Origin: Muribaculaceae bacterium
GTDB lineage: Bacteria > Bacteroidota > Bacteroidia > Bacteroidales > Muribaculaceae
Length of the DNA: 64,000 nt
Direction: 5' to 3'
Assembly (NCBI GenBank): GCA_017621225.1
Contig: JAGATN010000003.1
Coordinates: 1-64,000 of the forward strand
Below the pieces are notes generated by a model. It did not search any database and was not told the DNA's origin. It saw only the letters and a list, made by a program, of their open reading frames with translations. Position numbers and translations under genes: made by a program. Positions 1-64,000 of this stretch are shown one piece after another (within the stretch, counting starts at the first letter, position 1; each line of letters begins with the position of its first letter).

Positions 1-435
1 CTTGTGCATGTCTTCTTTACGCTTGAAAGCACCGCCCTGGTCATTGAATGCATCGACGATTTCTGCTGCCAATTTGTCGGCCATCGTCTTGCCACCACGT
101 TTGCGGGCATAAAGGATAAGGTTTTTCATTGATATCGACTCCTTGCGATCGGGGCGAATTTCGGTAGGCACCTGGAATGTTGCGCCACCTACTCTGCGCG
201 ATTTCACTTCCACTTGCGGAGTGACGTTTTCAAGGGCTTTTTTCCAAATCTCGAGCGCTGTTTTTTCCTCGTTGGGAAGTTTGGACTTCACAGTTTCAAG
301 AGCGCTGTAAAAAATCGTGTAAGCGGTATTCTTCTTACCATCATACATAAGATGGTTAACGAATTTCGACACTCTTACATCATTAAAAACGGGATCAGGT
401 AATACAACCCGTTTCTTAGGTTTTGCCTTTCTCAT
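1..435 (-). CDS. rpsG: 30S ribosomal protein S7, C-terminus cut by window edge
   Basis: S7 is the primary 16S rRNA-binding protein that nucleates the 30S head and contacts E-site tRNA. The visible 145 N-terminal residues begin [19 protein letters not shown] and contain the family stretches VGGATFQVP and [14 protein letters not shown], leaving no doubt about identity. The start is the ATG at 433-435. The last dozen or so residues lie beyond base 1. It follows rpsL by 183 bases on the same strand, the standard str-operon order, and should be transcribed from the rpsL promoter. No separate promoter is evident in the 183-base spacer. Confidence 0.97.
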
Positions 436-618
436 TGATTGTTTTCGAAATTTTGTTTTTGTTTGCTTGGTTGCTTTTTGCTTTTTTCTTCAACGGCGTT
501 CTCTAACACCATTTACTCAACCGGCGAATCAGCCTTCCAATAAATCAAAAACGAAGTTTAAAACTTGTTTTCTTATTGATCTCTTTTGTTTTGTAAGATT
601 TTGCAGCTTCCGACAAAA

Positions 619-1002
619 TTACTTCTTGGCTGCTTTCGGACGCTTGGCACCGTACTTCGAGCGACGCTGGGTGCGATCTTTTACACCGCTGGTATCCAAA
701 GTTCCGCGAACGATGTGATAACGCACACCGGGCAGGTCCTTTACACGGCCGCCGCGAACAAGTACGATCGAGTGTTCCTGAAGATTGTGGCCTTCGCCCG
801 GTATGTAGCTGTTCACTTCCTTACCGTTGGTCAATCTCACACGGGCAACCTTACGCATTGCCGAATTAGGCTTCTTGGGGGTGGTGGTGTACACGCGAAC
901 GCACACGCCACGACGCTGCGGGCACGAATCCAATGCCGGCGACTTGCTCTTGTCCTCGAGGGCCACTCGTCCTTTTCTTACTAATTGCTGAATAGTAGGC
1001 AT
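619..1002 (-). CDS. rpsL: 30S ribosomal protein S12
   Basis: S12 sits at the decoding centre of the 30S subunit and controls accuracy of tRNA selection. The 127-residue product starts [12 protein letters not shown], keeps the decoding loop [18 protein letters not shown] and the second loop [13 protein letters not shown]. The lysines that change in streptomycin-resistant mutants of other bacteria (PKKPNS and GRVKDLP) are the wild-type residues, so the gene looks streptomycin sensitive. The aspartate of KDLPG is the residue methylthiolated by RimO in E. coli. It is the first gene of the str operon, followed by rpsG, with a good Bacteroidota promoter about 150 bases upstream. Confidence 0.98.
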
Positions 1003-1152
1003 CTTAGTTCTTGTTTTTACTTTCGTTTATTAAATTATCTCTGTTTTTTCGTTTCTAACGCATTGCTTCGTCACGCACACGCGCACCAAGTATCGCGCTA
1101 TTTTTCAAATAGTTATCCGCGATTAGGCGCACTTTACGCTTCAAAAGCGTTG

Positions 1153-1184
1153 CAAAATTACTAACTAATTTACTAATAGCCAAA
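1153..1184 (-). promoter_or_regulatory. Promoter of the rpsL (str) operon
   Basis: Read on the minus strand there is TTTG (1181-1184), a 20-base spacer, then TAATTTTG (1153-1160), matching the Bacteroidota housekeeping pattern TTTG-N19-21-TAnnTTTG. Transcription would start near 1146, giving a leader of about 145 bases before rpsL. Confidence 0.75.
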
Positions 1185-1214
1185 TATTTTTGCATTTATT
1201 TTAAATCTATTTTA

Positions 1215-1257
1215 AATCCGTGCCGAGTCCATCTCGAATCCGTGCCGAATCATCTCG
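1215..1257. repeat. Tandem pair of ~22-base direct repeats
   Basis: Two adjacent copies of AATCCGTGCCGA followed by GTCCATCTCG (1215-1236) or ATCATCTCG (1237-1257), differing by one substitution and one deletion. They lie just upstream of the rpsL promoter. Function is unknown; chance or a local duplication is possible. Confidence 0.6.
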
Positions 1258-1402
1258 ATTCGAAACGCATTCCCGTCTATTCACGGCGAAATCTCACACT
1301 AAATCACGCTCCCCAACCCCGCAATCGGGCATTCGGCCTATCATTTCCCTTGATTCGGTCATAGTATGCCTCACACGCCATAACCGAGCGCCACATACGC
1401 CG

Positions 1403-1984
1403 TCAGCCTATCTTTATGCCTGAAAATCCCATGAACGCCATAGCCAGCAATCCGGCGCATATCAGGGCTATCGGCACTCCCCTCATCGAGCACGGAACGT
1501 CGACGAGCTGCAATTGCTCCCTTATGCCCGCAAATATCACGAGCGCAAGCGTGAAGCCAATGGCCGTCGACACCGAATAGACCAGACTCTCCATAAACCC
1601 GAAGCCGCGCTGCGTAACGAGAATGGCCACACCGAGCACCGCGCAGTTGGTGGTGATGAGCGGCAGAAACACCCCCAACGCCTGATAGAGCGACTGAGCC
1701 ACTTTTTTCAGCACTATTTCAAGCATCTGCACCAACGACGCTATGACAAGTATGAACGCAATGGTCTGTATGAATTGCAAGCCGAGAGGCTCAAGCACCG
1801 CCGTCTGCAATATCCACGTAACGCTCGTGGCCAACGCCATGACAAACATCACCGCCGCGCCCATTCCCACGGCCGACTCAAGCCGCTTCGACACACCAAT
1901 GAAGGGGCATATGCCGAGAAACTGCGAAAACACTATATTGTTGACAAATATAGCCGTAACTATTATCGAAATGTAAGTGAGCAT
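1403..1984 (-). CDS. rsxA: Rnf/Rsx electron transport complex subunit A
   Basis: RsxA (RnfA) is an integral membrane subunit of the ion-translocating ferredoxin:NAD+ oxidoreductase. With RsxE it forms the pseudo-symmetric membrane core that carries the intramembrane iron-sulfur centre. The 193-residue product is almost entirely hydrophobic with about six membrane segments and the family signature NNIVFSQFLGICPFIGVS near the N-terminus and TTNCAVLGVA in the middle; the two cysteines in those motifs are the likely metal ligands. It is the last gene of rseC-rsxBCDGEA and starts 6 bases after rsxE. Confidence 0.95.
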   Translation of the reverse strand: MLTYISIIVTAIFVNNIVFSQFLGICPFIGVSKRLESAVGMGAAVMFVMALATSVTWILQTAVLEPLGLQFIQTIAFILVIASLVQMLEIVLKKVAQSLYQALGVFLPLITTNCAVLGVAILVTQRGFGFMESLVYSVSTAIGFTLALVIFAGIREQLQLVDVPCSMRGVPIALICAGLLAMAFMGFSGIKIG

Positions 1985-1990
1985 ATGAAT

Positions 1991-2584
1991 TTATCGTCGA
2001 TTAATGCGGTTAAACAAAGCTATCATAAGCCCCAGCACGATGAATGCGCCGGGAGCGAGAACAAACACCAACGACCCGAACCTCTCGGGATAGACGTCGA
2101 GGCCAAACACCCTACCCGTGCCCAAAAATTCGCGCACGGCACCAAGCATCGTAAGAGCCAGCGTGAACCCGAGGCCCGTACCTATTCCATCGCACATAGA
2201 ATCGACCACCGAATGCTTCGACGCAAACGCTTCGGCGCGGCCGAGCAATATGCAGTTCACCACTATGAGCGGAATGAAGATGCCCAGCAATGCGTTGAGC
2301 GACGGCAGATAAGCCTGCATCAGCATCTGCAGCACGGTTACAAACGTGGCTATGACTATTATGTATGCCGGAATGCGCACCTTTGAGGGCACGAAGCCCT
2401 TTATGGCCGATATGGCCATATTGGAGCACACCAGCACACCCATCGTGGCAAGCCCCATGCTCATGCCGGTAATGGCGCTGCCCGTGGTGCCGAGCGTAGG
2501 ACACATACCCAGCAGCAGTACGAACGTCGGATTATTTGCAATCAATCCGTCGTATATTATGCGAAGTTTGTTATTCATTGCCAT
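1991..2584 (-). CDS. rsxE: Rnf/Rsx electron transport complex subunit E
   Basis: RsxE (RnfE) is the membrane partner of RsxA in the Rnf complex, which couples electron flow between ferredoxin and NAD+ to Na+ or H+ pumping. The 197-residue protein has about six membrane helices and the expected paired motifs NPTFVLLLGMCPTLG near the N-terminus and IVVNCILLGRAEAFAS in the middle, each with a conserved cysteine. The ATG at 2582-2584 is used. It lies between rsxG (6 bases away) and rsxA (6 bases away), so it is translated as part of one operon. Confidence 0.95.
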   Translation of the reverse strand: MAMNNKLRIIYDGLIANNPTFVLLLGMCPTLGTTGSAITGMSMGLATMGVLVCSNMAISAIKGFVPSKVRIPAYIIVIATFVTVLQMLMQAYLPSLNALLGIFIPLIVVNCILLGRAEAFASKHSVVDSMCDGIGTGLGFTLALTMLGAVREFLGTGRVFGLDVYPERFGSLVFVLAPGAFIVLGLMIALFNRINRR

Positions 2585-2590
2585 ATCAGT

Positions 2591-3187
2591 TCAATTTGCT
2601 GTTTCAATTTGATGAAAGGCATCGTACGCCGTGCGCAGGGCTTCGAGAAACGCGCGCGAAGTAATCGTGGCCGCCGTGATGCCGTCGACATCGCCGGCAT
2701 CTTTTGCCACCGTCATATTCGCCCGCGCCGGCGAGCGCCCTATCACCGACCGATTTCCTTCGGGCGAACGAAACCATTCGTTCATCTTGGCTCCGAGACC
2801 CGGAGTCTCCGCGTGCGAGAGCACTTCATATCCGGTCACCGTGCCATCGGCATCGAAACCGAACATCACATCTATGCGCCCCGAAAAACCGTTCATCGAA
2901 AATCCTTCAACGGCCGCGCCCACCAACCTGTCGCCCTCTTTGGCGGGATATACCTTGACCGAATCGCCCCCTACGGCCACTACGACGGCCTCCGACAGCG
3001 GATCGTTGTCGAACTTCGGGGCCACCGACTCTATGGCCGATATGCGCCCTTGGCGGTTGGCTTCGGCCACGGGCCCGGCAGTAATCACGTTGACCCACGC
3101 AAGCAGCAGGCCGGCCAACGAGGTTATTATGCCCAACGTCGCCACCATCGACAGCAGCGACGACTCTTTCTTCTCCGAATTGCTCAT
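2591..3187 (-). CDS. rsxG: Rnf/Rsx electron transport complex subunit G (covalent FMN protein)
   Basis: RsxG (RnfG) is a single-span protein whose periplasmic domain carries FMN bound covalently to a threonine, relaying electrons within the Rnf complex. The 198-residue product has an N-terminal membrane helix (about residues 13-35) and an FMN-binding domain ending with DGITAATITSRAF, the local version of the (S/T)GAT flavinylation motif; here the usual Gly is Ala. The start ATG overlaps the rsxD stop by 4 bases (ATGA), showing translational coupling. Confidence 0.94.
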   Translation of the reverse strand: MSNSEKKESSLLSMVATLGIITSLAGLLLAWVNVITAGPVAEANRQGRISAIESVAPKFDNDPLSEAVVVAVGGDSVKVYPAKEGDRLVGAAVEGFSMNGFSGRIDVMFGFDADGTVTGYEVLSHAETPGLGAKMNEWFRSPEGNRSVIGRSPARANMTVAKDAGDVDGITAATITSRAFLEALRTAYDAFHQIETAN

Positions 3188-4140
3188 TTCGCCATCCTCC
3201 TTTCACCAAATTTGCGCGGTTTTATATATCGGTTTATGAGCGGCGTAAATCCGTTCATAAGCAATATGGCAAACGATACGCCCTCGGGATAAGCACCCCA
3301 GTGCCGAATCACCATCGTTATCAGGCCTATCATAACGCCATACACCACCATGCCTTTATGGCACATCGGCGAAGTGACATAGTCGGTGGCCATGAATATG
3401 GCTCCGAGCAACAGACCGCCCGACAGCAACTCCACGCCCACGTTCGAGCCTATGCACAGGGCAAACAGAGCCACCGTGCCCATTATCGACAATGGTATGT
3501 GCCAACTGATTATACGAGTGGCAAGCAGATAAATCATGCCCAGCAGCAGCGCAATCGACCCGACCTCGCCGAGCGATCCGCCGACAAGCCCCAACGCGTT
3601 ATCGACCAAATCAATGTCGTCGGCCGACACCTCGCCCATCTTGATGCGGCTCAGCAGCGTGGCCCCGGTAGCGGCATCGACATACTCCAGCCTGTCGGCC
3701 AGCGGCAACGGCCACGACGTCATCTGCGCCGGAAACGAGAGCAGCAAGAAAACGCGCCCCACGAGCGCGGGATTGAATATGTTGCAGCCGAGGCCGCCAA
3801 ACGACATCTTGCCGATGCCTATGGCCACCAACGCGCCAATCACCACTATCCATGCCGGAAGGTTGCTCGGCAAGTTGAGAGCAAGCAGCAACCCCGTCAG
3901 AATGGCCGAGCCATTCGACAGCTGCGGCCTGCGCCCCAGCATATAGCGCTCAATTAGACATTCAAACGCCATGCACGACAACACGGAAACCGAAACCACC
4001 GCCAGTGCGCCAAGCCCGAAATAAAACAGCGCGCACCCTAATGCCGGAACAAGCGCCGCCACCACATGCCACATACAGCTTCGAACGGTGCGCGAAGTAT
4101 GCACGTGCGGCGAACCCGATATAATCAACATGTTTTCCAT
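3184..4140 (-). CDS. rsxD: Rnf/Rsx electron transport complex subunit D (covalent FMN protein)
   Basis: RsxD (RnfD) is the polytopic subunit with a second covalently bound FMN. From the ATG at 4138-4140 the protein has 318 residues, starts MENMLIISGSPHVH like other RnfD proteins, and carries the flavinylation motif TGAT at about residues 158-161 (DAATGATLLSR), with Thr161 as the predicted FMN site. An upstream in-frame GTG at 4156-4158 would add six residues and overlap the end of rsxC by 14 bases; the ATG is preferred because its N-terminus fits the family. About eight to nine membrane helices are seen. It overlaps rsxG by 4 bases. Confidence 0.94.
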   Translation of the reverse strand: MENMLIISGSPHVHTSRTVRSCMWHVVAALVPALGCALFYFGLGALAVVSVSVLSCMAFECLIERYMLGRRPQLSNGSAILTGLLLALNLPSNLPAWIVVIGALVAIGIGKMSFGGLGCNIFNPALVGRVFLLLSFPAQMTSWPLPLADRLEYVDAATGATLLSRIKMGEVSADDIDLVDNALGLVGGSLGEVGSIALLLGMIYLLATRIISWHIPLSIMGTVALFALCIGSNVGVELLSGGLLLGAIFMATDYVTSPMCHKGMVVYGVMIGLITMVIRHWGAYPEGVSFAILLMNGFTPLINRYIKPRKFGERRMAK

Positions 4141-4144
4141 ACAA

Positions 4145-5500
4145 TCATTTATCTTCACATTTTTTCTTGCGTTGCCTTATTCGTTCTGCAACCGTAGCTT
4201 TTCCATAACGCACGTAATCGAGCAACGGACGAGCCGCCGGACACACATAGCTGCACGAGCCGCACTCTATGCAGTTCGTCACTTTCTGCTCCTCCGCCTC
4301 GTCAAACATCCTGAACCTCGACAACGTGCTGATGAGATAAGGCTCGAGCCCCATGGGGCATGCCTCCACGCACGCGCCACAACGTATGCACGGCATCACG
4401 GCCTGTCGCGACGCCTCCCGCTCCAAAATCACCAATATGCCCGACGAGCCCTTGGTCAACGGCGCATATATCGTCTCGATGGCCTTCCCCATCATCGGGC
4501 CGCCAATCACTATCTTTCCGGTGTCGGCGGGAATTCCCCCGGCCACCTTCAACAGCTCATTTATGCCCATGCCCACCGGCACCCGATAGTTTCCCGGACG
4601 CGCGGTTCCGGCCACGGTGACCACGCGCTCCATCAGCGGTTCGCCATACAGGGCGGCACGATACACGGCGCGCGCCGTGGCCACATTCTGCACTACGGCA
4701 CCCACCGACACGGGCAGTCCGCCCGAAGGCACTTCGCGACCGGTAAGAGCGAATATCAACTGCTTTTCGCCACCTTGCGGATATTTCACCTTAAGCGGCA
4801 CGACGGTCACGTCGACACCGCAGCAGGCAGCCGCGCGCTTCATGGCCACGATGGCATCAGGCTTATTCTCCTCTATGCCCACTATGGCCCTTTTCACGTC
4901 CACGGCCCGCATGAGCAACTTTATGCCTCCCATTATCTCGTCGGGGCATAAGCGCATTATGGCGTCGTCGGCCGTAAGATACGGTTCGCATTCCGCCCCG
5001 TTTACTATGAGCACGTCGGCTTTCAAGCCTTTCGGCACCGCGAGTTTCACGTGCGTGGGAAATGCGGCACCGCCCAATCCCACTATGCCGGCATCGGCCA
5101 CCATGGCTCGTATCCGCTCCCCGTCGAGGCCATCGAGTTCGTCAATGCTGCGACAAGGCTCCACGTTTTTACGCCTAACCTCGTCGTCGCAATGATCGGC
5201 CTCGTCGGCCTTCACCGTTATGCTGTCGGCCATATATCCGTATGGCGTCAATGATCTGTCAACCTTCGTAACCACACCGCTTATAGGAGTGTGCACGCAC
5301 GCCGACACCACGCCGCAAGCGGTGGCCACCATATCGCCACGCCTCACCCTGTCGCCTTTTGACACTGCCGCCTTTGCGGGCGCACCAATATGCTGCGACA
5401 GCAAAAGCGTAACCTCATTCGGCAACTCTACATCTTCGATGTCGGCTGCCGTTTTGTTTTCCGCCGGATGAATTCCTCCTTTATTAAATGTCGTTCCCAT
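4145..5500 (-). CDS. rsxC: Rnf/Rsx electron transport complex subunit C (NADH and 4Fe-4S protein)
   Basis: RsxC (RnfC) is the soluble NAD(H)/FMN-binding subunit of the Rnf complex and resembles the NuoF module of complex I. The 451-residue product has an N-terminal biotinyl-lipoyl-like domain (about 40-110), the nucleotide-binding glycine-rich segment VGLGGAAFPTHVK, and two 4Fe-4S motifs near the C-terminus, with cysteines at about 371, 374, 377, 381 and 410, 413, 416, 420. Length is standard for Bacteroidales. It lies between rsxB and rsxD in one operon. Confidence 0.96.
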   Translation of the reverse strand: MGTTFNKGGIHPAENKTAADIEDVELPNEVTLLLSQHIGAPAKAAVSKGDRVRRGDMVATACGVVSACVHTPISGVVTKVDRSLTPYGYMADSITVKADEADHCDDEVRRKNVEPCRSIDELDGLDGERIRAMVADAGIVGLGGAAFPTHVKLAVPKGLKADVLIVNGAECEPYLTADDAIMRLCPDEIMGGIKLLMRAVDVKRAIVGIEENKPDAIVAMKRAAACCGVDVTVVPLKVKYPQGGEKQLIFALTGREVPSGGLPVSVGAVVQNVATARAVYRAALYGEPLMERVVTVAGTARPGNYRVPVGMGINELLKVAGGIPADTGKIVIGGPMMGKAIETIYAPLTKGSSGILVILEREASRQAVMPCIRCGACVEACPMGLEPYLISTLSRFRMFDEAEEQKVTNCIECGSCSYVCPAARPLLDYVRYGKATVAERIRQRKKKCEDK

Positions 5501-5522
5501 TCAGGCTCTATATCGTTTCACA

Positions 5523-6362
5523 TCAAACTGAACAATCTGACTTACGCACCGGAAAGTTCGACGTGCGTATGGCCCCGGTCGGACATACGGCTTCGCACTT
5601 TCGGCACAATTTGCATTTTTCGGGGTCTATCACGGCAAGGTTGCCGTTTACGGTTATCGCATCGTGGCTGCACACGCCCGCACATTTCCGGCACCCTATG
5701 CATCCGGCCTTGCACACCTTCATGGTGTACGCGCCCTTATCGCGACTCGAGCAGGCCACCCATACGCGCATTCCGCGCGGCCCCTTGCTCCGTATCATTA
5801 TCACCTTTCGCGGGCAGGCATCCGCGCACGCGCCACAACCGGTGCACTTCGACTCGTCCACCACCGGCAGGCCGGTGGCCTCATCGATATGGATTGCGTC
5901 AAATCGGCATGCCGACACGCAATCGCCACATCCCAGGCATCCGTATCCGCACATCGACTCGCCGGCTCCAACGGCATTCTCCGCGCTGCAAAGCCTGATG
6001 CCATCGTAACGCACCCTGCGCGGGCGCATCTCGCAAGAGCCTCCGCACTTCACCACGGCTATCTGCGGTGTCGCCACTGAAGCCTCAAGCCCCAACAGAG
6101 CTGCAATACGCTTCATGGCTGCATCTCCCGCGCCGGGACATACAAGCGACTCCAACGAATCGGCCGCAACGCATGCCGTAGCGAAGTCATGGCAACCGCT
6201 ACGTCCGCAAGCGCCACAATTGGCACCGGGGAGCAACGACTCCACCTCCCCTATGCGAGGATCTTCATGCGTATGAAATTTTTTTGCAACGACATAAAGC
6301 AATGCCGCGCCCACGACACCTATCGCACCCAAAACCAATACGGTAATCAATATAACCTGCAT
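5523..6362 (-). CDS. rsxB: Rnf/Rsx electron transport complex subunit B (polyferredoxin)
   Basis: RsxB (RnfB) takes electrons from ferredoxin and passes them into the membrane part of the Rnf complex. The 279-residue protein has an N-terminal membrane helix (about 5-25), the RnfB-specific cluster motif ANCGACGRSGC with a further Cys at VCPG, then four CxxCxxCxxxC-type 4Fe-4S motifs in two ferredoxin pairs. That gives room for about five clusters. It is longer than the 192-residue E. coli RsxB, as is usual in Bacteroidota, because of the extra ferredoxin pair at the C-terminus. It follows rseC after 32 bases. Confidence 0.95.
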   Translation of the reverse strand: MQVILITVLVLGAIGVVGAALLYVVAKKFHTHEDPRIGEVESLLPGANCGACGRSGCHDFATACVAADSLESLVCPGAGDAAMKRIAALLGLEASVATPQIAVVKCGGSCEMRPRRVRYDGIRLCSAENAVGAGESMCGYGCLGCGDCVSACRFDAIHIDEATGLPVVDESKCTGCGACADACPRKVIMIRSKGPRGMRVWVACSSRDKGAYTMKVCKAGCIGCRKCAGVCSHDAITVNGNLAVIDPEKCKLCRKCEAVCPTGAIRTSNFPVRKSDCSV

Positions 6363-6394
6363 TTCGACACCTTAATAATTAACAAAACTTCGGT

Positions 6395-6817
6395 TCAGAT
6401 GCCGGGGAGCGACTCAACATGCCATTTAAGACCGCCCTCGACTTTCCTTCTCGACAAATACAGCACAATGTAATACGCCACTACCGACACCAGCAATGCC
6501 AATGCGGCAACCGACTCGCTCAATCCGCAGGCAAGCGCCACGAGCGCCACCAATATGGCCAACACGCACGGCACGACCAATGCCAACAGCACGGCCCTCC
6601 ATTGCGTACCGCCAATCGGACGCACCACGACGTCGTCGCCCACTTTAAATTGCTCTACCGCATCGGTGGCGACCAAAATCGTATTGTCGCCGGCATCAAT
6701 GCCACATAAGCCCGACGCTGCACATCCTTCACATTTCACAGCATCATATATTTTCACAGACATACGCCCGGACATAATATCAACGATTCTTCCTCTATGA
6801 TGAACGGTGTCTAACAT
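6395..6817 (-). CDS. rseC: RseC/SoxR-reducing family membrane protein
   Basis: RseC-family proteins are small membrane proteins found with Rnf/Rsx complexes; in E. coli the homologue takes part in SoxR reduction and in sigma-E control. The product (140 residues from the ATG at 6815-6817) has an N-terminal cytoplasmic domain with the family cysteine motif CEGCAASGLCG and two membrane helices (roughly residues 70-110), then a positively charged tail. A TTG 36 bases upstream is in frame but falls inside the -7 promoter element, so it cannot be the start. It is the first gene of the rsx operon. Confidence 0.88.
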   Translation of the reverse strand: MLDTVHHRGRIVDIMSGRMSVKIYDAVKCEGCAASGLCGIDAGDNTILVATDAVEQFKVGDDVVVRPIGGTQWRAVLLALVVPCVLAILVALVALACGLSESVAALALLVSVVAYYIVLYLSRRKVEGGLKWHVESLPGI

Positions 6818-6850
6818 TAGCAAAATAGATATAGTAGTTGAATAAGTACG

Positions 6851-6858
6851 CAAATTTA
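6851..6858 (-). promoter_or_regulatory. -7 promoter element of the rseC-rsxBCDGEA operon
   Basis: TAAATTTG on the minus strand fits TAnnTTTG. It lies 34 bases upstream of the rseC ATG. No good TTTG is seen 19-21 bases further upstream, so the promoter may be weak or need an activator. Confidence 0.55.
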
Positions 6859-6901
6859 GCTATTTTTTCGCACATCGCATTTTTCTTTTGCCATCAATTT
6901 G

Positions 6902-6932
6902 TTTGACCCGTGAAATGATTTTCATACATTTG
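6902..6932 (+). promoter_or_regulatory. Promoter of yraN
   Basis: TTTG (6902-6905), a 19-base spacer and TACATTTG (6925-6932) form a full Bacteroidota promoter ending 28 bases before the yraN ATG. It is divergent from the rsx promoter 45 bases away. Confidence 0.75.
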
Positions 6933-6960
6933 CCGCAAACAACTAAAACCGCATTAAAAC

Positions 6961-7335
6961 ATGGCCAAACACAACGAAATCGGAGCCTGGGGCGAAAGCC
7001 TTGCCCGCGATTTGCTGATAACAAAAGGATATGCCATCGTGGGCACAAACATATCCATAGGCAAAAACGAGCTCGACATCGTGGCAATGAAGGACGACCG
7101 CATCGTTTTCGTGGAAGTGAAAACGCGCAGCGACGACTTCGACGATCCGCTAAATGCCCTCGATACTGCAAAGATACGTCATCTCACGCGCGCCGCCGAC
7201 TCATACGTAAGAGCCTACAACATACCGCACGAAATTCAATTTGACGTAATTGTGGTAATAGGCACTCCCGAGGGAGAACACACCATAACTCACTATGCCG
7301 ATGCATTCAGAGCCCCCATCGGAGGATTCATTTAA
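6961..7335 (+). CDS. YraN family (UPF0102) endonuclease-fold protein
   Basis: YraN-family proteins have a restriction-endonuclease-like fold and are widespread, but their role is not well settled. The 124-residue product shows the family pattern: an N-terminal G..GE..A..LL segment (GAWGESLARDLLITKGY), then NELDIVAMKDDRIVFVEVKTR, which holds the nuclease-type acidic and lysine residues (E, D, E-x-K). Length is normal. It has its own promoter and no clear terminator before perR, so some read-through into perR is possible. Confidence 0.9.
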   Translation: MAKHNEIGAWGESLARDLLITKGYAIVGTNISIGKNELDIVAMKDDRIVFVEVKTRSDDFDDPLNALDTAKIRHLTRAADSYVRAYNIPHEIQFDVIVVIGTPEGEHTITHYADAFRAPIGGFI

Positions 7336-7395
7336 TAAGCAAAAATACGCACTCAAATTTTTTTTCGAAAATTAAGCGATTTTTTTCAAGATTAA

Positions 7396-7427
7396 TTTGG
7401 TAGATATGTTTTTTATGCATACCTTTG
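7396..7427 (+). promoter_or_regulatory. Promoter of the perR-rubrerythrin operon
   Basis: TTTG (7396-7399), a 20-base spacer, then TACCTTTG (7420-7427). Transcription should start around 7433, at the left edge of the palindromic operator. Confidence 0.78.
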
Positions 7428-7433
7428 CAATGG

Positions 7434-7457
7434 TTACAAATTTGTAATCATTACAAA
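7434..7457 (+). promoter_or_regulatory. Predicted PerR operator (overlapping palindromes)
   Basis: Two palindromes overlap: TTACAAATTTGTAA (7434-7447, perfect) and TTTGTAAT-C-ATTACAAA (7441-7457, perfect 8-1-8). The core TTGTAAT-N-ATTACAA has the same 7-1-7 geometry as the Bacillus PerR box TTATAATnATTATAA. The site spans the predicted transcription start of perR, so bound protein would block its own promoter. That PerR binds here is inference. Confidence 0.7.
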
Positions 7458-7474
7458 GTTTAAAATCTAAGTAT

Positions 7475-7921
7475 ATGCAGCATTCAGCAACCGACATATC
7501 CGCCATACTCGCAAAGGCCGACATAAAGCCTTCGGTTCAGCGCATCGCCGTGTTGCGATATTTGCTGGAAAACAGATGCCATCCCACCGTCGACGACATA
7601 TATCGGTCGCTTTCAGTGGAAATGCCGTCGCTGTCGCGCACAACGGTCTACAACACCCTGTGGCTTCTTGCCGAACGCGGAGCCATCCTGAGCCTCGACA
7701 TTGAGCGCGGAAACACCCACTTCGACTATGCCGAATGTCCGCACGCGCACTTCAGATGCAACAAATGCGGCGCCATATACGACATACCGCTCACCCATAC
7801 GTGTGTCGGACTATCAGATGCGAGGTTTCACGTCGATTCAATAAACGTATATTACACAGGCACCTGCAAAAAGTGCTTCAACCCAAATTCGAAAATCAAA
7901 ATTCAAAATAATCAACATTAA
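7475..7921 (+). CDS. perR: PerR-type peroxide-sensing Fur family repressor
   Basis: Fur-family metalloregulator, 148 residues, with an N-terminal winged helix (about 15-75) and a C-terminal dimerisation domain. Two CxxC pairs (Cys95/Cys98 and Cys131/Cys134) form the structural zinc site. The regulatory site aligns with B. subtilis PerR: His36 (CHPTVDDIY), Asp84 (THFDY), His90 and His92 (PHAHF) and Asp103 (CGAIYDI). Asp at the last position is typical of PerR, whereas iron-sensing Fur has Glu there. It lies 26 bases upstream of rubrerythrin, a peroxide-reducing enzyme, and the leader carries a PerR-like operator. Oxidation of the histidines by peroxide should release repression. Confidence 0.9.
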
Positions 7922-7947
7922 GTATAATCATTAAAACAAAAATCACT

Positions 7948-8499
7948 ATGTCAAAGAAATTTATCTGCACCGTTTGCGGTTACGTACACGAAGGTAACGA
8001 AGCTCCCGAAAAATGCCCTATCTGCGGCGCTCCCAAGAGCAAGTTCAAAGAACTCAACGAAACTGAAGCCCTCAATTTCGTAACCGAGCACGAAATAGGC
8101 GTTGCCAAAGGCACCGATGCCGAAATGATAGCCGACCTTACCGCACACTTCAACGGCGAATGCGGCGAAGTAGGCATGTATCTCGCAATGTCGCGTCAGG
8201 CCGACCGCGAAGGCTATCCCGAAATCGCCGAAGCCTTCAAGCGCTACGCTTGGGAAGAAGCTGAACATGCTGCAAAATTCGCTGAACTGCTTGGCGAATG
8301 CGTATGGGATACCAAGACCAACCTCGAAAAGCGCATGGCAGCCGAAGCAGGCGCAAATGCCGACAAGATGCGCATAGCACGTCGTGCCAAGGAATTGAAT
8401 CTCGACGCCATCCACGACACCGTTCACGAAATGGCAAAAGACGAAGCTCGTCACGGTCAGGGATTCGAAGGTCTGTACAACCGTTTCTTCAAGAAATGA
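7948..8499 (+). CDS. Reverse rubrerythrin (NADH peroxidase component)
   Basis: Rubrerythrins reduce hydrogen peroxide in anaerobes using a di-iron site. This 183-residue protein has the reverse order: an N-terminal rubredoxin-like domain with Cys7, Cys10, Cys23 and Cys26, then the ferritin-like four-helix domain with the carboxylate and histidine ligands in [18 protein letters not shown], and DEARHG. It lacks a promoter of its own in the 26-base gap after perR and ends before a strong terminator, so perR and this gene form a two-gene peroxide-stress operon. Confidence 0.94.
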
Positions 8500-8521
8500 T
8501 CTACACACAAATTTAACAGCC

Positions 8522-8567
8522 AAAGAGGTTGCATCGGCCATTCATTTCCGATGCGACCTCTTTTGTC
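8522..8567 (+). terminator. Intrinsic terminator after the rubrerythrin gene
   Basis: A 16-base-pair stem (8522-8537 with 8548-8563, one G-U pair) with a 10-base loop runs into a short T-tract. It lies 23 bases after the stop codon. Confidence 0.85.
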
Positions 8568-8691
8568 ATATACCGACATGGGCAATGACGATGATTGAGC
8601 GAAGGCGCGTTAATTAACATACGTGACGAAAACAAGCCGGCAACGATGTGCGTTTCAATTGTAAACAATCATTTAAACAGTCGTTTCAATC

Positions 8692-9180
8692 ATGCATAGC
8701 ATCATATTCTCAGCCCTACGCCATTCATGCAAGGCCGCGATAGCTGCCTTGATAGGCGTAGTCGCAATGTCAGGCATGCCGTACGACGGCATCGATGCCG
8801 AATGCAACAACTTCAAGCATTCATTCGGATATGATCTGACACAAGAAGCCACGCCCGAGATATTCAAGCTCATAGCCATATTGCGTCAGCACACCGATGT
8901 GAGTTGGGCCACGGCATTGATACTTGCCGAAATAAACCCCGACAACAGCCGTGAGATACTCGCACGAGGATATGCGCTAAGCAGCCCGCCAAACGGCGAT
9001 GAAAACCTCGAACGGCGCGAAATGTCCGATTCACAAAGGCTGTCGGCCCGAAGCATCGTGGAGCGGCTTGAAAACGACGATGCGTTTTCCCGACAACTGT
9101 CGAAAGCCAAAACCGAGTTTTCGGCAATCAAAAAAGCCACGCAGCCTGCGGTGGTCGGTACGTTCCAAAACAGGAACTAA
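8692..9180 (+). CDS. Hypothetical protein with N-terminal hydrophobic segment
   Basis: I do not recognise this 162-residue protein. Codon use matches neighbouring real genes (many ATA, GCC and CGC codons, C or A in third positions), which supports it being expressed. The N-terminus has a hydrophobic stretch (about residues 13-28, AAIAALIGVVAMSG) that could be a signal peptide or anchor. The rest is charged and probably helical, with ERREMSDSQRLSARSIVERL near the middle. It stands alone between the rubrerythrin terminator and a nitroreductase gene. No promoter match was found. Confidence 0.55.
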   Translation: MHSIIFSALRHSCKAAIAALIGVVAMSGMPYDGIDAECNNFKHSFGYDLTQEATPEIFKLIAILRQHTDVSWATALILAEINPDNSREILARGYALSSPPNGDENLERREMSDSQRLSARSIVERLENDDAFSRQLSKAKTEFSAIKKATQPAVVGTFQNRN

Positions 9181-9266
9181 AAAACATCCGCATCCACCGA
9201 ACGATATGCCGTCAGACGGCGTTACATATATACATACTTATACTGTCGAATAAAACACAATAACGA

Positions 9267-10013
9267 ATGAAAAGCATAAAAGAAACATTGTTTGGACGCA
9301 GAAGCATACGCCGCTACGAACGCGAATGCATTCCTGCCGAAGCTCTCGACACCATATACGAAGCCATACGTAACACCCCTACGAGTTACAACGGGCAGCA
9401 GTTTTCGGTCATCGACGTATCCGATCAGGCCATAAAGGAACAGCTGTACGAAATAGTGGGGCAGAAACAGATCAAGACATGCAGCCACTTCCTGCTGTTT
9501 TGCGCCGACTTCAACAAGATAGCCACCATAGCCGAAGCGAAAGGGATAAACATGTCTGAATTCACAAAAACGCTCGACGGCATAATAGTGGGCACCGTCG
9601 ATGCCGCATTGGCAATGATGAGCGCGGTGGTAGCCGCCGAGTCATTCGGCCTCGGCACCTGCTGCATAGGCTACGCCCGAACGGCAGCGCCCGAAGCAGT
9701 ATCGATATTGCTGAATCTGCCCAAATACACCTATCCCGTATGCGGACTGGCCATCGGAGTGCCGCGCGAAATGCCCGACCTGAAGCCAAAGCAACCATTG
9801 TCGCTGATAATACACCAGAACCGTTATCGCGACGACGACTTGCTACCCGACCTTACGGCATACGACGAAGAAATAACCCGATTCAACGCCACCCGCTCCG
9901 GAAGCAAGACCGACAACGACTGGGCCTCGCACATAGTCGACTATTACCATCAGGCCATGTCGTATCGTCTGCTCGAAGCTCTGCGTCAACGCGGGTTCGA
10001 CGCCATCGAATAA
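9267..10013 (+). CDS. NfsA-like FMN-dependent nitroreductase
   Basis: Nitroreductase-family flavoproteins reduce nitro compounds, quinones or flavins with NAD(P)H. The 248-residue product begins with the family FMN contact RRSIRRYERE, then PTSYNGQQF, and has the GLGTCCIGY and YPVCGLAIGVPRE segments of the NfsA/FRP type. The C-terminal extension (about 190-248) matches the longer NfsA group rather than the short NfsB group. It is a single-gene unit: an 86-base gap precedes it and a strong terminator follows. The physiological substrate cannot be told from sequence. Confidence 0.88.
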   Translation: MKSIKETLFGRRSIRRYERECIPAEALDTIYEAIRNTPTSYNGQQFSVIDVSDQAIKEQLYEIVGQKQIKTCSHFLLFCADFNKIATIAEAKGINMSEFTKTLDGIIVGTVDAALAMMSAVVAAESFGLGTCCIGYARTAAPEAVSILLNLPKYTYPVCGLAIGVPREMPDLKPKQPLSLIIHQNRYRDDDLLPDLTAYDEEITRFNATRSGSKTDNDWASHIVDYYHQAMSYRLLEALRQRGFDAIE

Positions 10014-10061
10014 CCGACTACATCTGATTTCATCTATTTTTAAATTCCTTCATAGACAACG

Positions 10062-10103
10062 GAGGTGCACCGGAATGCGTATTTAGGTGCACCTCATTTT
10101 TTT
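10062..10103 (+). terminator. Intrinsic terminator after the nitroreductase gene
   Basis: Perfect 10-base-pair stem GAGGTGCACC / GGTGCACCTC (10062-10071 and 10086-10095) followed by A and seven Ts. Confidence 0.88.
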
Positions 10104-10190
10104 GCCGGCGCGCAAAGCCGGCGAGAGTGACATTTTTTCATGTTTTCCGTTAAATGCATCGCAAAATGCATACGATACAGATTTTTTAAT

Positions 10191-10198
10191 TAACTTTG
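10191..10198 (+). promoter_or_regulatory. -7 promoter element of carAB
   Basis: TAACTTTG fits TAnnTTTG. It is 63 bases before the carA ATG. No TTTG is seen at the expected -33 position. Confidence 0.55.
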
Positions 10199-10210
10199 CA
10201 CGGTTTTCAC

Positions 10211-10259
10211 GATAGAAATATTGGAGACCAACAAATATCACATATTTCATATATCTATC
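10211..10259 (+). promoter_or_regulatory. Leader hairpin in front of carA
   Basis: GATAGAAATAT (10211-10221) pairs with ATATATCTATC (10249-10259) with one mismatch and a 27-base loop, ending two bases before the carA ATG. In the mRNA this AT-rich stem would sit against the start codon, where it could affect initiation. There is no T-tract, so it is not a terminator. A regulatory role is only inferred. Confidence 0.4.
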
Positions 10260-10261
10260 GA

Positions 10262-11332
10262 ATGCGAAATACAAAGCGAGCCGTTCTGATTCTTGAAGAC
10301 GGCACCAGATTTGAAGGGAAATCATTCGGATACGAAACGGCAACGGCCGGCGAAGTAGTGTTCAACACCGCGATGACAGGTTATCCGGAAAGCCTTACCG
10401 ACCCATCATATGAGGGTCAGATTCTCGTCACCACATATCCTCTTCTTGGTAATTACGGAGTGCCTCCCCGAAGGGAAAAAGACGCAGTAAGCGAATATTA
10501 TGAAAGCGACCACATACATTGTCGCGCAATAATAGCCCAGGACTACTCATTCGATCATTCGCACTGGCAGGCCGACCGCTCGTTGGCCCAATGGCTCAAT
10601 GAAGAAAAAATACCCGGAATATACGGCATCGACACGCGCGCGCTGACAAAGCATCTGCGCGAAAAAGGCTCGATGCTCGGAAAAATAATCGTAGACGGAT
10701 GTGACGACATACCTTTTTACGATCCAAACAAAGAAAACCTCGTGGCCAAAGTGAGCTGCACGAAAATAGAAGAATTCGGCAGCGGAGAAAAAACGGTGGT
10801 ATTGGTTGACTGCGGAGTAAAGCACAACATAATACGCTGTCTTACTCGCCGAGGCGTAAAAGTGGTGCTCGTGCCATGGAACTACGACTTCACCACGATG
10901 AATTACGACGGGCTGTTCATCTCGAACGGACCGGGAAACCCCGACATGGCCGAAGAAACGGTAAAGAACATACGTAAGGCCATCGAAATAGGCAAACCCA
11001 TATGCGGCATATGCATGGGCAACCAACTGCTTTCGAAAGCAGCCGGAGCACGCACGTTCAAGCTGAAATACGGTCATCGCAGCCATAATCAGCCCGTGCG
11101 CAAGGCGGGCACCGACAACTGCTACGTGACATCGCAAAATCACGGCTTTGCCGTCGACTCGGCGACGCTTCCTCCCGACTGGGAACCGCTGTTCATAAAC
11201 ATGAACGACGGAACGAACGAAGGGATACGCCACAAGACGAAACCGTTTTTCTCGGCACAGTTCCATCCCGAAGCAAGTAGCGGCCCCAAGGATACGGAAT
11301 TTATTTTCGACGAATTCATCAACCTATTGTAG
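10262..11332 (+). CDS. carA: Carbamoyl phosphate synthase small (glutaminase) subunit
   Basis: CarA hydrolyses glutamine and channels ammonia to CarB for carbamoyl phosphate, the precursor of pyrimidines and arginine. The product is 356 residues from the ATG at 10262. An upstream in-frame TTG at 10196 overlaps the -7 promoter element and is rejected. The N-terminal CPSase domain starts RAVLILEDGTRFEGKSFG. The C-terminal class I glutamine amidotransferase has the nucleophile Cys251 in GICMGNQL and the His/Glu of QFHPEASSGP. It precedes carB by 24 bases in one operon. Confidence 0.97.
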   Translation: MRNTKRAVLILEDGTRFEGKSFGYETATAGEVVFNTAMTGYPESLTDPSYEGQILVTTYPLLGNYGVPPRREKDAVSEYYESDHIHCRAIIAQDYSFDHSHWQADRSLAQWLNEEKIPGIYGIDTRALTKHLREKGSMLGKIIVDGCDDIPFYDPNKENLVAKVSCTKIEEFGSGEKTVVLVDCGVKHNIIRCLTRRGVKVVLVPWNYDFTTMNYDGLFISNGPGNPDMAEETVKNIRKAIEIGKPICGICMGNQLLSKAAGARTFKLKYGHRSHNQPVRKAGTDNCYVTSQNHGFAVDSATLPPDWEPLFINMNDGTNEGIRHKTKPFFSAQFHPEASSGPKDTEFIFDEFINLL

Positions 11333-11356
11333 TCACTTTCCATCACCATCCAGATC

Positions 11357-14300
11357 ATGACCCACGAACGAGACATAAAAAAAGTATTGCTGCTTGGTAG
11401 CGGCGCCCTGAAAATAGGCGAAGCGGGCGAATTCGACTATTCAGGCTCACAGGCTCTGAAAGCTCTGAAAGAAGAAGGCATCACCACCGTGCTGATCAAC
11501 CCCAACATTGCCACCGTACAGACATCAGACGGATTTGCCGACAAAATATATTTCTTGCCGGTAACGCCCTATTTCGTCGAGAAAGTGATAGAGAAAGAGA
11601 GGCCCGAAGGCATTTTGCTGGCATTCGGAGGTCAAACGGCCCTCAACTGCGGCGTGAAGCTTTACGAATCGGGCGTACTTGAAAAATACAACGTAAAAGT
11701 TCTCGGCACTCCCGTGCAAGCCATAATGGACACGGAAGACCGCGAACTATTCGTGAAAAAGCTCGATGAAATAGATGTAAAGACCATAAAAAGCGAAGCC
11801 GTAAACACCATACATGATGCCATACAGGCCGCAAACGACCTCGGCTATCCCGTGATAGTGCGCGCCGCGTATGCTCTCGGCGGATTGGGAAGCGGATTCT
11901 GCGACAACGAGGAAGAACTCGTGGCCCTCACGGAAAAAGCCTTGTCGTTCTCACCCCAGGTGCTCGTGGAGAAATCGCTCAAGGGATGGAAAGAGGTGGA
12001 ATACGAAGTGGTGCGCGACCGTTACGACAACTGCATAACGGTGTGCAATATGGAAAACTTCGACCCGCTCGGCATACATACCGGCGAAAGCATCGTGGTG
12101 GCCCCCTCGCAAACCCTCTCGAACGAAGACTACCATTATCTGCGAAAACTCGCCATAAAGATAATTCGCCACATAGGCATAGTGGGAGAATGCAACGTAC
12201 AGTATGCGTTCGACCCCATGTCGATGGACTACCGCGTAATAGAAGTGAACGCCCGTTTGAGCCGTTCGAGTGCCCTCGCGTCGAAAGCCACCGGCTATCC
12301 GCTGGCATTCGTAGCCGCGAAGCTCGGCTTGGGCTACGGACTGTTCGACCTTAAAAATTCAGTGACAAAAGAGACCTCGGCGTTCTTCGAACCGGCACTC
12401 GACTACGTGGTGTGCAAGATACCGCGTTGGGATTTGGGAAAATTCCATGGCGTGCGTCGCGAAATCGGCTCGTCGATGAAATCGGTTGGCGAAGTGATGG
12501 CCATCGGTCGCACTTTCGAGGAAGTCATTCAGAAGGGTCTGCGAATGATCGGACAGGGCATGCACGGATTCGTAGGAAACAAAGAAATTCCGGTGGCCGA
12601 CATCGACAAAGCGCTCAAAGAGCCCACCGACAAGCGCATTTTCGTCATTGCCACCGCCATGAAGGCCGGCTACACCGTCGACAGGATACATGACCTCACG
12701 AAAATAGACAAGTGGTTCCTGTACCGACTGAAAAACATAATGGACACGGCCAAGTCCCTGACTGAATTCGACTCGGTGGAACACATCCCCGAACAGCTGC
12801 TCAGAACGGCTAAACAGCAAGGATTTTCCGACTTCCAGATAGCCCGCGAGGTGTTCAAACAGAATATGACCAACCCCGAATCGTCGAGCCAAGCCATACG
12901 CATGCGCCGCAAGAAGCTCGGCATATTGCCGGTGGTGAAGCAGATTGACACTCTCGCAGCCGAATATCCCGCACAGACCAACTATCTGTACCTGACGTAC
13001 AACGGATCGACCAACGATGTGGAGTATCTGCACGACCATCGTTCGATAGTGGTGCTCGGATCGGGTGCATACCGCATAGGCAGCTCGGTGGAATTTGACT
13101 GGTGCTCGGTAAACGCACTGCTGACCGTGAAAAAAGAGGGCTGGAGATCGGTAATGATCAACTACAACCCCGAAACGGTGTCGACCGACTACGACATGTG
13201 CGATCGCCTGTACTTCGACGAACTCACATTCGAACGCGTAATGGACATAATGGAGCTCGAGCAGCCACACGGAACCATATTGTCGGTAGGTGGACAGATT
13301 CCGAACAATCTTGCCACGAGGCTCGACGAACAGCACATAAACATACTTGGCACCTCGGCCAAAAGCATCGACAACGCCGAAGACCGAAACAAATTCTCGG
13401 CAATGCTCGACCGCCTCGGAATAGATCAGCCCAGATGGCGAGAGCTGACGAACTTCGACGACATAAACAAGTTTATCGACGAGGTGGGATTCCCCGTTCT
13501 GGTTCGTCCGAGCTATGTGTTGTCGGGAGCCGCCATGAACGTATGCTCGAATACCGACGAACTGCATCGCTTCCTGCGCCTCGCCGCCAACGTGTCGAAA
13601 CAGCATCCGGTAGTGGTGACCGAGTTCATACAGAACGCAAAAGAGATCGAAATGGATGCCGTGGCCCAGAACGGCGAGATAAAGGTATACGCAATTTCCG
13701 AGCACATCGAATATGCCGGAGTGCATTCGGGCGATGCCACCATTCAGTTCCCGCCTCAGAAGCTGTATGTCGAAACGATGCGACGCATCAAGAAAGTGTC
13801 GTCACAGATTGCCTCGGCGCTCAACATATCAGGCCCGTTCAACATCCAGTTCCTTGCAAAAAACAACGACATAAAGGTAATCGAATGCAATCTGCGCGCC
13901 TCGCGAAGCTTCCCGTTCGTGTCGAAGGTGCTTAAAATAAACTTCATCGACCTTGCCACGAAAGTGATGCTCGGAATACCGGTTGAAAAGCCGCACAAAA
14001 ATGCATTCGACCTCGACTACGTGGGCGTAAAAGCATCGCAATTCAGCTTTTCGCGTCTTCAGGGCGCCGACCCGGTGCTTGGCGTCGACATGTCGTCGAC
14101 GGGCGAAGTGGGATGCATCGGCGTAGACACGTCGGAAGCCGTGCTCAAAGCAATGCTCTCGGTGGGCATGCGCATACCGCAAAAAGGCGTTTTGCTGTCA
14201 ACCGGATCGGCCAAACAGAAAACCGACATGCTCGATGCCGCCCATCAGCTACACAACAAGGGATATCGCATATATGCCACCGGCGGCACGCACCAGTTCC

Positions 14301-14584
14301 TCAACGACAATGGCATTCCGGCCATAAGGGTTTACTGGCCGAGCCAGGCCGACATGTACCCGCAGGCGCTGCAACTGCTCCACGACAAAGAGATTGACCT
14401 CGTGGTAAACATACCGAAAAACCTTACGCCTACCGAATTGGGCAACGGGCACAAGATTCGCAGAGCGGCCATCGACCTCAACATTCCGCTGCTCACCAAC
14501 GCCCGACTGGCATCGGCATTCATCAACGCATTTACCACGCTGCCTCTCGACAACATCGAAATAAAGTCGTGGGACGAATATTAA
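11357..14584 (+). CDS. carB: Carbamoyl phosphate synthase large subunit
   Basis: CarB makes carbamoyl phosphate from bicarbonate, ammonia and two ATP. The 1075-residue protein has two homologous ATP-grasp halves, beginning KKVLLLGSGALKIGEAGEFD (about residue 7) and RSIVVLGSGAYRIGSSVEFD (about residue 563), each followed by ATP-grasp motifs such as IEVNARLSRSSALASK and IECNLRASRSFPFVSK, then an oligomerisation segment and a C-terminal MGS-like allosteric domain (about 935-1075, GVLLSTGSAKQK and YATGGTHQFL). It is full length and co-transcribed with carA. Confidence 0.98.
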   Translation: MTHERDIKKVLLLGSGALKIGEAGEFDYSGSQALKALKEEGITTVLINPNIATVQTSDGFADKIYFLPVTPYFVEKVIEKERPEGILLAFGGQTALNCGVKLYESGVLEKYNVKVLGTPVQAIMDTEDRELFVKKLDEIDVKTIKSEAVNTIHDAIQAANDLGYPVIVRAAYALGGLGSGFCDNEEELVALTEKALSFSPQVLVEKSLKGWKEVEYEVVRDRYDNCITVCNMENFDPLGIHTGESIVVAPSQTLSNEDYHYLRKLAIKIIRHIGIVGECNVQYAFDPMSMDYRVIEVNARLSRSSALASKATGYPLAFVAAKLGLGYGLFDLKNSVTKETSAFFEPALDYVVCKIPRWDLGKFHGVRREIGSSMKSVGEVMAIGRTFEEVIQKGLRMIGQGMHGFVGNKEIPVADIDKALKEPTDKRIFVIATAMKAGYTVDRIHDLTKIDKWFLYRLKNIMDTAKSLTEFDSVEHIPEQLLRTAKQQGFSDFQIAREVFKQNMTNPESSSQAIRMRRKKLGILPVVKQIDTLAAEYPAQTNYLYLTYNGSTNDVEYLHDHRSIVVLGSGAYRIGSSVEFDWCSVNALLTVKKEGWRSVMINYNPETVSTDYDMCDRLYFDELTFERVMDIMELEQPHGTILSVGGQIPNNLATRLDEQHINILGTSAKSIDNAEDRNKFSAMLDRLGIDQPRWRELTNFDDINKFIDEVGFPVLVRPSYVLSGAAMNVCSNTDELHRFLRLAANVSKQHPVVVTEFIQNAKEIEMDAVAQNGEIKVYAISEHIEYAGVHSGDATIQFPPQKLYVETMRRIKKVSSQIASALNISGPFNIQFLAKNNDIKVIECNLRASRSFPFVSKVLKINFIDLATKVMLGIPVEKPHKNAFDLDYVGVKASQFSFSRLQGADPVLGVDMSSTGEVGCIGVDTSEAVLKAMLSVGMRIPQKGVLLSTGSAKQKTDMLDAAHQLHNKGYRIYATGGTHQFLNDNGIPAIRVYWPSQADMYPQALQLLHDKEIDLVVNIPKNLTPTELGNGHKIRRAAIDLNIPLLTNARLASAFINAFTTLPLDNIEIKSWDEY

Positions 14585-14607
14585 TCAAGCCCCAACCCCT
14601 CTGACGC

Positions 14608-15468
14608 ATGACATTAGGAAATTGCTGCCGCGATGCACAGTCGAAACTCGAAACGCACTATCCCCCGGGCGAAGCTCGGGAAATGGTGCGCATAATCATG
14701 GCGCATCTCAAAGGATATACCCCCGTCGACCTGATAATAAAAGCCGACGATGAGGTGAGCGACTTCATATCGGGGAAGGTGGATGCCATAGTAAAGCGAC
14801 TTCTTAATGACGAACCGATTCAATACATATTCGGCGACACTCAGTTTTACGGCCTCACGCTAAAGGTCAACTCCCATACTCTCATACCACGGCCCGAAAC
14901 GGAAGAACTCGTCGACTTCATCGTAAAGTATTACTCCGGTCGCAGCGACCTGAACGTGCTCGACATAGCAACCGGCTCGGGATGCATAGCGATAGCACTC
15001 GCGCGCAATCTGCCGTTTGCATCGGTATGCGCCACCGACATTTCGGCCGACGCTCTCGAAGTGGCGCGCGCAAATGCCACCTCGCTCAAAACCGACGTAA
15101 AGTTCAAGCTATGCGACATTATGTCGATGCCCGCCTCCGACGATGCCGACCTGTACGACATCATAGTTAGCAACCCGCCCTACATAGCCACAAGCGAGAA
15201 AGCGGCCATGGCTCCGAACGTGCTCGAATACGAGCCTCACGGCGCCCTATTCGTGCCCGACAGCGATCCGCTGAAATTCTATCACGCCATATCAAACTAT
15301 GCCTTAAAGGCGCTACGCAATGCCGGAAAGATATATTTCGAAATAAATCCGCTCTATGCCGACGCTCTTAAACGCGACATGAACTCGGCCGGATGGGGCG
15401 ACGTGACATTGCTGCGCGACATATCGGGCAAATACAGATTTCTGACAGCCATAAAACAACCATACTGA
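14608..15468 (+). CDS. prmC: Peptide chain release factor N5-glutamine methyltransferase
   Basis: PrmC (HemK) methylates the glutamine of the GGQ motif in release factors 1 and 2, using S-adenosylmethionine. The 286-residue protein has an N-terminal helical domain, the SAM-binding motif DIATGSGCIAIALA and the substrate-glutamine motif NPPY at residues 189-192 (VSNPPYI). The 24-base gap after carB and the 13-base gap before recX suggest one transcript for carA-carB-prmC-recX-comF. Confidence 0.95.
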   Translation: MTLGNCCRDAQSKLETHYPPGEAREMVRIIMAHLKGYTPVDLIIKADDEVSDFISGKVDAIVKRLLNDEPIQYIFGDTQFYGLTLKVNSHTLIPRPETEELVDFIVKYYSGRSDLNVLDIATGSGCIAIALARNLPFASVCATDISADALEVARANATSLKTDVKFKLCDIMSMPASDDADLYDIIVSNPPYIATSEKAAMAPNVLEYEPHGALFVPDSDPLKFYHAISNYALKALRNAGKIYFEINPLYADALKRDMNSAGWGDVTLLRDISGKYRFLTAIKQPY

Positions 15469-15481
15469 CGCATCCCAATCC

Positions 15482-15955
15482 ATGAAGAAGCCGATATCGC
15501 CCAAGGCAGCCCTCGACCGACTCGAATCATTGTGCGCACGAAGCGAACAATGCACGTACGATTTGCGCCGAAAGTTGACCCAATGGGGCATTGCGACCGA
15601 CGAGAGCAATAAGATAATCGAGAGCCTCGCGGCACGGCACTTCGTCGACGATGCCCGATTTGCAGCGTCGTACGTTCGCGACAAATACCGATTCAACTAT
15701 TGGGGCCGAGCCAAGATAGTGGCCGGACTCATAGCCAAGCGCGTCGACAGGCAGAAGATCGACAATGCCCTTGACGAAATAGACCCCGACGAATACGCCC
15801 GACTGGCAGCGGCGGCCCTGAAATCAAAAGCAAGAAGCATAAAGGATGTAGATACATACGAAGGACGCACACGTCTGTTCAGAGCCGGAATTGCAAAGGG
15901 CTATGAGGCATCGCTCGTGTCAAAGATAATAAAGGAGACGAGAACATGGGACTGA
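15482..15955 (+). CDS. recX: Regulatory protein RecX
   Basis: RecX binds and restrains the RecA filament. The 157-residue protein matches the family by its tandem three-helix repeats, including RLESLCARSEQCTYDLRRKL near the N-terminus and HFVDDARFAASYVRDKYRFNYWGRAKI in the middle. Its last 10 bases overlap comF, so the two are probably translationally coupled. recA is not in the window, so no local functional pairing can be shown. Confidence 0.9.
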   Translation: MKKPISPKAALDRLESLCARSEQCTYDLRRKLTQWGIATDESNKIIESLAARHFVDDARFAASYVRDKYRFNYWGRAKIVAGLIAKRVDRQKIDNALDEIDPDEYARLAAAALKSKARSIKDVDTYEGRTRLFRAGIAKGYEASLVSKIIKETRTWD

Positions 15956-16665
15956 AATCGAGCCTCCGAGAGTGGATCGACGATCTGCTGGGCGTCATAT
16001 ATCCCAACGTATGCGAGATATGCAACACGCCGCTTGTCAGAGGCGAGAAGCTACTATGCACGCAATGCCGCATCGACATGCCCCGCACCGGAATACATAC
16101 CGACTCGTTCACCGTCATGCACCAACGGCTGGTTTCGACCGACGTAAACATATGCCGCGCGGCCGGATACTTTTATTATTACCGCGACAATCCGTATGCC
16201 CGACTCATACAGAATGCCAAATACAACGGCCGCCCCTACATAGCCCGACAACTGGGCTACGAATATGCGAACGAAATAAAAGATTCGGGATTTTTCGACG
16301 GGATAGATGCCATAATACCGGTGCCGATGCATAAGCTGAAACTGTGGAGTCGAGGATTCAACCAAAGCCTTCACATAGCCGAGGGTATATCAAAAGCTAC
16401 CGGAATAGCCGTCAGCGAAGCGCTGCGCGCCACGCGGCGGCATTCGTCGCAAACCACCAAAGGCGCTTACGAACGATGGCTTAATGCCACCGAGAGCTAT
16501 GGCTTGGCCCCCGACGCGTCATTGCCCGAAGCCGGCCACGTGCTGATAGTGGACGACGTGCTGACTACCGGCGCCACGCTATTGGCGTGCGCAAGGGTGA
16601 TAAGCGAAGCATTTCCCTCCGCGCGCGTGAGCGTACTGACGCTCGGAGTGACTCATCTCAGATAA
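15946..16665 (+). CDS. ComF family phosphoribosyltransferase-like protein
   Basis: ComF-family proteins join a small zinc-ribbon to a type I phosphoribosyltransferase fold and are linked to DNA uptake in naturally competent bacteria. The 239-residue product has the N-terminal cysteine pairs CEICNTPL and CTQCR (about residues 23-48), the conserved GRP segment YNGRPYIARQLG and the PRPP loop VLIVDDVLTTGATL near residue 205. It overlaps recX by 10 bases. Competence has not been shown from this window. Confidence 0.9.
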   Translation: MGLKSSLREWIDDLLGVIYPNVCEICNTPLVRGEKLLCTQCRIDMPRTGIHTDSFTVMHQRLVSTDVNICRAAGYFYYYRDNPYARLIQNAKYNGRPYIARQLGYEYANEIKDSGFFDGIDAIIPVPMHKLKLWSRGFNQSLHIAEGISKATGIAVSEALRATRRHSSQTTKGAYERWLNATESYGLAPDASLPEAGHVLIVDDVLTTGATLLACARVISEAFPSARVSVLTLGVTHLR

Positions 16666-16690
16666 CGGGAGTGTTAGCCCTCCGACCCTC

Positions 16691-17560
16691 TTACAGACTT
16701 TCGTAAGATACGGAAAAAGTATCGCCGTTCGAAACGTCGCCCGACCGCAACCCTTTCAACAGCCAACGCTGCCGCTGCTCCGAGGTGCCGTGGTTGAACG
16801 ATTCGGGTATGGCATAGCCTTGAGCCTTGCGCTGCAAATAATCGTCGCCTATCTTCTGAGCCGTCTGCACGGCCTCCTCTATGTCGCCCTCCTCGAGCGA
16901 CCCGAACCGTTCGTTATCATGTTTGGCCCACACGCCGGCAAGATAATCGGCCTGCAATTCGAGACGCACGCTGATGCGATTGGACTGCGCTTCCGGCAGC
17001 CGGCTCATCTGCGTATGGGCGTCGTCGAGTATGCCGAGCAGATACTGCACGTGGTGCCCCACTTCGTGGGCTATCACGTAAGCATAGGCAAAGTCGCCGT
17101 CGGCGCCGAGAGTGCGCCGCATGTCCTTGAAAAACGAGAGATCGAGATATACCGTCTGATCGGCCGAACAATAAAACGGCCCCATCGCGGCCTGCCCGTT
17201 GCCGCACGCCGTGGGAGTAGAGCCGGTATAGAGCACCAGTTTGGGTGGTTCGTACTCCATGCCCATGCGGTTGAACTGTTCGGTCCATACATCCTCGGTG
17301 CCCGCGAGTATCTGACTTGAGAATCGTGCCAGCTCCTCATCCTCGGGGGTAGGCACGTAATCGGCGCCCTGAGTGCCGGAGGTCAACATATTTCCGGCTC
17401 CTTGGGTTAACACGTCGAGCGGATTGCCACCCGATATCCAGGCTATCAGAGCGGCTATTATTATGCCGCCTATGCCTCCGGCCAATGTGGTTGTACGCCG
17501 TCCTCGACTGCCGCGTCTATCGTCCACATTGCTGCTTTGACGTCGTCCGTTGAGTTTCAT
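16691..17560 (-). CDS. Neutral zinc metallopeptidase (YpfJ/KPN_02809 family), membrane anchored
   Basis: The 289-residue protein belongs to the YpfJ family of putative neutral zinc metallopeptidases. It has an Arg-rich cytoplasmic N-terminus, one membrane helix (about 25-43), then a domain with the zinc motif HEVGHH at residues 165-170 and the downstream acidic motif RLELQADYLAGVWA that should supply the third ligand. The substrate is unknown. It follows murI by 12 bases and is probably co-transcribed with it. It converges on comF with 25 bases between stops. Confidence 0.88.
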   Translation of the reverse strand: MKLNGRRQSSNVDDRRGSRGRRTTTLAGGIGGIIIAALIAWISGGNPLDVLTQGAGNMLTSGTQGADYVPTPEDEELARFSSQILAGTEDVWTEQFNRMGMEYEPPKLVLYTGSTPTACGNGQAAMGPFYCSADQTVYLDLSFFKDMRRTLGADGDFAYAYVIAHEVGHHVQYLLGILDDAHTQMSRLPEAQSNRISVRLELQADYLAGVWAKHDNERFGSLEEGDIEEAVQTAQKIGDDYLQRKAQGYAIPESFNHGTSEQRQRWLLKGLRSGDVSNGDTFSVSYESL

Positions 17561-17572
17561 AGTTACGATAGT

Positions 17573-18430
17573 TTAAAGATCTATATGGTCAACTTTCACC
17601 GATTCCGAGAGGAACACATTGGCGAGGTCGGTGAATTTTTCAGGATTTTCGGTGGTAAGATAACGACATTCGCCTCCCCGCGAACATCTTGAAGCCATTT
17701 CGGGATGTCGGCGAAGATAGTCGGCCAGGCTCTCGGCCACTATGTCGCCTTGGGTCACCACGCGGATTGCTTCGGGCACCGACTTGCGTATCTTTGGATA
17801 AAGTATGGGATAGTGCGTGCACGCGAGAACAATCGTGTCGATGTCGGGCGACTTTTCCAGCAGTTCCGACACATACTTTTCGACGAAATAGTCGGCTCCG
17901 GGCTTTTCGGCCTCGTGATTTTCTACTAAGGGCACCCACATCGGGCAAGCCTGCGAAACGGTTGAGAACTGCGGATAGAGCTTGGATATTTCCATGTCGT
18001 AACTCCGGCTCGACACCGTACCCGACGTGCCCAGTACGCCCACTTTTCCCGATTTCGAAATGGAGCCTATCGCTTCGACCGTGGGGCGAATAACGCCCAG
18101 CACCCTACGCGACGGATCGATGGCAGGCAAATCATTCTGCTGTATGGTTCGCAATGCCTTTGCCGATGCCGTGTTGCAAGCCAGTATCACGAGCCTGCAT
18201 CCGCGCGAAAACAGATATTGCACGGCTTCGAGCGTAAATCGATACACCACGTCAAACGAGCGCGTGCCATAAGGAGCGCGCGCGTTGTCGCCGAGATAAA
18301 GATAATCGTACTCGGGGAGCCTGCGCCTTATCTCACGCAATATCGTCAGACCACCGTAACCGGAGTCGAACACTCCGATGGGGCCGCACTGGTCGCTATA
18401 TTCATCCATCATATGATTGATAACCGGCAT
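17573..18430 (-). CDS. murI: Glutamate racemase
   Basis: MurI makes D-glutamate for peptidoglycan. The 285-residue protein has the expected two catalytic cysteines, Cys85 (VILACNTASA) and Cys204 (VLACTHYPIL), and the N-terminal motif IGVFDSGYGGLTILREI with the conserved Asp and Ser. The ATG at 18428-18430 is used; a second ATG 18 bases in is also possible. It follows the skp pair at the end of the outer-membrane biogenesis cluster, but a terminator lies in between. Confidence 0.95.
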   Translation of the reverse strand: MPVINHMMDEYSDQCGPIGVFDSGYGGLTILREIRRRLPEYDYLYLGDNARAPYGTRSFDVVYRFTLEAVQYLFSRGCRLVILACNTASAKALRTIQQNDLPAIDPSRRVLGVIRPTVEAIGSISKSGKVGVLGTSGTVSSRSYDMEISKLYPQFSTVSQACPMWVPLVENHEAEKPGADYFVEKYVSELLEKSPDIDTIVLACTHYPILYPKIRKSVPEAIRVVTQGDIVAESLADYLRRHPEMASRCSRGGECRYLTTENPEKFTDLANVFLSESVKVDHIDL

Positions 18431-18463
18431 TGTGCCGATGAAGTTCAGTTATATATCGGTAAA

Positions 18464-18499
18464 CAAAAGAACCCGGATCTTTAAAATAAGACCGGGTTC
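18464..18499 (-). terminator. Intrinsic terminator after the skp genes
   Basis: On the minus strand GAACCCGG (18492-18499) pairs with CCGGGTTC (18469-18476), followed by TTTTGTTT. It sits between the second skp-like gene and murI. Confidence 0.75.
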
Positions 18500-18535
18500 C
18501 ATATAAATTCTTTCAGTTAAAACCGGGCAACCGTA

Positions 18536-19033
18536 TTATTTCATGCCCAATTTAGCCTTTACGAGAGAGGTAACGTCAGTAACGTCAGTGCCTACATAGA
18601 TAGGCATCGTATCTTCAAACAAGAAAGTGAATCCGCCTTCTTTACCAACAGCCTGTATGGCCTGATTGATTTTTTCTCTGATCGGAGCCATCAACTGCAT
18701 TTCCTGACGCTGAAGATCTTCCATCGAAGTCTTACGGAATTGCTGAATGCGCGTATCCTTGTCCTGAAGTTCGGCGATGCGACGATCCTTTATGGTTTGG
18801 GGTGTCGTTTCATCAAGTTTCTGAAGTTCGGCATAAAGTTTGTCGAATTCTTCGCGAAGCACATTGAATTCGTCCTCATACTTTTTAGACGAAGCCTCAA
18901 GCGCGGCCTGCACTTCTTTGATTTCAGGCATTTCGCTCATAAGGGTTTCAGTGTGTATTACACCAAATTTAGCTTGCGCAAAGCCAAAAGAGGGAATCGC
19001 AATCAATATTGCGAGAAGTAGCTTTTTAATCAT
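18536..19033 (-). CDS. OmpH/Skp family periplasmic chaperone (second copy)
   Basis: Skp/OmpH proteins hold unfolded outer-membrane proteins in the periplasm before BamA inserts them. The 165-residue product has a signal peptide (MIKKLLLAILIAIPSFGFAQ) and a long charged coiled-coil region (about 40-120), followed by a C-terminal segment matching the family (AIQAVGKEGGFTFLFED). It is a paralogue of the gene just upstream. A -7 element in the 67-base gap between the two may allow separate expression. Confidence 0.9.
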   Translation of the reverse strand: MIKKLLLAILIAIPSFGFAQAKFGVIHTETLMSEMPEIKEVQAALEASSKKYEDEFNVLREEFDKLYAELQKLDETTPQTIKDRRIAELQDKDTRIQQFRKTSMEDLQRQEMQLMAPIREKINQAIQAVGKEGGFTFLFEDTMPIYVGTDVTDVTSLVKAKLGMK

Positions 19034-19086
19034 ATGATCAAATGTTTAAAATTTCGATGTGAATTAATTAATTTTAATTACAAGTG

Positions 19087-19094
19087 CAAAGATA
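19087..19094 (-). promoter_or_regulatory. Possible internal -7 element between the two skp genes
   Basis: TATCTTTG on the minus strand fits TAnnTTTG and lies 54 bases before the second skp-like ATG. No -33 match is seen. Confidence 0.4.
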
Positions 19095-19100
19095 ATTCAT

Positions 19101-19616
19101 TTAATTGGAATATCCTAAAATCTTTAGCACCTCATTGCTTATATCAATTGTGGGCGATGCGAAAATAATGTCGACCGACGATGCCCTGTCAAATATGCAC
19201 TGATACTGATAACGTTCGGCTACGGCCTTTATGGCATTGTAGACATCGTCCTGAATGGGTTGCATCAACGCCACTCTCTTTTTATACAGTTCGCCTTCGG
19301 GGCCAAAATATTTATTGCGCAATTCAACGGCAGCCTTTTCCTTGGCCACTACGTCGGCTTCGCGCTTTTTCTTCTGTTCGTCAGTCAGGAACACCATGTT
19401 GGCCTGATAGTCCTTATACATATTCTGAGCTTCCTGCGACACGGCTTCGACTTCCTTCTGCCATTTCTGCGACATCTGATCAAGCTGTTCGTTGGCTATC
19501 TCGTATGCAGGGATGTTGCCCAACACATATTCCATGTCAACGAGGGCAAACTTCTGAGCCGACATGGCAAATGCCGACATTACTAACGCTACCAATAATA
19601 TTGCCGTTTTTTTCAT
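19101..19616 (-). CDS. OmpH/Skp family periplasmic chaperone (first copy)
   Basis: 171-residue Skp-like chaperone: signal peptide (MKKTAILLVALVMSAFAMSA), the usual start of the mature chain QKFALVDMEYVLGNIPAY, a coiled-coil with many Glu/Lys/Gln (about 45-125) and a C-terminal segment DNVYNAIKAVAERYQYQ-like. It follows bamA by 75 bases, the standard Bacteroidales order, and should work with BamA in barrel assembly. Confidence 0.92.
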   Translation of the reverse strand: MKKTAILLVALVMSAFAMSAQKFALVDMEYVLGNIPAYEIANEQLDQMSQKWQKEVEAVSQEAQNMYKDYQANMVFLTDEQKKKREADVVAKEKAAVELRNKYFGPEGELYKKRVALMQPIQDDVYNAIKAVAERYQYQCIFDRASSVDIIFASPTIDISNEVLKILGYSN

Positions 19617-19691
19617 AACTCTTTGCTTTTATTGTTTAATTATACGACACTGAGCGGCCAAAAAAGTTTAATACCAATATATTAATTATTG

Positions 19692-22331
19692 TTAGAACTC
19701 CTGACCGAGGATGAAGTGGAAGTGACTGCCGCCACGTTCGCCATAAACGCGGTCGAAACCATATGCCCAGTCAATACCCATCATACCCACCATCGGGAGG
19801 AAGATGCGGACACCGACGCCGGCACTACGCTTGAGGTCGAACGGAGCAAAATTCTTCACCGAAGTCCATGCATTACCGCCTTCCATGAATGCCAGACCAT
19901 AGATGGTGGTGGTGGGCTGCAACAGGAACGGGAAGTGAAGCTCGGCGCCAAATCGGGTGTAAGCATAACCTTCACGACGATATGGGGTCAATGCGCCGTT
20001 GTCATATCCGCGCAATGCAATGGTTTCGGTTGCATATGTGTATGATCCGCTCATACCGTCGCCACCTACGTAGAACGTTTCGAACGGCGAACGGAGATAC
20101 TTGTTGTAGCTGCCGAGCAAACCGAAGTCGGCACGGGTCATGAGCACGAGCGTGTAATCGGCATACGGATTGGTGAGCGGAGTGTACGTGCGCGAATTGA
20201 ATCGGAGTTTCCAGTATTCGATCCAACGATACATCTGCTTCTTTGATTCGGTGGTGTTTTCTTCCGAGAGCTTCTTCCAATTCTTCTTGCCGAACAGCGA
20301 AGCCGGGGGCGTTGCGTGCAAGCTCAACGAGAACACCGAACCGCGACGAGTGTAGAGCGGGTTGTCGGTACTGTTGCGCGAGAGCGTGAATCCGAGCACG
20401 AGCGAATTTGCCGAACCGTTGCTCATTTCAAACAGGTAATCCCAGTTTTTCAGATAATACAAGTTGTACGACAATTCTGTCTGGAACGTGAAGTAGTCGT
20501 CAGGCCAATTCAAACGTTTTCCGAATCCGGCCGTTATGCCCACCATCTGCAACACCTTGTTGGGGTCATATGCATTCTGGAAATTATAACCGAGACCCGA
20601 GCCATATCCGTAAGCCGAGCCATAACCGTAATCCCATGCCGAATTCATCCAGTTGTTGTTGTAGTACGATGAGTTCACACCGGTCTGACGGCTATAATAA
20701 GCCGACAACGAAAGCGAGTTGGGTCGCTTGCCGCCAAACCACGGATCGAGGAACGACACGCTGTAAGCCTGATAGTATCGGGCATTGGTCTGCGCCGATA
20801 TGGTGAATGTCTGTCCTTCGCCTTGCGGTATCAAACCTTTGTAAGAGCTCGGATGAAGCAAATTCTTTATGGAGAAGTTGGTAAACTTCAACGCGAGTTT
20901 TCCGATGATACCTGTCTGGCCCCAACCCATCGAGAACTCGATCTGGTCGTTAGCCTTCGATTCGAGGTTGAATATAATGTCGACTGTTCCGTTATTGTCG
21001 TCGAGTTCGGGATGCACGTCGAGGTTTTCGGGATTAAAGTGACCGGTCTGCGCTATTTCACGTACCGAACGAACGAGGTCGCTCTTGTTGAACAGCTGTC
21101 CGGGGCGCACATGCAATTCACGACGTATCACATTTTCATACAGGCGGTCATTTCCGTTGATGATTATGTTGTTGATATAAGTCAATGGGCCTTCCGACAA
21201 TCGAATTTCAAGGTCGATCGAGTCGCCGTCGATTCGCGTTTCGAACGGAATCACCTGCGCGAACATATATCCGTTATCCTGATAAGCGCTCTTTACGCCG
21301 TCATCATCATCCTCAAGACGCTTGTCGAGCAATTTCTGATTGTACGGATCGCCCGGCTTCATGTCGAGGAGCGTGTTCAGCGTTTCAGTGGGGAACACCG
21401 TGTTGCCCACCCACGAAATGTCGCTTATGAAATATTTGCGGCCTTCTTCGAGATCGAGATATACGTCGACCGATTTTTCATCATAGGGCACCACGCTGTC
21501 TTTAAGTATCTTGGCATCGCGATAACCTTTTTCGTTATATTTTTCGATTATGCGCTTCTTGTCATCTTCATAATCCGACTCTACGAATTTCTTCTGCTTG
21601 AAAAGGTTGGCGAGCTTACCTTTTTCGTTGGTTTTCTTCATTGCCTTTTTAATGGCACCGTCGCTCATCACCTCGTTTCCGTCAATGTAAATCTTGTGCA
21701 CTTTTACCTTGTCGTGCTTGTCGACGTTAATGTCAACGATCACTTCATTGTGTGCCGACAGGTTTTCGCGCAACACGATGTTTACGTCGGCATTTCCGAA
21801 GCCCTTATCCTTAAAATACTTCTTGACGATGGCCACGGCGCGGTTCTGAAGATTTTGCGTTATCTGGTTGCCGGGAAACAGCTGCGACCGTAGCATCTCC
21901 TTGAGATCGTCGCGCTCGCTTTTGCGCATGCCGTTATAGTTTATTTCGGATATTCGCGGCGAGTTGCGCACCGTGATGGTGAGCCACACCTTGTCGCCCG
22001 CAATCTTATCGACCGATATCGCCACGTTGGCAAACAAACCTTGCGACCACAGACGCTTGGACGCATATTTGATTTCATCGCCGGGAATTTCGACCTTGTC
22101 GCCGACATGCAATCCCGAATAATTTACTATCAGTTCATCCTCATAATTATCGGCACCTTTCACGTTTATACCTGCTATTTCGTAAGTACGCGGAAAGCCC
22201 GAAAACATTATTTTAGGATTATAGATAGTGTCGACAGGGGTCTGTGCAACCGTCGTGATACACGATGCAAGCACCAAAACCGATAATGTTAGAAGTAGTT
22301 TATGACGCATAACGTAGTCGAATGATTTCAT
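19692..22331 (-). CDS. bamA: Outer membrane protein assembly factor BamA
   Basis: BamA folds and inserts beta-barrel proteins in the outer membrane. The 879-residue protein has an N-terminal signal, a series of POTRA domains (about 50-450, for example [23 protein letters not shown] and [23 protein letters not shown]) and a C-terminal barrel with the Bacteroidota-typical Tyr/Gly/Asn-rich loops (about 520-650), ending in F (ILGQEF), the outer-membrane sorting signal. The ATG overlaps the uppS stop by 4 bases; an ATG seven codons later would give a cleaner signal peptide. Confidence 0.96.
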
Positions 22332-23077
22332 TGGGTTAATTGCTCGGAAGTTCGGCCGAAACGTCGCTCCCTCGATTGATATTCTATGATAGCCCTACAA
22401 AATTGATCTTTGTCAAAGTCGGGCCAAAAGGTCTGTGTAACATAAATTTCGGCATAAGCGATCTGCCATAGCAGAAAATTGCTCACGCGCACGTCGCCTC
22501 CGGTACGTATCAGCAAATCCGGATCGGGCATGCCCGCCGTAGAGAGGTAACGGCCGACCGTTTCGTCATTGATGTCGGCAACCGATATTTCATTTGCCAC
22601 GGCATCGGCGGCGATGCGCCGACAAGCCTCGGTTATTTCCCAACGGGATGAATAACTGAGAGCCAAAGTCAATACCAGACCGGTGCAATGGGCCGTGTCA
22701 TCCATGCACCGTGTCAGACGCTCATAAGCGGCAGCCGGCATACGGCTGAAGTCGCCTATCATGTTCAGTCTGACATTGTTTTTTATCAAATCGGCCGTTT
22801 CACGCTCGATAGCCACCACTATCAGGTGCATGAGCATATCGACCTCGGCTTGCGGACGATTCCAGTTTTCGGTAGAGAATGCATACAGCGTCAGATAGTC
22901 GATGCCTACCTGCGATGCTATTTCGGTTATCTTACGCACCGTATTGACTCCCTCGACATGACCGGCCGAGCGCTCCATATTGCGCATTTTTGCCCAACGC
23001 CCGTTGCCATCCATTATTATGGCCACGTGCTTGGGGAGCCTTGCCTTGTCAATTTCTTCGATCAGTGTGGTTGTCAT
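22328..23077 (-). CDS. uppS: Isoprenyl (undecaprenyl diphosphate) synthase
   Basis: UppS condenses farnesyl diphosphate with isopentenyl diphosphate to make the C55 lipid carrier for wall and O-antigen synthesis. The 249-residue product carries the cis-prenyltransferase signature [17 protein letters not shown] with catalytic Asp23, [12 protein letters not shown], and the C-terminal [18 protein letters not shown]. Length is normal. It lies 22 bases after the DUF6089 gene and overlaps bamA. Confidence 0.96.
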
Positions 23078-23099
23078 ATCTCAGTGCCGCATTAAAAAG

Positions 23100-23792
23100 T
23101 CAGTTAATTCTATTGCAAACCGAACACCGTTGTCCGAATTCATACGAAAGCGATACGGACAGCGCCGAATACCAGTCGGTATTCTTAATGAACGAACTTT
23201 TAATTCCGTACGGATCATCGAGGCTTTCACCGTCGATTTTGTCGCTAAACGTTTTCGTCATCGAAAACTCTACCGACAAGTTCAATCGACGAGTCATCTT
23301 ATACTTAACGCCTGCCGACAACGGTATCACCGGCGAAAAAGAGGATGCCCCGTCGCAGTTTATCATCGAAACACCTACGCCTACCGACACGAAAGGCGAC
23401 CATCGGCTAAGCGACTTATAAGCCTCGCCCATGCCATATGGCAAAAAATTGCATTCGCCCCGCACGCTGAACTCGCCCACGGTTGAGCGGAACGAATATT
23501 CGGCATTATCAGGATACACATTGTCGAAATCGGCCGTGTTGCCCGACAACGTGGAAACCGACATCTGCCCACGCATGGCCCAGCGCTCATTGAAATTATA
23601 TCGTGCCAAACCGCCAAACATCACGCCCGGACGACGAAACGGATTCGATCCGCCGGCATCGCCCAGATAACCGCTCATACCCAATACGGCTCCCGCATCC
23701 CACATATATGGGTCTTCGGCCTTTACCTCCGAAGGCGAAACAATGGTTGTGAGAGCGAACGTAATCATCGATATGACAATGTATGGTTTCAA
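23100..23792 (-). CDS. Outer-membrane beta-barrel protein (DUF6089-like)
   Basis: 230-residue predicted small barrel: a signal peptide followed by alternating hydrophobic/polar strands with Gly and aromatic residues (AGAVLGMSGYLGDAGGSNPF, VSVGVGVSMINCD). The gene order (this gene, uppS, bamA, skp, skp, murI) is the usual Bacteroidales one for DUF6089 proteins, of unknown function. The best start is a TTG at 23790-23792, which gives a full signal peptide with a basic residue; the alternative ATG at 23768 would remove it. Confidence 0.82.
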   Translation of the reverse strand: MKPYIVISMITFALTTIVSPSEVKAEDPYMWDAGAVLGMSGYLGDAGGSNPFRRPGVMFGGLARYNFNERWAMRGQMSVSTLSGNTADFDNVYPDNAEYSFRSTVGEFSVRGECNFLPYGMGEAYKSLSRWSPFVSVGVGVSMINCDGASSFSPVIPLSAGVKYKMTRRLNLSVEFSMTKTFSDKIDGESLDDPYGIKSSFIKNTDWYSALSVSLSYEFGQRCSVCNRIN

Positions 23793-23808
23793 AGTGTTTT
23801 AGATTCTA

Positions 23809-25317
23809 TTACTGCAATGGCTTAAATGAGAGTCGGTTTATAACGCCACGCCAAATGGTGTCGCTAAGAGAGCCTGAAGCCGTATAACCGCCATAAAGGT
23901 AGATGAACGGGCAGTTCCACTGAGTATCGAGATGCGAAATGCGGCTGTCGGCAAAGGTTTCAATCTGCCACCATGCCGGCAAGCGCAAAGAGGGATATTC
24001 GGTCCATCCCGATGCCGAGCGCGACGCTCCCATAACGGTATTCACCACCAATGCCTGCGCGTTGTTGACCTTCTGTATGTATGAGGGAAGCTGCAATAGC
24101 TCGTCGCCCTTTGTCCAGTGCACGCCTCTGTCGCGCGACACATATACAGTGTTGTCGCAACGGCCGTTCTTGTCCAGTCCACCGAGTGCAAACAGCGTAG
24201 GATATTGCTTGGTGACCCAATTTGAATTAGTGCTATACGTATAGTATGAGAACAAAGTCACGTTTGAGCGCGGCTCCATTTGCGTAATCGACACATTGGC
24301 CCATCGTTTTCCGTCATAAGCCCAGGTAGAACCGGTAAGAGAACCCGATGCGGTAGCGCCTCCCACCACGAGCATCCACGGCTCAGCGGCCCACGGCGTA
24401 GAGTAAAGCATCGAAACGCTCGTGCCGGTTATCGGGCAATCGTCGGCTACCGGCGACTCCTCGGTAAACGGATAGGTAGTATGTTGGAAAATGCCTTCGG
24501 CATCTCTGCGGACGCCCAACAGCTTGTCGGAATAATATCCGTAGATATGCGACATTTCCGCGCCGGTATCGCTCCACTGCCCCGACTTATATTCATACAG
24601 GTTGTTGTCAATATCGAGAACATAAAGGGCATCAGCACCTACGGTAAGGGTGTTCACGTTGATGTTTGCCGGAATAGTGCCGTCGGCAAGTGCGTATGAG
24701 GCGAAATCGGGCGTTTCGCTCTTGACGAGAGCCGTTTCCGAACCGTTCGACATCATACAATAGAACGCTCCGTCAAACTCTACCGTACGCTGGCTGCGCG
24801 GAGCGGCGAACACGTCGGGCAAGCGGCGCATGGCCAACTGATTCCAATAGAGCGAATCGGGCTCCATACGATGCACGTTGATCTGTATGGTGTAGGTTTT
24901 CGTCGTCACGCCGTCAAGTGCCACCAACTTAAGCGACACGGGGCCGTGCGAGAAGTCGACGGAATCCTTCGGGTCATCAAGATAGTTTATCAATGAATCG
25001 GAAGTAGTGACACCCGGCACCCTTATTTCAGCAACCGAAACGTAAGGAGAGGTAATCTTAACGGGCACTTTGCCAAGCACAGTGCCCTTTGGCAGCGAAT
25101 CGGCATTATATATGCGCGACGAGGCCAAATCTATCGAAAAGAACACGGAATCAAGATTTTGCAATATCTTGTCGTTCTTCTCCAACGAGAACTCCGTAAC
25201 CATCACATTGGAGATGGTGGTGTCCTCAAGTTCTTCATCCTCAACGGTTGAGTTACATGCGGCAAAGCTGAACAGCAGCGATGCCATCACTATATAGAAT
25301 GATAATTTTCGATTCAT
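23809..25317 (-). CDS. DUF6242-like lipoprotein with Kelch-like repeats
   Basis: 502-residue predicted lipoprotein: hydrophobic signal with a lipobox-like LLFSFAAC and Cys20, then an acidic stretch, an N-terminal domain with the pattern seen in cadherin-like or Ig-like modules (about 35-150) and a C-terminal region of six or so repeated strands with WAY-DGKRW and FALGGLDKNGR motifs resembling a Kelch or beta-propeller. This matches DUF6242 proteins of Bacteroidales, whose role is unknown. It is the first gene before DUF6089-uppS-bamA (16-base gap), so it may share their promoter. Confidence 0.78.
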   Translation of the reverse strand: MNRKLSFYIVMASLLFSFAACNSTVEDEELEDTTISNVMVTEFSLEKNDKILQNLDSVFFSIDLASSRIYNADSLPKGTVLGKVPVKITSPYVSVAEIRVPGVTTSDSLINYLDDPKDSVDFSHGPVSLKLVALDGVTTKTYTIQINVHRMEPDSLYWNQLAMRRLPDVFAAPRSQRTVEFDGAFYCMMSNGSETALVKSETPDFASYALADGTIPANINVNTLTVGADALYVLDIDNNLYEYKSGQWSDTGAEMSHIYGYYSDKLLGVRRDAEGIFQHTTYPFTEESPVADDCPITGTSVSMLYSTPWAAEPWMLVVGGATASGSLTGSTWAYDGKRWANVSITQMEPRSNVTLFSYYTYSTNSNWVTKQYPTLFALGGLDKNGRCDNTVYVSRDRGVHWTKGDELLQLPSYIQKVNNAQALVVNTVMGASRSASGWTEYPSLRLPAWWQIETFADSRISHLDTQWNCPFIYLYGGYTASGSLSDTIWRGVINRLSFKPLQ

Positions 25318-25338
25318 AAAACATTATTTTTCAACGTG

Positions 25339-25346
25339 CAAAGTTA
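25339..25346 (-). promoter_or_regulatory. -7 element upstream of the DUF6242-uppS-bamA operon
   Basis: TAACTTTG on the minus strand, 22 bases before the DUF6242 ATG. A second TAACTTTG lies at 25416-25423. No -33 element is clear for either. Confidence 0.5.
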
Positions 25347-25479
25347 ACAACAATTTCATTAACTCGTCACGCGATATAGTTAAAATTAGTAATAAAGCAA
25401 TCTTTAACGTTGCGTCAAAGTTAGTATTAGAGTGATTATCAAGCTACATCCTCTCGACATTTCAAACGTTTACACCGCT

Positions 25480-26526
25480 TTATACGTCATTTTTAACTCC
25501 GATTATCATATTTTCGGCCAACTTTCTGATTTTATAAGGCGATTGCGGCGGCATGTCGACATGCGCCACGCCATTTTGCCCCAGTGAAAACGGAGCGACT
25601 TCGATGCGCGCCGAATCGTAAGTCGACGAGCTGACGAGCGCGTTTATGATCTCGCTGCCCCCCTCCACGAGCACCGAAGTGATGCCGCACTCATAAAGCC
25701 GCGACAATATGACATCGAGCGAAGCATCGCGGTCGACCGTGATGCACTCCACGTTGGCCGGCAAATCGGCACGCTCAACCGCACTGAAATAAATAATTCG
25801 TCCGCGCGCGAAAACCCGAGCCGTCGGAGCCACGCGCGCGCGGCGATCGATCACCACCTTCGCCGGCTGGCGTCCCGACACATTGCGCACATCGAGTCGC
25901 GGGTCATCGACCATCACCGTGCCGCTTCCCACCATCACGGCGTCATGCAGCGCCCTCAGCCTATGCACCTCGAGAGTCGACTCAGCCGACGAAAACAGCA
26001 TGGGTAATTGCCCCGGAGCCAATCGGCGCGAATCGAGAAATCCGTCGTAGCTCTGCGCCCATTTCAGCGTGACATACGGCCTATGACGGCGATGCGCCGT
26101 CACAAACCGGTCGTTGAGCTTCAGGCATTCCTGTTCAAGAACGCCCACTTTCACCTCTACTCCGGCATTTCTCAACAGTTCCACTCCCCGACCCGACACT
26201 TTGTGAAACGGGTCGAGACAGCCCACCACCACACGCGGTATGCGGCTGTCGATTATAAGCTTGGCGCACGGCGGAGTCTTGCCATAATGCGAACATGGCT
26301 CAAGGGTCACATACATGGTTGAATGCGCAAGCAAATCCTTGTGGGCCACCGATGCCACGGCATTCACCTCGGCATGCCCTTCGCCGCAACGACGATGAAA
26401 CCCTTCGCCTATTATCAGCCCGTCGTGCACTATCACCGCCCCCACCATGGGGTTGGGCGAGGCATATGCCTCGCCACAACGAGCCAATTGCAAGGCTCTG
26501 CGCATATATTTCTCGTCTACTTCCAA
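25480..26526 (-). CDS. ribD: Bifunctional riboflavin deaminase/reductase RibD
   Basis: RibD performs two steps of riboflavin synthesis: deamination of the pyrimidine and reduction of the ribose side chain. The 348-residue protein has the zinc deaminase motif with His51 and Glu53 (HAEVNAV), Cys78 and Cys87 (EPCSHYGKTPPC), then a DHFR-like reductase domain (about 150-348) with VLVEGGSEIINAL. The start is a TTG at 26524-26526, needed to include the conserved DEKYMRRALQLA start; it overlaps the ispG end by 10 bases. The next ATG would remove it. Confidence 0.93.
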   Translation of the reverse strand: MEVDEKYMRRALQLARCGEAYASPNPMVGAVIVHDGLIIGEGFHRRCGEGHAEVNAVASVAHKDLLAHSTMYVTLEPCSHYGKTPPCAKLIIDSRIPRVVVGCLDPFHKVSGRGVELLRNAGVEVKVGVLEQECLKLNDRFVTAHRRHRPYVTLKWAQSYDGFLDSRRLAPGQLPMLFSSAESTLEVHRLRALHDAVMVGSGTVMVDDPRLDVRNVSGRQPAKVVIDRRARVAPTARVFARGRIIYFSAVERADLPANVECITVDRDASLDVILSRLYECGITSVLVEGGSEIINALVSSSTYDSARIEVAPFSLGQNGVAHVDMPPQSPYKIRKLAENMIIGVKNDV

Positions 26527-28208
26527 TTCCCGTCACTTTTTATAAGGTCGAGCAACCGATCGACGGCCTCCGCTCCGGCAGGTATGTTTTTTTCGACGCA
26601 CACCTTACCTTTATACAGGCTCACTTTTCCCACTCCGGCACCTACATATCCGTAGTCGGCATCGGCCATTTCGCCGGGACCATTGACAATGCAGCCCATC
26701 ACCCCTATCTTCAACCCTTTCAGGTGCGAAGTGCGCGACTTCACCATTTTGAGCGTAGACTGAAGGTCGAACAACGTACGTCCGCATCCGGGGCAAGCGA
26801 TGTAATCGGTACGGGTGATGCGCAGGCGCGTAGCCTGCAATATGCCGAAGGCCAGCTTCACGGCATCGGCCGTCGACATGGCATCCGACTCTATCATGAT
26901 GCCGTCGACAAATCCGTTCATCAGCGGAGCGCCCAAGTCGACCGAAGCCCTTACGGTCACCTCGTCGGGCGTAACACCGGCATACGAAGCCTTTAGAATT
27001 ACCGGATTCGTCAAGCCCTCGCTTATCATCTTATGCAATGCGCCCTGCACCGAGGCGGGATAATTGGCCGACGTAGAGGTCATAACCACCACTTTGCCGG
27101 GCGTTATCGCGGGCCATTCGTCATAGAGCAATGCCGCATCGACCTCAATGTAATCTTTCAAATCGGCCAAAGCGGCATCAGGCTTCTCATCGCCCGAATA
27201 GGCTCCATCGCCATCTTCTACCAACACCACCGGACGATTGGTGCCGCCAATAATGCCGACGGCATCCGACTCGCGCCTACGCGGCGTCAAGCGATTGAAT
27301 CCTTCGCTTAAGCCATATGGTATTTCGGGCGCCGAAGCAAACGTAGCCACATAATCAACGAGCATCTTAGCCACCGGTATCTCGCATACGGGATCTTCGC
27401 TCAGCGAAACCCTTATGGTATCGCCCAACCCCTCGGCAAGCAGCGTGCCTATGCCCACGGCCGACTTTATGCGTCCGTCGTCGCCATCGCCGGCCTCCGT
27501 AACGCCAAGATGCAGCGGAAAGTGCATATTCTCGGCATCCATGGCCGCAACCAAACGGCGCACCGTTTCAATCATCACCGACACGTTCGATGCTTTCACC
27601 GATATCACCACGTCGTTGAAATCATGCGCCACGCACACCCGAAGAAATTCCATAGCGCTCTCGGCCATGCCTTGCGGCGTGTCGCCATATCGGCTCATGA
27701 TTCTATCGGACAGCGACCCGTGATTCACTCCAATTCGAATTGCAGTGCCGTTTTCGCGACACAGATCGAGAAACGGAACCAGCGCGCTTTCGATTTTCTT
27801 TATTTCGGCAGCATATTCCTCGTCGGTGAAGTCGAGCTTCTTGAACGTGCGTCCGGGGTCGATGAAGTTACCCGGATTTATGCGCACTTTCTCCACGTGC
27901 CGGGCAGCCTCGAACGCAGCTTTAGGATTAAAATGTATGTCGGCCACCAATGGCACGTTGCATCCGCAAGCCCTGAGACGCGACTTTATGACGTCGAGAT
28001 TAGCCGCTTCGCGCACGCCCTGGGCCGTAAGCCGCACATATTCGGCGCCCGCCTCGGCCAAACGTTTGCATTGCTCCACACTACCGTCGGCATCCATCGT
28101 CGAGGTAGAAGTCATCGACTGTATGCGTATCGGATAATCGCCACCGAGCATAACGCCTCCCACATTCACGGGATTCGTAACTCGACGGCGATAGTCAAAA
28201 TCGCCCAT
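26517..28208 (-). CDS. ispG: 4-hydroxy-3-methylbut-2-enyl diphosphate synthase, long form
   Basis: IspG (GcpE) is the iron-sulfur enzyme of the MEP isoprenoid pathway that converts MEcPP to HMBPP. The 563-residue product has the TIM-barrel N-terminus (RIQSMTSTSTMDADGSVEQC), a middle insertion (about 265-410) absent from the 372-residue E. coli form and shared with plant and Bacteroidota enzymes, and the C-terminal 4Fe-4S cysteines in ACPGCGRTLFDL and MGCIVNGPGE. It lies 15 bases downstream of purE and overlaps ribD. Confidence 0.95.
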   Translation of the reverse strand: MGDFDYRRRVTNPVNVGGVMLGGDYPIRIQSMTSTSTMDADGSVEQCKRLAEAGAEYVRLTAQGVREAANLDVIKSRLRACGCNVPLVADIHFNPKAAFEAARHVEKVRINPGNFIDPGRTFKKLDFTDEEYAAEIKKIESALVPFLDLCRENGTAIRIGVNHGSLSDRIMSRYGDTPQGMAESAMEFLRVCVAHDFNDVVISVKASNVSVMIETVRRLVAAMDAENMHFPLHLGVTEAGDGDDGRIKSAVGIGTLLAEGLGDTIRVSLSEDPVCEIPVAKMLVDYVATFASAPEIPYGLSEGFNRLTPRRRESDAVGIIGGTNRPVVLVEDGDGAYSGDEKPDAALADLKDYIEVDAALLYDEWPAITPGKVVVMTSTSANYPASVQGALHKMISEGLTNPVILKASYAGVTPDEVTVRASVDLGAPLMNGFVDGIMIESDAMSTADAVKLAFGILQATRLRITRTDYIACPGCGRTLFDLQSTLKMVKSRTSHLKGLKIGVMGCIVNGPGEMADADYGYVGAGVGKVSLYKGKVCVEKNIPAGAEAVDRLLDLIKSDGNWK

Positions 28209-28223
28209 ATAAAAACTCAGATA

Positions 28224-28730
28224 TCAGTTTGTCTTGAACTTATATTTCACCTCTTTAAGCTCGGCGTTAGCCTTTACGATTTTGGCCGAAAGACCGGCAC
28301 GATATTCGTCGTAGCGGGCACGTATGGCCTCATCGCTCAACGCCAGCATCTGCACGGCCAGCACGGCGGCATTCAGACCTGCGTTTATGCCTACGGTAGC
28401 CACGGCCACGCCCGGAGGCATCTGCACGATCGACAGCAAGGCATCGCGGCCGTCGAGCGTGGAATTTATCGGCAATCCAATGACGGGCAGCGGAGTCATT
28501 GCAGCTATTACGCCGGGCAGAGCGGCAGCCATTCCGGCGGCGGCAATTATCACCTTTATGCCACGTCCATCAGCTTCGCGCGCAAATTTTTCGACATCGA
28601 GAGGCGTGCGGTGCGCCGACAGTGCATTCATTTCAAACGGCACCTCCATTTGATCGAGGAAATCGGCCGCTTTCTTCAATATGGGAAGATCTGACGTACT
28701 TCCCATGATAATACTAACGAGGGGTTGCAT
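28224..28730 (-). CDS. purE: N5-carboxyaminoimidazole ribonucleotide mutase
   Basis: PurE class I moves a carboxyl group in purine synthesis (N5-CAIR to CAIR). The 168-residue product has the family signature SIIMGSTSDLPILKKA, the catalytic-loop segment SAHRTP, and AAAGMAAALPGVIAA. It follows the PAP2-like gene by 56 bases and precedes ispG by 15, in a housekeeping run on the minus strand. Confidence 0.96.
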   Translation of the reverse strand: MQPLVSIIMGSTSDLPILKKAADFLDQMEVPFEMNALSAHRTPLDVEKFAREADGRGIKVIIAAAGMAAALPGVIAAMTPLPVIGLPINSTLDGRDALLSIVQMPPGVAVATVGINAGLNAAVLAVQMLALSDEAIRARYDEYRAGLSAKIVKANAELKEVKYKFKTN

Positions 28731-28786
28731 AAATTACCTTTTATATGTTAGAAATGTTACTTTGATTTATTTCGGTTGAGCCATTG

Positions 28787-29392
28787 TCATATGGCCGACA
28801 TAAGATATACGCACAAAAAGCCGTTGAGCGTTCCTGCCGCCACCTGCCCGAGCGTATGCCGTTCGAGCAACAGCCTCGACGTGCCCACGAGCCCCACTAT
28901 CATTACCACGCCTATCAGCACCCATATGTCGAAAGGCAGTCCGTAATGATCGGTCATGATGCGAAACATAAGAGCGGCCAGACCGCCTACGGCAGCCATA
29001 TGGGCGCTTATCTTCCACCAGTGGTTAACCACCAACGACACTATCGATGCCAGCAGACCGCCCACCATGAACATGGACATCCACAATGGAGCATGGACAA
29101 AATAGAGATAGAGCGCGCAGCCTGCATAACACAACGAAGTGATAAGATAGGGAATGAAGCGCTCATTCTGCTTGTTGAGGCCGGGATCGGTCACGAGCTT
29201 CAACTTCAGCAAGACGAATATTGCCGCCAACGGCAAGAGGCAAGTAAGGATGAAAACTACGGCGGTAACGCCCCATCGCAGATTGACCGGAATCAGAACG
29301 AGCACGGTGGTCCACAATGCCAACCACACTCCGTAAGTAGGAATCAGCAGCGGACTGAAAACAAATGATATAAACTGGGCCAATCTTTTCAT
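28787..29392 (-). CDS. PAP2-like integral membrane protein
   Basis: 201-residue protein with about six membrane helices. Residues resembling PAP2 phosphatase motifs are present in order: KQNERFIPYL, then NHWWKISAHMAAVGG and GTSRLLLERHTLGQVAAG, the last resembling the conserved SR-x5-H segment. The start is the ATG at 29390-29392, just past the rpoN stop; a much longer upstream start would overlap rpoN and lacks support. The substrate is unknown; undecaprenyl pyrophosphate or a lipid phosphate is possible by family. Confidence 0.72.
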   Translation of the reverse strand: MKRLAQFISFVFSPLLIPTYGVWLALWTTVLVLIPVNLRWGVTAVVFILTCLLPLAAIFVLLKLKLVTDPGLNKQNERFIPYLITSLCYAGCALYLYFVHAPLWMSMFMVGGLLASIVSLVVNHWWKISAHMAAVGGLAALMFRIMTDHYGLPFDIWVLIGVVMIVGLVGTSRLLLERHTLGQVAAGTLNGFLCVYLMSAI

Positions 29393-29423
29393 CGTCACTA
29401 TTTTTATGGTTATGGCAACACGG

Positions 29424-30881
29424 CTACACGCTGCGGCGCAATCGCGCAACCGGAATGCCAAGTTTTTCTCTGTATTTTGCCACGGTTCGCCGTGCCAATT
29501 TGTAGCCTTGCGCTTCTAGGGCCGTCATCAGCGCGTCATCCTTGAGCGGATGCGCCTTGTCCTCATTGTCAATCAATCGGCGGAGCGCATTGGTTATTTC
29601 GATGGTCGATGCATCGGTATCCTCCTTGGGCCGCTCGTTGAAAAAGAATTTCAACGGATACACTCCATACTGCGTACTTACGTATTTGCCCGAAGTGGCG
29701 CGGCTTATCACCGACACATCATCGCCGGTAAGCTTCGATACATCTTTCAATATCATGGGCCGGAGCTGCAACTCGTCGCCAGAGAGGAAAAATCGGCGTT
29801 GCAGCTTTATTATCGCCGTCATGACCCGGTTAAGCGTTTCGCGGCGCATCTGCAGGGCCTTTATGAAATCTACGGCCTCGTCGCGCTTGCGTTTTATGAA
29901 TGTCATTGCTTCGAGTTCCGATCGCGACATTTTGCGCGAAACGTTGATGTCTTCATCGGCGGCAAACGTCGATTCGATGCGCAATCCGGGCAAGTTGTCG
30001 GGTTGCGACAAGGTTATGTTGCCCTCGGAATCGACATCGACCAAAAAATCGGGAGTTATGTGCGAAAAGCGATCGTCGTCCTGATCCAACCCGCCGCTAA
30101 TGGCCGAGCCGGGCTTGGGGTCGAGCGACCGAATGACATTCAAGGCGGCGCGAATGCGCGATTCGTCGATGTTGAGCATCGACGAGAGCTTGTCGAAGTG
30201 CATGCGCGAAAACAAGTCGAAATAGTCGGCAACGATCTCTCTTGCATCCGACACGGCGCGGTCGTTGCCCATTCGTTTAAGCTGCAACAGCAGGCAGTCG
30301 CGCAAATCGTATGCGCCCACGCCCGGCGGGTCGAGCGACCGCACTTTGCGCCACACCTCGCGCACTTCCTGATCGGAAGCATCGATGCCACCTTGTATGG
30401 CCACGTCGTCGATGAGCGAGGGGAGCGTACGCGTAAGGTATCCGTTGCTGTCAATGCTGCCGACGATTATGTCGGCGATGGAAAGCTGACGAGGCGATAG
30501 TTTCGACACTGACAGTTGCGACATGAGCGACTCTATTAGCGACTCGCTTTTTGCCACAGCCACCGGTTCGTAGTATGAATCGTCGGACGAGTAGTTGCGC
30601 GCCTCAAGCCGATAGTAAGGAATGTCGTCCTCGTGTCGATAATCGGCCAGCTGCATCTGCTCGGCGCTTTCATTGAAATCATCGTCGGCACCCGACGATA
30701 AATCACCGGCGCTATCGTCGGCAGGAACCGCCTCAAGCGCCGGGTTTTCGTCAAGCGTGCGCTTAAGCTCGTCCTCTATCTCAGGGGCATTCATTTCGAG
30801 CACCCTGACATACTGAACTTGAAGCGGCGCAAGCGTTTGTTGTAGCCGTTGATTCTGTGAAAGCGATAACGATTCTTCCAT
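29424..30881 (-). CDS. rpoN: RNA polymerase sigma-54 factor
   Basis: Sigma-54 directs RNA polymerase to -24/-12 promoters that need enhancer-binding ATPases. The 485-residue product has the Gln-rich region I (SLSQNQRLQQTLAPLQVQYV), an acidic region II (about 45-90), the core-binding region, and the RpoN box near the C-terminus (LARRTVAKYRE from about residue 462). It follows the DUF4465 gene by 30 bases. No enhancer-binding protein is in the window. Confidence 0.95.
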   Translation of the reverse strand: MEESLSLSQNQRLQQTLAPLQVQYVRVLEMNAPEIEDELKRTLDENPALEAVPADDSAGDLSSGADDDFNESAEQMQLADYRHEDDIPYYRLEARNYSSDDSYYEPVAVAKSESLIESLMSQLSVSKLSPRQLSIADIIVGSIDSNGYLTRTLPSLIDDVAIQGGIDASDQEVREVWRKVRSLDPPGVGAYDLRDCLLLQLKRMGNDRAVSDAREIVADYFDLFSRMHFDKLSSMLNIDESRIRAALNVIRSLDPKPGSAISGGLDQDDDRFSHITPDFLVDVDSEGNITLSQPDNLPGLRIESTFAADEDINVSRKMSRSELEAMTFIKRKRDEAVDFIKALQMRRETLNRVMTAIIKLQRRFFLSGDELQLRPMILKDVSKLTGDDVSVISRATSGKYVSTQYGVYPLKFFFNERPKEDTDASTIEITNALRRLIDNEDKAHPLKDDALMTALEAQGYKLARRTVAKYREKLGIPVARLRRSV

Positions 30882-30911
30882 CAGCCTCTATGCTTTAAAA
30901 CCTACATTTCG

Positions 30912-31700
30912 TCAAATATCGAACATGAAGTAATCGACGCAGAAGTAAGGCGGCACGTCAATCACGCCCTCTTTGTTCTTTCTGTTCGATTTAAGCTGGA
31001 AATAGATCATATCGATATTTTCGTAATCTCTCAGATCCACTGCAATCCAGTTGGCGAGCGGCAATTTTCCTGAAAGCACAAGAGGCTGTTCGACGGTGCC
31101 TATGCGCTCACGGCCTCTTACGATGTTCACCACAAGCGTCAGATAATCGTCGTTTTTGAACGGCTCTGATGTATCGGTTCCGAATTTTACGGCACCAAGG
31201 GTAGTACATGCATTCGTCACGTATATGCAGTAAGGATTGCATCCTACGCCCGTGGTCAATCGGATGGCGCAAGCAGGCGACATCGGAATTTCGTCGAGCG
31301 ATTCGTTGGGATCCCACTTAGCCATCATGAACGGAGTTCTGTAATAGCCGTGTCCGGTAGGATTGCCCCAGAGATTATACTTCGATATCAGGCCATCGGT
31401 GCTATTTGACGGAGAGAAACCGTGCCATTCCACATTGTTTTCGCTATCGAGCGCCGCATAGTGCGAATAGTTAACGTTAAGGATGGTCATAATTGCCGGA
31501 GGATTAACCTTGTAGCATTCGCTCCATGCCCCGTCCTTATCATATTTCAGGTCGGTGACCATACCGGGCGATGATGCGTAGCTTGGCATTTCGTCATCAC
31601 CGCTGTCACCCGGGCCATAATAATGCGACGGGCCACATGACGATACTAATAATGCCACAGGTAATCCAATTAAAAATAAAATCTTAGAAGTCAGTTTCAT
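30912..31700 (-). CDS. DUF4465-like lipoprotein
   Basis: 262 residues from the ATG at 31698-31700, giving a lipoprotein signal (MKLTSKILFLIGLPVALLVS) with lipobox Cys22, then a serine/glycine/aspartate-rich linker. The rest resembles DUF4465, a cell-surface beta-sandwich domain of Bacteroidales: WHGFSPSNSTDG, a middle region with several cysteines, and the closing pattern NWIAVDLRDYENIDMIYFQL with PYFCVDYF. An earlier start would add 14 residues ahead of the signal. The role is unknown; these proteins are often surface exposed. It shares the strand and close spacing with rpoN downstream. Confidence 0.72.
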   Translation of the reverse strand: MKLTSKILFLIGLPVALLVSSCGPSHYYGPGDSGDDEMPSYASSPGMVTDLKYDKDGAWSECYKVNPPAIMTILNVNYSHYAALDSENNVEWHGFSPSNSTDGLISKYNLWGNPTGHGYYRTPFMMAKWDPNESLDEIPMSPACAIRLTTGVGCNPYCIYVTNACTTLGAVKFGTDTSEPFKNDDYLTLVVNIVRGRERIGTVEQPLVLSGKLPLANWIAVDLRDYENIDMIYFQLKSNRKNKEGVIDVPPYFCVDYFMFDI

Positions 31701-31758
31701 CGTGTTTAGTTTAGTTAATGTTTCAATATAACGTTTGAGCATTAGTTAAGTTAGGACC

Positions 31759-31766
31759 CAAAGGTA
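31759..31766 (-). promoter_or_regulatory. -7 element upstream of the DUF4465 gene
   Basis: TACCTTTG on the minus strand, 58 bases before the chosen ATG. It suggests that the DUF4465-rpoN-PAP2-purE-ispG-ribD run starts here. The -33 region shows only TTG-like sequences at poor spacing. Confidence 0.5.
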
Positions 31767-31788
31767 GTAATTATTCGTCAATCAACGC

Positions 31789-32238
31789 TCATATCAGCTT
31801 ATGCAATTTATATGCCACACTACCCGAATCGATGCAATGATGGCATAATTCGATGTTTTTATCGTCCATATCGACGATTTGAAATTTAACATTCGGCTCA
31901 TTACAGTCAAGATGCATCTGAGGCGGAAAGCCATACGAAGTCGACACATTTGAGTCGTGATGGTTGCCCGACAACGTCATGACATCGTCCTCAACCGACC
32001 ACGAATTCCAATAGTCGACCACATCGTGATGATCGGCAACAAGCTGAATCATAAGCACTCCGCTCTGAAATTTCCATACCACGTTACCGGCATAGCAAGT
32101 ATCGCGTTTGCCATCGACTGTAATCTCCGTTATCCGCCATGTGCCAAACAGAGGCCCTATGTCGCCATCGTTATGAGTGCAGCCCGACAGCATGGCCGAG
32201 AGCAGCAAACACCCCATTATGTGAATAATAGTCCTCAT
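31789..32238 (-). CDS. Lipocalin-like lipoprotein
   Basis: 149-residue predicted lipoprotein: signal with lipobox LLLSAMLSGC (Cys20) and mature part beginning GDIGPLFGTWRITEITVDG, the typical start of Bacteroidales lipocalin-like (DUF5004-type) domains, which form a small beta-barrel. Several His, Cys and Asp residues cluster near the C-terminus (IELCHHCIDSGS), which could bind metal, though that is speculation. Its start overlaps the stop of the Wzi-like gene by 4 bases. Confidence 0.7.
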   Translation of the reverse strand: MRTIIHIMGCLLLSAMLSGCTHNDGDIGPLFGTWRITEITVDGKRDTCYAGNVVWKFQSGVLMIQLVADHHDVVDYWNSWSVEDDVMTLSGNHHDSNVSTSYGFPPQMHLDCNEPNVKFQIVDMDDKNIELCHHCIDSGSVAYKLHKLI

Positions 32239-33767
32239 AACCTAAATTGAGTTAACGAGCCGTTATATGACAATGTTACCATCGTTCCGAAGGTGTCGCC
32301 GGGCATTTTTCCGCAATCACCGGCTAAAGAAATTTTAAGATTTAGCCCAGAACCGAATATCGAGCGCAAGGCCGCTTCTACCATTACCGACGTGGAACTA
32401 ACGGGATTCAACAACGGAATGTAACCGCTTCCCCACGCTTTGCGATGATTGAAAAGAGCCCTGTATTCCATTTGTGGCGTAATGCGTCCTTCAATGCCGA
32501 GATGAATGCCGCGAAGCCTATTGAATGCCACGGCGGGATATCCGTCGACATTGTAGATGGGGCTCATGACCATAGGGGTCCCCATCACCATTCCATAATT
32601 GGCATATGAATTATACAGCACATTATTATAATAGTCGTCGGCACCGGTGGCCGGAGATGTCAGCGTGGTTCCCGGCACGTAATCGGGAGCCCAATGCACC
32701 GGACCGCTCTGATTGGTCATATCGAGATATTCGATCACCAGGCCCGACACCGGCTTGAATGACTTCAGTCTGATCTCAAGCCCCCACAGACCGTCAAACC
32801 CATTGCGCTTCGCCATTCCGGAGCCATCTTCCCACGGCCACTGAAAATATGCGCCGATGTCGATGCCGCGCAAGGCATAATCGGCTCTCATATCCCAAGA
32901 GCCGAGGGTATTGCCAATGCGAAAATCTTCGCTACCGTTGCTTATCGGAAGAAATGCCTTGAAAAAATCGCGAAACGAAGTGCCTCGATGCTGCACCGAC
33001 TGCACCAATCCGCCCGCATACGTCGTAGTGGAACCGCCAAACTGCGTGGCGCACTGCGCGCCCACGGTCACTCTAAGCGGCTTCGACGCTTTGCTGCGAA
33101 AATAAGCCCTTCGATACACAAGCCATACGCCATCGGCTATGTGATAGTTATAATAGTTGTAATACTTTCGCCACCACCCATCGTCGGCAAACCGTCCGTA
33201 AAACAATTCACCGTCAATCTGCAACCATCCGTTCGTAAAAGGAACGTCCTGAAAATCATGAAATCCGACTTTCACCCCCGGCACCGGCCGAGCGTTGGCG
33301 CTATGCACGAGGTCGCCGCTCGACAATCGGTCGGAAAGCATGGCCGAGCCGGTCTCTTTCATACCGACGCAAGCCTCGATAGAGCGATACTTTACTTCGC
33401 CATACAAGCTTCCGAGCATCACCCGCGACGGATGGCGATCGACGGAGTGCCATGTCGACGACTGAACGTCGAACCGTTCATAAGGAACCGACGACGAATA
33501 CCCGGCCTCCACCCCCACGCCGTAGCCATAGCTGAACCGCGAGCCGACATTCAAGGCCTTATGCATGTTCAACTCGGCCACGCCATTCCATGCCTGAGTG
33601 ATTTTGCCATGCCGATTGGAAGCAAGAAAATATGGTGCGAATTTACCGCTTGCACCCGTTGCCGTAAGCGAAGCCTTATATACAATAGTATCACCGGCTC
33701 TTGCATACGATGATGCAAGAGCCAGTGAAAACAATATAATATATCTTATTGACAATAATTTACGCAT
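32235..33767 (-). CDS. Capsule assembly Wzi-like outer-membrane protein
   Basis: 510-residue predicted outer-membrane barrel with signal peptide (MRKLLSIRYIILFSLALASSYARAG). Repeated strands with aromatic girdles, the N-terminal motif FAPYFLASNRHGKIT and the glycine-rich turn sequence match the Wzi family, which in Proteobacteria anchors capsule polysaccharide at the cell surface. In Bacteroidales Wzi-like genes often occur singly away from capsule clusters, as here. It is coupled to the lipocalin-like lipoprotein by a 4-base overlap, which suggests the two work together at the surface. Confidence 0.8.
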   Translation of the reverse strand: MRKLLSIRYIILFSLALASSYARAGDTIVYKASLTATGASGKFAPYFLASNRHGKITQAWNGVAELNMHKALNVGSRFSYGYGVGVEAGYSSSVPYERFDVQSSTWHSVDRHPSRVMLGSLYGEVKYRSIEACVGMKETGSAMLSDRLSSGDLVHSANARPVPGVKVGFHDFQDVPFTNGWLQIDGELFYGRFADDGWWRKYYNYYNYHIADGVWLVYRRAYFRSKASKPLRVTVGAQCATQFGGSTTTYAGGLVQSVQHRGTSFRDFFKAFLPISNGSEDFRIGNTLGSWDMRADYALRGIDIGAYFQWPWEDGSGMAKRNGFDGLWGLEIRLKSFKPVSGLVIEYLDMTNQSGPVHWAPDYVPGTTLTSPATGADDYYNNVLYNSYANYGMVMGTPMVMSPIYNVDGYPAVAFNRLRGIHLGIEGRITPQMEYRALFNHRKAWGSGYIPLLNPVSSTSVMVEAALRSIFGSGLNLKISLAGDCGKMPGDTFGTMVTLSYNGSLTQFRL

Positions 33768-33778
33768 CTGTCAGCAGC

Positions 33779-33802
33779 TTTACCGGCAATTCATCCGGTA
33801 AA
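33779..33802 (-). other. Hairpin between the GH97 and Wzi-like genes
   Basis: TTTACCGG (33779-33786) and CCGGTAAA (33795-33802) form a perfect 8-base-pair stem with an 8-base loop, 16 bases after the GH97 stop. No T-tract follows, so it may protect the mRNA end or attenuate rather than terminate. Confidence 0.5.
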
Positions 33803-33817
33803 GATACTAAATTTTAA

Positions 33818-35815
33818 TTACTTCTTGGTTATTGTCATTGCAAAGCCGCCGCCCGATGCCAGATGAATCGGCTTAACGGTCTTTGAATTTGCCGAGAACA
33901 GTTCCTTACGATAATCTTCGGCCTGAGTGTCGGCATTTACGCCGTCGGTGAACAGCACGACGTCATAATTGCCGTCGCCAAGGAACGAGAAGTCAATTGA
34001 AAGGTCACGCGGATTCCAATCGGTAAGACCTCCCACATACCAATTGTCACCTACTCGACGAGCCACCACTATCGATTCGCCAAGCTTGCCCTGAAGCACG
34101 CGGGTTTCGTCGATATCGGAGTTAGGAATGCTTGCAATGAAGTCGGTGCATTCCTGTTCGCGACGATAAATGGTAGGATTGTCGGCCAACATGGTAAGCG
34201 GAGAGTCATGCACCACGTATGCAGCAAGCTGGTGGCAACGCGTTCCCTGACTCATCGGGTTGTAATATACAGGCTTGAAGTCCTTGCGGGTAGCATTGCG
34301 CATTGCGCCCGGAGTATAGTCGACGGGGCCAGCCATCATTCTGATATACGGCATCATTACGTCATATTTCATCATGTCTTTTTCGACGGTGCTCCACTTC
34401 ACTTCCTCCATTCCAAACACCGACTCATAGTTGATGAGGTTGGGATATGTGCGATTCAATCCGGTAGGCTTATAGAAACCATGATAGTCGAGCGTAAGAT
34501 TGTGACGCGCGGCAGCATCGGCTATTCGGTATGCCATTTCGACAGCGGTCTGATCGTCGCGATCGAGGAAGTCGACCTTAAAGCCGGCAATGCCCATTTC
34601 GGAGTATTTCTTACAAGCGGCCTCAAGCTGATCGTCGAGCACGTTGAATACGGTCCACAATATCAAATCCACGCCCTTGCTTTTTCCGTAGGCTATCAAT
34701 TCGGGCAAGTTGAGTTCGGGAATCACGGTAAGCATGTCGCCCGATGCCGGAGCATACCATCCTTCGTCAAGCACTACGAACTCGAGTCCGTTTTCGGCTG
34801 CGAAGTCGATATAATGCTTATATGTATCCATATTTATTCCGGCCTTAAAATCTACATTATATACGCCCCAGTTGTTCCACCAATCCCAAGCCACACGACC
34901 GGGCTTGATCCACGACGTATCACTTACGCGACTCGGCGAAGCCAACGCATAAACCAGATTGTTCAACGGCATCTGAGTATCGTCGGTAGTCACGGCCCAT
35001 ATGCGCCACGGATAGGTTCTTGCGCCTTCGGTCTTTGCTATATAGTCGGCACGTTTGGCCACTTTAGTCATTGCGCGACCTTTCGTCATGGTCATTTCGG
35101 TAGGGTATTTGGCAAACGTTCCTTGAAGGCTCGTCGACTTTCCGTCGCCCTTGATAAACATGCCGGGATAAGCTTCAAGATCCGATTCGAGCAATGTCAT
35201 TTTCACGCCCGAACCGCAATCGACGGTAATGGGCAGAAAAGCAATGTTTTCAGTATTCACTTCGGTGATCTTTGCTTCGGTATAAAGATTCTGAAACGCC
35301 ATTGCATACGGATCGACGCCCGGCTTCGAGGTCGAATATGCCATATAGGTTGTGAAGTCGGCCGGGAAGTTGAGATCCACTATTTCGTTGTCGACAACCG
35401 TGGCACCCTTTTCGGTGGTATTGAATCGATATGCCAATCCGTCGTCGTAAGCGCGGAAAGTCACTCCGTAACCGTTCTTTAGATTAACTGTGACCTCATT
35501 GTACTTTACATCAAATTGTTTCACTCGATATAAGGGCGACACTATGTGTTCCTCCACATTGTTGCGGCGGATAACGCGCGTGGATTTTATGCCACTGCCT
35601 ATTTCGCGTCCGGCCACAATCAAGCCAATAGGGCTTTTATCGAGCAATACGGTGCCGTCATATTTCAATGAATACGACAATTGACCCTCAATCCATATGT
35701 CGGCCGCTATTTTGCCGTTAGGCGACGTTAGAGCCACCGGCGACTTGGCGGCATACGACATTAGCGCACAAACGGCCATTGCCACTAACAGGATAAGATT
35801 TTTTAATTTGTTCAT
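33818..35815 (-). CDS. Glycoside hydrolase family 97, predicted retaining alpha-galactosidase
   Basis: 665-residue secreted enzyme with signal peptide (MNKLKNLILLVAMAVCALMSYA), an N-terminal beta-sandwich (about 25-275), a catalytic barrel (about 280-570) and a C-terminal beta domain. GH97 splits into inverting alpha-glucosidases (SusB type, Glu base) and retaining alpha-galactosidases (Asp nucleophile). Here the barrel carries Asp415 in GFKVDFLDRDD and Glu470 in GMEEVKW, the same positions as the nucleophile and acid/base reported for the characterised retaining enzyme BtGH97b. That supports alpha-galactosidase activity. The neighbour upstream is a GH36 alpha-galactosidase, 49 bases away. 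Confidence 0.9.
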   Translation of the reverse strand: MNKLKNLILLVAMAVCALMSYAAKSPVALTSPNGKIAADIWIEGQLSYSLKYDGTVLLDKSPIGLIVAGREIGSGIKSTRVIRRNNVEEHIVSPLYRVKQFDVKYNEVTVNLKNGYGVTFRAYDDGLAYRFNTTEKGATVVDNEIVDLNFPADFTTYMAYSTSKPGVDPYAMAFQNLYTEAKITEVNTENIAFLPITVDCGSGVKMTLLESDLEAYPGMFIKGDGKSTSLQGTFAKYPTEMTMTKGRAMTKVAKRADYIAKTEGARTYPWRIWAVTTDDTQMPLNNLVYALASPSRVSDTSWIKPGRVAWDWWNNWGVYNVDFKAGINMDTYKHYIDFAAENGLEFVVLDEGWYAPASGDMLTVIPELNLPELIAYGKSKGVDLILWTVFNVLDDQLEAACKKYSEMGIAGFKVDFLDRDDQTAVEMAYRIADAAARHNLTLDYHGFYKPTGLNRTYPNLINYESVFGMEEVKWSTVEKDMMKYDVMMPYIRMMAGPVDYTPGAMRNATRKDFKPVYYNPMSQGTRCHQLAAYVVHDSPLTMLADNPTIYRREQECTDFIASIPNSDIDETRVLQGKLGESIVVARRVGDNWYVGGLTDWNPRDLSIDFSFLGDGNYDVVLFTDGVNADTQAEDYRKELFSANSKTVKPIHLASGGGFAMTITKK

Positions 35816-35864
35816 TTGTATGTGTTAATTGATTATTCGTAAATAAACTGATTTGACAAACGTA

Positions 35865-38051
35865 TCACTCAGCGGCTTCGAGCTCCAACGCGAGGCTCGA
35901 ATATTCCTTATTGAGCAACGAAGCCATAGGCAACCCTTCGTTCATCAACACCTTGCCGCTGATAGTCTTTCCGTCAAGGGCGCAAGGACGCTTTTCGTCG
36001 ACAGGCGTAAGGTCTTTTATCTTATACATTTTATCGGGGTCAAGACCGTTCATCCTTACCGTGGGCACCACCATATTTATAAGGTGATTCATCTTATATG
36101 CATAAAATACCGCACGTTTTTTATCGGGAACCACGTACATGAGCGAAGCCACGCCCTTGTTGTCGTAAGGCGACATCAATCGATACAGGTCGCCAAATTG
36201 CACTACCGGGCGAATGCCCTTATAAGCGGCTATGGCGCGCGACGCGAATGCCTTGTCGGCATCATTCATGTCCTTGGGCTGTATTTCCATTCCCAGACGG
36301 CCCGACATGGCCACGTCAAACCTGAACTTCAAAGGCACGGTACGGCCCGTTTGATGATTTTTGTCGGCACTGACATGCGATGCCATCGCCACTGCGGGAT
36401 AGAAATTCGATATGCCCCACTGCAAATATATGCGCTGCAACGCATCGGTATTGTCGCTGGTCCAGAATTCATTGAAATAGGGCAACATTCCGTAGTTCAC
36501 GCGGCCGCCGCCACCGGCACACGCCTGCATGACCAGATCGGGATATTTGGCGCGTATGCGCTCAAGCACCTTCTTAAGCCCCAACTGATAGTCGATGTAG
36601 AGGTTCGACTGCTTGTCGGCCGGAAGATATTGCGATCCGTAGTCGAGTACGCTGCAATTGTCATCCCACTTCATATAAGCTATTTCGGGGTGCTTGGTCA
36701 TAAGGCCGTCGACCACTCCAAACACAAAGTCCTGCACCTTGGGGTTGGTCAAGTCGAGCACTATCTGCGTGCCCCCGCGTCCGGTCGAGAGCGGACGATT
36801 GTTGACTCTCATTATCCAATCGGGATGCTTTTCGAATATCTCACTTTTGGTATTCGCCATTTCAGGCTCGATCCATATGCCGAACTTTATGTTGTTCTTG
36901 CGTGCCGAGGCTATGAGGCCTTCGATGCCTTCGGGCAATTTTTCGCGGCACACCTCCCAGTCGCCGAGACTGCTGCTTCCGCTATTGCGCGGATATTTGT
37001 TGCCAAACCAACCGTCGTCCATGACGAACAGTTCTCCGCCCATTGCCGAGAAGGCCTGCATCATTTCGTCCATTCCCTTTTGGTTGACCTTGAAATAGAC
37101 ACCTTCCCAACTGTTGAGCAATATGTCATGCTCCTTGTTGCCGTCGTGCAATTTATGGTCGCGCGCCCAACGATGAAACGCACGGCTTACGCCACCTTTT
37201 CCTTCGGTGCTGTAAGTCATTGCAAACTCAGGCGTGCGGAAAGTACTTTTAGGGTCGAGCACGTAATGCGACGTTTCCTCGTTTATTCCGGCCGACATAT
37301 CGAATTTCGTGCTATGCACATCCATCTTTATCAAATAATTGCCCGTCCACGCGAGCGCGCCACCAAACACATGGCCGGCATCTTCGGTCGGTTCGCCATC
37401 CATCGACAGCATAAACGAGGGGTTATCGCTCTCGGTATTTACCAGTCCGTCCTTATTTGCCACGACCTTCTGTCCGTTTGTGAGTCGTTCCTGCTCCTGA
37501 GTGCTTTCGCCGCCCCAAAAGCCATGGAAGTGCGTCAACCAGTTGTCGTTGCGACGCATTGGCAGAAACGCCGATGCGAAACGATATAGCGTTATCGGTT
37601 TTTTGTTGTCATTGTCGACTTCAACCCAGGTGGTCATCACGTCGCTACCCGAATATGTCTTGAAATATTGACGCAACACGAACGGATACACCTGATCTTT
37701 CATCACTATTTCAGTAACATCACCATCGTCAACCGAGTACTGCTTTACCCGGTCGACCACGAGGTCAAGCGTCATATTGCCATCGGGGTGCGACACCGCC
37801 ATGGCCTTTTCGCCCGGGGTATTCAATCCGAACACCGGATAGCTTTCCTTGTCGAAAGCCAATCCGCTTGCATATATTCCGGGAATATCGGCTTCCTCTA
37901 TCCTGCTGCCGTAATATTGAAATTTCGACTTCTCGCCGGGAGTCGCCGTTATCAGCATCGAGGTTTTAGGAGTGGAAATCAAATAATCTTTAGCCTCTGA
38001 AATGCCGGAAACCACCGACAATCCCATTACAAAAACAAGAGCTTTATTCAT
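35865..38051 (-). CDS. Alpha-galactosidase, glycoside hydrolase family 36
   Basis: 728-residue enzyme with a signal peptide, an N-terminal beta-supersandwich, a (beta/alpha)8 catalytic barrel (about 320-640) and a C-terminal beta domain. GH36 catalytic residues are in place: nucleophile Asp463 in YMKWDDN and acid/base Asp533 in FWTSDNTD, plus the family segments FVMDDGWFG and GIWIEPEMANTKSE. It should release terminal alpha-galactose from oligosaccharides or glycans. It is the second gene of HExxH protein-GH36-GH97 on the minus strand. Confidence 0.95.
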   Translation of the reverse strand: MNKALVFVMGLSVVSGISEAKDYLISTPKTSMLITATPGEKSKFQYYGSRIEEADIPGIYASGLAFDKESYPVFGLNTPGEKAMAVSHPDGNMTLDLVVDRVKQYSVDDGDVTEIVMKDQVYPFVLRQYFKTYSGSDVMTTWVEVDNDNKKPITLYRFASAFLPMRRNDNWLTHFHGFWGGESTQEQERLTNGQKVVANKDGLVNTESDNPSFMLSMDGEPTEDAGHVFGGALAWTGNYLIKMDVHSTKFDMSAGINEETSHYVLDPKSTFRTPEFAMTYSTEGKGGVSRAFHRWARDHKLHDGNKEHDILLNSWEGVYFKVNQKGMDEMMQAFSAMGGELFVMDDGWFGNKYPRNSGSSSLGDWEVCREKLPEGIEGLIASARKNNIKFGIWIEPEMANTKSEIFEKHPDWIMRVNNRPLSTGRGGTQIVLDLTNPKVQDFVFGVVDGLMTKHPEIAYMKWDDNCSVLDYGSQYLPADKQSNLYIDYQLGLKKVLERIRAKYPDLVMQACAGGGGRVNYGMLPYFNEFWTSDNTDALQRIYLQWGISNFYPAVAMASHVSADKNHQTGRTVPLKFRFDVAMSGRLGMEIQPKDMNDADKAFASRAIAAYKGIRPVVQFGDLYRLMSPYDNKGVASLMYVVPDKKRAVFYAYKMNHLINMVVPTVRMNGLDPDKMYKIKDLTPVDEKRPCALDGKTISGKVLMNEGLPMASLLNKEYSSLALELEAAE

Positions 38052-38085
38052 TTTTAAATAATATGTAACTTAAATATCCGATTGA

Positions 38086-39417
38086 TTATTTTGCATCGGC
38101 AATCATCGACTGATGAACCGTTGCATTCTTCAGCTTCAGGGCGTAGGGCCACTGCGCGTTCATGCCATCCTGTCCGAGAAGGTCGGACGAATGGTCGGCG
38201 GGAGCGCCCGTCACCACGAGCCACACATACTCGGCATCGGCCGGCACCTTGAATTTCAAAGATTTGTTCTTGCCATTGCGCGCTTTCGACATAGGGCCAT
38301 ACGTACAATTACCAGCTTTATCGACCGTTACCAGACCGTATCGCCATCCGGCCAAATCGGTGCGCACCGAATTATATCCTTCGGCTCCGGCAAGCCCCTC
38401 GAAATCCACCACAATCTTTTTGCCTTTTTCGGCATCAAGACGAATGGCGTTGTATCCATAGTTCTGCGGCGCGTGCGATGCCGAAATACGATAACGCCCT
38501 TTTGCATCGGCAGGCTCCAAACTACATTTATGCTGATTTATGTATTTATGGCATTTCTCCTTCACGCGCGGAATGTCCCATGCCACGAAATGCGATGCAG
38601 CCTCATATATCTCATCGTTGAAAGCCTGCTGGTCGAGCCCGGCCAATCGCTTATACGTGGCCACGGGGTCTTCGCCCTCTTTCGATTCACGCCACATACG
38701 TCCCACTATCTCCTGTCCGTGCTTATTTGACCAATATTCCATAAATTGCGGGGCATGATACATATTGGCCGGATGAAACAGCGAATGGTGCGTTAGATCC
38801 ATATATGCGTCGAGATGAAATTTCTCGTACTCGGTCCAGTCGGGATACACTTGCCAAAGCATCCATTGCGAAGTATATTCCACTATCGGACTTCCGGGGA
38901 ATCCCCTACCCCCGTCGGCGCTCACTATGCATTGAAAGGAGTGACCCATCTCGTGGGCGAGAGTGCAATAAGGATATGCCTTGGCTCTTACCGGACGAAA
39001 CCACATCATGCCAACGCCCTCGTCGCCCCAGCCGTAAGCGGTGCCGTCGTCATCGTTGTGCATCCATATTATCATCTTGTATTTTGACGATTCGGAGTTT
39101 TCCCTGTCGGCAAAATGCAGATTGTCGATATAAAAATTATAAAAGCGTTCGCCCTCCGCAAGAATGGCTTTCGGATCGAACCGTCGCGATTCATCGGCAT
39201 ACTGCGTCGGATCAGTGCCAAACGATTTATCCCAAAATATAACCAGATTAGCAGACTCGGCCTTATGTTCCATATCGAAAGAGCCGTCGGGCTGTCCGAA
39301 TTTATTTTCATTTCCTACGGCCGTCGGTATTTTTATAACCTTATCGGCAGCAGAGGCAATGACGCTCACGGACATTAGCGCGAATGCCGTCAGCGCGGCA
39401 AACATCTTATTTCCCAT
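38086..39417 (-). CDS. Secreted HExxH protein (DUF6055-like), possible metallopeptidase
   Basis: 443 residues from the ATG at 39415-39417, with signal peptide (MGNKMFAALTAFALMSVSVIA). A gluzincin-type site is visible: HEMGH at 155-159 and Glu180 in SPIVEYTSQW, suitable as the third zinc ligand. The flanking residues and the C-terminal beta region (about 330-443) resemble DUF6055 proteins. An upstream TTG at 39487 would overlap the promoter's -7 element and is rejected. It is the first gene of the alpha-galactosidase unit, so it may act on the same glycoconjugate; whether it is a protease or a structural relative is not known. Confidence 0.65.
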   Translation of the reverse strand: MGNKMFAALTAFALMSVSVIASAADKVIKIPTAVGNENKFGQPDGSFDMEHKAESANLVIFWDKSFGTDPTQYADESRRFDPKAILAEGERFYNFYIDNLHFADRENSESSKYKMIIWMHNDDDGTAYGWGDEGVGMMWFRPVRAKAYPYCTLAHEMGHSFQCIVSADGGRGFPGSPIVEYTSQWMLWQVYPDWTEYEKFHLDAYMDLTHHSLFHPANMYHAPQFMEYWSNKHGQEIVGRMWRESKEGEDPVATYKRLAGLDQQAFNDEIYEAASHFVAWDIPRVKEKCHKYINQHKCSLEPADAKGRYRISASHAPQNYGYNAIRLDAEKGKKIVVDFEGLAGAEGYNSVRTDLAGWRYGLVTVDKAGNCTYGPMSKARNGKNKSLKFKVPADAEYVWLVVTGAPADHSSDLLGQDGMNAQWPYALKLKNATVHQSMIADAK

Positions 39418-39446
39418 GATAATGATTGTAGTTTTGTTTATTGCTA

Positions 39447-39454
39447 CAAATTTA
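39447..39454 (-). promoter_or_regulatory. -7 element of the alpha-galactosidase module
   Basis: TAAATTTG on the minus strand lies 30 bases before the ATG of the HExxH gene. It is divergent from the antiporter promoter 100 bases away. Confidence 0.55.
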
Positions 39455-39553
39455 CGCATTTTTGCATATATTACATTGCACATTGCCAATAAATTAATAG
39501 AATTTAATGTGCCTACACCGGCTCGTGACGCTAAAAAGCACCGAAAACTTTAT

Positions 39554-39561
39554 TAATTTTG
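39554..39561 (+). promoter_or_regulatory. -7 element of the Ca/Na antiporter gene
   Basis: TAATTTTG fits TAnnTTTG, 61 bases before the chosen ATG. The expected -33 TTTG is missing. Confidence 0.5.
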
Positions 39562-39621
39562 TGCGTTATAACAATGAAGGTCCGCTTCAAAACGGATGAA
39601 TCAGACAAATATTCCGACACA

Positions 39622-40611
39622 ATGATACTCAACGTAGCATATCTCATAATAGGCTTGATTTTAATACTGATGGGGGCAAATGCGCTGACCGACGGAGCCT
39701 CGGCCATAGCCAAGCGATTCGGCATATCTGATCTCGTGGTAGGCCTCACGGTAGTGGCTTTCGGCACCTCGGCGCCTGAGCTGGTAATAAGCATAACATC
39801 GGCAATAAAAGGCAGCTCCGAGCTGTCGATAGGCAACGTAGTGGGGAGCAACATCTTCAACATTCTGGTAATAATAGGCGTAACCGCAACGGCAGCCCCG
39901 ATAGTGATAAAGCGAAGCATAATGACCAACGAAATACCGATGGTCATACTGTCGTCGGTAATACTGCTGATAATGGGCAATTCGGTGCTGCTCGACGGCG
40001 CCCCGACATCGATGATAAACAGAGTCGACGGGCTCATGTTGCTCATATTCTTCATTCTGTTCATGCGCTACACGTTTGCACAGGCAAAAGACACGTCGGC
40101 CGACGACCCGACGGCCGGTAACGCATCGGCCACGCCGGCCATGAAAACGGGCAAAGCCGTGGTGTGGGTCATCGGTGGGCTTGCAGCTCTAATATTCGGA
40201 GGCGACCGCTTTGTAGCCGGGGCATCGGGAATAGCCGCCGGGCTAGGCGTTAGCGAGGCAATAATAGGCCTGACCATCGTAGCCGCCGGCACATCGCTCC
40301 CCGAGCTGGCCACGTCGGTGGCAGCAGCCCTGAAGGGGAAGCCGGGCATCGCCATAGGCAACGTGATAGGCAGCAACATATTCAACGCATTGCTGGTGCT
40401 CGGATCGGCGGCGACCATTCGTCCGCTTGCATTCGGAAGCATCAACAACGTAGACCTTCTCGTGCTCCTCGGAGCGTCGATACTGTTTTTGGCGTTCGGA
40501 TGGCTGTTTAAGGTGCGCACGATAACGCGCGCGGAAGGACTCATTCTTGTGGCCGCATACGTGGCCTACACCGTGTATCTCGTGGCGCAGGCTCAATCAA
40601 GCGCATCGTGA
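39622..40611 (+). CDS. Calcium/sodium antiporter (CaCA family, YrbG type)
   Basis: CaCA-family exchangers swap Na+ or H+ for Ca2+. The protein is 329 residues from the ATG at 39622, with about 10 membrane helices in two inverted halves. Both halves carry the alpha-repeat motif: AFGTSAPELVISITSA with GNVVGSNIFNILV, and AAGTSLPELATSVAAA with GNVIGSNIFNALLV. Earlier ATG and TTG codons (39574, 39559) would place charged residues before helix 1 and lie too close to the promoter. The two halves are joined by a hydrophilic loop with Asp and Thr. It precedes obgE but that gene has its own promoter. Confidence 0.93.
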   Translation: MILNVAYLIIGLILILMGANALTDGASAIAKRFGISDLVVGLTVVAFGTSAPELVISITSAIKGSSELSIGNVVGSNIFNILVIIGVTATAAPIVIKRSIMTNEIPMVILSSVILLIMGNSVLLDGAPTSMINRVDGLMLLIFFILFMRYTFAQAKDTSADDPTAGNASATPAMKTGKAVVWVIGGLAALIFGGDRFVAGASGIAAGLGVSEAIIGLTIVAAGTSLPELATSVAAALKGKPGIAIGNVIGSNIFNALLVLGSAATIRPLAFGSINNVDLLVLLGASILFLAFGWLFKVRTITRAEGLILVAAYVAYTVYLVAQAQSSAS

Positions 40612-40628
40612 GGCCACTCAGAAGGCAA

Positions 40629-40660
40629 TTTGGATTTATCAATGATTTAACGTACTTTTG
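40629..40660 (+). promoter_or_regulatory. Promoter of obgE-pgeF
   Basis: TTTG (40629-40632), 20 bases, TACTTTTG (40653-40660); 23 bases before the obgE ATG. Confidence 0.78.
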
Positions 40661-40683
40661 CACAATAAAAAACGAAGCACAAA

Positions 40684-41865
40684 ATGGCTGATTCCAATTT
40701 CATAGATTACGTAAAGATACTTTGCCGCTCAGGCAAAGGAGGCGCAGGATCTCGACACTTCCATCGAGCCAAATACGTTCCCAAAGGGGGCCCCGACGGC
40801 GGCGACGGCGGGCGAGGCGGACATATCATATTAAAGGGGAACAGCCATATGTGGACGTTGCTTCCACTTCGCTATCGCCGACACATTTTTGCCGGAAACG
40901 GCCAAAGCGGATCGGGCGGACGCAGCTTCGGAAAGGATGGCGACGACGTGATTGTCGACGTACCGTGCGGCACGGTGGTGTTTGATGCCGAGACGGGCGA
41001 ATTTCTATGTGAAGTGACATACGACGGCGAGGAAGTGAAGCTTCTCAGAGGCGGACGAGGAGGATTGGGCAACTGGCATTTCAAGAGCGCCACCAACCGC
41101 ACTCCGCGTTATGCCCAACCGGGCGAACCGGCAATAGAAAAGAGCGTGATACTTGAATTGAAGCTACTTGCCGACGTAGGCCTCGTAGGATTTCCCAATG
41201 CAGGCAAATCGACGCTGCTTTCGGCATTGTCGGCCGCGCGCCCCAAAATAGCCGACTATCCGTTCACCACCATGGAGCCGCAACTGGGCATCGTGCCTTA
41301 TCGCGACAGTCGCTCGTTCGTAATGGCCGACATACCTGGTATAATCGAGGGCGCAAGCGAAGGCCGAGGGCTCGGACTACGCTTTCTGCGACACATAGAG
41401 CGAAACGCCGTGCTGCTGTTCATGGTTCCGGCCGATGCAGACGACATTCGCCATGAATATGAAGTTCTGCTGAAAGAGCTCGAGACATTCAATCCGCAAT
41501 TGATGGACAAGCAACGCATCCTGGCCATATCGAAAAGCGACATGCTCGACGACGAATTGAAGGAGGAGATAGCGACCATGCTACCCGACGACGTGCCGCA
41601 CGTGTTCATTTCGGCCGTAGCCCAGCAAGGACTTACGGAGCTGAAGGACATGCTTTGGAGCGCGATAAACGACGAACGCAACCAAATAGCCACTCCCGCC
41701 ATTACGCACCGACCGCTCGACGGACATCATAGAGTTAGAGAAGAAGACGAATTCATATTCGAAAACGTGCCGCAACCCGACGTTGACGGGGAAGAAGACT
41801 GGGATGAAGAAGGCTGGGACGAGGAATATGACGACGATGAATACTTTGAGCCTGATCAGCCTTGA
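40684..41865 (+). CDS. obgE: Obg family GTPase CgtA
   Basis: ObgE is a ribosome-associated GTPase needed for 50S assembly and the stringent response. The 393-residue protein has the glycine-rich Obg fold (about 1-160, [14 protein letters not shown]), the G domain starting with GFPNAGKST at about 169-177, [16 protein letters not shown] and the SKSD nucleotide motif, and an unusually acidic C-terminal tail (about 350-393, dominated by Asp and Glu). Its 3' end overlaps pgeF by 29 bases. Confidence 0.97.
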
Positions 41866-42649
41866 CGCAGGCCCGGGAATAACGGCCTTCAGCACCCTGA
41901 GAGGCTGCACGTCAGACGATTCGCCCTATTCCGGATTCAACGCCTGCCATTATACCGGCGACGATCCACGTCACGTAAAAGCGTGCCGTAGCGCATTGTG
42001 CAAAGAACTTGGAATATCGGAATGCCAACTGATAATCCCCCGACAGACCCACTCAACAAACGTGGCTACGATTGGCTATGAGAAACCGATGCTCGAAAAT
42101 GTAGATGCATTGGTCACCCGACGCACCGACGTGGCATTATGCATAAACACGGCCGATTGCGTGCCCGTAGTGATGTCAGATGCCAATGCCCGCGTGATAG
42201 CCGTGGCCCACTCGGGATGGAGAGGCACCGTTGGTCGCATCGCCGCGCGCACGGTTGAAGCCATGACGAGGCTCGGGGCATCGCCCCACGACATAATCGT
42301 AGCAATGGGGCCTTGCATATGCCCGGAGTGCTTTGAAGTAGGCGATGAAGTGGTCGAGGCATTTGCCACCGAGTTTCCCGATGCCGGCGAAATAATAATT
42401 CCACGAACACCCCGCAGCCACATCGACCTCGCGGCGGCAATAAAGCATACGCTCGTCGAAGCCGGCGTTCCGGAATCGTCGATAATCGGTCCTACGGCTT
42501 GTTCGCATTGCAATCCCGACAAACTGTTTTCAGCCCGCACGCATGGAATCGCGTCGGGGCGCATGCTAACCGTCGCGAAAATGACATGCGACGCGCCTAT
42601 CAGCCAACGGGAAGGTCGGCCAACGACTTTCGCGGGAAAGCATCAATGA
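41837..42649 (+). CDS. pgeF: Multicopper polyphenol oxidase/laccase-domain protein (PgeF-like)
   Basis: YfiH/PgeF-family proteins act as peptidoglycan-editing purine or amidase-related enzymes; the exact activity varies in published work. The 270-residue product has the metal-binding signature [19 protein letters not shown] and [13 protein letters not shown] with the conserved His and Cys residues. The start could be ATG 41828 or 41837; the latter is used. It overlaps obgE by 29 bases and its 3' end overlaps the end of the convergent GNGPSL gene by 50 bases. Confidence 0.9.
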
Positions 42650-43466
42650 AACTTCCGGGCGTACTGTTATAAATCATGACATTTTTTGAGTCGGCAAACT
42701 TTTTTATCGAAAAATAAGCCTTGAACGCCACGTAATAGCTATGCACCACTTCGTGCAGACGCACGGTCTTGAATATGGCGGCATTCCATTTTCGGGCACT
42801 CTCATTATCTTTGTAAAAATGCGGCTGCACCGAAACCACCTCGTTTTGCTCGTTGACCTCGAGAGTGCGCATCCACGAGTGATCGGCTCCAACGAGATAT
42901 ATTTTCTTGAAGCCCAGCCATATTGCGACCATTATCGACGGGATGAGCACATTTCGCGGACGAGGAGTGCCCCAACGGCGGCCATATGCCATACGCTCAA
43001 ACCATCCGAACCCCTCAAGCCCTACGCTGTTGATGGTTCGCACCGTCACATTGGGATTGCCTTGCAAGTCGAAGCTGCCGCGATTCACGGCAGGCACGAA
43101 AATGGTCATGGGCCAATCGACACGCTTGGCAAAGGTTTCGCGCAACCGTTTGAGGTTTTCGCCCGGATTGGGATCGAAAAAAGCCGGATCGACCATGACA
43201 TAATATCGAGGCTTCAAGTCAAAAAATTCCTCGGCATTGGCGGCATAGTTCACGGCAAGAGTGGTGTGAGTGCGCAGCACGTCGCCATACGTGGCAATCG
43301 TGTCCGACAACGACGGTCCGTTGCCCATTATTATTATGCTATCGTTTTCGGGCCGGGCTTCGGCGCCGACGTCGCATCGACGGCTCTGCAACAACACCTT
43401 TGCCACACTCTTAAGCGTATTGCCCAATGCTTCAAACGCCGTTGAAATATCATCTACCTTACTCAT
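42600..43466 (-). CDS. GNGPSL-motif protein, possible GT42/DUF115-like glycan enzyme
   Basis: 288 residues from the ATG at 43464-43466. An in-frame TTG at 43488 lies next to the flippase stop and is not favoured. The segment SIIIMGNGPSLSD (GNGPSL at 48-53) is the nucleotide-binding-like start seen in bacterial GT42 sialyltransferases and in DUF115/MptE-like proteins. Further on, MVAIWLGFKKIYLVGADHSW and [14 protein letters not shown] also fit that fold by pattern. No signal or membrane segment is seen. It is 20 bases downstream of a Wzx-type flippase gene. A glycan role is inferred; a true sialyltransferase is only one option. Confidence 0.55.
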   Translation of the reverse strand: MSKVDDISTAFEALGNTLKSVAKVLLQSRRCDVGAEARPENDSIIIMGNGPSLSDTIATYGDVLRTHTTLAVNYAANAEEFFDLKPRYYVMVDPAFFDPNPGENLKRLRETFAKRVDWPMTIFVPAVNRGSFDLQGNPNVTVRTINSVGLEGFGWFERMAYGRRWGTPRPRNVLIPSIMVAIWLGFKKIYLVGADHSWMRTLEVNEQNEVVSVQPHFYKDNESARKWNAAIFKTVRLHEVVHSYYVAFKAYFSIKKFADSKNVMIYNSTPGSFIDAFPRKSLADLPVG

Positions 43467-43486
43467 TGTTTCTTTTCTCTTTTCAT

Positions 43487-44956
43487 TCAAATTTCTTCAT
43501 TTTCATCGACAATGTGCCCGCGCTTACGTAAAAACGCGATACTTTCGCGCAACATCACCGATCCTGACGCATAAAGCGAGCCCACGTACACGACGGCGGC
43601 AATCGCCACTTTCAGCGCAAGGCGAACCGACGCATGAGGTATGCCTACCGAAACCACCCACGCCACCAGCATCGACAGTAGCGCAAGGCCGAGAAACGGC
43701 AACATGTCACGCAAGGCATCGATGATGCGCAGTCCTATCATTTCGAAGGCGAAATGCTGCCACACGAACAGCCACAATATGTTTACCGTCACGAAAGCCA
43801 CTATCATGGGGTATATGCCAAAAGGATGCATGCCTACAAGTATGCCGCACGTAACCACGCTAAGAGCCACCGTGTTATATAGATTTATCGACGTATGCTC
43901 CTGGCTTATCACCAAATTGGAGTATAGCGTTATGATGGGATAAAACGCACCATATATGCTTAGTATCTGCAACATGCCCACGCTCGGCAACCACTTTTCG
44001 CCGGCCACGAGCAATATGAATTCGGGAGATATCAGCCCAAGCCCGAGCATAGCCGGAAACGACACGAAGCTCGTGAAGCGCAGCATTTTTCGAAACACGG
44101 CCCTGTAACGGTCGCGATCATCCTTAACCCTTGCAAGCACCGGAAGCGCAACGCCGTTAAGCATTCCATTTATGAGCGTTGTGCCCATATCGTTCCATTT
44201 TGCGGCATTACCATACTGTCCGGCAAGCGCCTTGGTGTAAAATCGGCCAAGCAGCAACGAAAACACATTGCGGTTGATCTGCATGAATATCGTTGCCACC
44301 AACAGCTTGCTGCTAAATCGGAACATACGGCGCACCGGACCGAAATCGATTCGAAACGTAGGCCGCCAAGGCGAAACCACCCAGTTGAGCAGCGTAGTCA
44401 TTCCGGTGTACACCACTGTTTGCGCGGCGAGGCCCCAATAGGCAAATCCGTAATATGCCATTGTCACCGAAACGATGCCCGATATGGCCAACGACACAAT
44501 TAATATAAGAGAGCTCTCACGCACCATCAAATGGCCATAGAGATATGCCCTCTGGGCTATGCCCCACCCCGAGAACAGGAAGCTCAAAAACAAGAATCGC
44601 GAAAGAGCCACAAGCTCGTCGGAGTGATAAAAATCGGCTATGAGCGGTGCACATAAAAACAATATGACATACATCAACAAGCCGGTAAGCACATTAAACC
44701 AGAACACCGAGTTATAGTCGTCGGCCGAAGCATCTTTTTTATTTATCAATGCGGTCATAAAACCGCTGTCCTGCAAAGCTCCGGCAATGGCCGTAAACAC
44801 CGCCAACACCTGCACCATACCATAGTCGGTGTCGGTGAGCATCCGAAGCAGGCATATGCCGAAAACGAGATTCAGCAATTGCACTATTCCATTGCTGAAT
44901 CCGCCCCACAACAGGCCCTTGGCGGTACGTTCTTTTAACGACGATGTTGACGACAT
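43487..44956 (-). CDS. Wzx-type polysaccharide flippase (lipopolysaccharide biosynthesis protein)
   Basis: 489-residue membrane protein with about 12-14 helices and the polysaccharide-transport family start LKERTAKGLLWGGFSNGIVQLLNLVFGI. Wzx proteins flip lipid-linked glycan repeats across the inner membrane. The ATG at 44954-44956 is used because the 23 residues encoded from an earlier ATG (45023-45025) do not resemble the family. It is followed by the GNGPSL protein, and no polymerase or glycosyltransferase cluster is near, so this is an isolated pair. Confidence 0.88.
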   Translation of the reverse strand: MSSTSSLKERTAKGLLWGGFSNGIVQLLNLVFGICLLRMLTDTDYGMVQVLAVFTAIAGALQDSGFMTALINKKDASADDYNSVFWFNVLTGLLMYVILFLCAPLIADFYHSDELVALSRFLFLSFLFSGWGIAQRAYLYGHLMVRESSLILIVSLAISGIVSVTMAYYGFAYWGLAAQTVVYTGMTTLLNWVVSPWRPTFRIDFGPVRRMFRFSSKLLVATIFMQINRNVFSLLLGRFYTKALAGQYGNAAKWNDMGTTLINGMLNGVALPVLARVKDDRDRYRAVFRKMLRFTSFVSFPAMLGLGLISPEFILLVAGEKWLPSVGMLQILSIYGAFYPIITLYSNLVISQEHTSINLYNTVALSVVTCGILVGMHPFGIYPMIVAFVTVNILWLFVWQHFAFEMIGLRIIDALRDMLPFLGLALLSMLVAWVVSVGIPHASVRLALKVAIAAVVYVGSLYASGSVMLRESIAFLRKRGHIVDENEEI

Positions 44957-45043
44957 ATAGTTTATTACTGATTTTACGAAACTGTTTAAACAATTTCTTA
45001 GCGCGCTATCGGCCATACGTGACATGCCGAATCGCTAAAGATG

Positions 45044-45075
45044 CAAAGTTACTTCTTTCCCATCGTATTTTCAAA
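45044..45075 (-). promoter_or_regulatory. Promoter of the flippase gene
   Basis: On the minus strand TTTG (45072-45075), 20 bases, TAACTTTG (45044-45051). Transcription would start near 45038, giving an 80-base leader to the chosen ATG. Confidence 0.72.
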
Positions 45076-45199
45076 AAATTTCGCAGAGCGCCTGCAAATC
45101 ACGTAATTCCACCACGCACCAACAATCCAAATACGACATATCGGCACGCGGTTTCCACATTTGTTTTTAAACAACCTCTAATATATCGCGGTTTTTGCG

Positions 45200-45207
45200 T
45201 AATTTTG
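45200..45207 (+). promoter_or_regulatory. -7 element of glsA-glsB
   Basis: TAATTTTG, 36 bases before the glsA ATG. The only upstream TTTG is too far away (36-base gap). Confidence 0.5.
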
Positions 45208-45242
45208 CGCCTCATTAACGCCATAAGCACAGCATCAAGACA

Positions 45243-46085
45243 ATGGTTATGCAACGAGCATCATTCAATAAAATAAACGTCGACGCAGTATTGCAGCAAC
45301 GATTGCGTCGCTACTACCACCTCATACCCAAGAGATTGATACGATGGCTCGAACGAACCATATGCCAAGACGGATTGAATGCTCTCCTCGAAAGCAATGC
45401 CGGCAAAACCGATGACGACTTTTGCCACGGCGTATTGTCGGATCTGAACGTTAGCTACGACGTGATATCCCGACAGCCCATATCCACATCCGACAGCCGG
45501 GTGGTATTTGCATGTAATCATCCCTTGGGCGCGCTCGACGGCATTGCAATGATCGACTTCGTAAGCAGACGGTTCAATCGCCCCGTAAAATTCGTGGTAA
45601 ACGACCTGCTTACGGCCATCGAGCCACTGAAGGGAGTGTTTCTCCCCATCAACAAACACGGCAAACAATCAAGAAGCTCATCTTCGGCAATCGACGAAGC
45701 CTTTGCCGGCGAAGACCCTATAATAGTATTTCCGGCCGGACTGGTGTCGAGGAGGCAAGGCAATGAGATTCGCGACCTCGACTGGCACAAAATGTTCGTA
45801 AACAAATGCATCAAACACAAGCGCAACATAATTCCGACATATTTTAGTGGCGAAAACTCAAAGTTTTTTTATAATTTTGCAAGATTAAGAGCCAGAACGG
45901 GATTAAAGTTCAACATCGAAATGATTTATTTACCGCGCGAAGTGTTCAGATGCAAGGATTCAAACTTCAGCATAATAACAGGCGAACCAATCGATTTCAA
46001 TTCGTTAAGAGGCGGCCCATACGCATCATCTGAAGCCGAAAGCATCAAAAATCGCGTATACAAACTTAGAGAATTTCGAAAATAA
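45243..46085 (+). CDS. glsA: GlsA-like O-acyltransferase (glycine lipid synthesis)
   Basis: Lysophospholipid acyltransferase-like protein of 280 residues. In Bacteroides, GlsB makes N-acyl-glycine and GlsA adds a second acyl chain to form glycine lipids; this pair fits that system. The acyltransferase region has NHPLGALDG, with His93 and Asp99 separated by five residues instead of the usual four (HX4D), and a downstream FPAGLVSRR motif for acyl binding. It lies 41 bases before the GNAT-type gene. Placement is by motif and neighbour, so activity should be treated as likely rather than certain. Confidence 0.8.
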   Translation: MVMQRASFNKINVDAVLQQRLRRYYHLIPKRLIRWLERTICQDGLNALLESNAGKTDDDFCHGVLSDLNVSYDVISRQPISTSDSRVVFACNHPLGALDGIAMIDFVSRRFNRPVKFVVNDLLTAIEPLKGVFLPINKHGKQSRSSSSAIDEAFAGEDPIIVFPAGLVSRRQGNEIRDLDWHKMFVNKCIKHKRNIIPTYFSGENSKFFYNFARLRARTGLKFNIEMIYLPREVFRCKDSNFSIITGEPIDFNSLRGGPYASSEAESIKNRVYKLREFRK

Positions 46086-46126
46086 ACCGTCATCCCGCAA
46101 TACGACACTTGAAAAAGCCACGGCAT

Positions 46127-47059
46127 ATGGAAGAAGATATAATAATCAACCCCATACCAACCGAGCTCATTGAAGCCGAGCTCACTCCGGATCGATTGTT
46201 GCGCCACACCAACAAGGGCAACAATCTGATATACGTGGTTGAAGCCCACACGGCACCGAACGCGATGCGCGAGATTGGACGACTGCGCGAAATTGCGTTC
46301 CGCGCGGCAGGCGGCGGCACCGGAAAAGACTGCGACATCGATTGTTACGACACAATGAATCCGCCTTGCAAGCAGCTCATAGTATGGGATCCCATGTCAC
46401 GGCAGATACTTGGCGGTTATCGTTACATCACAGGCAGCAACATACGTCTTCAGGCCGACGGAACGCCTCGCATTGCCACGTCGCACATGTTCAGGTTTTC
46501 GAAACGCTTCATCGACGAACTTCTCCCACAGACCATCGAGCTCGGACGATCGTTCGTACGCACCGAATACCAATCGTCGAAAGCCGGGTCGAAGGCGCTC
46601 TACGTATTAGACAATCTTTGGGATGGGCTGGGCGCTCTTACGGTAGTGCATAAGGAGATAAAGTATCTTTTCGGAAAAGTAACCATGTACCCAAGATACC
46701 CGCACGAGTGTCGCGACATGATATTGTATTTTCTCTCAAAGCACTTTCCCGACCCCGATAGGCTCGTCGAACCGTTCAATCCGTTGAAAACCGACATCGA
46801 CCAAGCATATATGCAGCAACTGTTCTGCGGCTCATCGTTTGCCGAAGACTACAAGATTCTCAACAAGGCCATACGAAGCCACGGATACAACATTCCACCG
46901 CTCGTCAATGCCTATATGAGCCTCTCGCCCACGATGCGCATGTTTGGCACGGCCATTAACGACGAATTCGGCAACGTAGAAGAATCAGGCATATTTTTCG
47001 CCATCTCCGAGATATTCGAAGAAAAGAAACAACGACACATCTGCACATACAGCGAATGA
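46127..47059 (+). CDS. glsB: GlsB-like GNAT N-acyltransferase (glycine lipid synthesis)
   Basis: 310 residues from the ATG at 46127 (an upstream TTG at 46109 is possible). OlsB/GlsB-type GNAT proteins transfer an acyl chain to an amino acid, here probably glycine. Family features include RLREIAFRAAGGGTGKDCDIDCYDT-like sequence (about residues 50-75), LIVWDPMSRQILGGYRYITG and ELGRSFVRTEYQ. It follows the GlsA-like gene, the standard pairing in Bacteroides. A terminator follows the stop by 33 bases. Confidence 0.85.
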   Translation: MEEDIIINPIPTELIEAELTPDRLLRHTNKGNNLIYVVEAHTAPNAMREIGRLREIAFRAAGGGTGKDCDIDCYDTMNPPCKQLIVWDPMSRQILGGYRYITGSNIRLQADGTPRIATSHMFRFSKRFIDELLPQTIELGRSFVRTEYQSSKAGSKALYVLDNLWDGLGALTVVHKEIKYLFGKVTMYPRYPHECRDMILYFLSKHFPDPDRLVEPFNPLKTDIDQAYMQQLFCGSSFAEDYKILNKAIRSHGYNIPPLVNAYMSLSPTMRMFGTAINDEFGNVEESGIFFAISEIFEEKKQRHICTYSE

Positions 47060-47092
47060 CGCATTCGAATCATCAAGAAACAAATCAAAAAA

Positions 47093-47138
47093 GCTCCGAC
47101 ACCTTTCATCACAAAAAGAGTCGGAGCATTTTTATTTC
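47093..47138 (+). terminator. Intrinsic terminator after glsB
   Basis: GCTCCGAC (47093-47100) and GTCGGAGC (47120-47127) pair perfectly and run into ATTTTTATTT. Confidence 0.85.
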
Positions 47139-47338
47139 TATTCAAATTAACATCTTGTCGCGACGTTTCCCCAAAAACAACCGTCGCCCATACATCCCGA
47201 TTAAAAATCACATCTTTTCAACCCTAAATATAATTTCTAAAGATCTCTTACCTTAATTGTACCTAATCCTTGACTGATTAAAATTTTACACAGCGCAAAA
47301 TTAATCCTACCACGTCTTGTTTTATCATACGTTCAATC

Positions 47339-47361
47339 GGGATATAAATACTTTATATCCC
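47339..47361. repeat. Perfect 10-3-10 inverted repeat
   Basis: GGGATATAAA (47339-47348), loop TAC, TTTATATCCC (47352-47361). It has no T-tract, so it could be an operator or a structured transcript, and no promoter match is close by. Confidence 0.7.
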
Positions 47362-47630
47362 ATCTAAATTACAAACATAAATAAATCAGCAAATTACGCC
47401 ATATTTCAGGAAACGCAAAATCAAATATAAAATATGACATTCGGGATATTATGCGCAATTACGAGCATAGCGTATGCCACTTTCTGCCTCGCTGTATCAC
47501 TTTATGAGTTAATATATATTTCATATTTTTCATTTATACAAATGCAAATAATTGCATTTTTAACAATCCTATATACCAATCAGTTAACGTTAATATAAAC
47601 TAATTTTAATTTATATTATAACTTTATATC

Positions 47631-47662
47631 TTGTTATATTCAAAAAATTATGACTAACTTTG
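47631..47662 (+). promoter_or_regulatory. Promoter of the candidate small RNA
   Basis: TTG (47631-47633) about 21 bases before TAACTTTG (47655-47662). Transcription should start near 47669. Confidence 0.6.
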
Positions 47663-47668
47663 CAGTGC

Positions 47669-47757
47669 AAATAGGAAGAGGAAATTTTAGGATATAATAT
47701 TTGTTTTATGTTAGCACGATTTGGTGCCTTCGTGAGAAGGTGCCATTTTTTTTGTCG
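47669..47757 (+). ncRNA. Candidate small RNA of about 90 bases
   Basis: A promoter (47631-47662) is followed after about 60 bases by an intrinsic terminator: a 10-base-pair stem (two G-U pairs) around the GNRA tetraloop GTGA, then eight Ts. No credible start codon or gene lies inside; the one short open frame from 47708 reads through the terminator. The next gene has its own -7 element, so this looks like an independent transcript. No family was recognised. Confidence 0.5.
47731..47757 (+). terminator. Terminator with GNRA tetraloop
   Basis: TGGTGCCTTC - GTGA - GAAGGTGCCA followed by TTTTTTTT. Two of the ten pairs are G-U. Confidence 0.7.
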
Positions 47758-47821
47758 ATACACTTCAATGCCTCAAAAATTAAATGATAGCCACATTATA
47801 ATCACATAGCCAAAAAAGTTG

Positions 47822-47829
47822 TATATTTG
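47822..47829 (+). promoter_or_regulatory. -7 element of the DUF4199-GT2 operon
   Basis: TATATTTG, 28 bases before the DUF4199 ATG at 47857. Confidence 0.55.
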
Positions 47830-47856
47830 CATTCAATAACAGCCACATTAATATAT

Positions 47857-48405
47857 ATGACAGAAGAAATAAAATCACCATACCGCAGAGGCGCAGACGA
47901 CGGATTCTTTTTCGGAATCTACCTTAGCATATTTTTTCTGTTGTCGTTCATATCGGTTAAGATGCCGATTTTGAGCCTGATATCCTTTGCAATGGCCATA
48001 GCCGTTCCAGTCGTAATATATTACTTTCTTCGAAAGGCTTACATCAACGACAAAGGGCTGTCGCCATTGTCACTGCTATGGATGCACGGCATAATGATAT
48101 TCATATGCGGATCGCTCATAGGAGCGGTGGCCGAAATAATATATCTGAAATGGATCGATCCCGACTTCATAATCAATCAAATGAAAACGGCAATAACCCT
48201 ATATAAGGATTCGGGATGGGAATCGGGCAAACAAATGGCCGAAGTGATGCAACGCATCATCGACAACGGCCTTGTTCCGTCGGCCATATCGATAGTAGTC
48301 GAAATAATATGGCTCTCGATTTCGACAGGTTCAATACTCTCTCTGATAATAGGACTGATAGTGCGTGCGCGCGCCGTTCGGCCCGACAGAATGCAAAAAA
48401 AATAA
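47857..48405 (+). CDS. DUF4199 membrane protein
   Basis: 182-residue protein with about four membrane helices, beginning MTEEIKSPYRRGADDGFFFG. This N-terminal pattern, the overall topology and the gene pairing with a GT2 glycosyltransferase are typical of DUF4199 proteins of Bacteroidota, whose function is unknown. A TTG at 47827 is in frame but overlaps the -7 promoter element and is rejected. It lies 27 bases before the GT2 gene. Confidence 0.8.
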   Translation: MTEEIKSPYRRGADDGFFFGIYLSIFFLLSFISVKMPILSLISFAMAIAVPVVIYYFLRKAYINDKGLSPLSLLWMHGIMIFICGSLIGAVAEIIYLKWIDPDFIINQMKTAITLYKDSGWESGKQMAEVMQRIIDNGLVPSAISIVVEIIWLSISTGSILSLIIGLIVRARAVRPDRMQKK

Positions 48406-48432
48406 AATCAGGAATAAAATCGACTCGACAAA

Positions 48433-49392
48433 ATGGATATTTCGGTAGTAGTACCCCTATACAACGAAGCTGAATCGCTTCCCGAACTCGAAGCCTGGAT
48501 ACGACGGGTGATGGAGGAAAACGGATTCTCTTATGAAATTCTGTTCATAAACGACGGAAGCACCGACGACTCCTGGAGCGTGATAAAAGAACTGAGCGAG
48601 AAGAACCCCTCGGTAAAAGGCGTTTGCTTCAGAAGAAATTACGGTAAATCTCCGGCGCTGAACACCGGATTCGAAAAGGCCCAAGGCAACGTGGTGATAA
48701 CCATGGATGCCGACTTGCAGGACAGTCCCGACGAAATACCCGAATTATACCGTATGATAGTGTCGGACGGCTACGACCTCGTAAGCGGATGGAAACAGAA
48801 ACGCTACGACCCGCTGTCGAAAACCATCCCCACGAAGCTATTCAACGCCACGGCACGAAAGGTTAGCGGAATCAAAAACCTGCATGACTTCAACTGCGGC
48901 CTGAAAGCTTATAAAAAGAAGGTAGTGAAGCACATAGAGGTTTACGGCGACATGCACCGCTACATACCCTACCTCGCGAAAAATGCCGGATTCACAAAAA
49001 TAGGCGAAAAAGTAGTGCATCATCAGGCTCGAAAATACGGAAAGACCAAATTCGGGCTCGACAGATTTGTAAACGGATATCTCGACCTGGCCACGCTCTG
49101 GTTCACTAACAAATTCGGAGTCAAGCCGATGCACTTTTTCGGATTGCTCGGAAGCCTCATGTTTCTGCTCGGATTCATTTCCACTATAATAGTGGGCGCC
49201 CTGAAGCTTTACCATATGCACACCGGCCAACCGTACATACTCGTCACCTCCTCGCCATATTTTTACATATCGCTGGTTATGATGATATTGGGCACTCAAT
49301 TGTTCCTGACGGGATTTCTCGGAGAACTCATAGTGCGCAACTCACCCGACCGAAATAAATACGAAATAGAAGAAGTAATCGAAAAGCAATGA
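48433..49392 (+). CDS. GT2 family glycosyltransferase (DPM/GtrB-like)
   Basis: 319-residue glycosyltransferase with the GT2 catalytic start ISVVVPLYNEAESLPEL, LFINDGSTDDSW and the metal-binding MDADLQDS, then two C-terminal membrane helices (about 230-255 and 278-300). Such GtrB/DPM-like enzymes attach a sugar to undecaprenyl phosphate for delivery across the membrane. The sugar is not known from sequence. It is coupled to the DUF4199 gene and, by a 4-base overlap, to the nitroreductase gene. Confidence 0.9.
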   Translation: MDISVVVPLYNEAESLPELEAWIRRVMEENGFSYEILFINDGSTDDSWSVIKELSEKNPSVKGVCFRRNYGKSPALNTGFEKAQGNVVITMDADLQDSPDEIPELYRMIVSDGYDLVSGWKQKRYDPLSKTIPTKLFNATARKVSGIKNLHDFNCGLKAYKKKVVKHIEVYGDMHRYIPYLAKNAGFTKIGEKVVHHQARKYGKTKFGLDRFVNGYLDLATLWFTNKFGVKPMHFFGLLGSLMFLLGFISTIIVGALKLYHMHTGQPYILVTSSPYFYISLVMMILGTQLFLTGFLGELIVRNSPDRNKYEIEEVIEKQ

Positions 49393-49925
49393 AACAAATC
49401 AACGCCTACGCCGACTTCTATGAGTTGGTAAACAATCGCTATTCATGCCGGAAATACTCGGACGAGCCGGTATCACGCGACAAAATACTCGACATAATCA
49501 ATGCCGCGCGCCTCGCCCCATCGGCATGCAACAAACAGCCATGGCAATTCGTGGTAGTCGACACCCCCGAACTGCACGACGAAGTAGCGAAATGCTACGA
49601 CCGAAATTGGATGAAGTTTGCACCCGTCTACATAATAGCATGCGGCAATCACGCCGAAGCATGGCATAGAGCCGACGGAAAAGACCATACCGACATCGAC
49701 GTGGCCATAGCCGTAGAGCACATATGTCTCGCTGCCTCGGCACTCGGATTCGAAACCTGCTGGGTGTGCAACTTCGACGAAAAGATGCTTTCGGCAGCCC
49801 TGAATATGCCTGAAGGCATGGAGCCGATAGCCATAATACCGTTAGGATACAGAATGCCCGATTCGGCCGTGGCGCCGAAAAATCGCAAAGAAATGGATCA
49901 GATAGTGAAATGGGGAAAATATTGA
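49389..49925 (+). CDS. Nitroreductase family protein (short form)
   Basis: 178-residue FMN protein with the start NRYSCRKYSDEPV, the FMN and dimer contact ARLAPSACNKQPWQFVVVD, and the C-terminal IIPLGYRMPD. It is shorter than the NfsA-like protein at 9267 and belongs to a different subgroup. Its start overlaps the GT2 stop (ATGA) and its 3' end overlaps the DUF6452 gene by 16 bases, so it is expressed as part of this operon. Confidence 0.88.
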   Translation: MKQINAYADFYELVNNRYSCRKYSDEPVSRDKILDIINAARLAPSACNKQPWQFVVVDTPELHDEVAKCYDRNWMKFAPVYIIACGNHAEAWHRADGKDHTDIDVAIAVEHICLAASALGFETCWVCNFDEKMLSAALNMPEGMEPIAIIPLGYRMPDSAVAPKNRKEMDQIVKWGKY

Positions 49926-50422
49926 TCGCCATATCGACATTGCTGATGATTTGCATCGCTGCCGGATGCAATACGTCGGGGTGCACCGAAAATCAGAGCA
50001 GCGTGCCGTTGGCCGAATTTTACGCTTCCGAAACCGGCGACGTGATATCGCTTACCAACGTGGAAATAGGTGGCGTGGGCGCGCCCCACGACTCCTTGCT
50101 GAGCAATGGCCGAAGCGCCATATCGCAAATCTACCTGCCGTTCAGGTCGACGAAGCAAACCACCTCGTTCTATTTCCATTACAAGCAGGAAGGCATCGAC
50201 TCCACGATCTACAACGACACCATAACGTTCGACTACACGTCGCAGCCCACATTCGTGTCGGAGGAGTGCGGTGCAATGTTTTTCTACAAAATAACCAAGC
50301 TCGAAAACACCACGCACCTCATCGATTCGGTGGTGATAATCGACTCGCTGATAACCAACACCGACATCAAACGACTGGGCATATACTTCAAGACTGACTC
50401 CGGGGAGGGAGACACGGAATGA
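49910..50422 (+). CDS. DUF6452-like lipoprotein
   Basis: 170-residue lipoprotein with lipobox MICIAAGC (Cys20) and several further cysteines. It matches DUF6452, which in Bacteroidales is followed by DUF6048, as here (4-base overlap). Repeated charged and Thr/Ser segments suggest a beta-rich surface or periplasmic protein. No function is known. Codon use is normal. Confidence 0.75.
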   Translation: MGKILIAISTLLMICIAAGCNTSGCTENQSSVPLAEFYASETGDVISLTNVEIGGVGAPHDSLLSNGRSAISQIYLPFRSTKQTTSFYFHYKQEGIDSTIYNDTITFDYTSQPTFVSEECGAMFFYKITKLENTTHLIDSVVIIDSLITNTDIKRLGIYFKTDSGEGDTE

Positions 50423-51303
50423 CACGACGCATAATCAAAGCGATGCTAATGGTCATACTGGTCATTGTCGGGAGCATAAACATCGATGCACAGCGCCGCA
50501 TAACGCCGATAAAGCAGCATCGCACGGAAAAGAAAATCGATCCGAACAAAAAGATAGAGCTCGACAAATCGCGTTTGGCCGAAAGGCTCGATGCGCAAGG
50601 CAACATAGTGCTCGTCGACACCGTTACCGGACTGGAATATGTCGATTCGACGGCACTGAAGCCCGACACCCGAAACATATATCCGCTGTTTCACGCCGTG
50701 ACGATAGGCGTAAACGTATGGGATCCGGCAATGAGGCTGCTCGGACAGAAATATGGAGGCATCGACTTCTGGGGCGAACTCAGCCTTCACAATCGCTTCA
50801 AGCCGATATTTGTGTTTGGTATGGGTTCGTGCGACTATTCGCCTGATGCGTCAAACTTTACATTCAAGAGCAAAATGGCCCCATACTTCAAGCTCGGAAT
50901 GAACTACAACGTATTCTACAACTCAAGCCCCGACTATCAGCTGTGCGTGGGATTGCGTTACGGATTTTCATCGTTTTCATACGAAGTAACCGACATAACC
51001 ATACCCGACGAATACTGGAAAGATCCGGCGCATTTCGACATCCCGTCGCAATCTACCACCGCAGGCTACATCGAAATAACCGCCGGCATAAAAGTAAAGA
51101 TAATACGCAACATATCGTTGGGGTGGACTCTCAAATACCATTCAATTGCCAATGAGGGGTCGCCGACATACGGCAAACCCATGTACATACCCGGATTCGG
51201 GAAACGCGGAAATGCGCTTTCGGGCGAATTTTCAATAATGTACACCTTGCCGTTGAACAAAAAAGTGGCCGAAACCGTTGACACGGAAGCAAAAAGCAAT
51301 TAA
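50419..51303 (+). CDS. DUF6048-like outer-membrane beta-barrel protein
   Basis: 294-residue predicted barrel with signal peptide (MTRRIIKAMLMVILVIVGSINIDAQ), a charged linker (about 25-55) and a C-terminal set of amphipathic strands rich in Gly, Phe and Tyr. The DUF6452-DUF6048 pairing is conserved in Bacteroidales, so they likely work together at the outer membrane. The final barrel strand reads SIMYTLPLN. Function is unknown. Confidence 0.75.
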   Translation: MTRRIIKAMLMVILVIVGSINIDAQRRITPIKQHRTEKKIDPNKKIELDKSRLAERLDAQGNIVLVDTVTGLEYVDSTALKPDTRNIYPLFHAVTIGVNVWDPAMRLLGQKYGGIDFWGELSLHNRFKPIFVFGMGSCDYSPDASNFTFKSKMAPYFKLGMNYNVFYNSSPDYQLCVGLRYGFSSFSYEVTDITIPDEYWKDPAHFDIPSQSTTAGYIEITAGIKVKIIRNISLGWTLKYHSIANEGSPTYGKPMYIPGFGKRGNALSGEFSIMYTLPLNKKVAETVDTEAKSN

Positions 51304-51384
51304 ACGGCCCGATTGACCGCACAAAGCCGAAGGCCGACTGATTGCCGAATGCAGCACAATCCAACAACACAAAAACTCATACGT

Positions 51385-52122
51385 ATGAAAAAGATACTGA
51401 TCATAGGAGCTTCGTCGGGCCTCGGACAACGGTTGGCAATGGATTTCGCCAAGATGGGATGGCGCGTGGGCATAGCCGCCCGCCGCGAGTCGGCATTAAA
51501 GGCCATCAAGGAATTTTATCCCGAAAACGTGGAATACCGCACCATCGACGTGACGGCCACTGATGCGGTGGAACGATTCAACCTACTGATAGAGCAGACC
51601 GACGGCATGGATGTGCTGCTGTTTGCATCCGGAATAGGATTTTGCGATCCGGAGCTGTCGCAGAGCATACTTACCGACACGCTGCAAACAAACGTAGTGG
51701 GGTTTGCGCGCATAGTGGCCGAAGCATACAAATATTTTCGACGCACGGCCAACAACACGCCCGGACAGATTGCGGCCATAACGTCGGTGGCCGCCACCAA
51801 AGGCATCGGCATATCGGCTGCTTACAGCTCGTCGAAACGCTTTCAGCAAATGTTTCTCGACTCCCTCGACCAGCTTGCGCATCAACAGCACGTAAACGTA
51901 AAAATCACTGACATCCGCCCCGGATTCGTGCGCACTCCCATACTGAAAGAGGATAAGCAATATCCGATGATAATGAGCATCGACCATGCCGCTCCACTGA
52001 TCGAAGAAGCCATTATCAAGCGCAAACGAATAGCAACCATCGACTGGCGATGGAGCCTCGTCACGGGAATTTGGCGATTGATACCGCAATGTGTATGGCG
52101 TCATATCGAGCTTAATTGGTAA
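51385..52122 (+). CDS. Short-chain dehydrogenase/reductase
   Basis: 245-residue SDR from the ATG at 51385, starting KKILIIGASSGLGQRLA with the NAD(P)-binding TGxxxGxG-type motif, then SVAATKGIGISAAYSSSK, containing the catalytic Ser, Tyr and Lys (YSSSK). A 24-residue upstream extension is open but lacks family sequence. The substrate is unknown. It is 81 bases after DUF6048 and its 3' end runs to the rpiB promoter. Confidence 0.9.
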   Translation: MKKILIIGASSGLGQRLAMDFAKMGWRVGIAARRESALKAIKEFYPENVEYRTIDVTATDAVERFNLLIEQTDGMDVLLFASGIGFCDPELSQSILTDTLQTNVVGFARIVAEAYKYFRRTANNTPGQIAAITSVAATKGIGISAAYSSSKRFQQMFLDSLDQLAHQQHVNVKITDIRPGFVRTPILKEDKQYPMIMSIDHAAPLIEEAIIKRKRIATIDWRWSLVTGIWRLIPQCVWRHIELNW

Positions 52123-52130
52123 ATTCGTTG

Positions 52131-52138
52131 TATATTTG
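52131..52138 (+). promoter_or_regulatory. -7 element of rpiB
   Basis: TATATTTG, 28 bases before the rpiB ATG at 52166 and just after the SDR stop. No -33 TTTG at proper spacing. Confidence 0.5.
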
Positions 52139-52165
52139 CACTACGAAACCAATAAGCAGTATCAA

Positions 52166-52621
52166 ATGACTATCATAAGCAACGACAAAACGGTGGCAAT
52201 TTGCAGCGACCACGCCGGTTACGAGTTAAAAAACGCCATCATCGAGCATCTGGCAAACAAAGGCATAAAATGCAAGGATTTCGGCACGCACAGCAGTGAC
52301 AGCTGCGATTATCCCGACTATGCGCATCCGTGCGCGCGCGCGGTGGAAAGCGGCGAATGCTACCCCGGCATTGCCATATGCGGCACAGGCAACGGCATAG
52401 GCATGACACTCAACAAGCACCAGGGCATCAGAGCCGCCTTATGCTGGGATGTGGAATTGGCAAAATTGGCACGAGAGCACAACGATGCCAACGTACTCGT
52501 ATTGCCGGCGCGCTTCATCACGGTCGACAAGGCGCTCGAAGTGGTTGATGCGTTTTTCGCCACACCGTTCGAAGGCGGACGTCACGCGCGCAGAGTGGCA
52601 AAAATACGAATCGAGGAGTAA
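52166..52621 (+). CDS. rpiB: Ribose-5-phosphate isomerase B
   Basis: RpiB interconverts ribose 5-phosphate and ribulose 5-phosphate. The 151-residue protein has the SDHAGYELK motif (His16), the active-site cysteine Cys72 in AICGTGNGIGM, and HNDANVLVLPARF. The ATG at 52166 is used; earlier in-frame starts overlap the upstream SDR gene and the -7 element. It ends in a convergent gap before the LytTR regulator. Confidence 0.94.
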   Translation: MTIISNDKTVAICSDHAGYELKNAIIEHLANKGIKCKDFGTHSSDSCDYPDYAHPCARAVESGECYPGIAICGTGNGIGMTLNKHQGIRAALCWDVELAKLAREHNDANVLVLPARFITVDKALEVVDAFFATPFEGGRHARRVAKIRIEE

Positions 52622-52678
52622 TCACCGCCGATTACATTAACCCAAACGCCGCACAGGCAATCGACCCCTTCCACAAAC

Positions 52679-52700
52679 GTCGGCCTACACACGGGCCGAC
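52679..52700. terminator. Hairpin between rpiB and the LytTR regulator gene
   Basis: GTCGGCC (52679-52685) and GGCCGAC (52694-52700) pair perfectly with an 8-base loop, immediately next to the regulator stop codon. It may end transcripts from both sides, but T-tracts are poor. Confidence 0.45.
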
Positions 52701-53438
52701 TTATTCATCGTTTCGCCCCGACGACAGCAGGCGCGACTCGATCAAATCGGAAAAAGCCTGCTTGTAGGTTTCGCTTATTGGAATGTAGGTTTTGCCAAAG
52801 ATTATGCGATTGCGCTCTATGATCTTTATTTTTGACGTGTTCACTATAAACGAGCGATGAACGCGCAAAAACATTGGCGAGGGCAGCGAGCGCTCGAGCG
52901 TACGCATGCTCATAAGCGTCATAATGCACTTGCTGTCTGACTCCACGTATATCTTCACATAGTCCTTCAAGCCCTCTATGTACAGTATGTCGGGCACGTG
53001 AATCTGCACGAGCTTATATTCGCTCTTTATAATTATGAAGTCGCGACTGATGCTTATGTCTGAGACCTGTCGGCTCATCTCGACCTGACGCAGGGCCTTG
53101 TTTGAAGCCAGTACGAACTCCTCGTAGCTCACCGGCTTCAGGAGATAGTCAACGGCATTGACCTTAAATCCCTCTATGGCATAATTGTCGTAAGCGGTAG
53201 TGAATACTATTTTACATTCCGACGGTATTATCTTGGCAAACTCCATGCCGTTAAGCTGGGGCATGTTTATGTCGAGAAACACAAGGTCGATATTATCCTC
53301 AAGCACGCATTTCACGGCTTCCTGAGCCGAAGCGAAGCTTCCCACCAACTCTAAATACGGCGTTTTTTCAACGTAACCCGCTATTAATTTTGCCGCTAAC
53401 GGTTCATCGTCAATGACGCAGCAACGAAGTGTCAACAT
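52701..53438 (-). CDS. LytTR family response regulator
   Basis: 245 residues from the ATG at 53436-53438. The N-terminal receiver domain has the acidic pair DDE and phospho-acceptor Asp56 (DLVFLDINMP), with the conserved Thr (FTTAYD) and Lys (LKPVSY). The C-terminal LytTR DNA-binding domain (about 140-240) includes ILYIEGLKDYVKIY and RVHRSFIVN. It is the last gene of the efflux unit, next to its kinase, and is a likely regulator of that unit. Confidence 0.92.
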   Translation of the reverse strand: MLTLRCCVIDDEPLAAKLIAGYVEKTPYLELVGSFASAQEAVKCVLEDNIDLVFLDINMPQLNGMEFAKIIPSECKIVFTTAYDNYAIEGFKVNAVDYLLKPVSYEEFVLASNKALRQVEMSRQVSDISISRDFIIIKSEYKLVQIHVPDILYIEGLKDYVKIYVESDSKCIMTLMSMRTLERSLPSPMFLRVHRSFIVNTSKIKIIERNRIIFGKTYIPISETYKQAFSDLIESRLLSSGRNDE

Positions 53439-53470
53439 ATCAGTTTGAATTATTAGTTTTCTTTTTATTA

Positions 53471-54586
53471 TCAATGCAATTTAAGAGCGTCGAGATTGAC
53501 CACCATTTCCACCTCGAAACGTTCATTGTCGACTATGTGGATAGTGGCGTCATCGCCATACAGCAAGAATAATCTTCGCCGCAGATTGACGATGCCTATG
53601 CCGGAGCCCTTCTTGACGCCAAAGCTGTCGGCGTGATAGTTTGACGTCTTGCATCGCACCACATTGTCATTGGCCACTATCGAAATTTCTATCCCCTTGT
53701 CGGGCAGTCCTGTGTTGCCATATTTAAATGCATTCTCTATCAGATTAACGAAAAGCAGCGGAGCTATGAGCGCATCTCCGCAGTTCCCGCAATCGAGCGT
53801 CACCGACAGCGGCATTCGGTCCGATAATCGGAGCCGCATCAGCCTGACGTAATTGTCAACGAAGTCAAGCTCCTGACGCACCGTCACCGTTTCGGGATTT
53901 TCATACAGGACATACCGCAACAGCTTGCTCAACTCGTGCACGGCCCGTTTTGCGCTCTCCGAACTGATGTCGATCAACGCATATATGCTGTTAAGCGTGT
54001 TGAACAAGAAATGCGGGTTAATCTGACTTTTCAGATTTTGCAGCTCCTCATTTCGGCGCGATATGGCCAATTCATGCTGACGGCGCTCGAGCTTCAGCCA
54101 TCGGTCACTAAGCTTCAGCGCCACGCTCAGCGATATGGTGAGCACCATCATCACGAAATCGCGCAACACAAACGACGATGCCTTTATCAGCTCGAACCTA
54201 TAACCGTGCAGAGACATCGGCTTATGAGGAGGCCCGTATCTGTCGGCAATGAAATACAGGAGAATCAGCATGGATATCACAATGACGACATTGATCACCA
54301 GAAACCGCACCACTCCCCTCTGACGCCCGAACGACGAATCGATTACGTAGTAGTAATTTATGTAAAACACCACTATGTAGACCAACGCTTTGAGCCAGAA
54401 CGCGAAGTTGGGGTCGACATATCTCGGTCGCGCCATGGAGAGCAACACTTCGGGGAGCACGAACATTATCGATATGCACAGCAGATGAACGAAAAAATGT
54501 ATCAAACGCTGCTTTCGCTTTGCTTTGATGCCGCCCAATGCATCGAGCCCATCGGCGCCGTTTCCGTTGTTATCCTTGTCATTCAT
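53471..54586 (-). CDS. LytS-like sensor histidine kinase
   Basis: 371-residue membrane kinase with four N-terminal helices (about 31-50, 65-83, 92-113, 137-157), a short coiled-coil, then the His_kinase domain with His192 in QINPHFLFNTLNS, the N-box LFVNLIENAFKYG and the G-box GSGIGIVNLRRRL. LytTR regulator partner follows 32 bases downstream. Its first 8 bases overlap the end of the MacB-like permease gene. A small extracellular loop set means the signal is more likely in the membrane than in the periplasm. Confidence 0.92.
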   Translation of the reverse strand: MNDKDNNGNGADGLDALGGIKAKRKQRLIHFFVHLLCISIMFVLPEVLLSMARPRYVDPNFAFWLKALVYIVVFYINYYYVIDSSFGRQRGVVRFLVINVVIVISMLILLYFIADRYGPPHKPMSLHGYRFELIKASSFVLRDFVMMVLTISLSVALKLSDRWLKLERRQHELAISRRNEELQNLKSQINPHFLFNTLNSIYALIDISSESAKRAVHELSKLLRYVLYENPETVTVRQELDFVDNYVRLMRLRLSDRMPLSVTLDCGNCGDALIAPLLFVNLIENAFKYGNTGLPDKGIEISIVANDNVVRCKTSNYHADSFGVKKGSGIGIVNLRRRLFLLYGDDATIHIVDNERFEVEMVVNLDALKLH

Positions 54587-55799
54587 ATCTTATGGCCTCA
54601 ATCGGATCTAAATTAGCTGCTTTCTTGGCCGGATACCAGCCGAAGAACACGCCGGTAACCGTACATACCACAAACGACAAAATTACCGAATAAATCTGAA
54701 TAGACACCGGCCAATGGGCAATTAAATTGACGAGCCATGACGCAAGCGAACCCAATATCACGCCCAACACGCCTCCGGTGACGCTTATTATTATGGCTTC
54801 GATGAGAAATTGCGCAAGTATGTCGCGGCCTCGGGCCCCGATGCTCATTCGCAACCCTATCTCACGAGTGCGCTCCGTCACCGACACATACATGATGTTC
54901 ATGATACCGATGCCACCCACCAACAGCGATATTCCGGCAATGCAGGCAAGCAATACGGTCATCATGTCCGACGTCGAATTCATCATTTCGCTCAGTTCCT
55001 GCTGCGAACGGATGGTAAAGTCATCATCTTCGCCATCCTTAAGCTTATGGTTAGTGCGCAACACTTCAGTTATCTCGTCGATGGCCCTGTCCGTCATGTC
55101 CTCGCTGAGAGCCGAGCAAAACAGGCTCTGTATGTAGTCAATTGCCAATATGCGCTTCATGACGGTGGTGTAAGGCACCAACACCACGTCGTCCTGATCC
55201 TGCCCCATCGAGTTCGACCCCTTTGGCTCCAACGTGCCTATCACCGTGAAGGGTATCTTGTTAAACCTTATGACCTTGCCTATCGGGCTGTCGCCATCGC
55301 CGAAAAGGTTGTCGACAACGGTTTTGCCCAAAAGACACACCTTTGCGGCCGACCGTATGTCCTGCTCCGTAAACATCTCGCCATCCTGCACCTTTACCTT
55401 TCGTATGTCAAGGTAATCGGGCGCGACGCCATAAATCGACGACGGATAATTATTGTTTCCGTTGATGAACTGACCGGCACTGTTGACACTCGGCGATATG
55501 GCATCGACATAGCTCGTCTGCGACTGCAAAGCCTCATAATCCTCCACGCGCAGAGTCTGCATGTCGTCCGAACTTTGGCGCACGCCCCCGCGCTGCATGT
55601 TGCCGGGATGTATCATTATCATATTCGATCCCATTTCCGAGATTTGCGACTTGATGCTATCCTTCGAGCCTTGCCCTATGGCAAGCATAGTTATCACCGA
55701 AGCCACGCCTATTATTATGCCGAGCATCGTGAGAAAGCATCGCATTTTGTTATTGTTCAATGCTTTCAGAGCTATTTTCATTAAATTGGCTATATTCAT
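54579..55799 (-). CDS. MacB-like ABC transporter permease
   Basis: 406-residue permease with one helix near the N-terminus, a large periplasmic MacB-type domain (about 50-280) and three helices in the C-terminal FtsX domain (GISLLVGGIGIMNIMYVSVTERTREIG, about residue 285, and PAKKAANLDPIEAIRYE at the end). In MacB systems it works as a mechanotransmission machine with the ATPase, MacA and TolC to expel substrates. It is separated from the ATPase gene by 15 bases. Confidence 0.92.
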   Translation of the reverse strand: MNIANLMKIALKALNNNKMRCFLTMLGIIIGVASVITMLAIGQGSKDSIKSQISEMGSNMIMIHPGNMQRGGVRQSSDDMQTLRVEDYEALQSQTSYVDAISPSVNSAGQFINGNNNYPSSIYGVAPDYLDIRKVKVQDGEMFTEQDIRSAAKVCLLGKTVVDNLFGDGDSPIGKVIRFNKIPFTVIGTLEPKGSNSMGQDQDDVVLVPYTTVMKRILAIDYIQSLFCSALSEDMTDRAIDEITEVLRTNHKLKDGEDDDFTIRSQQELSEMMNSTSDMMTVLLACIAGISLLVGGIGIMNIMYVSVTERTREIGLRMSIGARGRDILAQFLIEAIIISVTGGVLGVILGSLASWLVNLIAHWPVSIQIYSVILSFVVCTVTGVFFGWYPAKKAANLDPIEAIRYE

Positions 55800-55814
55800 A
55801 ATGCTATGTTATTA

Positions 55815-56561
55815 TCAATCCGGCACAGGGAGGGAGTCGTACATTTCTTTAGCCGACGCCGGATTGGGATTTAGCGTATCTGACACCACTTTGCCGTCGC
55901 GCAGCACTATGTTGCGCGACGAATATGCAGCCAAATCAGGATTGTGAGTGACGAATATTATGGTGCGCCCGCGCGCATACAATTGCTGAAACAGCACCAG
56001 AATGCTATACGAGGTTCGCGTGTCGAGATTTCCGGTTGCCTCGTCGGCCAATATGAGCACCGGATCATTCACCAGTGCCCGCGCTATGGCCACTCTCTGC
56101 TGCTGGCCGCCCGACATCTGATTGCTCTTGTGCATCAGTCTGTCGCCCAGCTCCACGGCCTTTAACGCCGCAATGGCCTTTTCGCGACGCTCCGATGCAT
56201 TTACCGATGAGTTGTACAGCAACGGCAGCTCCACATTTTCAATTGCGGTGGTTTTAGGCAACAGATTGTAATTCTGAAACACGAATCCTATTTTACGGTT
56301 GCGAAACATGGCACGCGCGTTCTTGCTCATTTCGCGCACGCTCGTCCCATCGAGCACATACTCGCCCGACGTAGGAGTGTCGAGACAGCCCAGTATGTTG
56401 AGCAACGTCGATTTTCCCGACCCGGAAGTGCCCATTATCGTCACGAATTCGCCCTCGTATATCGAAAACGAAACCCCGCGCAACGCTTTTACCCGTTCGC
56501 CGCCGACAATGAATTCACGACGCAAGTCGCTCACCTTGATTATTTCTCGTTTCATTTGCAT
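55815..56561 (-). CDS. ABC transporter ATP-binding protein (MacB/LolD type)
   Basis: 248 residues from the ATG at 56559-56561 (the one six bases later is equally good). Walker [10 protein letters not shown], signature [15 protein letters not shown], Walker [10 protein letters not shown], and the family feature [16 protein letters not shown] are all present. It pairs with the permease downstream. Separate ATPase and permease genes, rather than a MacB fusion, are usual in Bacteroidota. Confidence 0.95.
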
Positions 56562-56595
56562 GATTTTCTTACTACGACAATCGATCAGCGCCTCA

Positions 56596-57783
56596 TCACT
56601 TTTTCTTCTTTCCGGGAGGTCCGGGAGCGAAAGGACTCCGTTCGGCCGACGACGCATCGCCCGGCGACGGCATGTCGCTCGAATAGCCCAAAGCCACTTC
56701 GTCGGCCGGATTCAAGCCCGACAATATGGCCACGCTCGTGCCATTAGTCACACCAACGGTCACGTCGGCGGGATAGAGCTTATTGTCGCGAACCACCCAC
56801 ACGCGGCGGCGGTTGTCGTCGTTATTAATCGGCGACATGTCAACACCGTCGGCCATTAAAGGCAGATTTTTGGCTTCGGGATAATCATGAGGCGTGAATT
56901 TCAGAGCCTTCACCGGCAACGTGGTGACATCTTTTTCGTTCATCACGTCAATTATCAGGTTGGCGGTAAGTCCGGGTATCAGCTTCATGTCGGGGTTAGG
57001 CGCATCTACCACCACTTCATACGTCACCACGTTGCTCTCCGTCGTGGGGTTGAGGCGCACCTGCGTCACCGTGCCGTGAAATTTATCATCGGGATACGCG
57101 TCGACCGTAAACGATACCGACTGCCCCACTTTTACCTGGCCTATGTCGGCTTCGTCGACATCGCCCACCACCTGCATATTCTCCAGATCGGCTATCACAT
57201 ACAGGTTTGCCACGTTCATATTCGACACCACCGTCTGTCCCACTTCAACCTCGCGCGATATCACTATGCCGTCGATGGGCGAATATATCTCGGCATAATT
57301 CAGGTTTTTGGCAGCCCTTACCCTGTCGGCCTTCGATTTTTCGTATGCATTTTTCGACACCATATAATCCTTGCGCGACGTTTCGAACTCATAATCGCTT
57401 ATGAGTTGCTTGGCATGTAGCTGCTCGTCGCGTTCGTAATTTTTCTTATTGTACTCATACGTGGCGCGCGCCGACTCCATCGACGCATTAGCGCTTTTAA
57501 GCTCGCTGTCGAGCAACGTCTTTTCTATTTCGGCTATCAGCTGCCCCTTGGTAACGTGCGAGTTATAGTCGACATACAGCTCCGATATGATACCGGTCAC
57601 CTGAGTGCCCACATCGACTTGCGTTTTTGATTCAACCGTACCCGTAGCCGTCACCGACTGGCTTATATCACCCTTTTGCGGATGCACCGTCTGCAACGAT
57701 ATGCGGCTCTCATCCTTGCAGCCCGACATAGCCAACGCAAATGAAACCACGATAGCCGTAAGCAGATAATCAATCTTCTTCAT
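56596..57783 (-). CDS. MacA-like periplasmic adaptor lipoprotein
   Basis: 395-residue efflux adaptor with lipoprotein signal (MKKIDYLLTAIVVSFALAMSGC, Cys22), a lipoyl/barrel-sandwich hybrid domain split by a coiled-coil (about 55-190), then beta-barrel and membrane-proximal domains. The central motif MESARATYEYNKKNYERDEQL and YSPIDGIVISREVEVGQTVV fit MacA/HlyD adaptors. It bridges the TolC-like channel and the MacB-like pump. A C-terminal Pro/Gly/Lys tail (PGPPGKKKK) is a small oddity. Confidence 0.92.
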   Translation of the reverse strand: MKKIDYLLTAIVVSFALAMSGCKDESRISLQTVHPQKGDISQSVTATGTVESKTQVDVGTQVTGIISELYVDYNSHVTKGQLIAEIEKTLLDSELKSANASMESARATYEYNKKNYERDEQLHAKQLISDYEFETSRKDYMVSKNAYEKSKADRVRAAKNLNYAEIYSPIDGIVISREVEVGQTVVSNMNVANLYVIADLENMQVVGDVDEADIGQVKVGQSVSFTVDAYPDDKFHGTVTQVRLNPTTESNVVTYEVVVDAPNPDMKLIPGLTANLIIDVMNEKDVTTLPVKALKFTPHDYPEAKNLPLMADGVDMSPINNDDNRRRVWVVRDNKLYPADVTVGVTNGTSVAILSGLNPADEVALGYSSDMPSPGDASSAERSPFAPGPPGKKKK

Positions 57784-57819
57784 ATCATCATTTTTAGAGG
57801 TTGTTTAACATTCAGTAAT

Positions 57820-59115
57820 TCACGGCATGTCAACCGTATTCGTGCGCAAGAATTCAAGCTGCTTCTTGCCAAGCATGGCCATATATTTTGCCTGAAGCAA
57901 CTCGCGGCGCGCCTTCGTAAGATTATTATGGGCGGTAAGCAACTCCACCGGTTCCACCCTTCCCAGCTCGAACCTGGCACTGACCAGTTCGTCGCTCAAC
58001 CGAGCCGACTCCACCTGAGCAACGCCCGCTTCGTAACGCGACTGGGCCGACAATATGTCGACATACACCGACTCTACGGCCTGCGACAACTCGTTTTCGC
58101 GCGACTGCACGTCGAGCGACGCATTCAGCTGCTGTATCTTAGCCTGCGCAACGGCCACCTTGGTGCGCCGCTGATTCAATATCGGCACGTTGACGGTCAG
58201 GCCCACGTTTTCATTAAACGAGCGCTTAAGCTGAGAGCCTACGCCACCTCCGAGCGACGAATAGCTCGTGCCTACGCCCGCGTTCAAGCTCAGCGAAGGC
58301 AGCCCCGACGCTTTGGCTATTTTTTCATCGTAAGCCGATGCCTCAAGCTGCAATTTATCGGCATGCAGCAGGTCGTCGACCGTCAAAGCCAACTCATAGC
58401 TTTCGTTTTTGTCAGGCAGGGGCATCAGCACATCTTCGCTCGACCATTCCACCTCCTTGAGCGCCAAATCGTCGTCAAGCTTCAGTTCAAGCAATCGCTT
58501 CAGCTCCATCCGTTGGGTGTTGTACGCGGCCTCGGCGCTTACCACGCCATACCGATCCTGCTCGGCCAATGCCGCCAGCTGTGCATAATCGACCTTCGAC
58601 ATGGTTCCGCCTTCCATCAGCTGCCGGGCACGTTTGGCCTGCGCCGCGCTCACCTCGGCCGCTTCACGGCTAATGTCGATCGACTCCTTGGCATACAGAA
58701 TGTTGACATACAGATTCAAAATATTCTGTTCGAGGGTGTTCATCAGACTATTCTCGCTGAAGGCATCTATTTTAGTCTGTAACTCCTTGCGGCGTATGGT
58801 GTTGCTCCGTTCACCGCCATTCCATATGGTCCATCCGGCATTAAGCCCCACGTTAGCGGCATACGACGTATTGTCGTCATCCGATTTCCACGGCGCATTC
58901 GTAAGCCCGTGCGTAGTCGACGCACTCAGCGTAGGCTCATATTGGGCTTTAGCCTCCTCAAGAGCCAACCGACTGTTCTCGACGGCAAGACGCGACTGCT
59001 GCAATGAGATGTTATGCTTGCGCGCATACTCCACGCAATCGCCATAACTCCACTTCTGCTGCGCATGACCCGTCAGGAAAACAGTTATCATAAAAAACAA
59101 TGCAGTAGATTTCAT
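57820..59115 (-). CDS. TolC family outer-membrane efflux protein
   Basis: 431-residue outer-membrane channel with signal peptide (MKSTALFFMITVFLTGHAQQ), then two tandem repeats of long helices with the usual ALxxN-type pattern (NISLQQSRLAVENSRLALEE, and the later QSRENELSQAVESVYVDILS) and a strand-turn with Gly and Asn-rich sequence. It is the first gene of the operon, so the order is TolC-MacA-MacB ATPase-permease-kinase-regulator. Confidence 0.93.
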   Translation of the reverse strand: MKSTALFFMITVFLTGHAQQKWSYGDCVEYARKHNISLQQSRLAVENSRLALEEAKAQYEPTLSASTTHGLTNAPWKSDDDNTSYAANVGLNAGWTIWNGGERSNTIRRKELQTKIDAFSENSLMNTLEQNILNLYVNILYAKESIDISREAAEVSAAQAKRARQLMEGGTMSKVDYAQLAALAEQDRYGVVSAEAAYNTQRMELKRLLELKLDDDLALKEVEWSSEDVLMPLPDKNESYELALTVDDLLHADKLQLEASAYDEKIAKASGLPSLSLNAGVGTSYSSLGGGVGSQLKRSFNENVGLTVNVPILNQRRTKVAVAQAKIQQLNASLDVQSRENELSQAVESVYVDILSAQSRYEAGVAQVESARLSDELVSARFELGRVEPVELLTAHNNLTKARRELLQAKYMAMLGKKQLEFLRTNTVDMP

Positions 59116-59144
59116 TTCAAATTAATTTTCAGATATTTGCGTCG

Positions 59145-59176
59145 CAAAAGTACCTTTGCCCGACTCCCGTGGCAAA
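59145..59176 (-). promoter_or_regulatory. Promoter of the efflux and two-component operon
   Basis: On the minus strand TTTG (59173-59176), 20 bases, TACTTTTG (59145-59152), about 30 bases before the TolC-like ATG. This is a clean Bacteroidota promoter. The six genes downstream have short gaps or overlaps, so they are likely one transcript. Confidence 0.78.
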
Positions 59177-59336
59177 TTTTTTAGATGATTTCACGAACAT
59201 CACAACCCAAAACCACTTCAATTTTTGATTAATCGTACTTTTACGTCAGCTACGGCAAATAAATCACAATCGAAGTTAACGTAGCTTAAATTTATAAGCA
59301 AAAGCGGGCCGCCGGACCGCATCATGCAATTCAAAA

Positions 59337-59352
59337 CCATAAATATTTATGG
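59337..59352. promoter_or_regulatory. Perfect 16-base palindrome
   Basis: CCATAAATATTTATGG reads the same on both strands. Such a site upstream of two promoters could bind a dimeric regulator. AT-rich palindromes of this length also arise by chance. Confidence 0.4.
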
Positions 59353-59422
59353 CATAATTTTAACTAATTTATAATTAAAATCATAAAAAGCGGAATGAAT
59401 GTTAACAAACTTTACCTTACAT

Positions 59423-59453
59423 TTTGCGAAACGAAAAATAATGCATACCTTTG
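59423..59453 (+). promoter_or_regulatory. Promoter upstream of the ncRNA candidate
   Basis: TTTG (59423-59426), 19 bases, TACCTTTG (59446-59453). It would start transcription near 59460, about 60 bases before the structured region. Confidence 0.68.
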
Positions 59454-59508
59454 CATCAAATACACCGGTTGCATAAATTCTTGGACTGATTCAAAATTTT
59501 ACGCATAA

Positions 59509-59516
59509 TATATTTG
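59509..59516 (+). promoter_or_regulatory. Second -7 element next to the ncRNA 5' end
   Basis: TATATTTG fits TAnnTTTG. Starting about 6 bases after it would place the 5' end at 59523, exactly at the closing stem of the structured RNA. A TTG at 59481-59483 is at slightly long spacing. Confidence 0.5.
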
Positions 59517-59522
59517 GACTAA

Positions 59523-59707
59523 GGACTAAGGCAACAGATATGACGTGATTGTCGTGAGACACCCATTGATTTTCATGGTGTAATGTAAGTATGATATAAT
59601 CTCTACACTAAAGTTTGCTGTAAGACAACAACTTTTTAGAATCACAAATGCCTTTTGGCTTTAGTCCTGTTGCTCCCTGTTTGAAGGGGGCAGCGGACAA
59701 TTTTTTT
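59523..59707 (+). ncRNA. Structured non-coding RNA, possible 6S-like RNA
   Basis: No protein frame is supported. The ends close as a 10-base-pair stem: GGACTAAGGC (59523-59532) with GCTTTAGTCC (59658-59667, one G-U pair). Inside are a loop of about 12 bases on each side, then GTGATT (59545-59550) with AATCAC (59640-59645), and at least two small hairpins. This open-bubble layout recalls 6S RNA, which binds RNA polymerase. A terminator-like hairpin, TTGCTCCC with GGGGGCAG and seven Ts, ends at 59707. Its first arm partly overlaps the closing stem, so a cis-acting attenuator for the BASS gene is the main alternative, though that gene has its own -7 element. A length of about 185 bases fits 6S-type RNAs. 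Confidence 0.5.
59664..59707 (+). terminator. Intrinsic terminator of the structured RNA
   Basis: TTGCTCCC (59670-59677) pairs with GGGGGCAG (59686-59693) and may extend with GTCC/GGAC (59664-59667 and 59695-59698); seven Ts follow at 59701-59707. Confidence 0.72.
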
Positions 59708-59733
59708 ATAACCCCGTTTTGAATATGTTTTTG

Positions 59734-59741
59734 TAATTTTG
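59734..59741 (+). promoter_or_regulatory. -7 element of the BASS transporter gene
   Basis: TAATTTTG, 35 bases before the ATG at 59776 and 27 bases after the terminator T-tract. No TTTG is seen at the right spacing. Confidence 0.5.
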
Positions 59742-59775
59742 CACTGCGAAAAAGAAACATCATTCGTTCTGATTT

Positions 59776-60690
59776 ATGACAAAATCAAATTTCCGTACAC
59801 AGATCAAGCCCTGGATATTGCCAATTGCCATGCTATTTGGGATGTTATTCCACAATTTCATGGACAAGGTGGAGTTTATGGCACCGTATCTTATTTTCAT
59901 AATGCTGTTCATAACGTTTTGTCGTATCAACCCCAACGAACTGCGAGTCTCCAACCTGTCGCTTTCACTGATATCCATACAGCTGTTCGGCGCGCTGGCC
60001 CTGTTTTTCGCCATATCGCCGTTGAGCGTCGACGTAGCCCAAGGCACTTTCATATGCATATTTTGTCCAACCGCCACCGCCGCCCCGGTCATAACGGGAA
60101 TGCTCGGAGGCAGCGTACCGCGACTGGCCACATTTTCACTCATAAGCAACATAATGGTGGCCATAACGGCACCGTTCCTATTCTCACTGATAGGGAGCAC
60201 CGACATGCCCATAGCCACGTCGATAGCCACCATAGCCATGAAGGTGATGCCGCTGATACTCGTCCCGCTGATAACCGCACTCGCGCTCCGACGCATTGCG
60301 CCAAAAGTCCATGCGGCCGTGGCCACGCGGCAATCGCTGTCGTTCTACATATGGGCCCTGTCGCTATTCATCGTGGTGGGCCGAGCCGTAAGCTTCGTGA
60401 TGAACGAGCCGTGGGAAAAGGTTCCCGAAATGATAGTGATAGCGCTATGCTCGCTTGTGGCCTGCTGCCTGCAGTTCTATTACGGACGACGCATAGGCCG
60501 TGCCTGCGGCGACAAGATAGCCGGCGCTCAGGGGCTCGGGCAAAAAAACACCGTACTTGCCATATGGATGGCGCTAACCTATCTCAACCCCATATCGTCG
60601 ATCGGGCCGGCCGCCTACGTGGCGTGGCAAAACACCATAAACTCCATACAGCTCTATTTGCATCAAAAAAAGGAGATAAAAACATATTAA
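59776..60690 (+). CDS. BASS-family (bile acid:sodium symporter-like) transporter
   Basis: 304-residue membrane protein with about ten helices. The segment TFICIFCPTATAAPVITGMLGG and the later IALCSLVACCLQF-like helices fit the bile acid:sodium symporter superfamily. In bacteria these carry organic anions such as pantothenate, pyruvate or bile acids, and the substrate cannot be told here. The ATG at 59776 is used. It lies 63 bases before a Crp/Fnr regulator gene on the same strand. Confidence 0.8.
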   Translation: MTKSNFRTQIKPWILPIAMLFGMLFHNFMDKVEFMAPYLIFIMLFITFCRINPNELRVSNLSLSLISIQLFGALALFFAISPLSVDVAQGTFICIFCPTATAAPVITGMLGGSVPRLATFSLISNIMVAITAPFLFSLIGSTDMPIATSIATIAMKVMPLILVPLITALALRRIAPKVHAAVATRQSLSFYIWALSLFIVVGRAVSFVMNEPWEKVPEMIVIALCSLVACCLQFYYGRRIGRACGDKIAGAQGLGQKNTVLAIWMALTYLNPISSIGPAAYVAWQNTINSIQLYLHQKKEIKTY

Positions 60691-60753
60691 CTTAATTTTA
60701 AATCAAACCATATTCACGCATAATTCGTTAGTAAATATAAATATACCATAACA

Positions 60754-61440
60754 ATGGACAGCATGTACGAAATATTAATGGAATTGCCGCTATTCAAGGG
60801 CGTGAGCTTCGACCGAATATCAGAAATAGTCGGAAGCGCAAAATTCCACTTTCTAAAATACCTCTCGGGCGAACAGATCATAACGGCAGGCGAACCCTGC
60901 ACCCACATAAAATTCATAATTTCAGGTTCGGCCAGAGCTTCGATAACCAACGCCGACGGCCGATTTCGCGTATCGCAGACATTAACGGCCCCCGACGTCA
61001 TAGCCCCCGACTATCTGTTCGGCAAAGCCACCAAATATCCCTGCTCGGTAATTGCGCGCACCGACACCGGAATACTACAAATATCGAAACAGGATTACGT
61101 AAGCATCCTCAACTCCGACCACATATTTCTGTTCAACTTCCTGAACACGCTGTCGATGAACGCGCAGAAAGCCATCGACGGAATATTGGCCGTGACCACC
61201 GGATCGCTCGAAGAACGAATAGCATTCTGGATCATAGCACTTACCCAGCGCGGCGGCAGCGAAATCACGCTCTCGTGCAAGCAACGTGACCTTTACGCAC
61301 TGTTTGGCGTTCAGCGCACGTCGTTCCTGTCTACGCTCGAAAACATGCGCACGCGCGGACTCATGGAATATGACCAAAACGAAATACGAGTAAACTCCCG
61401 ACGCGAACTGCTCGACATACTATCGTCGACAGCCGAATAG
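60754..61440 (+). CDS. Crp/Fnr family transcriptional regulator
   Basis: 228-residue regulator with an N-terminal cyclic-nucleotide-binding-like beta-roll (about 10-110) and a C-terminal winged helix (LSCKQRDLYALFGVQRTSFLSTLENMRTRGL, about 175-205). No iron-sulfur cysteines of the Fnr type are seen, so it is not an oxygen sensor of that class. It follows the BASS transporter and is likely its partner, either regulated with it or regulating it. Confidence 0.88.
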   Translation: MDSMYEILMELPLFKGVSFDRISEIVGSAKFHFLKYLSGEQIITAGEPCTHIKFIISGSARASITNADGRFRVSQTLTAPDVIAPDYLFGKATKYPCSVIARTDTGILQISKQDYVSILNSDHIFLFNFLNTLSMNAQKAIDGILAVTTGSLEERIAFWIIALTQRGGSEITLSCKQRDLYALFGVQRTSFLSTLENMRTRGLMEYDQNEIRVNSRRELLDILSSTAE

Positions 61441-61461
61441 CGCCAAAGGAAACGTCCATAA

Positions 61462-61500
61462 AAGGAATAAGCCGCTCTAACCCAGAGCAGCTTATTCCTT
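61462..61500 (+). terminator. Hairpin after the Crp/Fnr gene
   Basis: AAGGAATAAGCCGCTCT (61462-61478) pairs with AGAGCAGCTTATTCCTT (61484-61500) with one C-A mismatch. It lies 22 bases after the stop. The T-tract is short, but the stem is long. Confidence 0.65.
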
Positions 61501-61903
61501 TGCCGTTATTAAACGGCTTCCAAACCTAACATAAAACACATTACTATTATGCACTTCTTACTTTAAGATTTATGGACCACGCTCACGCGCTTCCAATATT
61601 ATCATTAATCGGGATTGCAAAAGTAAAATCGCATCACAGTTTTTGCAACAGCATTTAGACGAAATATGGCAAAATATAGTTGTGCGAAAAAATATTTAAT
61701 TAAAAATCAATCCGTTGCAAACCAATAAATATAGTGCTAAACGCTTGCCATATAGACAAAATGACGGTTCAATTTTGATTCAAACGAGTCTCAACCCCAT
61801 GTCAATATAAATATTTGTGAATAAAACCGATGAAAATCAGCAAAAATCCGTATCTTTGCATAGTTAGCATGTTACCTCTCTACACATTACAATATTTTTA
61901 GCC
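61501..61903. other. 400-base intergenic region before the DUF6377 gene
   Basis: AT-rich with no gene seen. A -7 element (TATCTTTG, 61851-61858) is 46 bases before the GTG start; the nearest TTTG upstream is too far (33-base gap). No operators or other hairpins stood out. Confidence 0.55.
61851..61858 (+). promoter_or_regulatory. -7 element of the DUF6377 gene
   Basis: TATCTTTG fits TAnnTTTG and precedes the GTG start by 45 bases. Confidence 0.5.
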
Positions 61904-63502
61904 GTGAAGTACTTTAAATCTTTCCTATTATTGTGTATACTTTGGATGTCAGCATACGTTCATGCCGAACATAACGATCGCAATAAACAGCCCACGAGCC
62001 TGTCGGAAGCATTGAGCGAATTCGACAGGGCCGTAAACAACCGCTTTGAGTACGAATCTGCAAATTTCAATCGAATAGATTCGATGAAACGATTAATCGA
62101 AAAAGCGGAAACCGACTCGCTGCGACTCAACCTGATTGAAACGGTGGGCCGAAGCTATCGCGGCGTGCAGATCGACTCCGCATTAAGATATTTCACCATC
62201 GGACGCGATATGGCCTTATCGCTCAACGATTCGTCGCAGTACGCCAAATTCGAAGCATTGAGATGCACCCAGCTGCCACTGCTCGGCGAAGGGTTCGAGA
62301 GCATATCGAACTATATGCTCATCGACACCGGCATGCTGAAATCGAGTTCCGACACCGCCATATATCTGCAATCGGGCGCAAACATACATTTTACGCTTGC
62401 CGGATACTACTCCGACAGCGAGATGCGCAACAATCACATTCGCAACGGCATCGAATATGCCAAAAAACTTATCAACTACCTGCCGGAGGATTCTACGCTG
62501 ACCGACATAGTGCTTGCCCATCTCTATTTCTATCAGGGAAAGAGTGCGCTCGTAGAGGCTATGCTCAACGACATTCTCGACTACACGCCGCAAAACACGC
62601 CATATTTCGGATTTGCGGCATGGATGCTCGGCAATCATTACTACCGGACGAAAGACTATCCGGACGCCTTATATTATATGACATTGGCGGCAATACACGA
62701 GCTAAAGTCAGGTCAGCTGAAGGGATCGGCGCTATATAAGCTCGGAATGATGATGCTCGAGCAGGGCAACATTGAGCGTGGTCAGCTCTGCATATCGCTG
62801 GCACTGGAAAACTCGGTGCGCAGCGGCGAAAAGATACGCACCATGCAGTCGGGCGAATATGTGCCGATGCTCACTAACGGATTCAACAAAAAGAGCAAAA
62901 AGCTGATAATATGGATATCGGTATGCGTCGCGCTGCTGTTGCTGTCGACAACCGGCGTTATATTGCTGGTGCGCCGACTCCAAAAAGCTCGTTCGAAAAT
63001 CGAAGAAATGAAGGAAATAGTTTCGGATGCCGATTATATGAAGGGCACGTACATAAGCCAATTTCTCAATCTCTGCTCGATATACATGGAAAAGCTCGAG
63101 GAATTCAACCGTGTGGCCCGACGAAAAATCACGGCCGGGCAAATCGACGACCTGTATGCCCTGTTGAAATCGGGCAAGATGCTCGACGAACAGAGCACTC
63201 TGTTTTACGAAATATTCGACAACGCATTTCTACACGTATACCCCACGTTCATCGACGAGGTAAACGCCCTGCTGCAAAAAGACAAGCAGATAATCGTAAC
63301 ATCGCCGAAGCACCTCACCACGGAGCTAAGAATATTTGCGTTTACCCGACTGGGCATCGACGACAGCGCACAGATAGCACGATTCCTTAACCTGTCGCTC
63401 AACACCATCTACACCTACCGCAACAAAATGCGCTCGAGAGCCATTGACCGCGACACCTTCGAGGAAAGCGTAATGTCGATCGGACAAACGCACATACATT
63501 GA
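61904..63502 (+). CDS. DUF6377-like transmembrane TPR and HTH protein
   Basis: 532 residues from a GTG at 61904, required because the signal-like stretch MKYFKSFLLLCILWMSAYVHA begins there and no in-frame ATG is close. About residues 30-325 are helical repeats of TPR type (YFTIGRDMALSLNDSSQYAKF, LGNHYYRTKDYPDALYYMTL). A membrane helix (about 333-355) follows, then a cytoplasmic region with a coiled-coil and a C-terminal HTH-like segment, DSAQIARFLNLSLNTIYTYR. This matches DUF6377. The architecture suggests a one-protein signalling device: periplasmic repeats sense something and the cytoplasmic HTH controls genes. That role is inferred. Confidence 0.8.
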   Translation: MKYFKSFLLLCILWMSAYVHAEHNDRNKQPTSLSEALSEFDRAVNNRFEYESANFNRIDSMKRLIEKAETDSLRLNLIETVGRSYRGVQIDSALRYFTIGRDMALSLNDSSQYAKFEALRCTQLPLLGEGFESISNYMLIDTGMLKSSSDTAIYLQSGANIHFTLAGYYSDSEMRNNHIRNGIEYAKKLINYLPEDSTLTDIVLAHLYFYQGKSALVEAMLNDILDYTPQNTPYFGFAAWMLGNHYYRTKDYPDALYYMTLAAIHELKSGQLKGSALYKLGMMMLEQGNIERGQLCISLALENSVRSGEKIRTMQSGEYVPMLTNGFNKKSKKLIIWISVCVALLLLSTTGVILLVRRLQKARSKIEEMKEIVSDADYMKGTYISQFLNLCSIYMEKLEEFNRVARRKITAGQIDDLYALLKSGKMLDEQSTLFYEIFDNAFLHVYPTFIDEVNALLQKDKQIIVTSPKHLTTELRIFAFTRLGIDDSAQIARFLNLSLNTIYTYRNKMRSRAIDRDTFEESVMSIGQTHIH

Positions 63503-63549
63503 TACGTTGCCGCAACAGGCACCGGCACAATCATCCCTATATAATGATA

Positions 63550-63579
63550 GGAAGTCGCCAACCAAGGTTGACGACTTCC
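63550..63579. other. Hairpin between DUF6377 and the convergent aldolase gene
   Basis: GGAAGTCG (63550-63557) pairs with CGACTTCC (63572-63579); the inner CAAC/GTTG extends the stem past a mismatch. It lies between convergent stops but lacks a T-tract on either strand, so termination is uncertain. Confidence 0.5.
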
Positions 63580-63611
63580 ATATCAATCAAAACTTTATTT
63601 GAATTCTTTTT

Positions 63612-64000
63612 TTATTCGGCTTTGCCGGCGCTTCCAAGCACGTTTTCGATTTTGTGCTTGTAAAGTTTTTCCATTTCGTCGCGAGCCGGGCCGAGATATT
63701 TGCGCGGGTCAAATTCACCGGGTTTTTCAGCAAATACCTTACGAACGGCAGCAGTCATGGCGAGACGGCTGTCAGAGTCGATGTTGATCTTGCAAACGGC
63801 GCTCTTTGCAGCCTTGCGCAATTCTTCTTCAGGTATGCCGATGGCATCGGGCAACTTGCCACCATACTGATTGATGGTGTCAACGTATTCCTGGGGAACT
63901 GACGAAGAACCGTGAAGCACGATGGGGAATCCGGGGAGTTCCTTCATAACGTCGTCAAGCACGTTGAATGCCAATGGCGGGGGAACAAGACGTCCTTCAG
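63612..64000 (-). CDS. fba: Class II fructose-bisphosphate aldolase, N-terminus cut by window edge
   Basis: Only the C-terminal 128 residues are visible. The sequence GFPIVLHGSSSVPQEYVDTI has the His of the class II zinc site and the VNTD-equivalent INIDSDSRLAMTAA segment, followed by KPGEFDPRKYLGPARDEMEKLYKHKI. This is the long class II form used in glycolysis and gluconeogenesis. The reading frame continues beyond base 64000, so it should be complete in the next window. It converges on DUF6377. Confidence 0.95.
   Translation of the reverse strand, partial: EGRLVPPPLAFNVLDDVMKELPGFPIVLHGSSSVPQEYVDTINQYGGKLPDAIGIPEEELRKAAKSAVCKINIDSDSRLAMTAAVRKVFAEKPGEFDPRKYLGPARDEMEKLYKHKIENVLGSAGKAE

Follow-up and report, generated by a model that had tools for sequence, protein, structure and literature searches.

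A candidate stand-alone gene for a structured noncoding RNA with a nearly invariant 18-nucleotide motif in Muribaculaceae

Which kind of RNA, if any, is encoded between two protein genes on a Muribaculaceae contig? The stretch that we analyzed (the window) comprises 64,000 nucleotides, positions 1 to 64,000 of contig JAGATN010000003.1 in assembly GCA_017621225.1, and a reading of its letters had placed a structured RNA of about 185 bases without a protein frame at 59523–59707. That sequence-only reading described a promoter element close before a 10-bp closing stem and a terminator at the end of the unit, and it proposed a 6S-type RNA, with an attenuator of the downstream gene as the alternative. 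The locus looks like a stand-alone noncoding RNA gene that is real, discrete and structured and has its own predicted promoter and terminator; to this extent, the proposal was borne out at the sequence level.

The absence of a protein frame held, the longest open reading frame inside 59459–59707 having 12 codons, but the length did not. According to the available text of PMC7366714, the consensus for the primary sigma factor of Bacteroides consists of TAnnTTTG at −7 and TTTG near −33. A TAnnTTTG box does lie just before the closing stem, at 59509–59516, as had been claimed, but it is not a conserved start: a box 4–12 nt upstream of the closing stem was found in 5 of 120 nonredundant homologues, whereas 88 of the 120 had one 60–89 nt upstream of the closing-stem start, compared with 2.6 in shuffled flanks. 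The conserved box of the window is TACCTTTG at 59446–59453, and a TTTG at 59423–59426 fits the −33 element. Given this box, the expected extent of the RNA is about 59459 to 59707 on the forward strand, where all features of the gene given below also lie, giving a length of about 250 nt; its 5′ end is placed by the promoter and its 3′ end by the terminator, and it is conserved in homologues, in 71 of which the mean predicted length was 253 nt. The earlier start thus appears to lie too far downstream, the gene beginning about 64 bases upstream of it. Across the whole window, we counted 55 TAnnTTTG boxes where 33 were expected, and 0 of 100 shuffles were as high.

The predicted folding of the region is more stable than that of shuffled sequences. 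For 59520–59710, the folding energy was −53.8, against −40.85 (SD 3.99) for the shuffles (z −3.25), and it was equaled in 2 of 200; for 59459–59710, the z-score was −2.24, with 5 of 200 shuffles reaching the same value. No Rfam 15 family (4,227 families) matched anywhere in the window at the gathering score. At E ≤ 10, the segment 59300–59900 gave two snoRNA families only (E 0.25 and 0.59), and 20 homologous loci searched at E ≤ 1 gave three matches, to one microRNA, one lncRNA and one snoRNA family. Falling into no family of the searched library, the RNA looks like the member of a new one.

Homologues were sought by BLAST, which found the RNA in 22 of 101 relatives, and with a covariance model (R1) built from 44 homologue sequences. 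The model matched 122 of 397 Muribaculaceae genomes in 14 of 30 genera, with one match in 121 of them and two in genome G127, although carriers may be missed in these counts as searches over more than 40 genomes scored seven candidates per genome under strict filters. In the window's own genome, the model matched once. Over 393 genomes of the order, all five matching genomes were within Muribaculaceae, and a deeper-scored search of 22 Muribaculaceae genomes without a match found nothing at E ≤ 0.1. The own genus is patchy, 7 of its 34 genomes carrying the RNA (six by pattern and, in addition, G030). A BLAST match outside the family (L021 in G064, E = 6e-5) was rejected: it lies between two frames, the alignment contains nothing further of the RNA, and R1 has no match in G064. 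The two copies in G127 are 2.4 kb apart and have equal scores (L152 351–503 and 2772–2924). In genome G032, BLAST gave an additional, partial match close to the end of a contig (L025 1501–1594, G032:C32), which consists of the 3′ tail without the core and is either a second copy or a misassembly.

Most model matches share a nearly invariant core motif, GUAAGUAUGAUAUAAUCU at 59585–59602, the 18-nt constant part of which reads GUAAGUAWGAUAURAUCU. Its conservation was counted in 101 of the 123 R1 matches: a 22-nt core was found within five mismatches in 86 and exactly in 38, and positions 5–7 and 9–13 were invariant among the 86, with the limitation that R1 was trained on sequences with the exact core and so favors core-like matches. 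In the genome collection, 56 stretches contained the exact 22-mer, each a single time; the loci L028–L083 were retrieved by such a match and are thus uninformative on core conservation. Genus g13 contributes 11 of the 15 matches that have no close core. All 10 matching genomes of this genus lack the core and retain the rest of the RNA, and inspection by eye revealed short inverted repeats at the core site, the 3′ tail being kept. Among the other deviating matches, L170 (with an inserted base), L183 and L192 retain most of the motif, and L175 (genus g4) is without it. In the predicted folds, the core was just slightly more unpaired than the remaining positions, at 0.52 compared with 0.40 (71 sequences), and in-place shuffling of the motif gave 0.49 (24 sequences), a point against the reading favored below.

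To assess the helices, we computed the duplex energy of the two arms belonging to one sequence and compared it with the energies obtained when arms were swapped between sequences. The test was computed for the 71 of 120 nonredundant homologues (145 including duplicates) that had the core, the 3′ block and an upstream promoter box at a distance of 55–90 nt; the other 49 were left out. Permutations within this set leave the relatedness of the sequences in; relatedness is lessened in a set of 12 diverse sequences with 5′ halves less than 55% identical (cut-off 0.55; cut-offs of 0.5 and 0.6 give 7 and 17 sequences). Four helices, here called P1, P1b, PX and the terminator, were matched by 0 of 300 permutations and, in a second run, by 0 of 2,000 (71 sequences each), and the figures for the diverse set were 0 of 2,000 for P1, P1b and the terminator each and 1 of 2,000 for PX. 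Control pairings behaved differently: positions +24 to +50 of the 5′ part with the pre-core sequence were equaled or exceeded in 217 of 300 permutations (71 sequences) and in 1,542 of 2,000 (12 diverse sequences), the 5′ end with positions −60 to −36 showed a mild signal (6 of 300; 71 sequences), and segment 1 with segment 3, both defined below, gave 17 of 300 (71 sequences) and 362 of 2,000 (12 diverse sequences). A stem flanking the core was unsupported: in the 71 sequences, 294 of 300 permutations equaled or surpassed it. The same holds for an obligatory pseudoknot between a loop UUUAC and the GUAAG of the core, TTTAC being present, within the stretch examined, in 71 of 104 sequences with the core and in 8 of 16 without it.

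P1 joins the 5′ arm UACACCG (59461–59467) to the coevolving arm UGGUGUA (59576–59582), which lies directly before the core. The own pairs averaged −11.67 kcal/mol, compared with −8.61 kcal/mol for permuted ones (0 of 300), and the arms of homologues pair as ACUCCUA/UAGGAGU, AUGUACC/GGUACAU, UGCCACU/AGUGGCA and ACAUUAUCGU/ACGAUAAUGU. A P1 of at least five pairs was present in the local folds of 40 of the 71 homologues; the energy-model fold of the window's own sequence contains no P1, which there rests on the homologues. In P1b, segment 1 (59468–59484; GUUGC 59468–59472, UUCUUGG 59478–59484) pairs with segment 2 (59519–59535; CUAAGGA, GCAAC), and four of the five inner pairs showed changes on both sides in an alignment of 34 sequences. 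This alignment (A3, 34 of 71 sequences) and a second one (A1, 44 of 57 unique sequences) were both hand-picked. The P2 hairpin, UGUC-GUGA-GACA at 59550–59561, has a GNGA loop, the letters of which are found in 43 of the 44 sequences of A1. Its site was chosen for maximal pairing, and the GNGA form was imposed there; read in this light, a mean of 3.65 of 4 pairs (71 sequences) compares with 2.9 when arms are re-dealt (0 of 2,000, also in the 12 diverse sequences) and with 1.76 after shuffling of the region and a renewed choice of the site.

Downstream of the core, the PX hairpin occupies 59608–59639, with arms taken from the fold and submitted to the coevolution test. The 3′ tail (59640–59667), recognized in the alignments, comprises AAUCAC, a GCC-UUUU-GGC hairpin and segment 3 (GCUUUAGUCC), the alternative partner of segment 2. 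Of 120 homologues, 79 have AATCAC in the 45 nt that end the match, and the GCC/GGC pairs were found in 42 of 44 aligned sequences. The gene ends at an intrinsic terminator (59664–59707), whose seven Ts had been noted before and which proved sound: its hairpin spans 59667–59696, its foot GUCC can pair with GGAC at 59695–59698, its arms coevolve, and the T run covers 59701–59707.

The stems on which the original proposal was built fared unevenly. The 10-bp closing stem (59523–59532 with 59658–59667) is indeed complementary, with one G–U pair, but it is not the sole fold, as a competing one is supported. As a complementarity it is kept, at least seven contiguous pairs being present in 48 of the 71 homologues, compared with 9.5 when the 5′ arm is shuffled. 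The letters of the 6-bp inner stem (59545–59550 with 59640–59645) match as described, and this stem does form in the energy model of the window's own sequence, but it is not conserved: the full complement was found in 2 of 71 homologues, against 0.5 after shuffling. Compensatory changes across homologues, which had been suggested as a check, affected 2 of 14 pairs of the closing stem on both sides in the 34-sequence alignment, a number reached in 270 of 500 shuffles; counted as cells changed on both sides, there were 6 (4 of 500 shuffles), and two slid versions of the stem have more. RNAalifold on 44 sequences predicted nine pairs, without a compensatory change and without the closing stem; its input started at the closing stem and thus did not contain the RNA's 5′ end. 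In the permutation test, the pairing of segment 2 with segment 3, which is the closing stem, was matched by 0 of 300 permutations in the 71 sequences, and by none in the second run, but was not significant in the 12 diverse ones (130 of 2,000).

Since both pairings are supported, segment 2 has two possible partners, and only some members of the family retain the predicted competing pairing, the closing stem. Across the 71 homologues, the median energy difference between the two folds is 1.3 kcal/mol; in 39 of them, segment 3 is paired with upstream sequence in the global fold. For the window's own sequence, the energy model favors the closing stem by 2.0 kcal/mol, and either fold includes the upper stem of the terminator. 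As the closing stem fails in the 12 diverse sequences, any switch may be confined to some members of the family.

The size of the RNA, its promoter and terminator and its stem-and-loop look had pointed to a 6S-type RNA, that is, one mimicking an open promoter and binding RNA polymerase; we now consider this very improbable. The covariance check that had been suggested, with the 6S and Bacteroidales-1 models of Rfam, gave no match at E ≤ 10 in 59300–59900, and the coevolving helices P1, P1b, P2 and PX do not make up one long hairpin with a central bubble. Moreover, the own genome has a separate Bacteroidales-1 RNA (RF01693) on another contig (G000:C45:24945–25132, L001 1501–1688; 121.8 bits), and such an RNA was present once in each of the 24 Muribaculaceae genomes tested (17 carriers and 7 noncarriers). 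The missing covariance match and the separate gene led us to reject membership. RF01693, which we take to be 6S-like and which is presumably the 6S RNA reported in Bacteroides, resembles the RNA described here in order, in approximate size and in having one copy per tested genome, and differs from it in being another gene alongside in all 24, in the lack of a covariance match and in its helices. The available text of PMC7366714 describes a 6S RNA of Bacteroides together with its product RNAs. The second early idea, a cis-acting leader (attenuator or riboswitch) of the transporter-like gene at 59776–60687, draws on the terminator with its competing pairings, on a gene that adjoins the RNA in the same direction in the window and in G030, and on that gene's weak match to SBF, the bile acid symporter family, which stays under the Pfam cut-off (E = 0.0035; 17.5 bits against 24.3). 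However, a TAnnTTTG box of its own precedes the gene at 59734–59741, RNA and gene have opposite orientations in G031, a frame on the opposite strand separates the two in G026, and other loci have different neighbors on either strand. The largest cluster of neighboring genes covered 9 of 57 loci; the first downstream frame, where it had at least 100 amino acids, was on the + strand in 24 and on the − strand in 17, and the corresponding upstream frame was on the + strand in 22 and on the − strand in 23. A conserved, co-directional downstream gene, as a riboswitch or attenuator would have, was not found at these loci. The varied neighbors and strands led us to reject a leader as the general role; the attenuator proposed for the window is weak on these grounds together with the gene's own box, and we hold a leader function to be quite improbable. 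The gene at 59776–60687, originally labeled BASS, has no NCBIfam match, and a Crp-like regulator comes next. Upstream of the transporter-like gene, three relatives that lack the RNA have a run of at least nine Cs and then ATTnGTTAA (L203 2532–2550, − strand; L204 1291–1312, + strand; L209 1329–1350, + strand), and a similar C run was seen by eye in L212; this tract is possibly phase-variable or regulatory.

An RNA that is neither bound to one neighbor nor a 6S RNA leaves a trans-acting RNA, and we regard the locus as probably a gene that stands alone and encodes a structured regulatory RNA of Muribaculaceae, about 250 nt long and acting in trans. The promoter and terminator of its own that are expected of a trans-acting sRNA are both recognizable in the sequence. 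Such an RNA would be laid out as the promoter box, a 5′ domain closed by P1 and holding P1b and P2, the 18-nt core, PX, the 3′ tail and the terminator. The core may be the active part that meets one partner in trans; segment 2 would have segment 1, within P1, and segment 3, in the tail, as alternative partners, and the RNA may alternate between these folds, which are close in energy, or change its fold during synthesis. An mRNA, bound by base pairing, is the likeliest single choice for the partner, though we hold it with somewhat less than even confidence, and a protein is the next choice and a more tentative one. Sites complementary to the core (G–U pairs allowed, up to three mismatches, both strands, the RNA gene itself counted in) numbered 169 in 14 carriers with the core, compared with 87 for the reversed pattern; the numbers were 55 and 50 in seven noncarriers and 36 and 21 in three genomes whose RNA lacks the core. 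Usual antisense seeds are shorter than 18 nt, and a nearly invariant motif of that length, together with the retained long-range helices and the GNGA letters of P2, would suit an RNA–protein particle or a protein-sequestering RNA with a protein bound at the core. The loss of the core in g13 argues against this reading, which we rate as unlikely. Equally doubtful is a new class of bistable RNA regulators that show the 18-nt motif to one partner while segment 2 switches, in which g13 would have lost the partner and hence the motif. The patchiness in the own genus and the changing neighbors could also be those of a mobile element or defense system, the RNA being, for example, retron-like or an antitoxin. 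Nothing similar was found in 50,697 phage and 72,556 plasmid records, an exact 19-nt core was absent from viral contigs, and no neighboring gene recurs beyond the cluster of nine, which makes this origin decidedly improbable. Finally, the letters ATGATATAA inside the core could be read as a minigene, AUG AUA UAA, that ties up a tRNA, which resembles the bar minigenes of phage lambda; 11 of the 86 cores have an A in place of the T of ATG, and we give this idea practically no credence.

For the trans-acting RNA that we favor, a conserved gene with a near-invariant motif would offer a concrete entry point to RNA regulation in Muribaculaceae, a family abundant in the mouse gut, and work can draw on a named carrier strain (Duncaniella muris DSM 103720, L058) as well as on natural relatives without the motif. 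In the open-license literature (titles and starts of abstracts, with subscription journals mostly outside), we found no study of RNA genes in Muribaculaceae and none of a structured noncoding RNA in the family, nothing related under Duncaniella sRNA, and no occurrence of the letters of the core. Among known systems, the stand-alone structured motifs of Weinberg et al. (2010) are similar in being candidate noncoding RNAs not tied to an mRNA (available text of PMC2864571) and, compared through Rfam families only, are set apart in that no Rfam 15 family matches the window. BatR of Bacteroides thetaiotaomicron is likewise a stand-alone, conserved sRNA with a −7 box and a terminator, and processing is proposed to lay its pairing segment open; by its description in the available text of PMC10861873, BatR is distinct from the RNA of Muribaculaceae in its length of 154 nt and in its occurrence in Bacteroides species.
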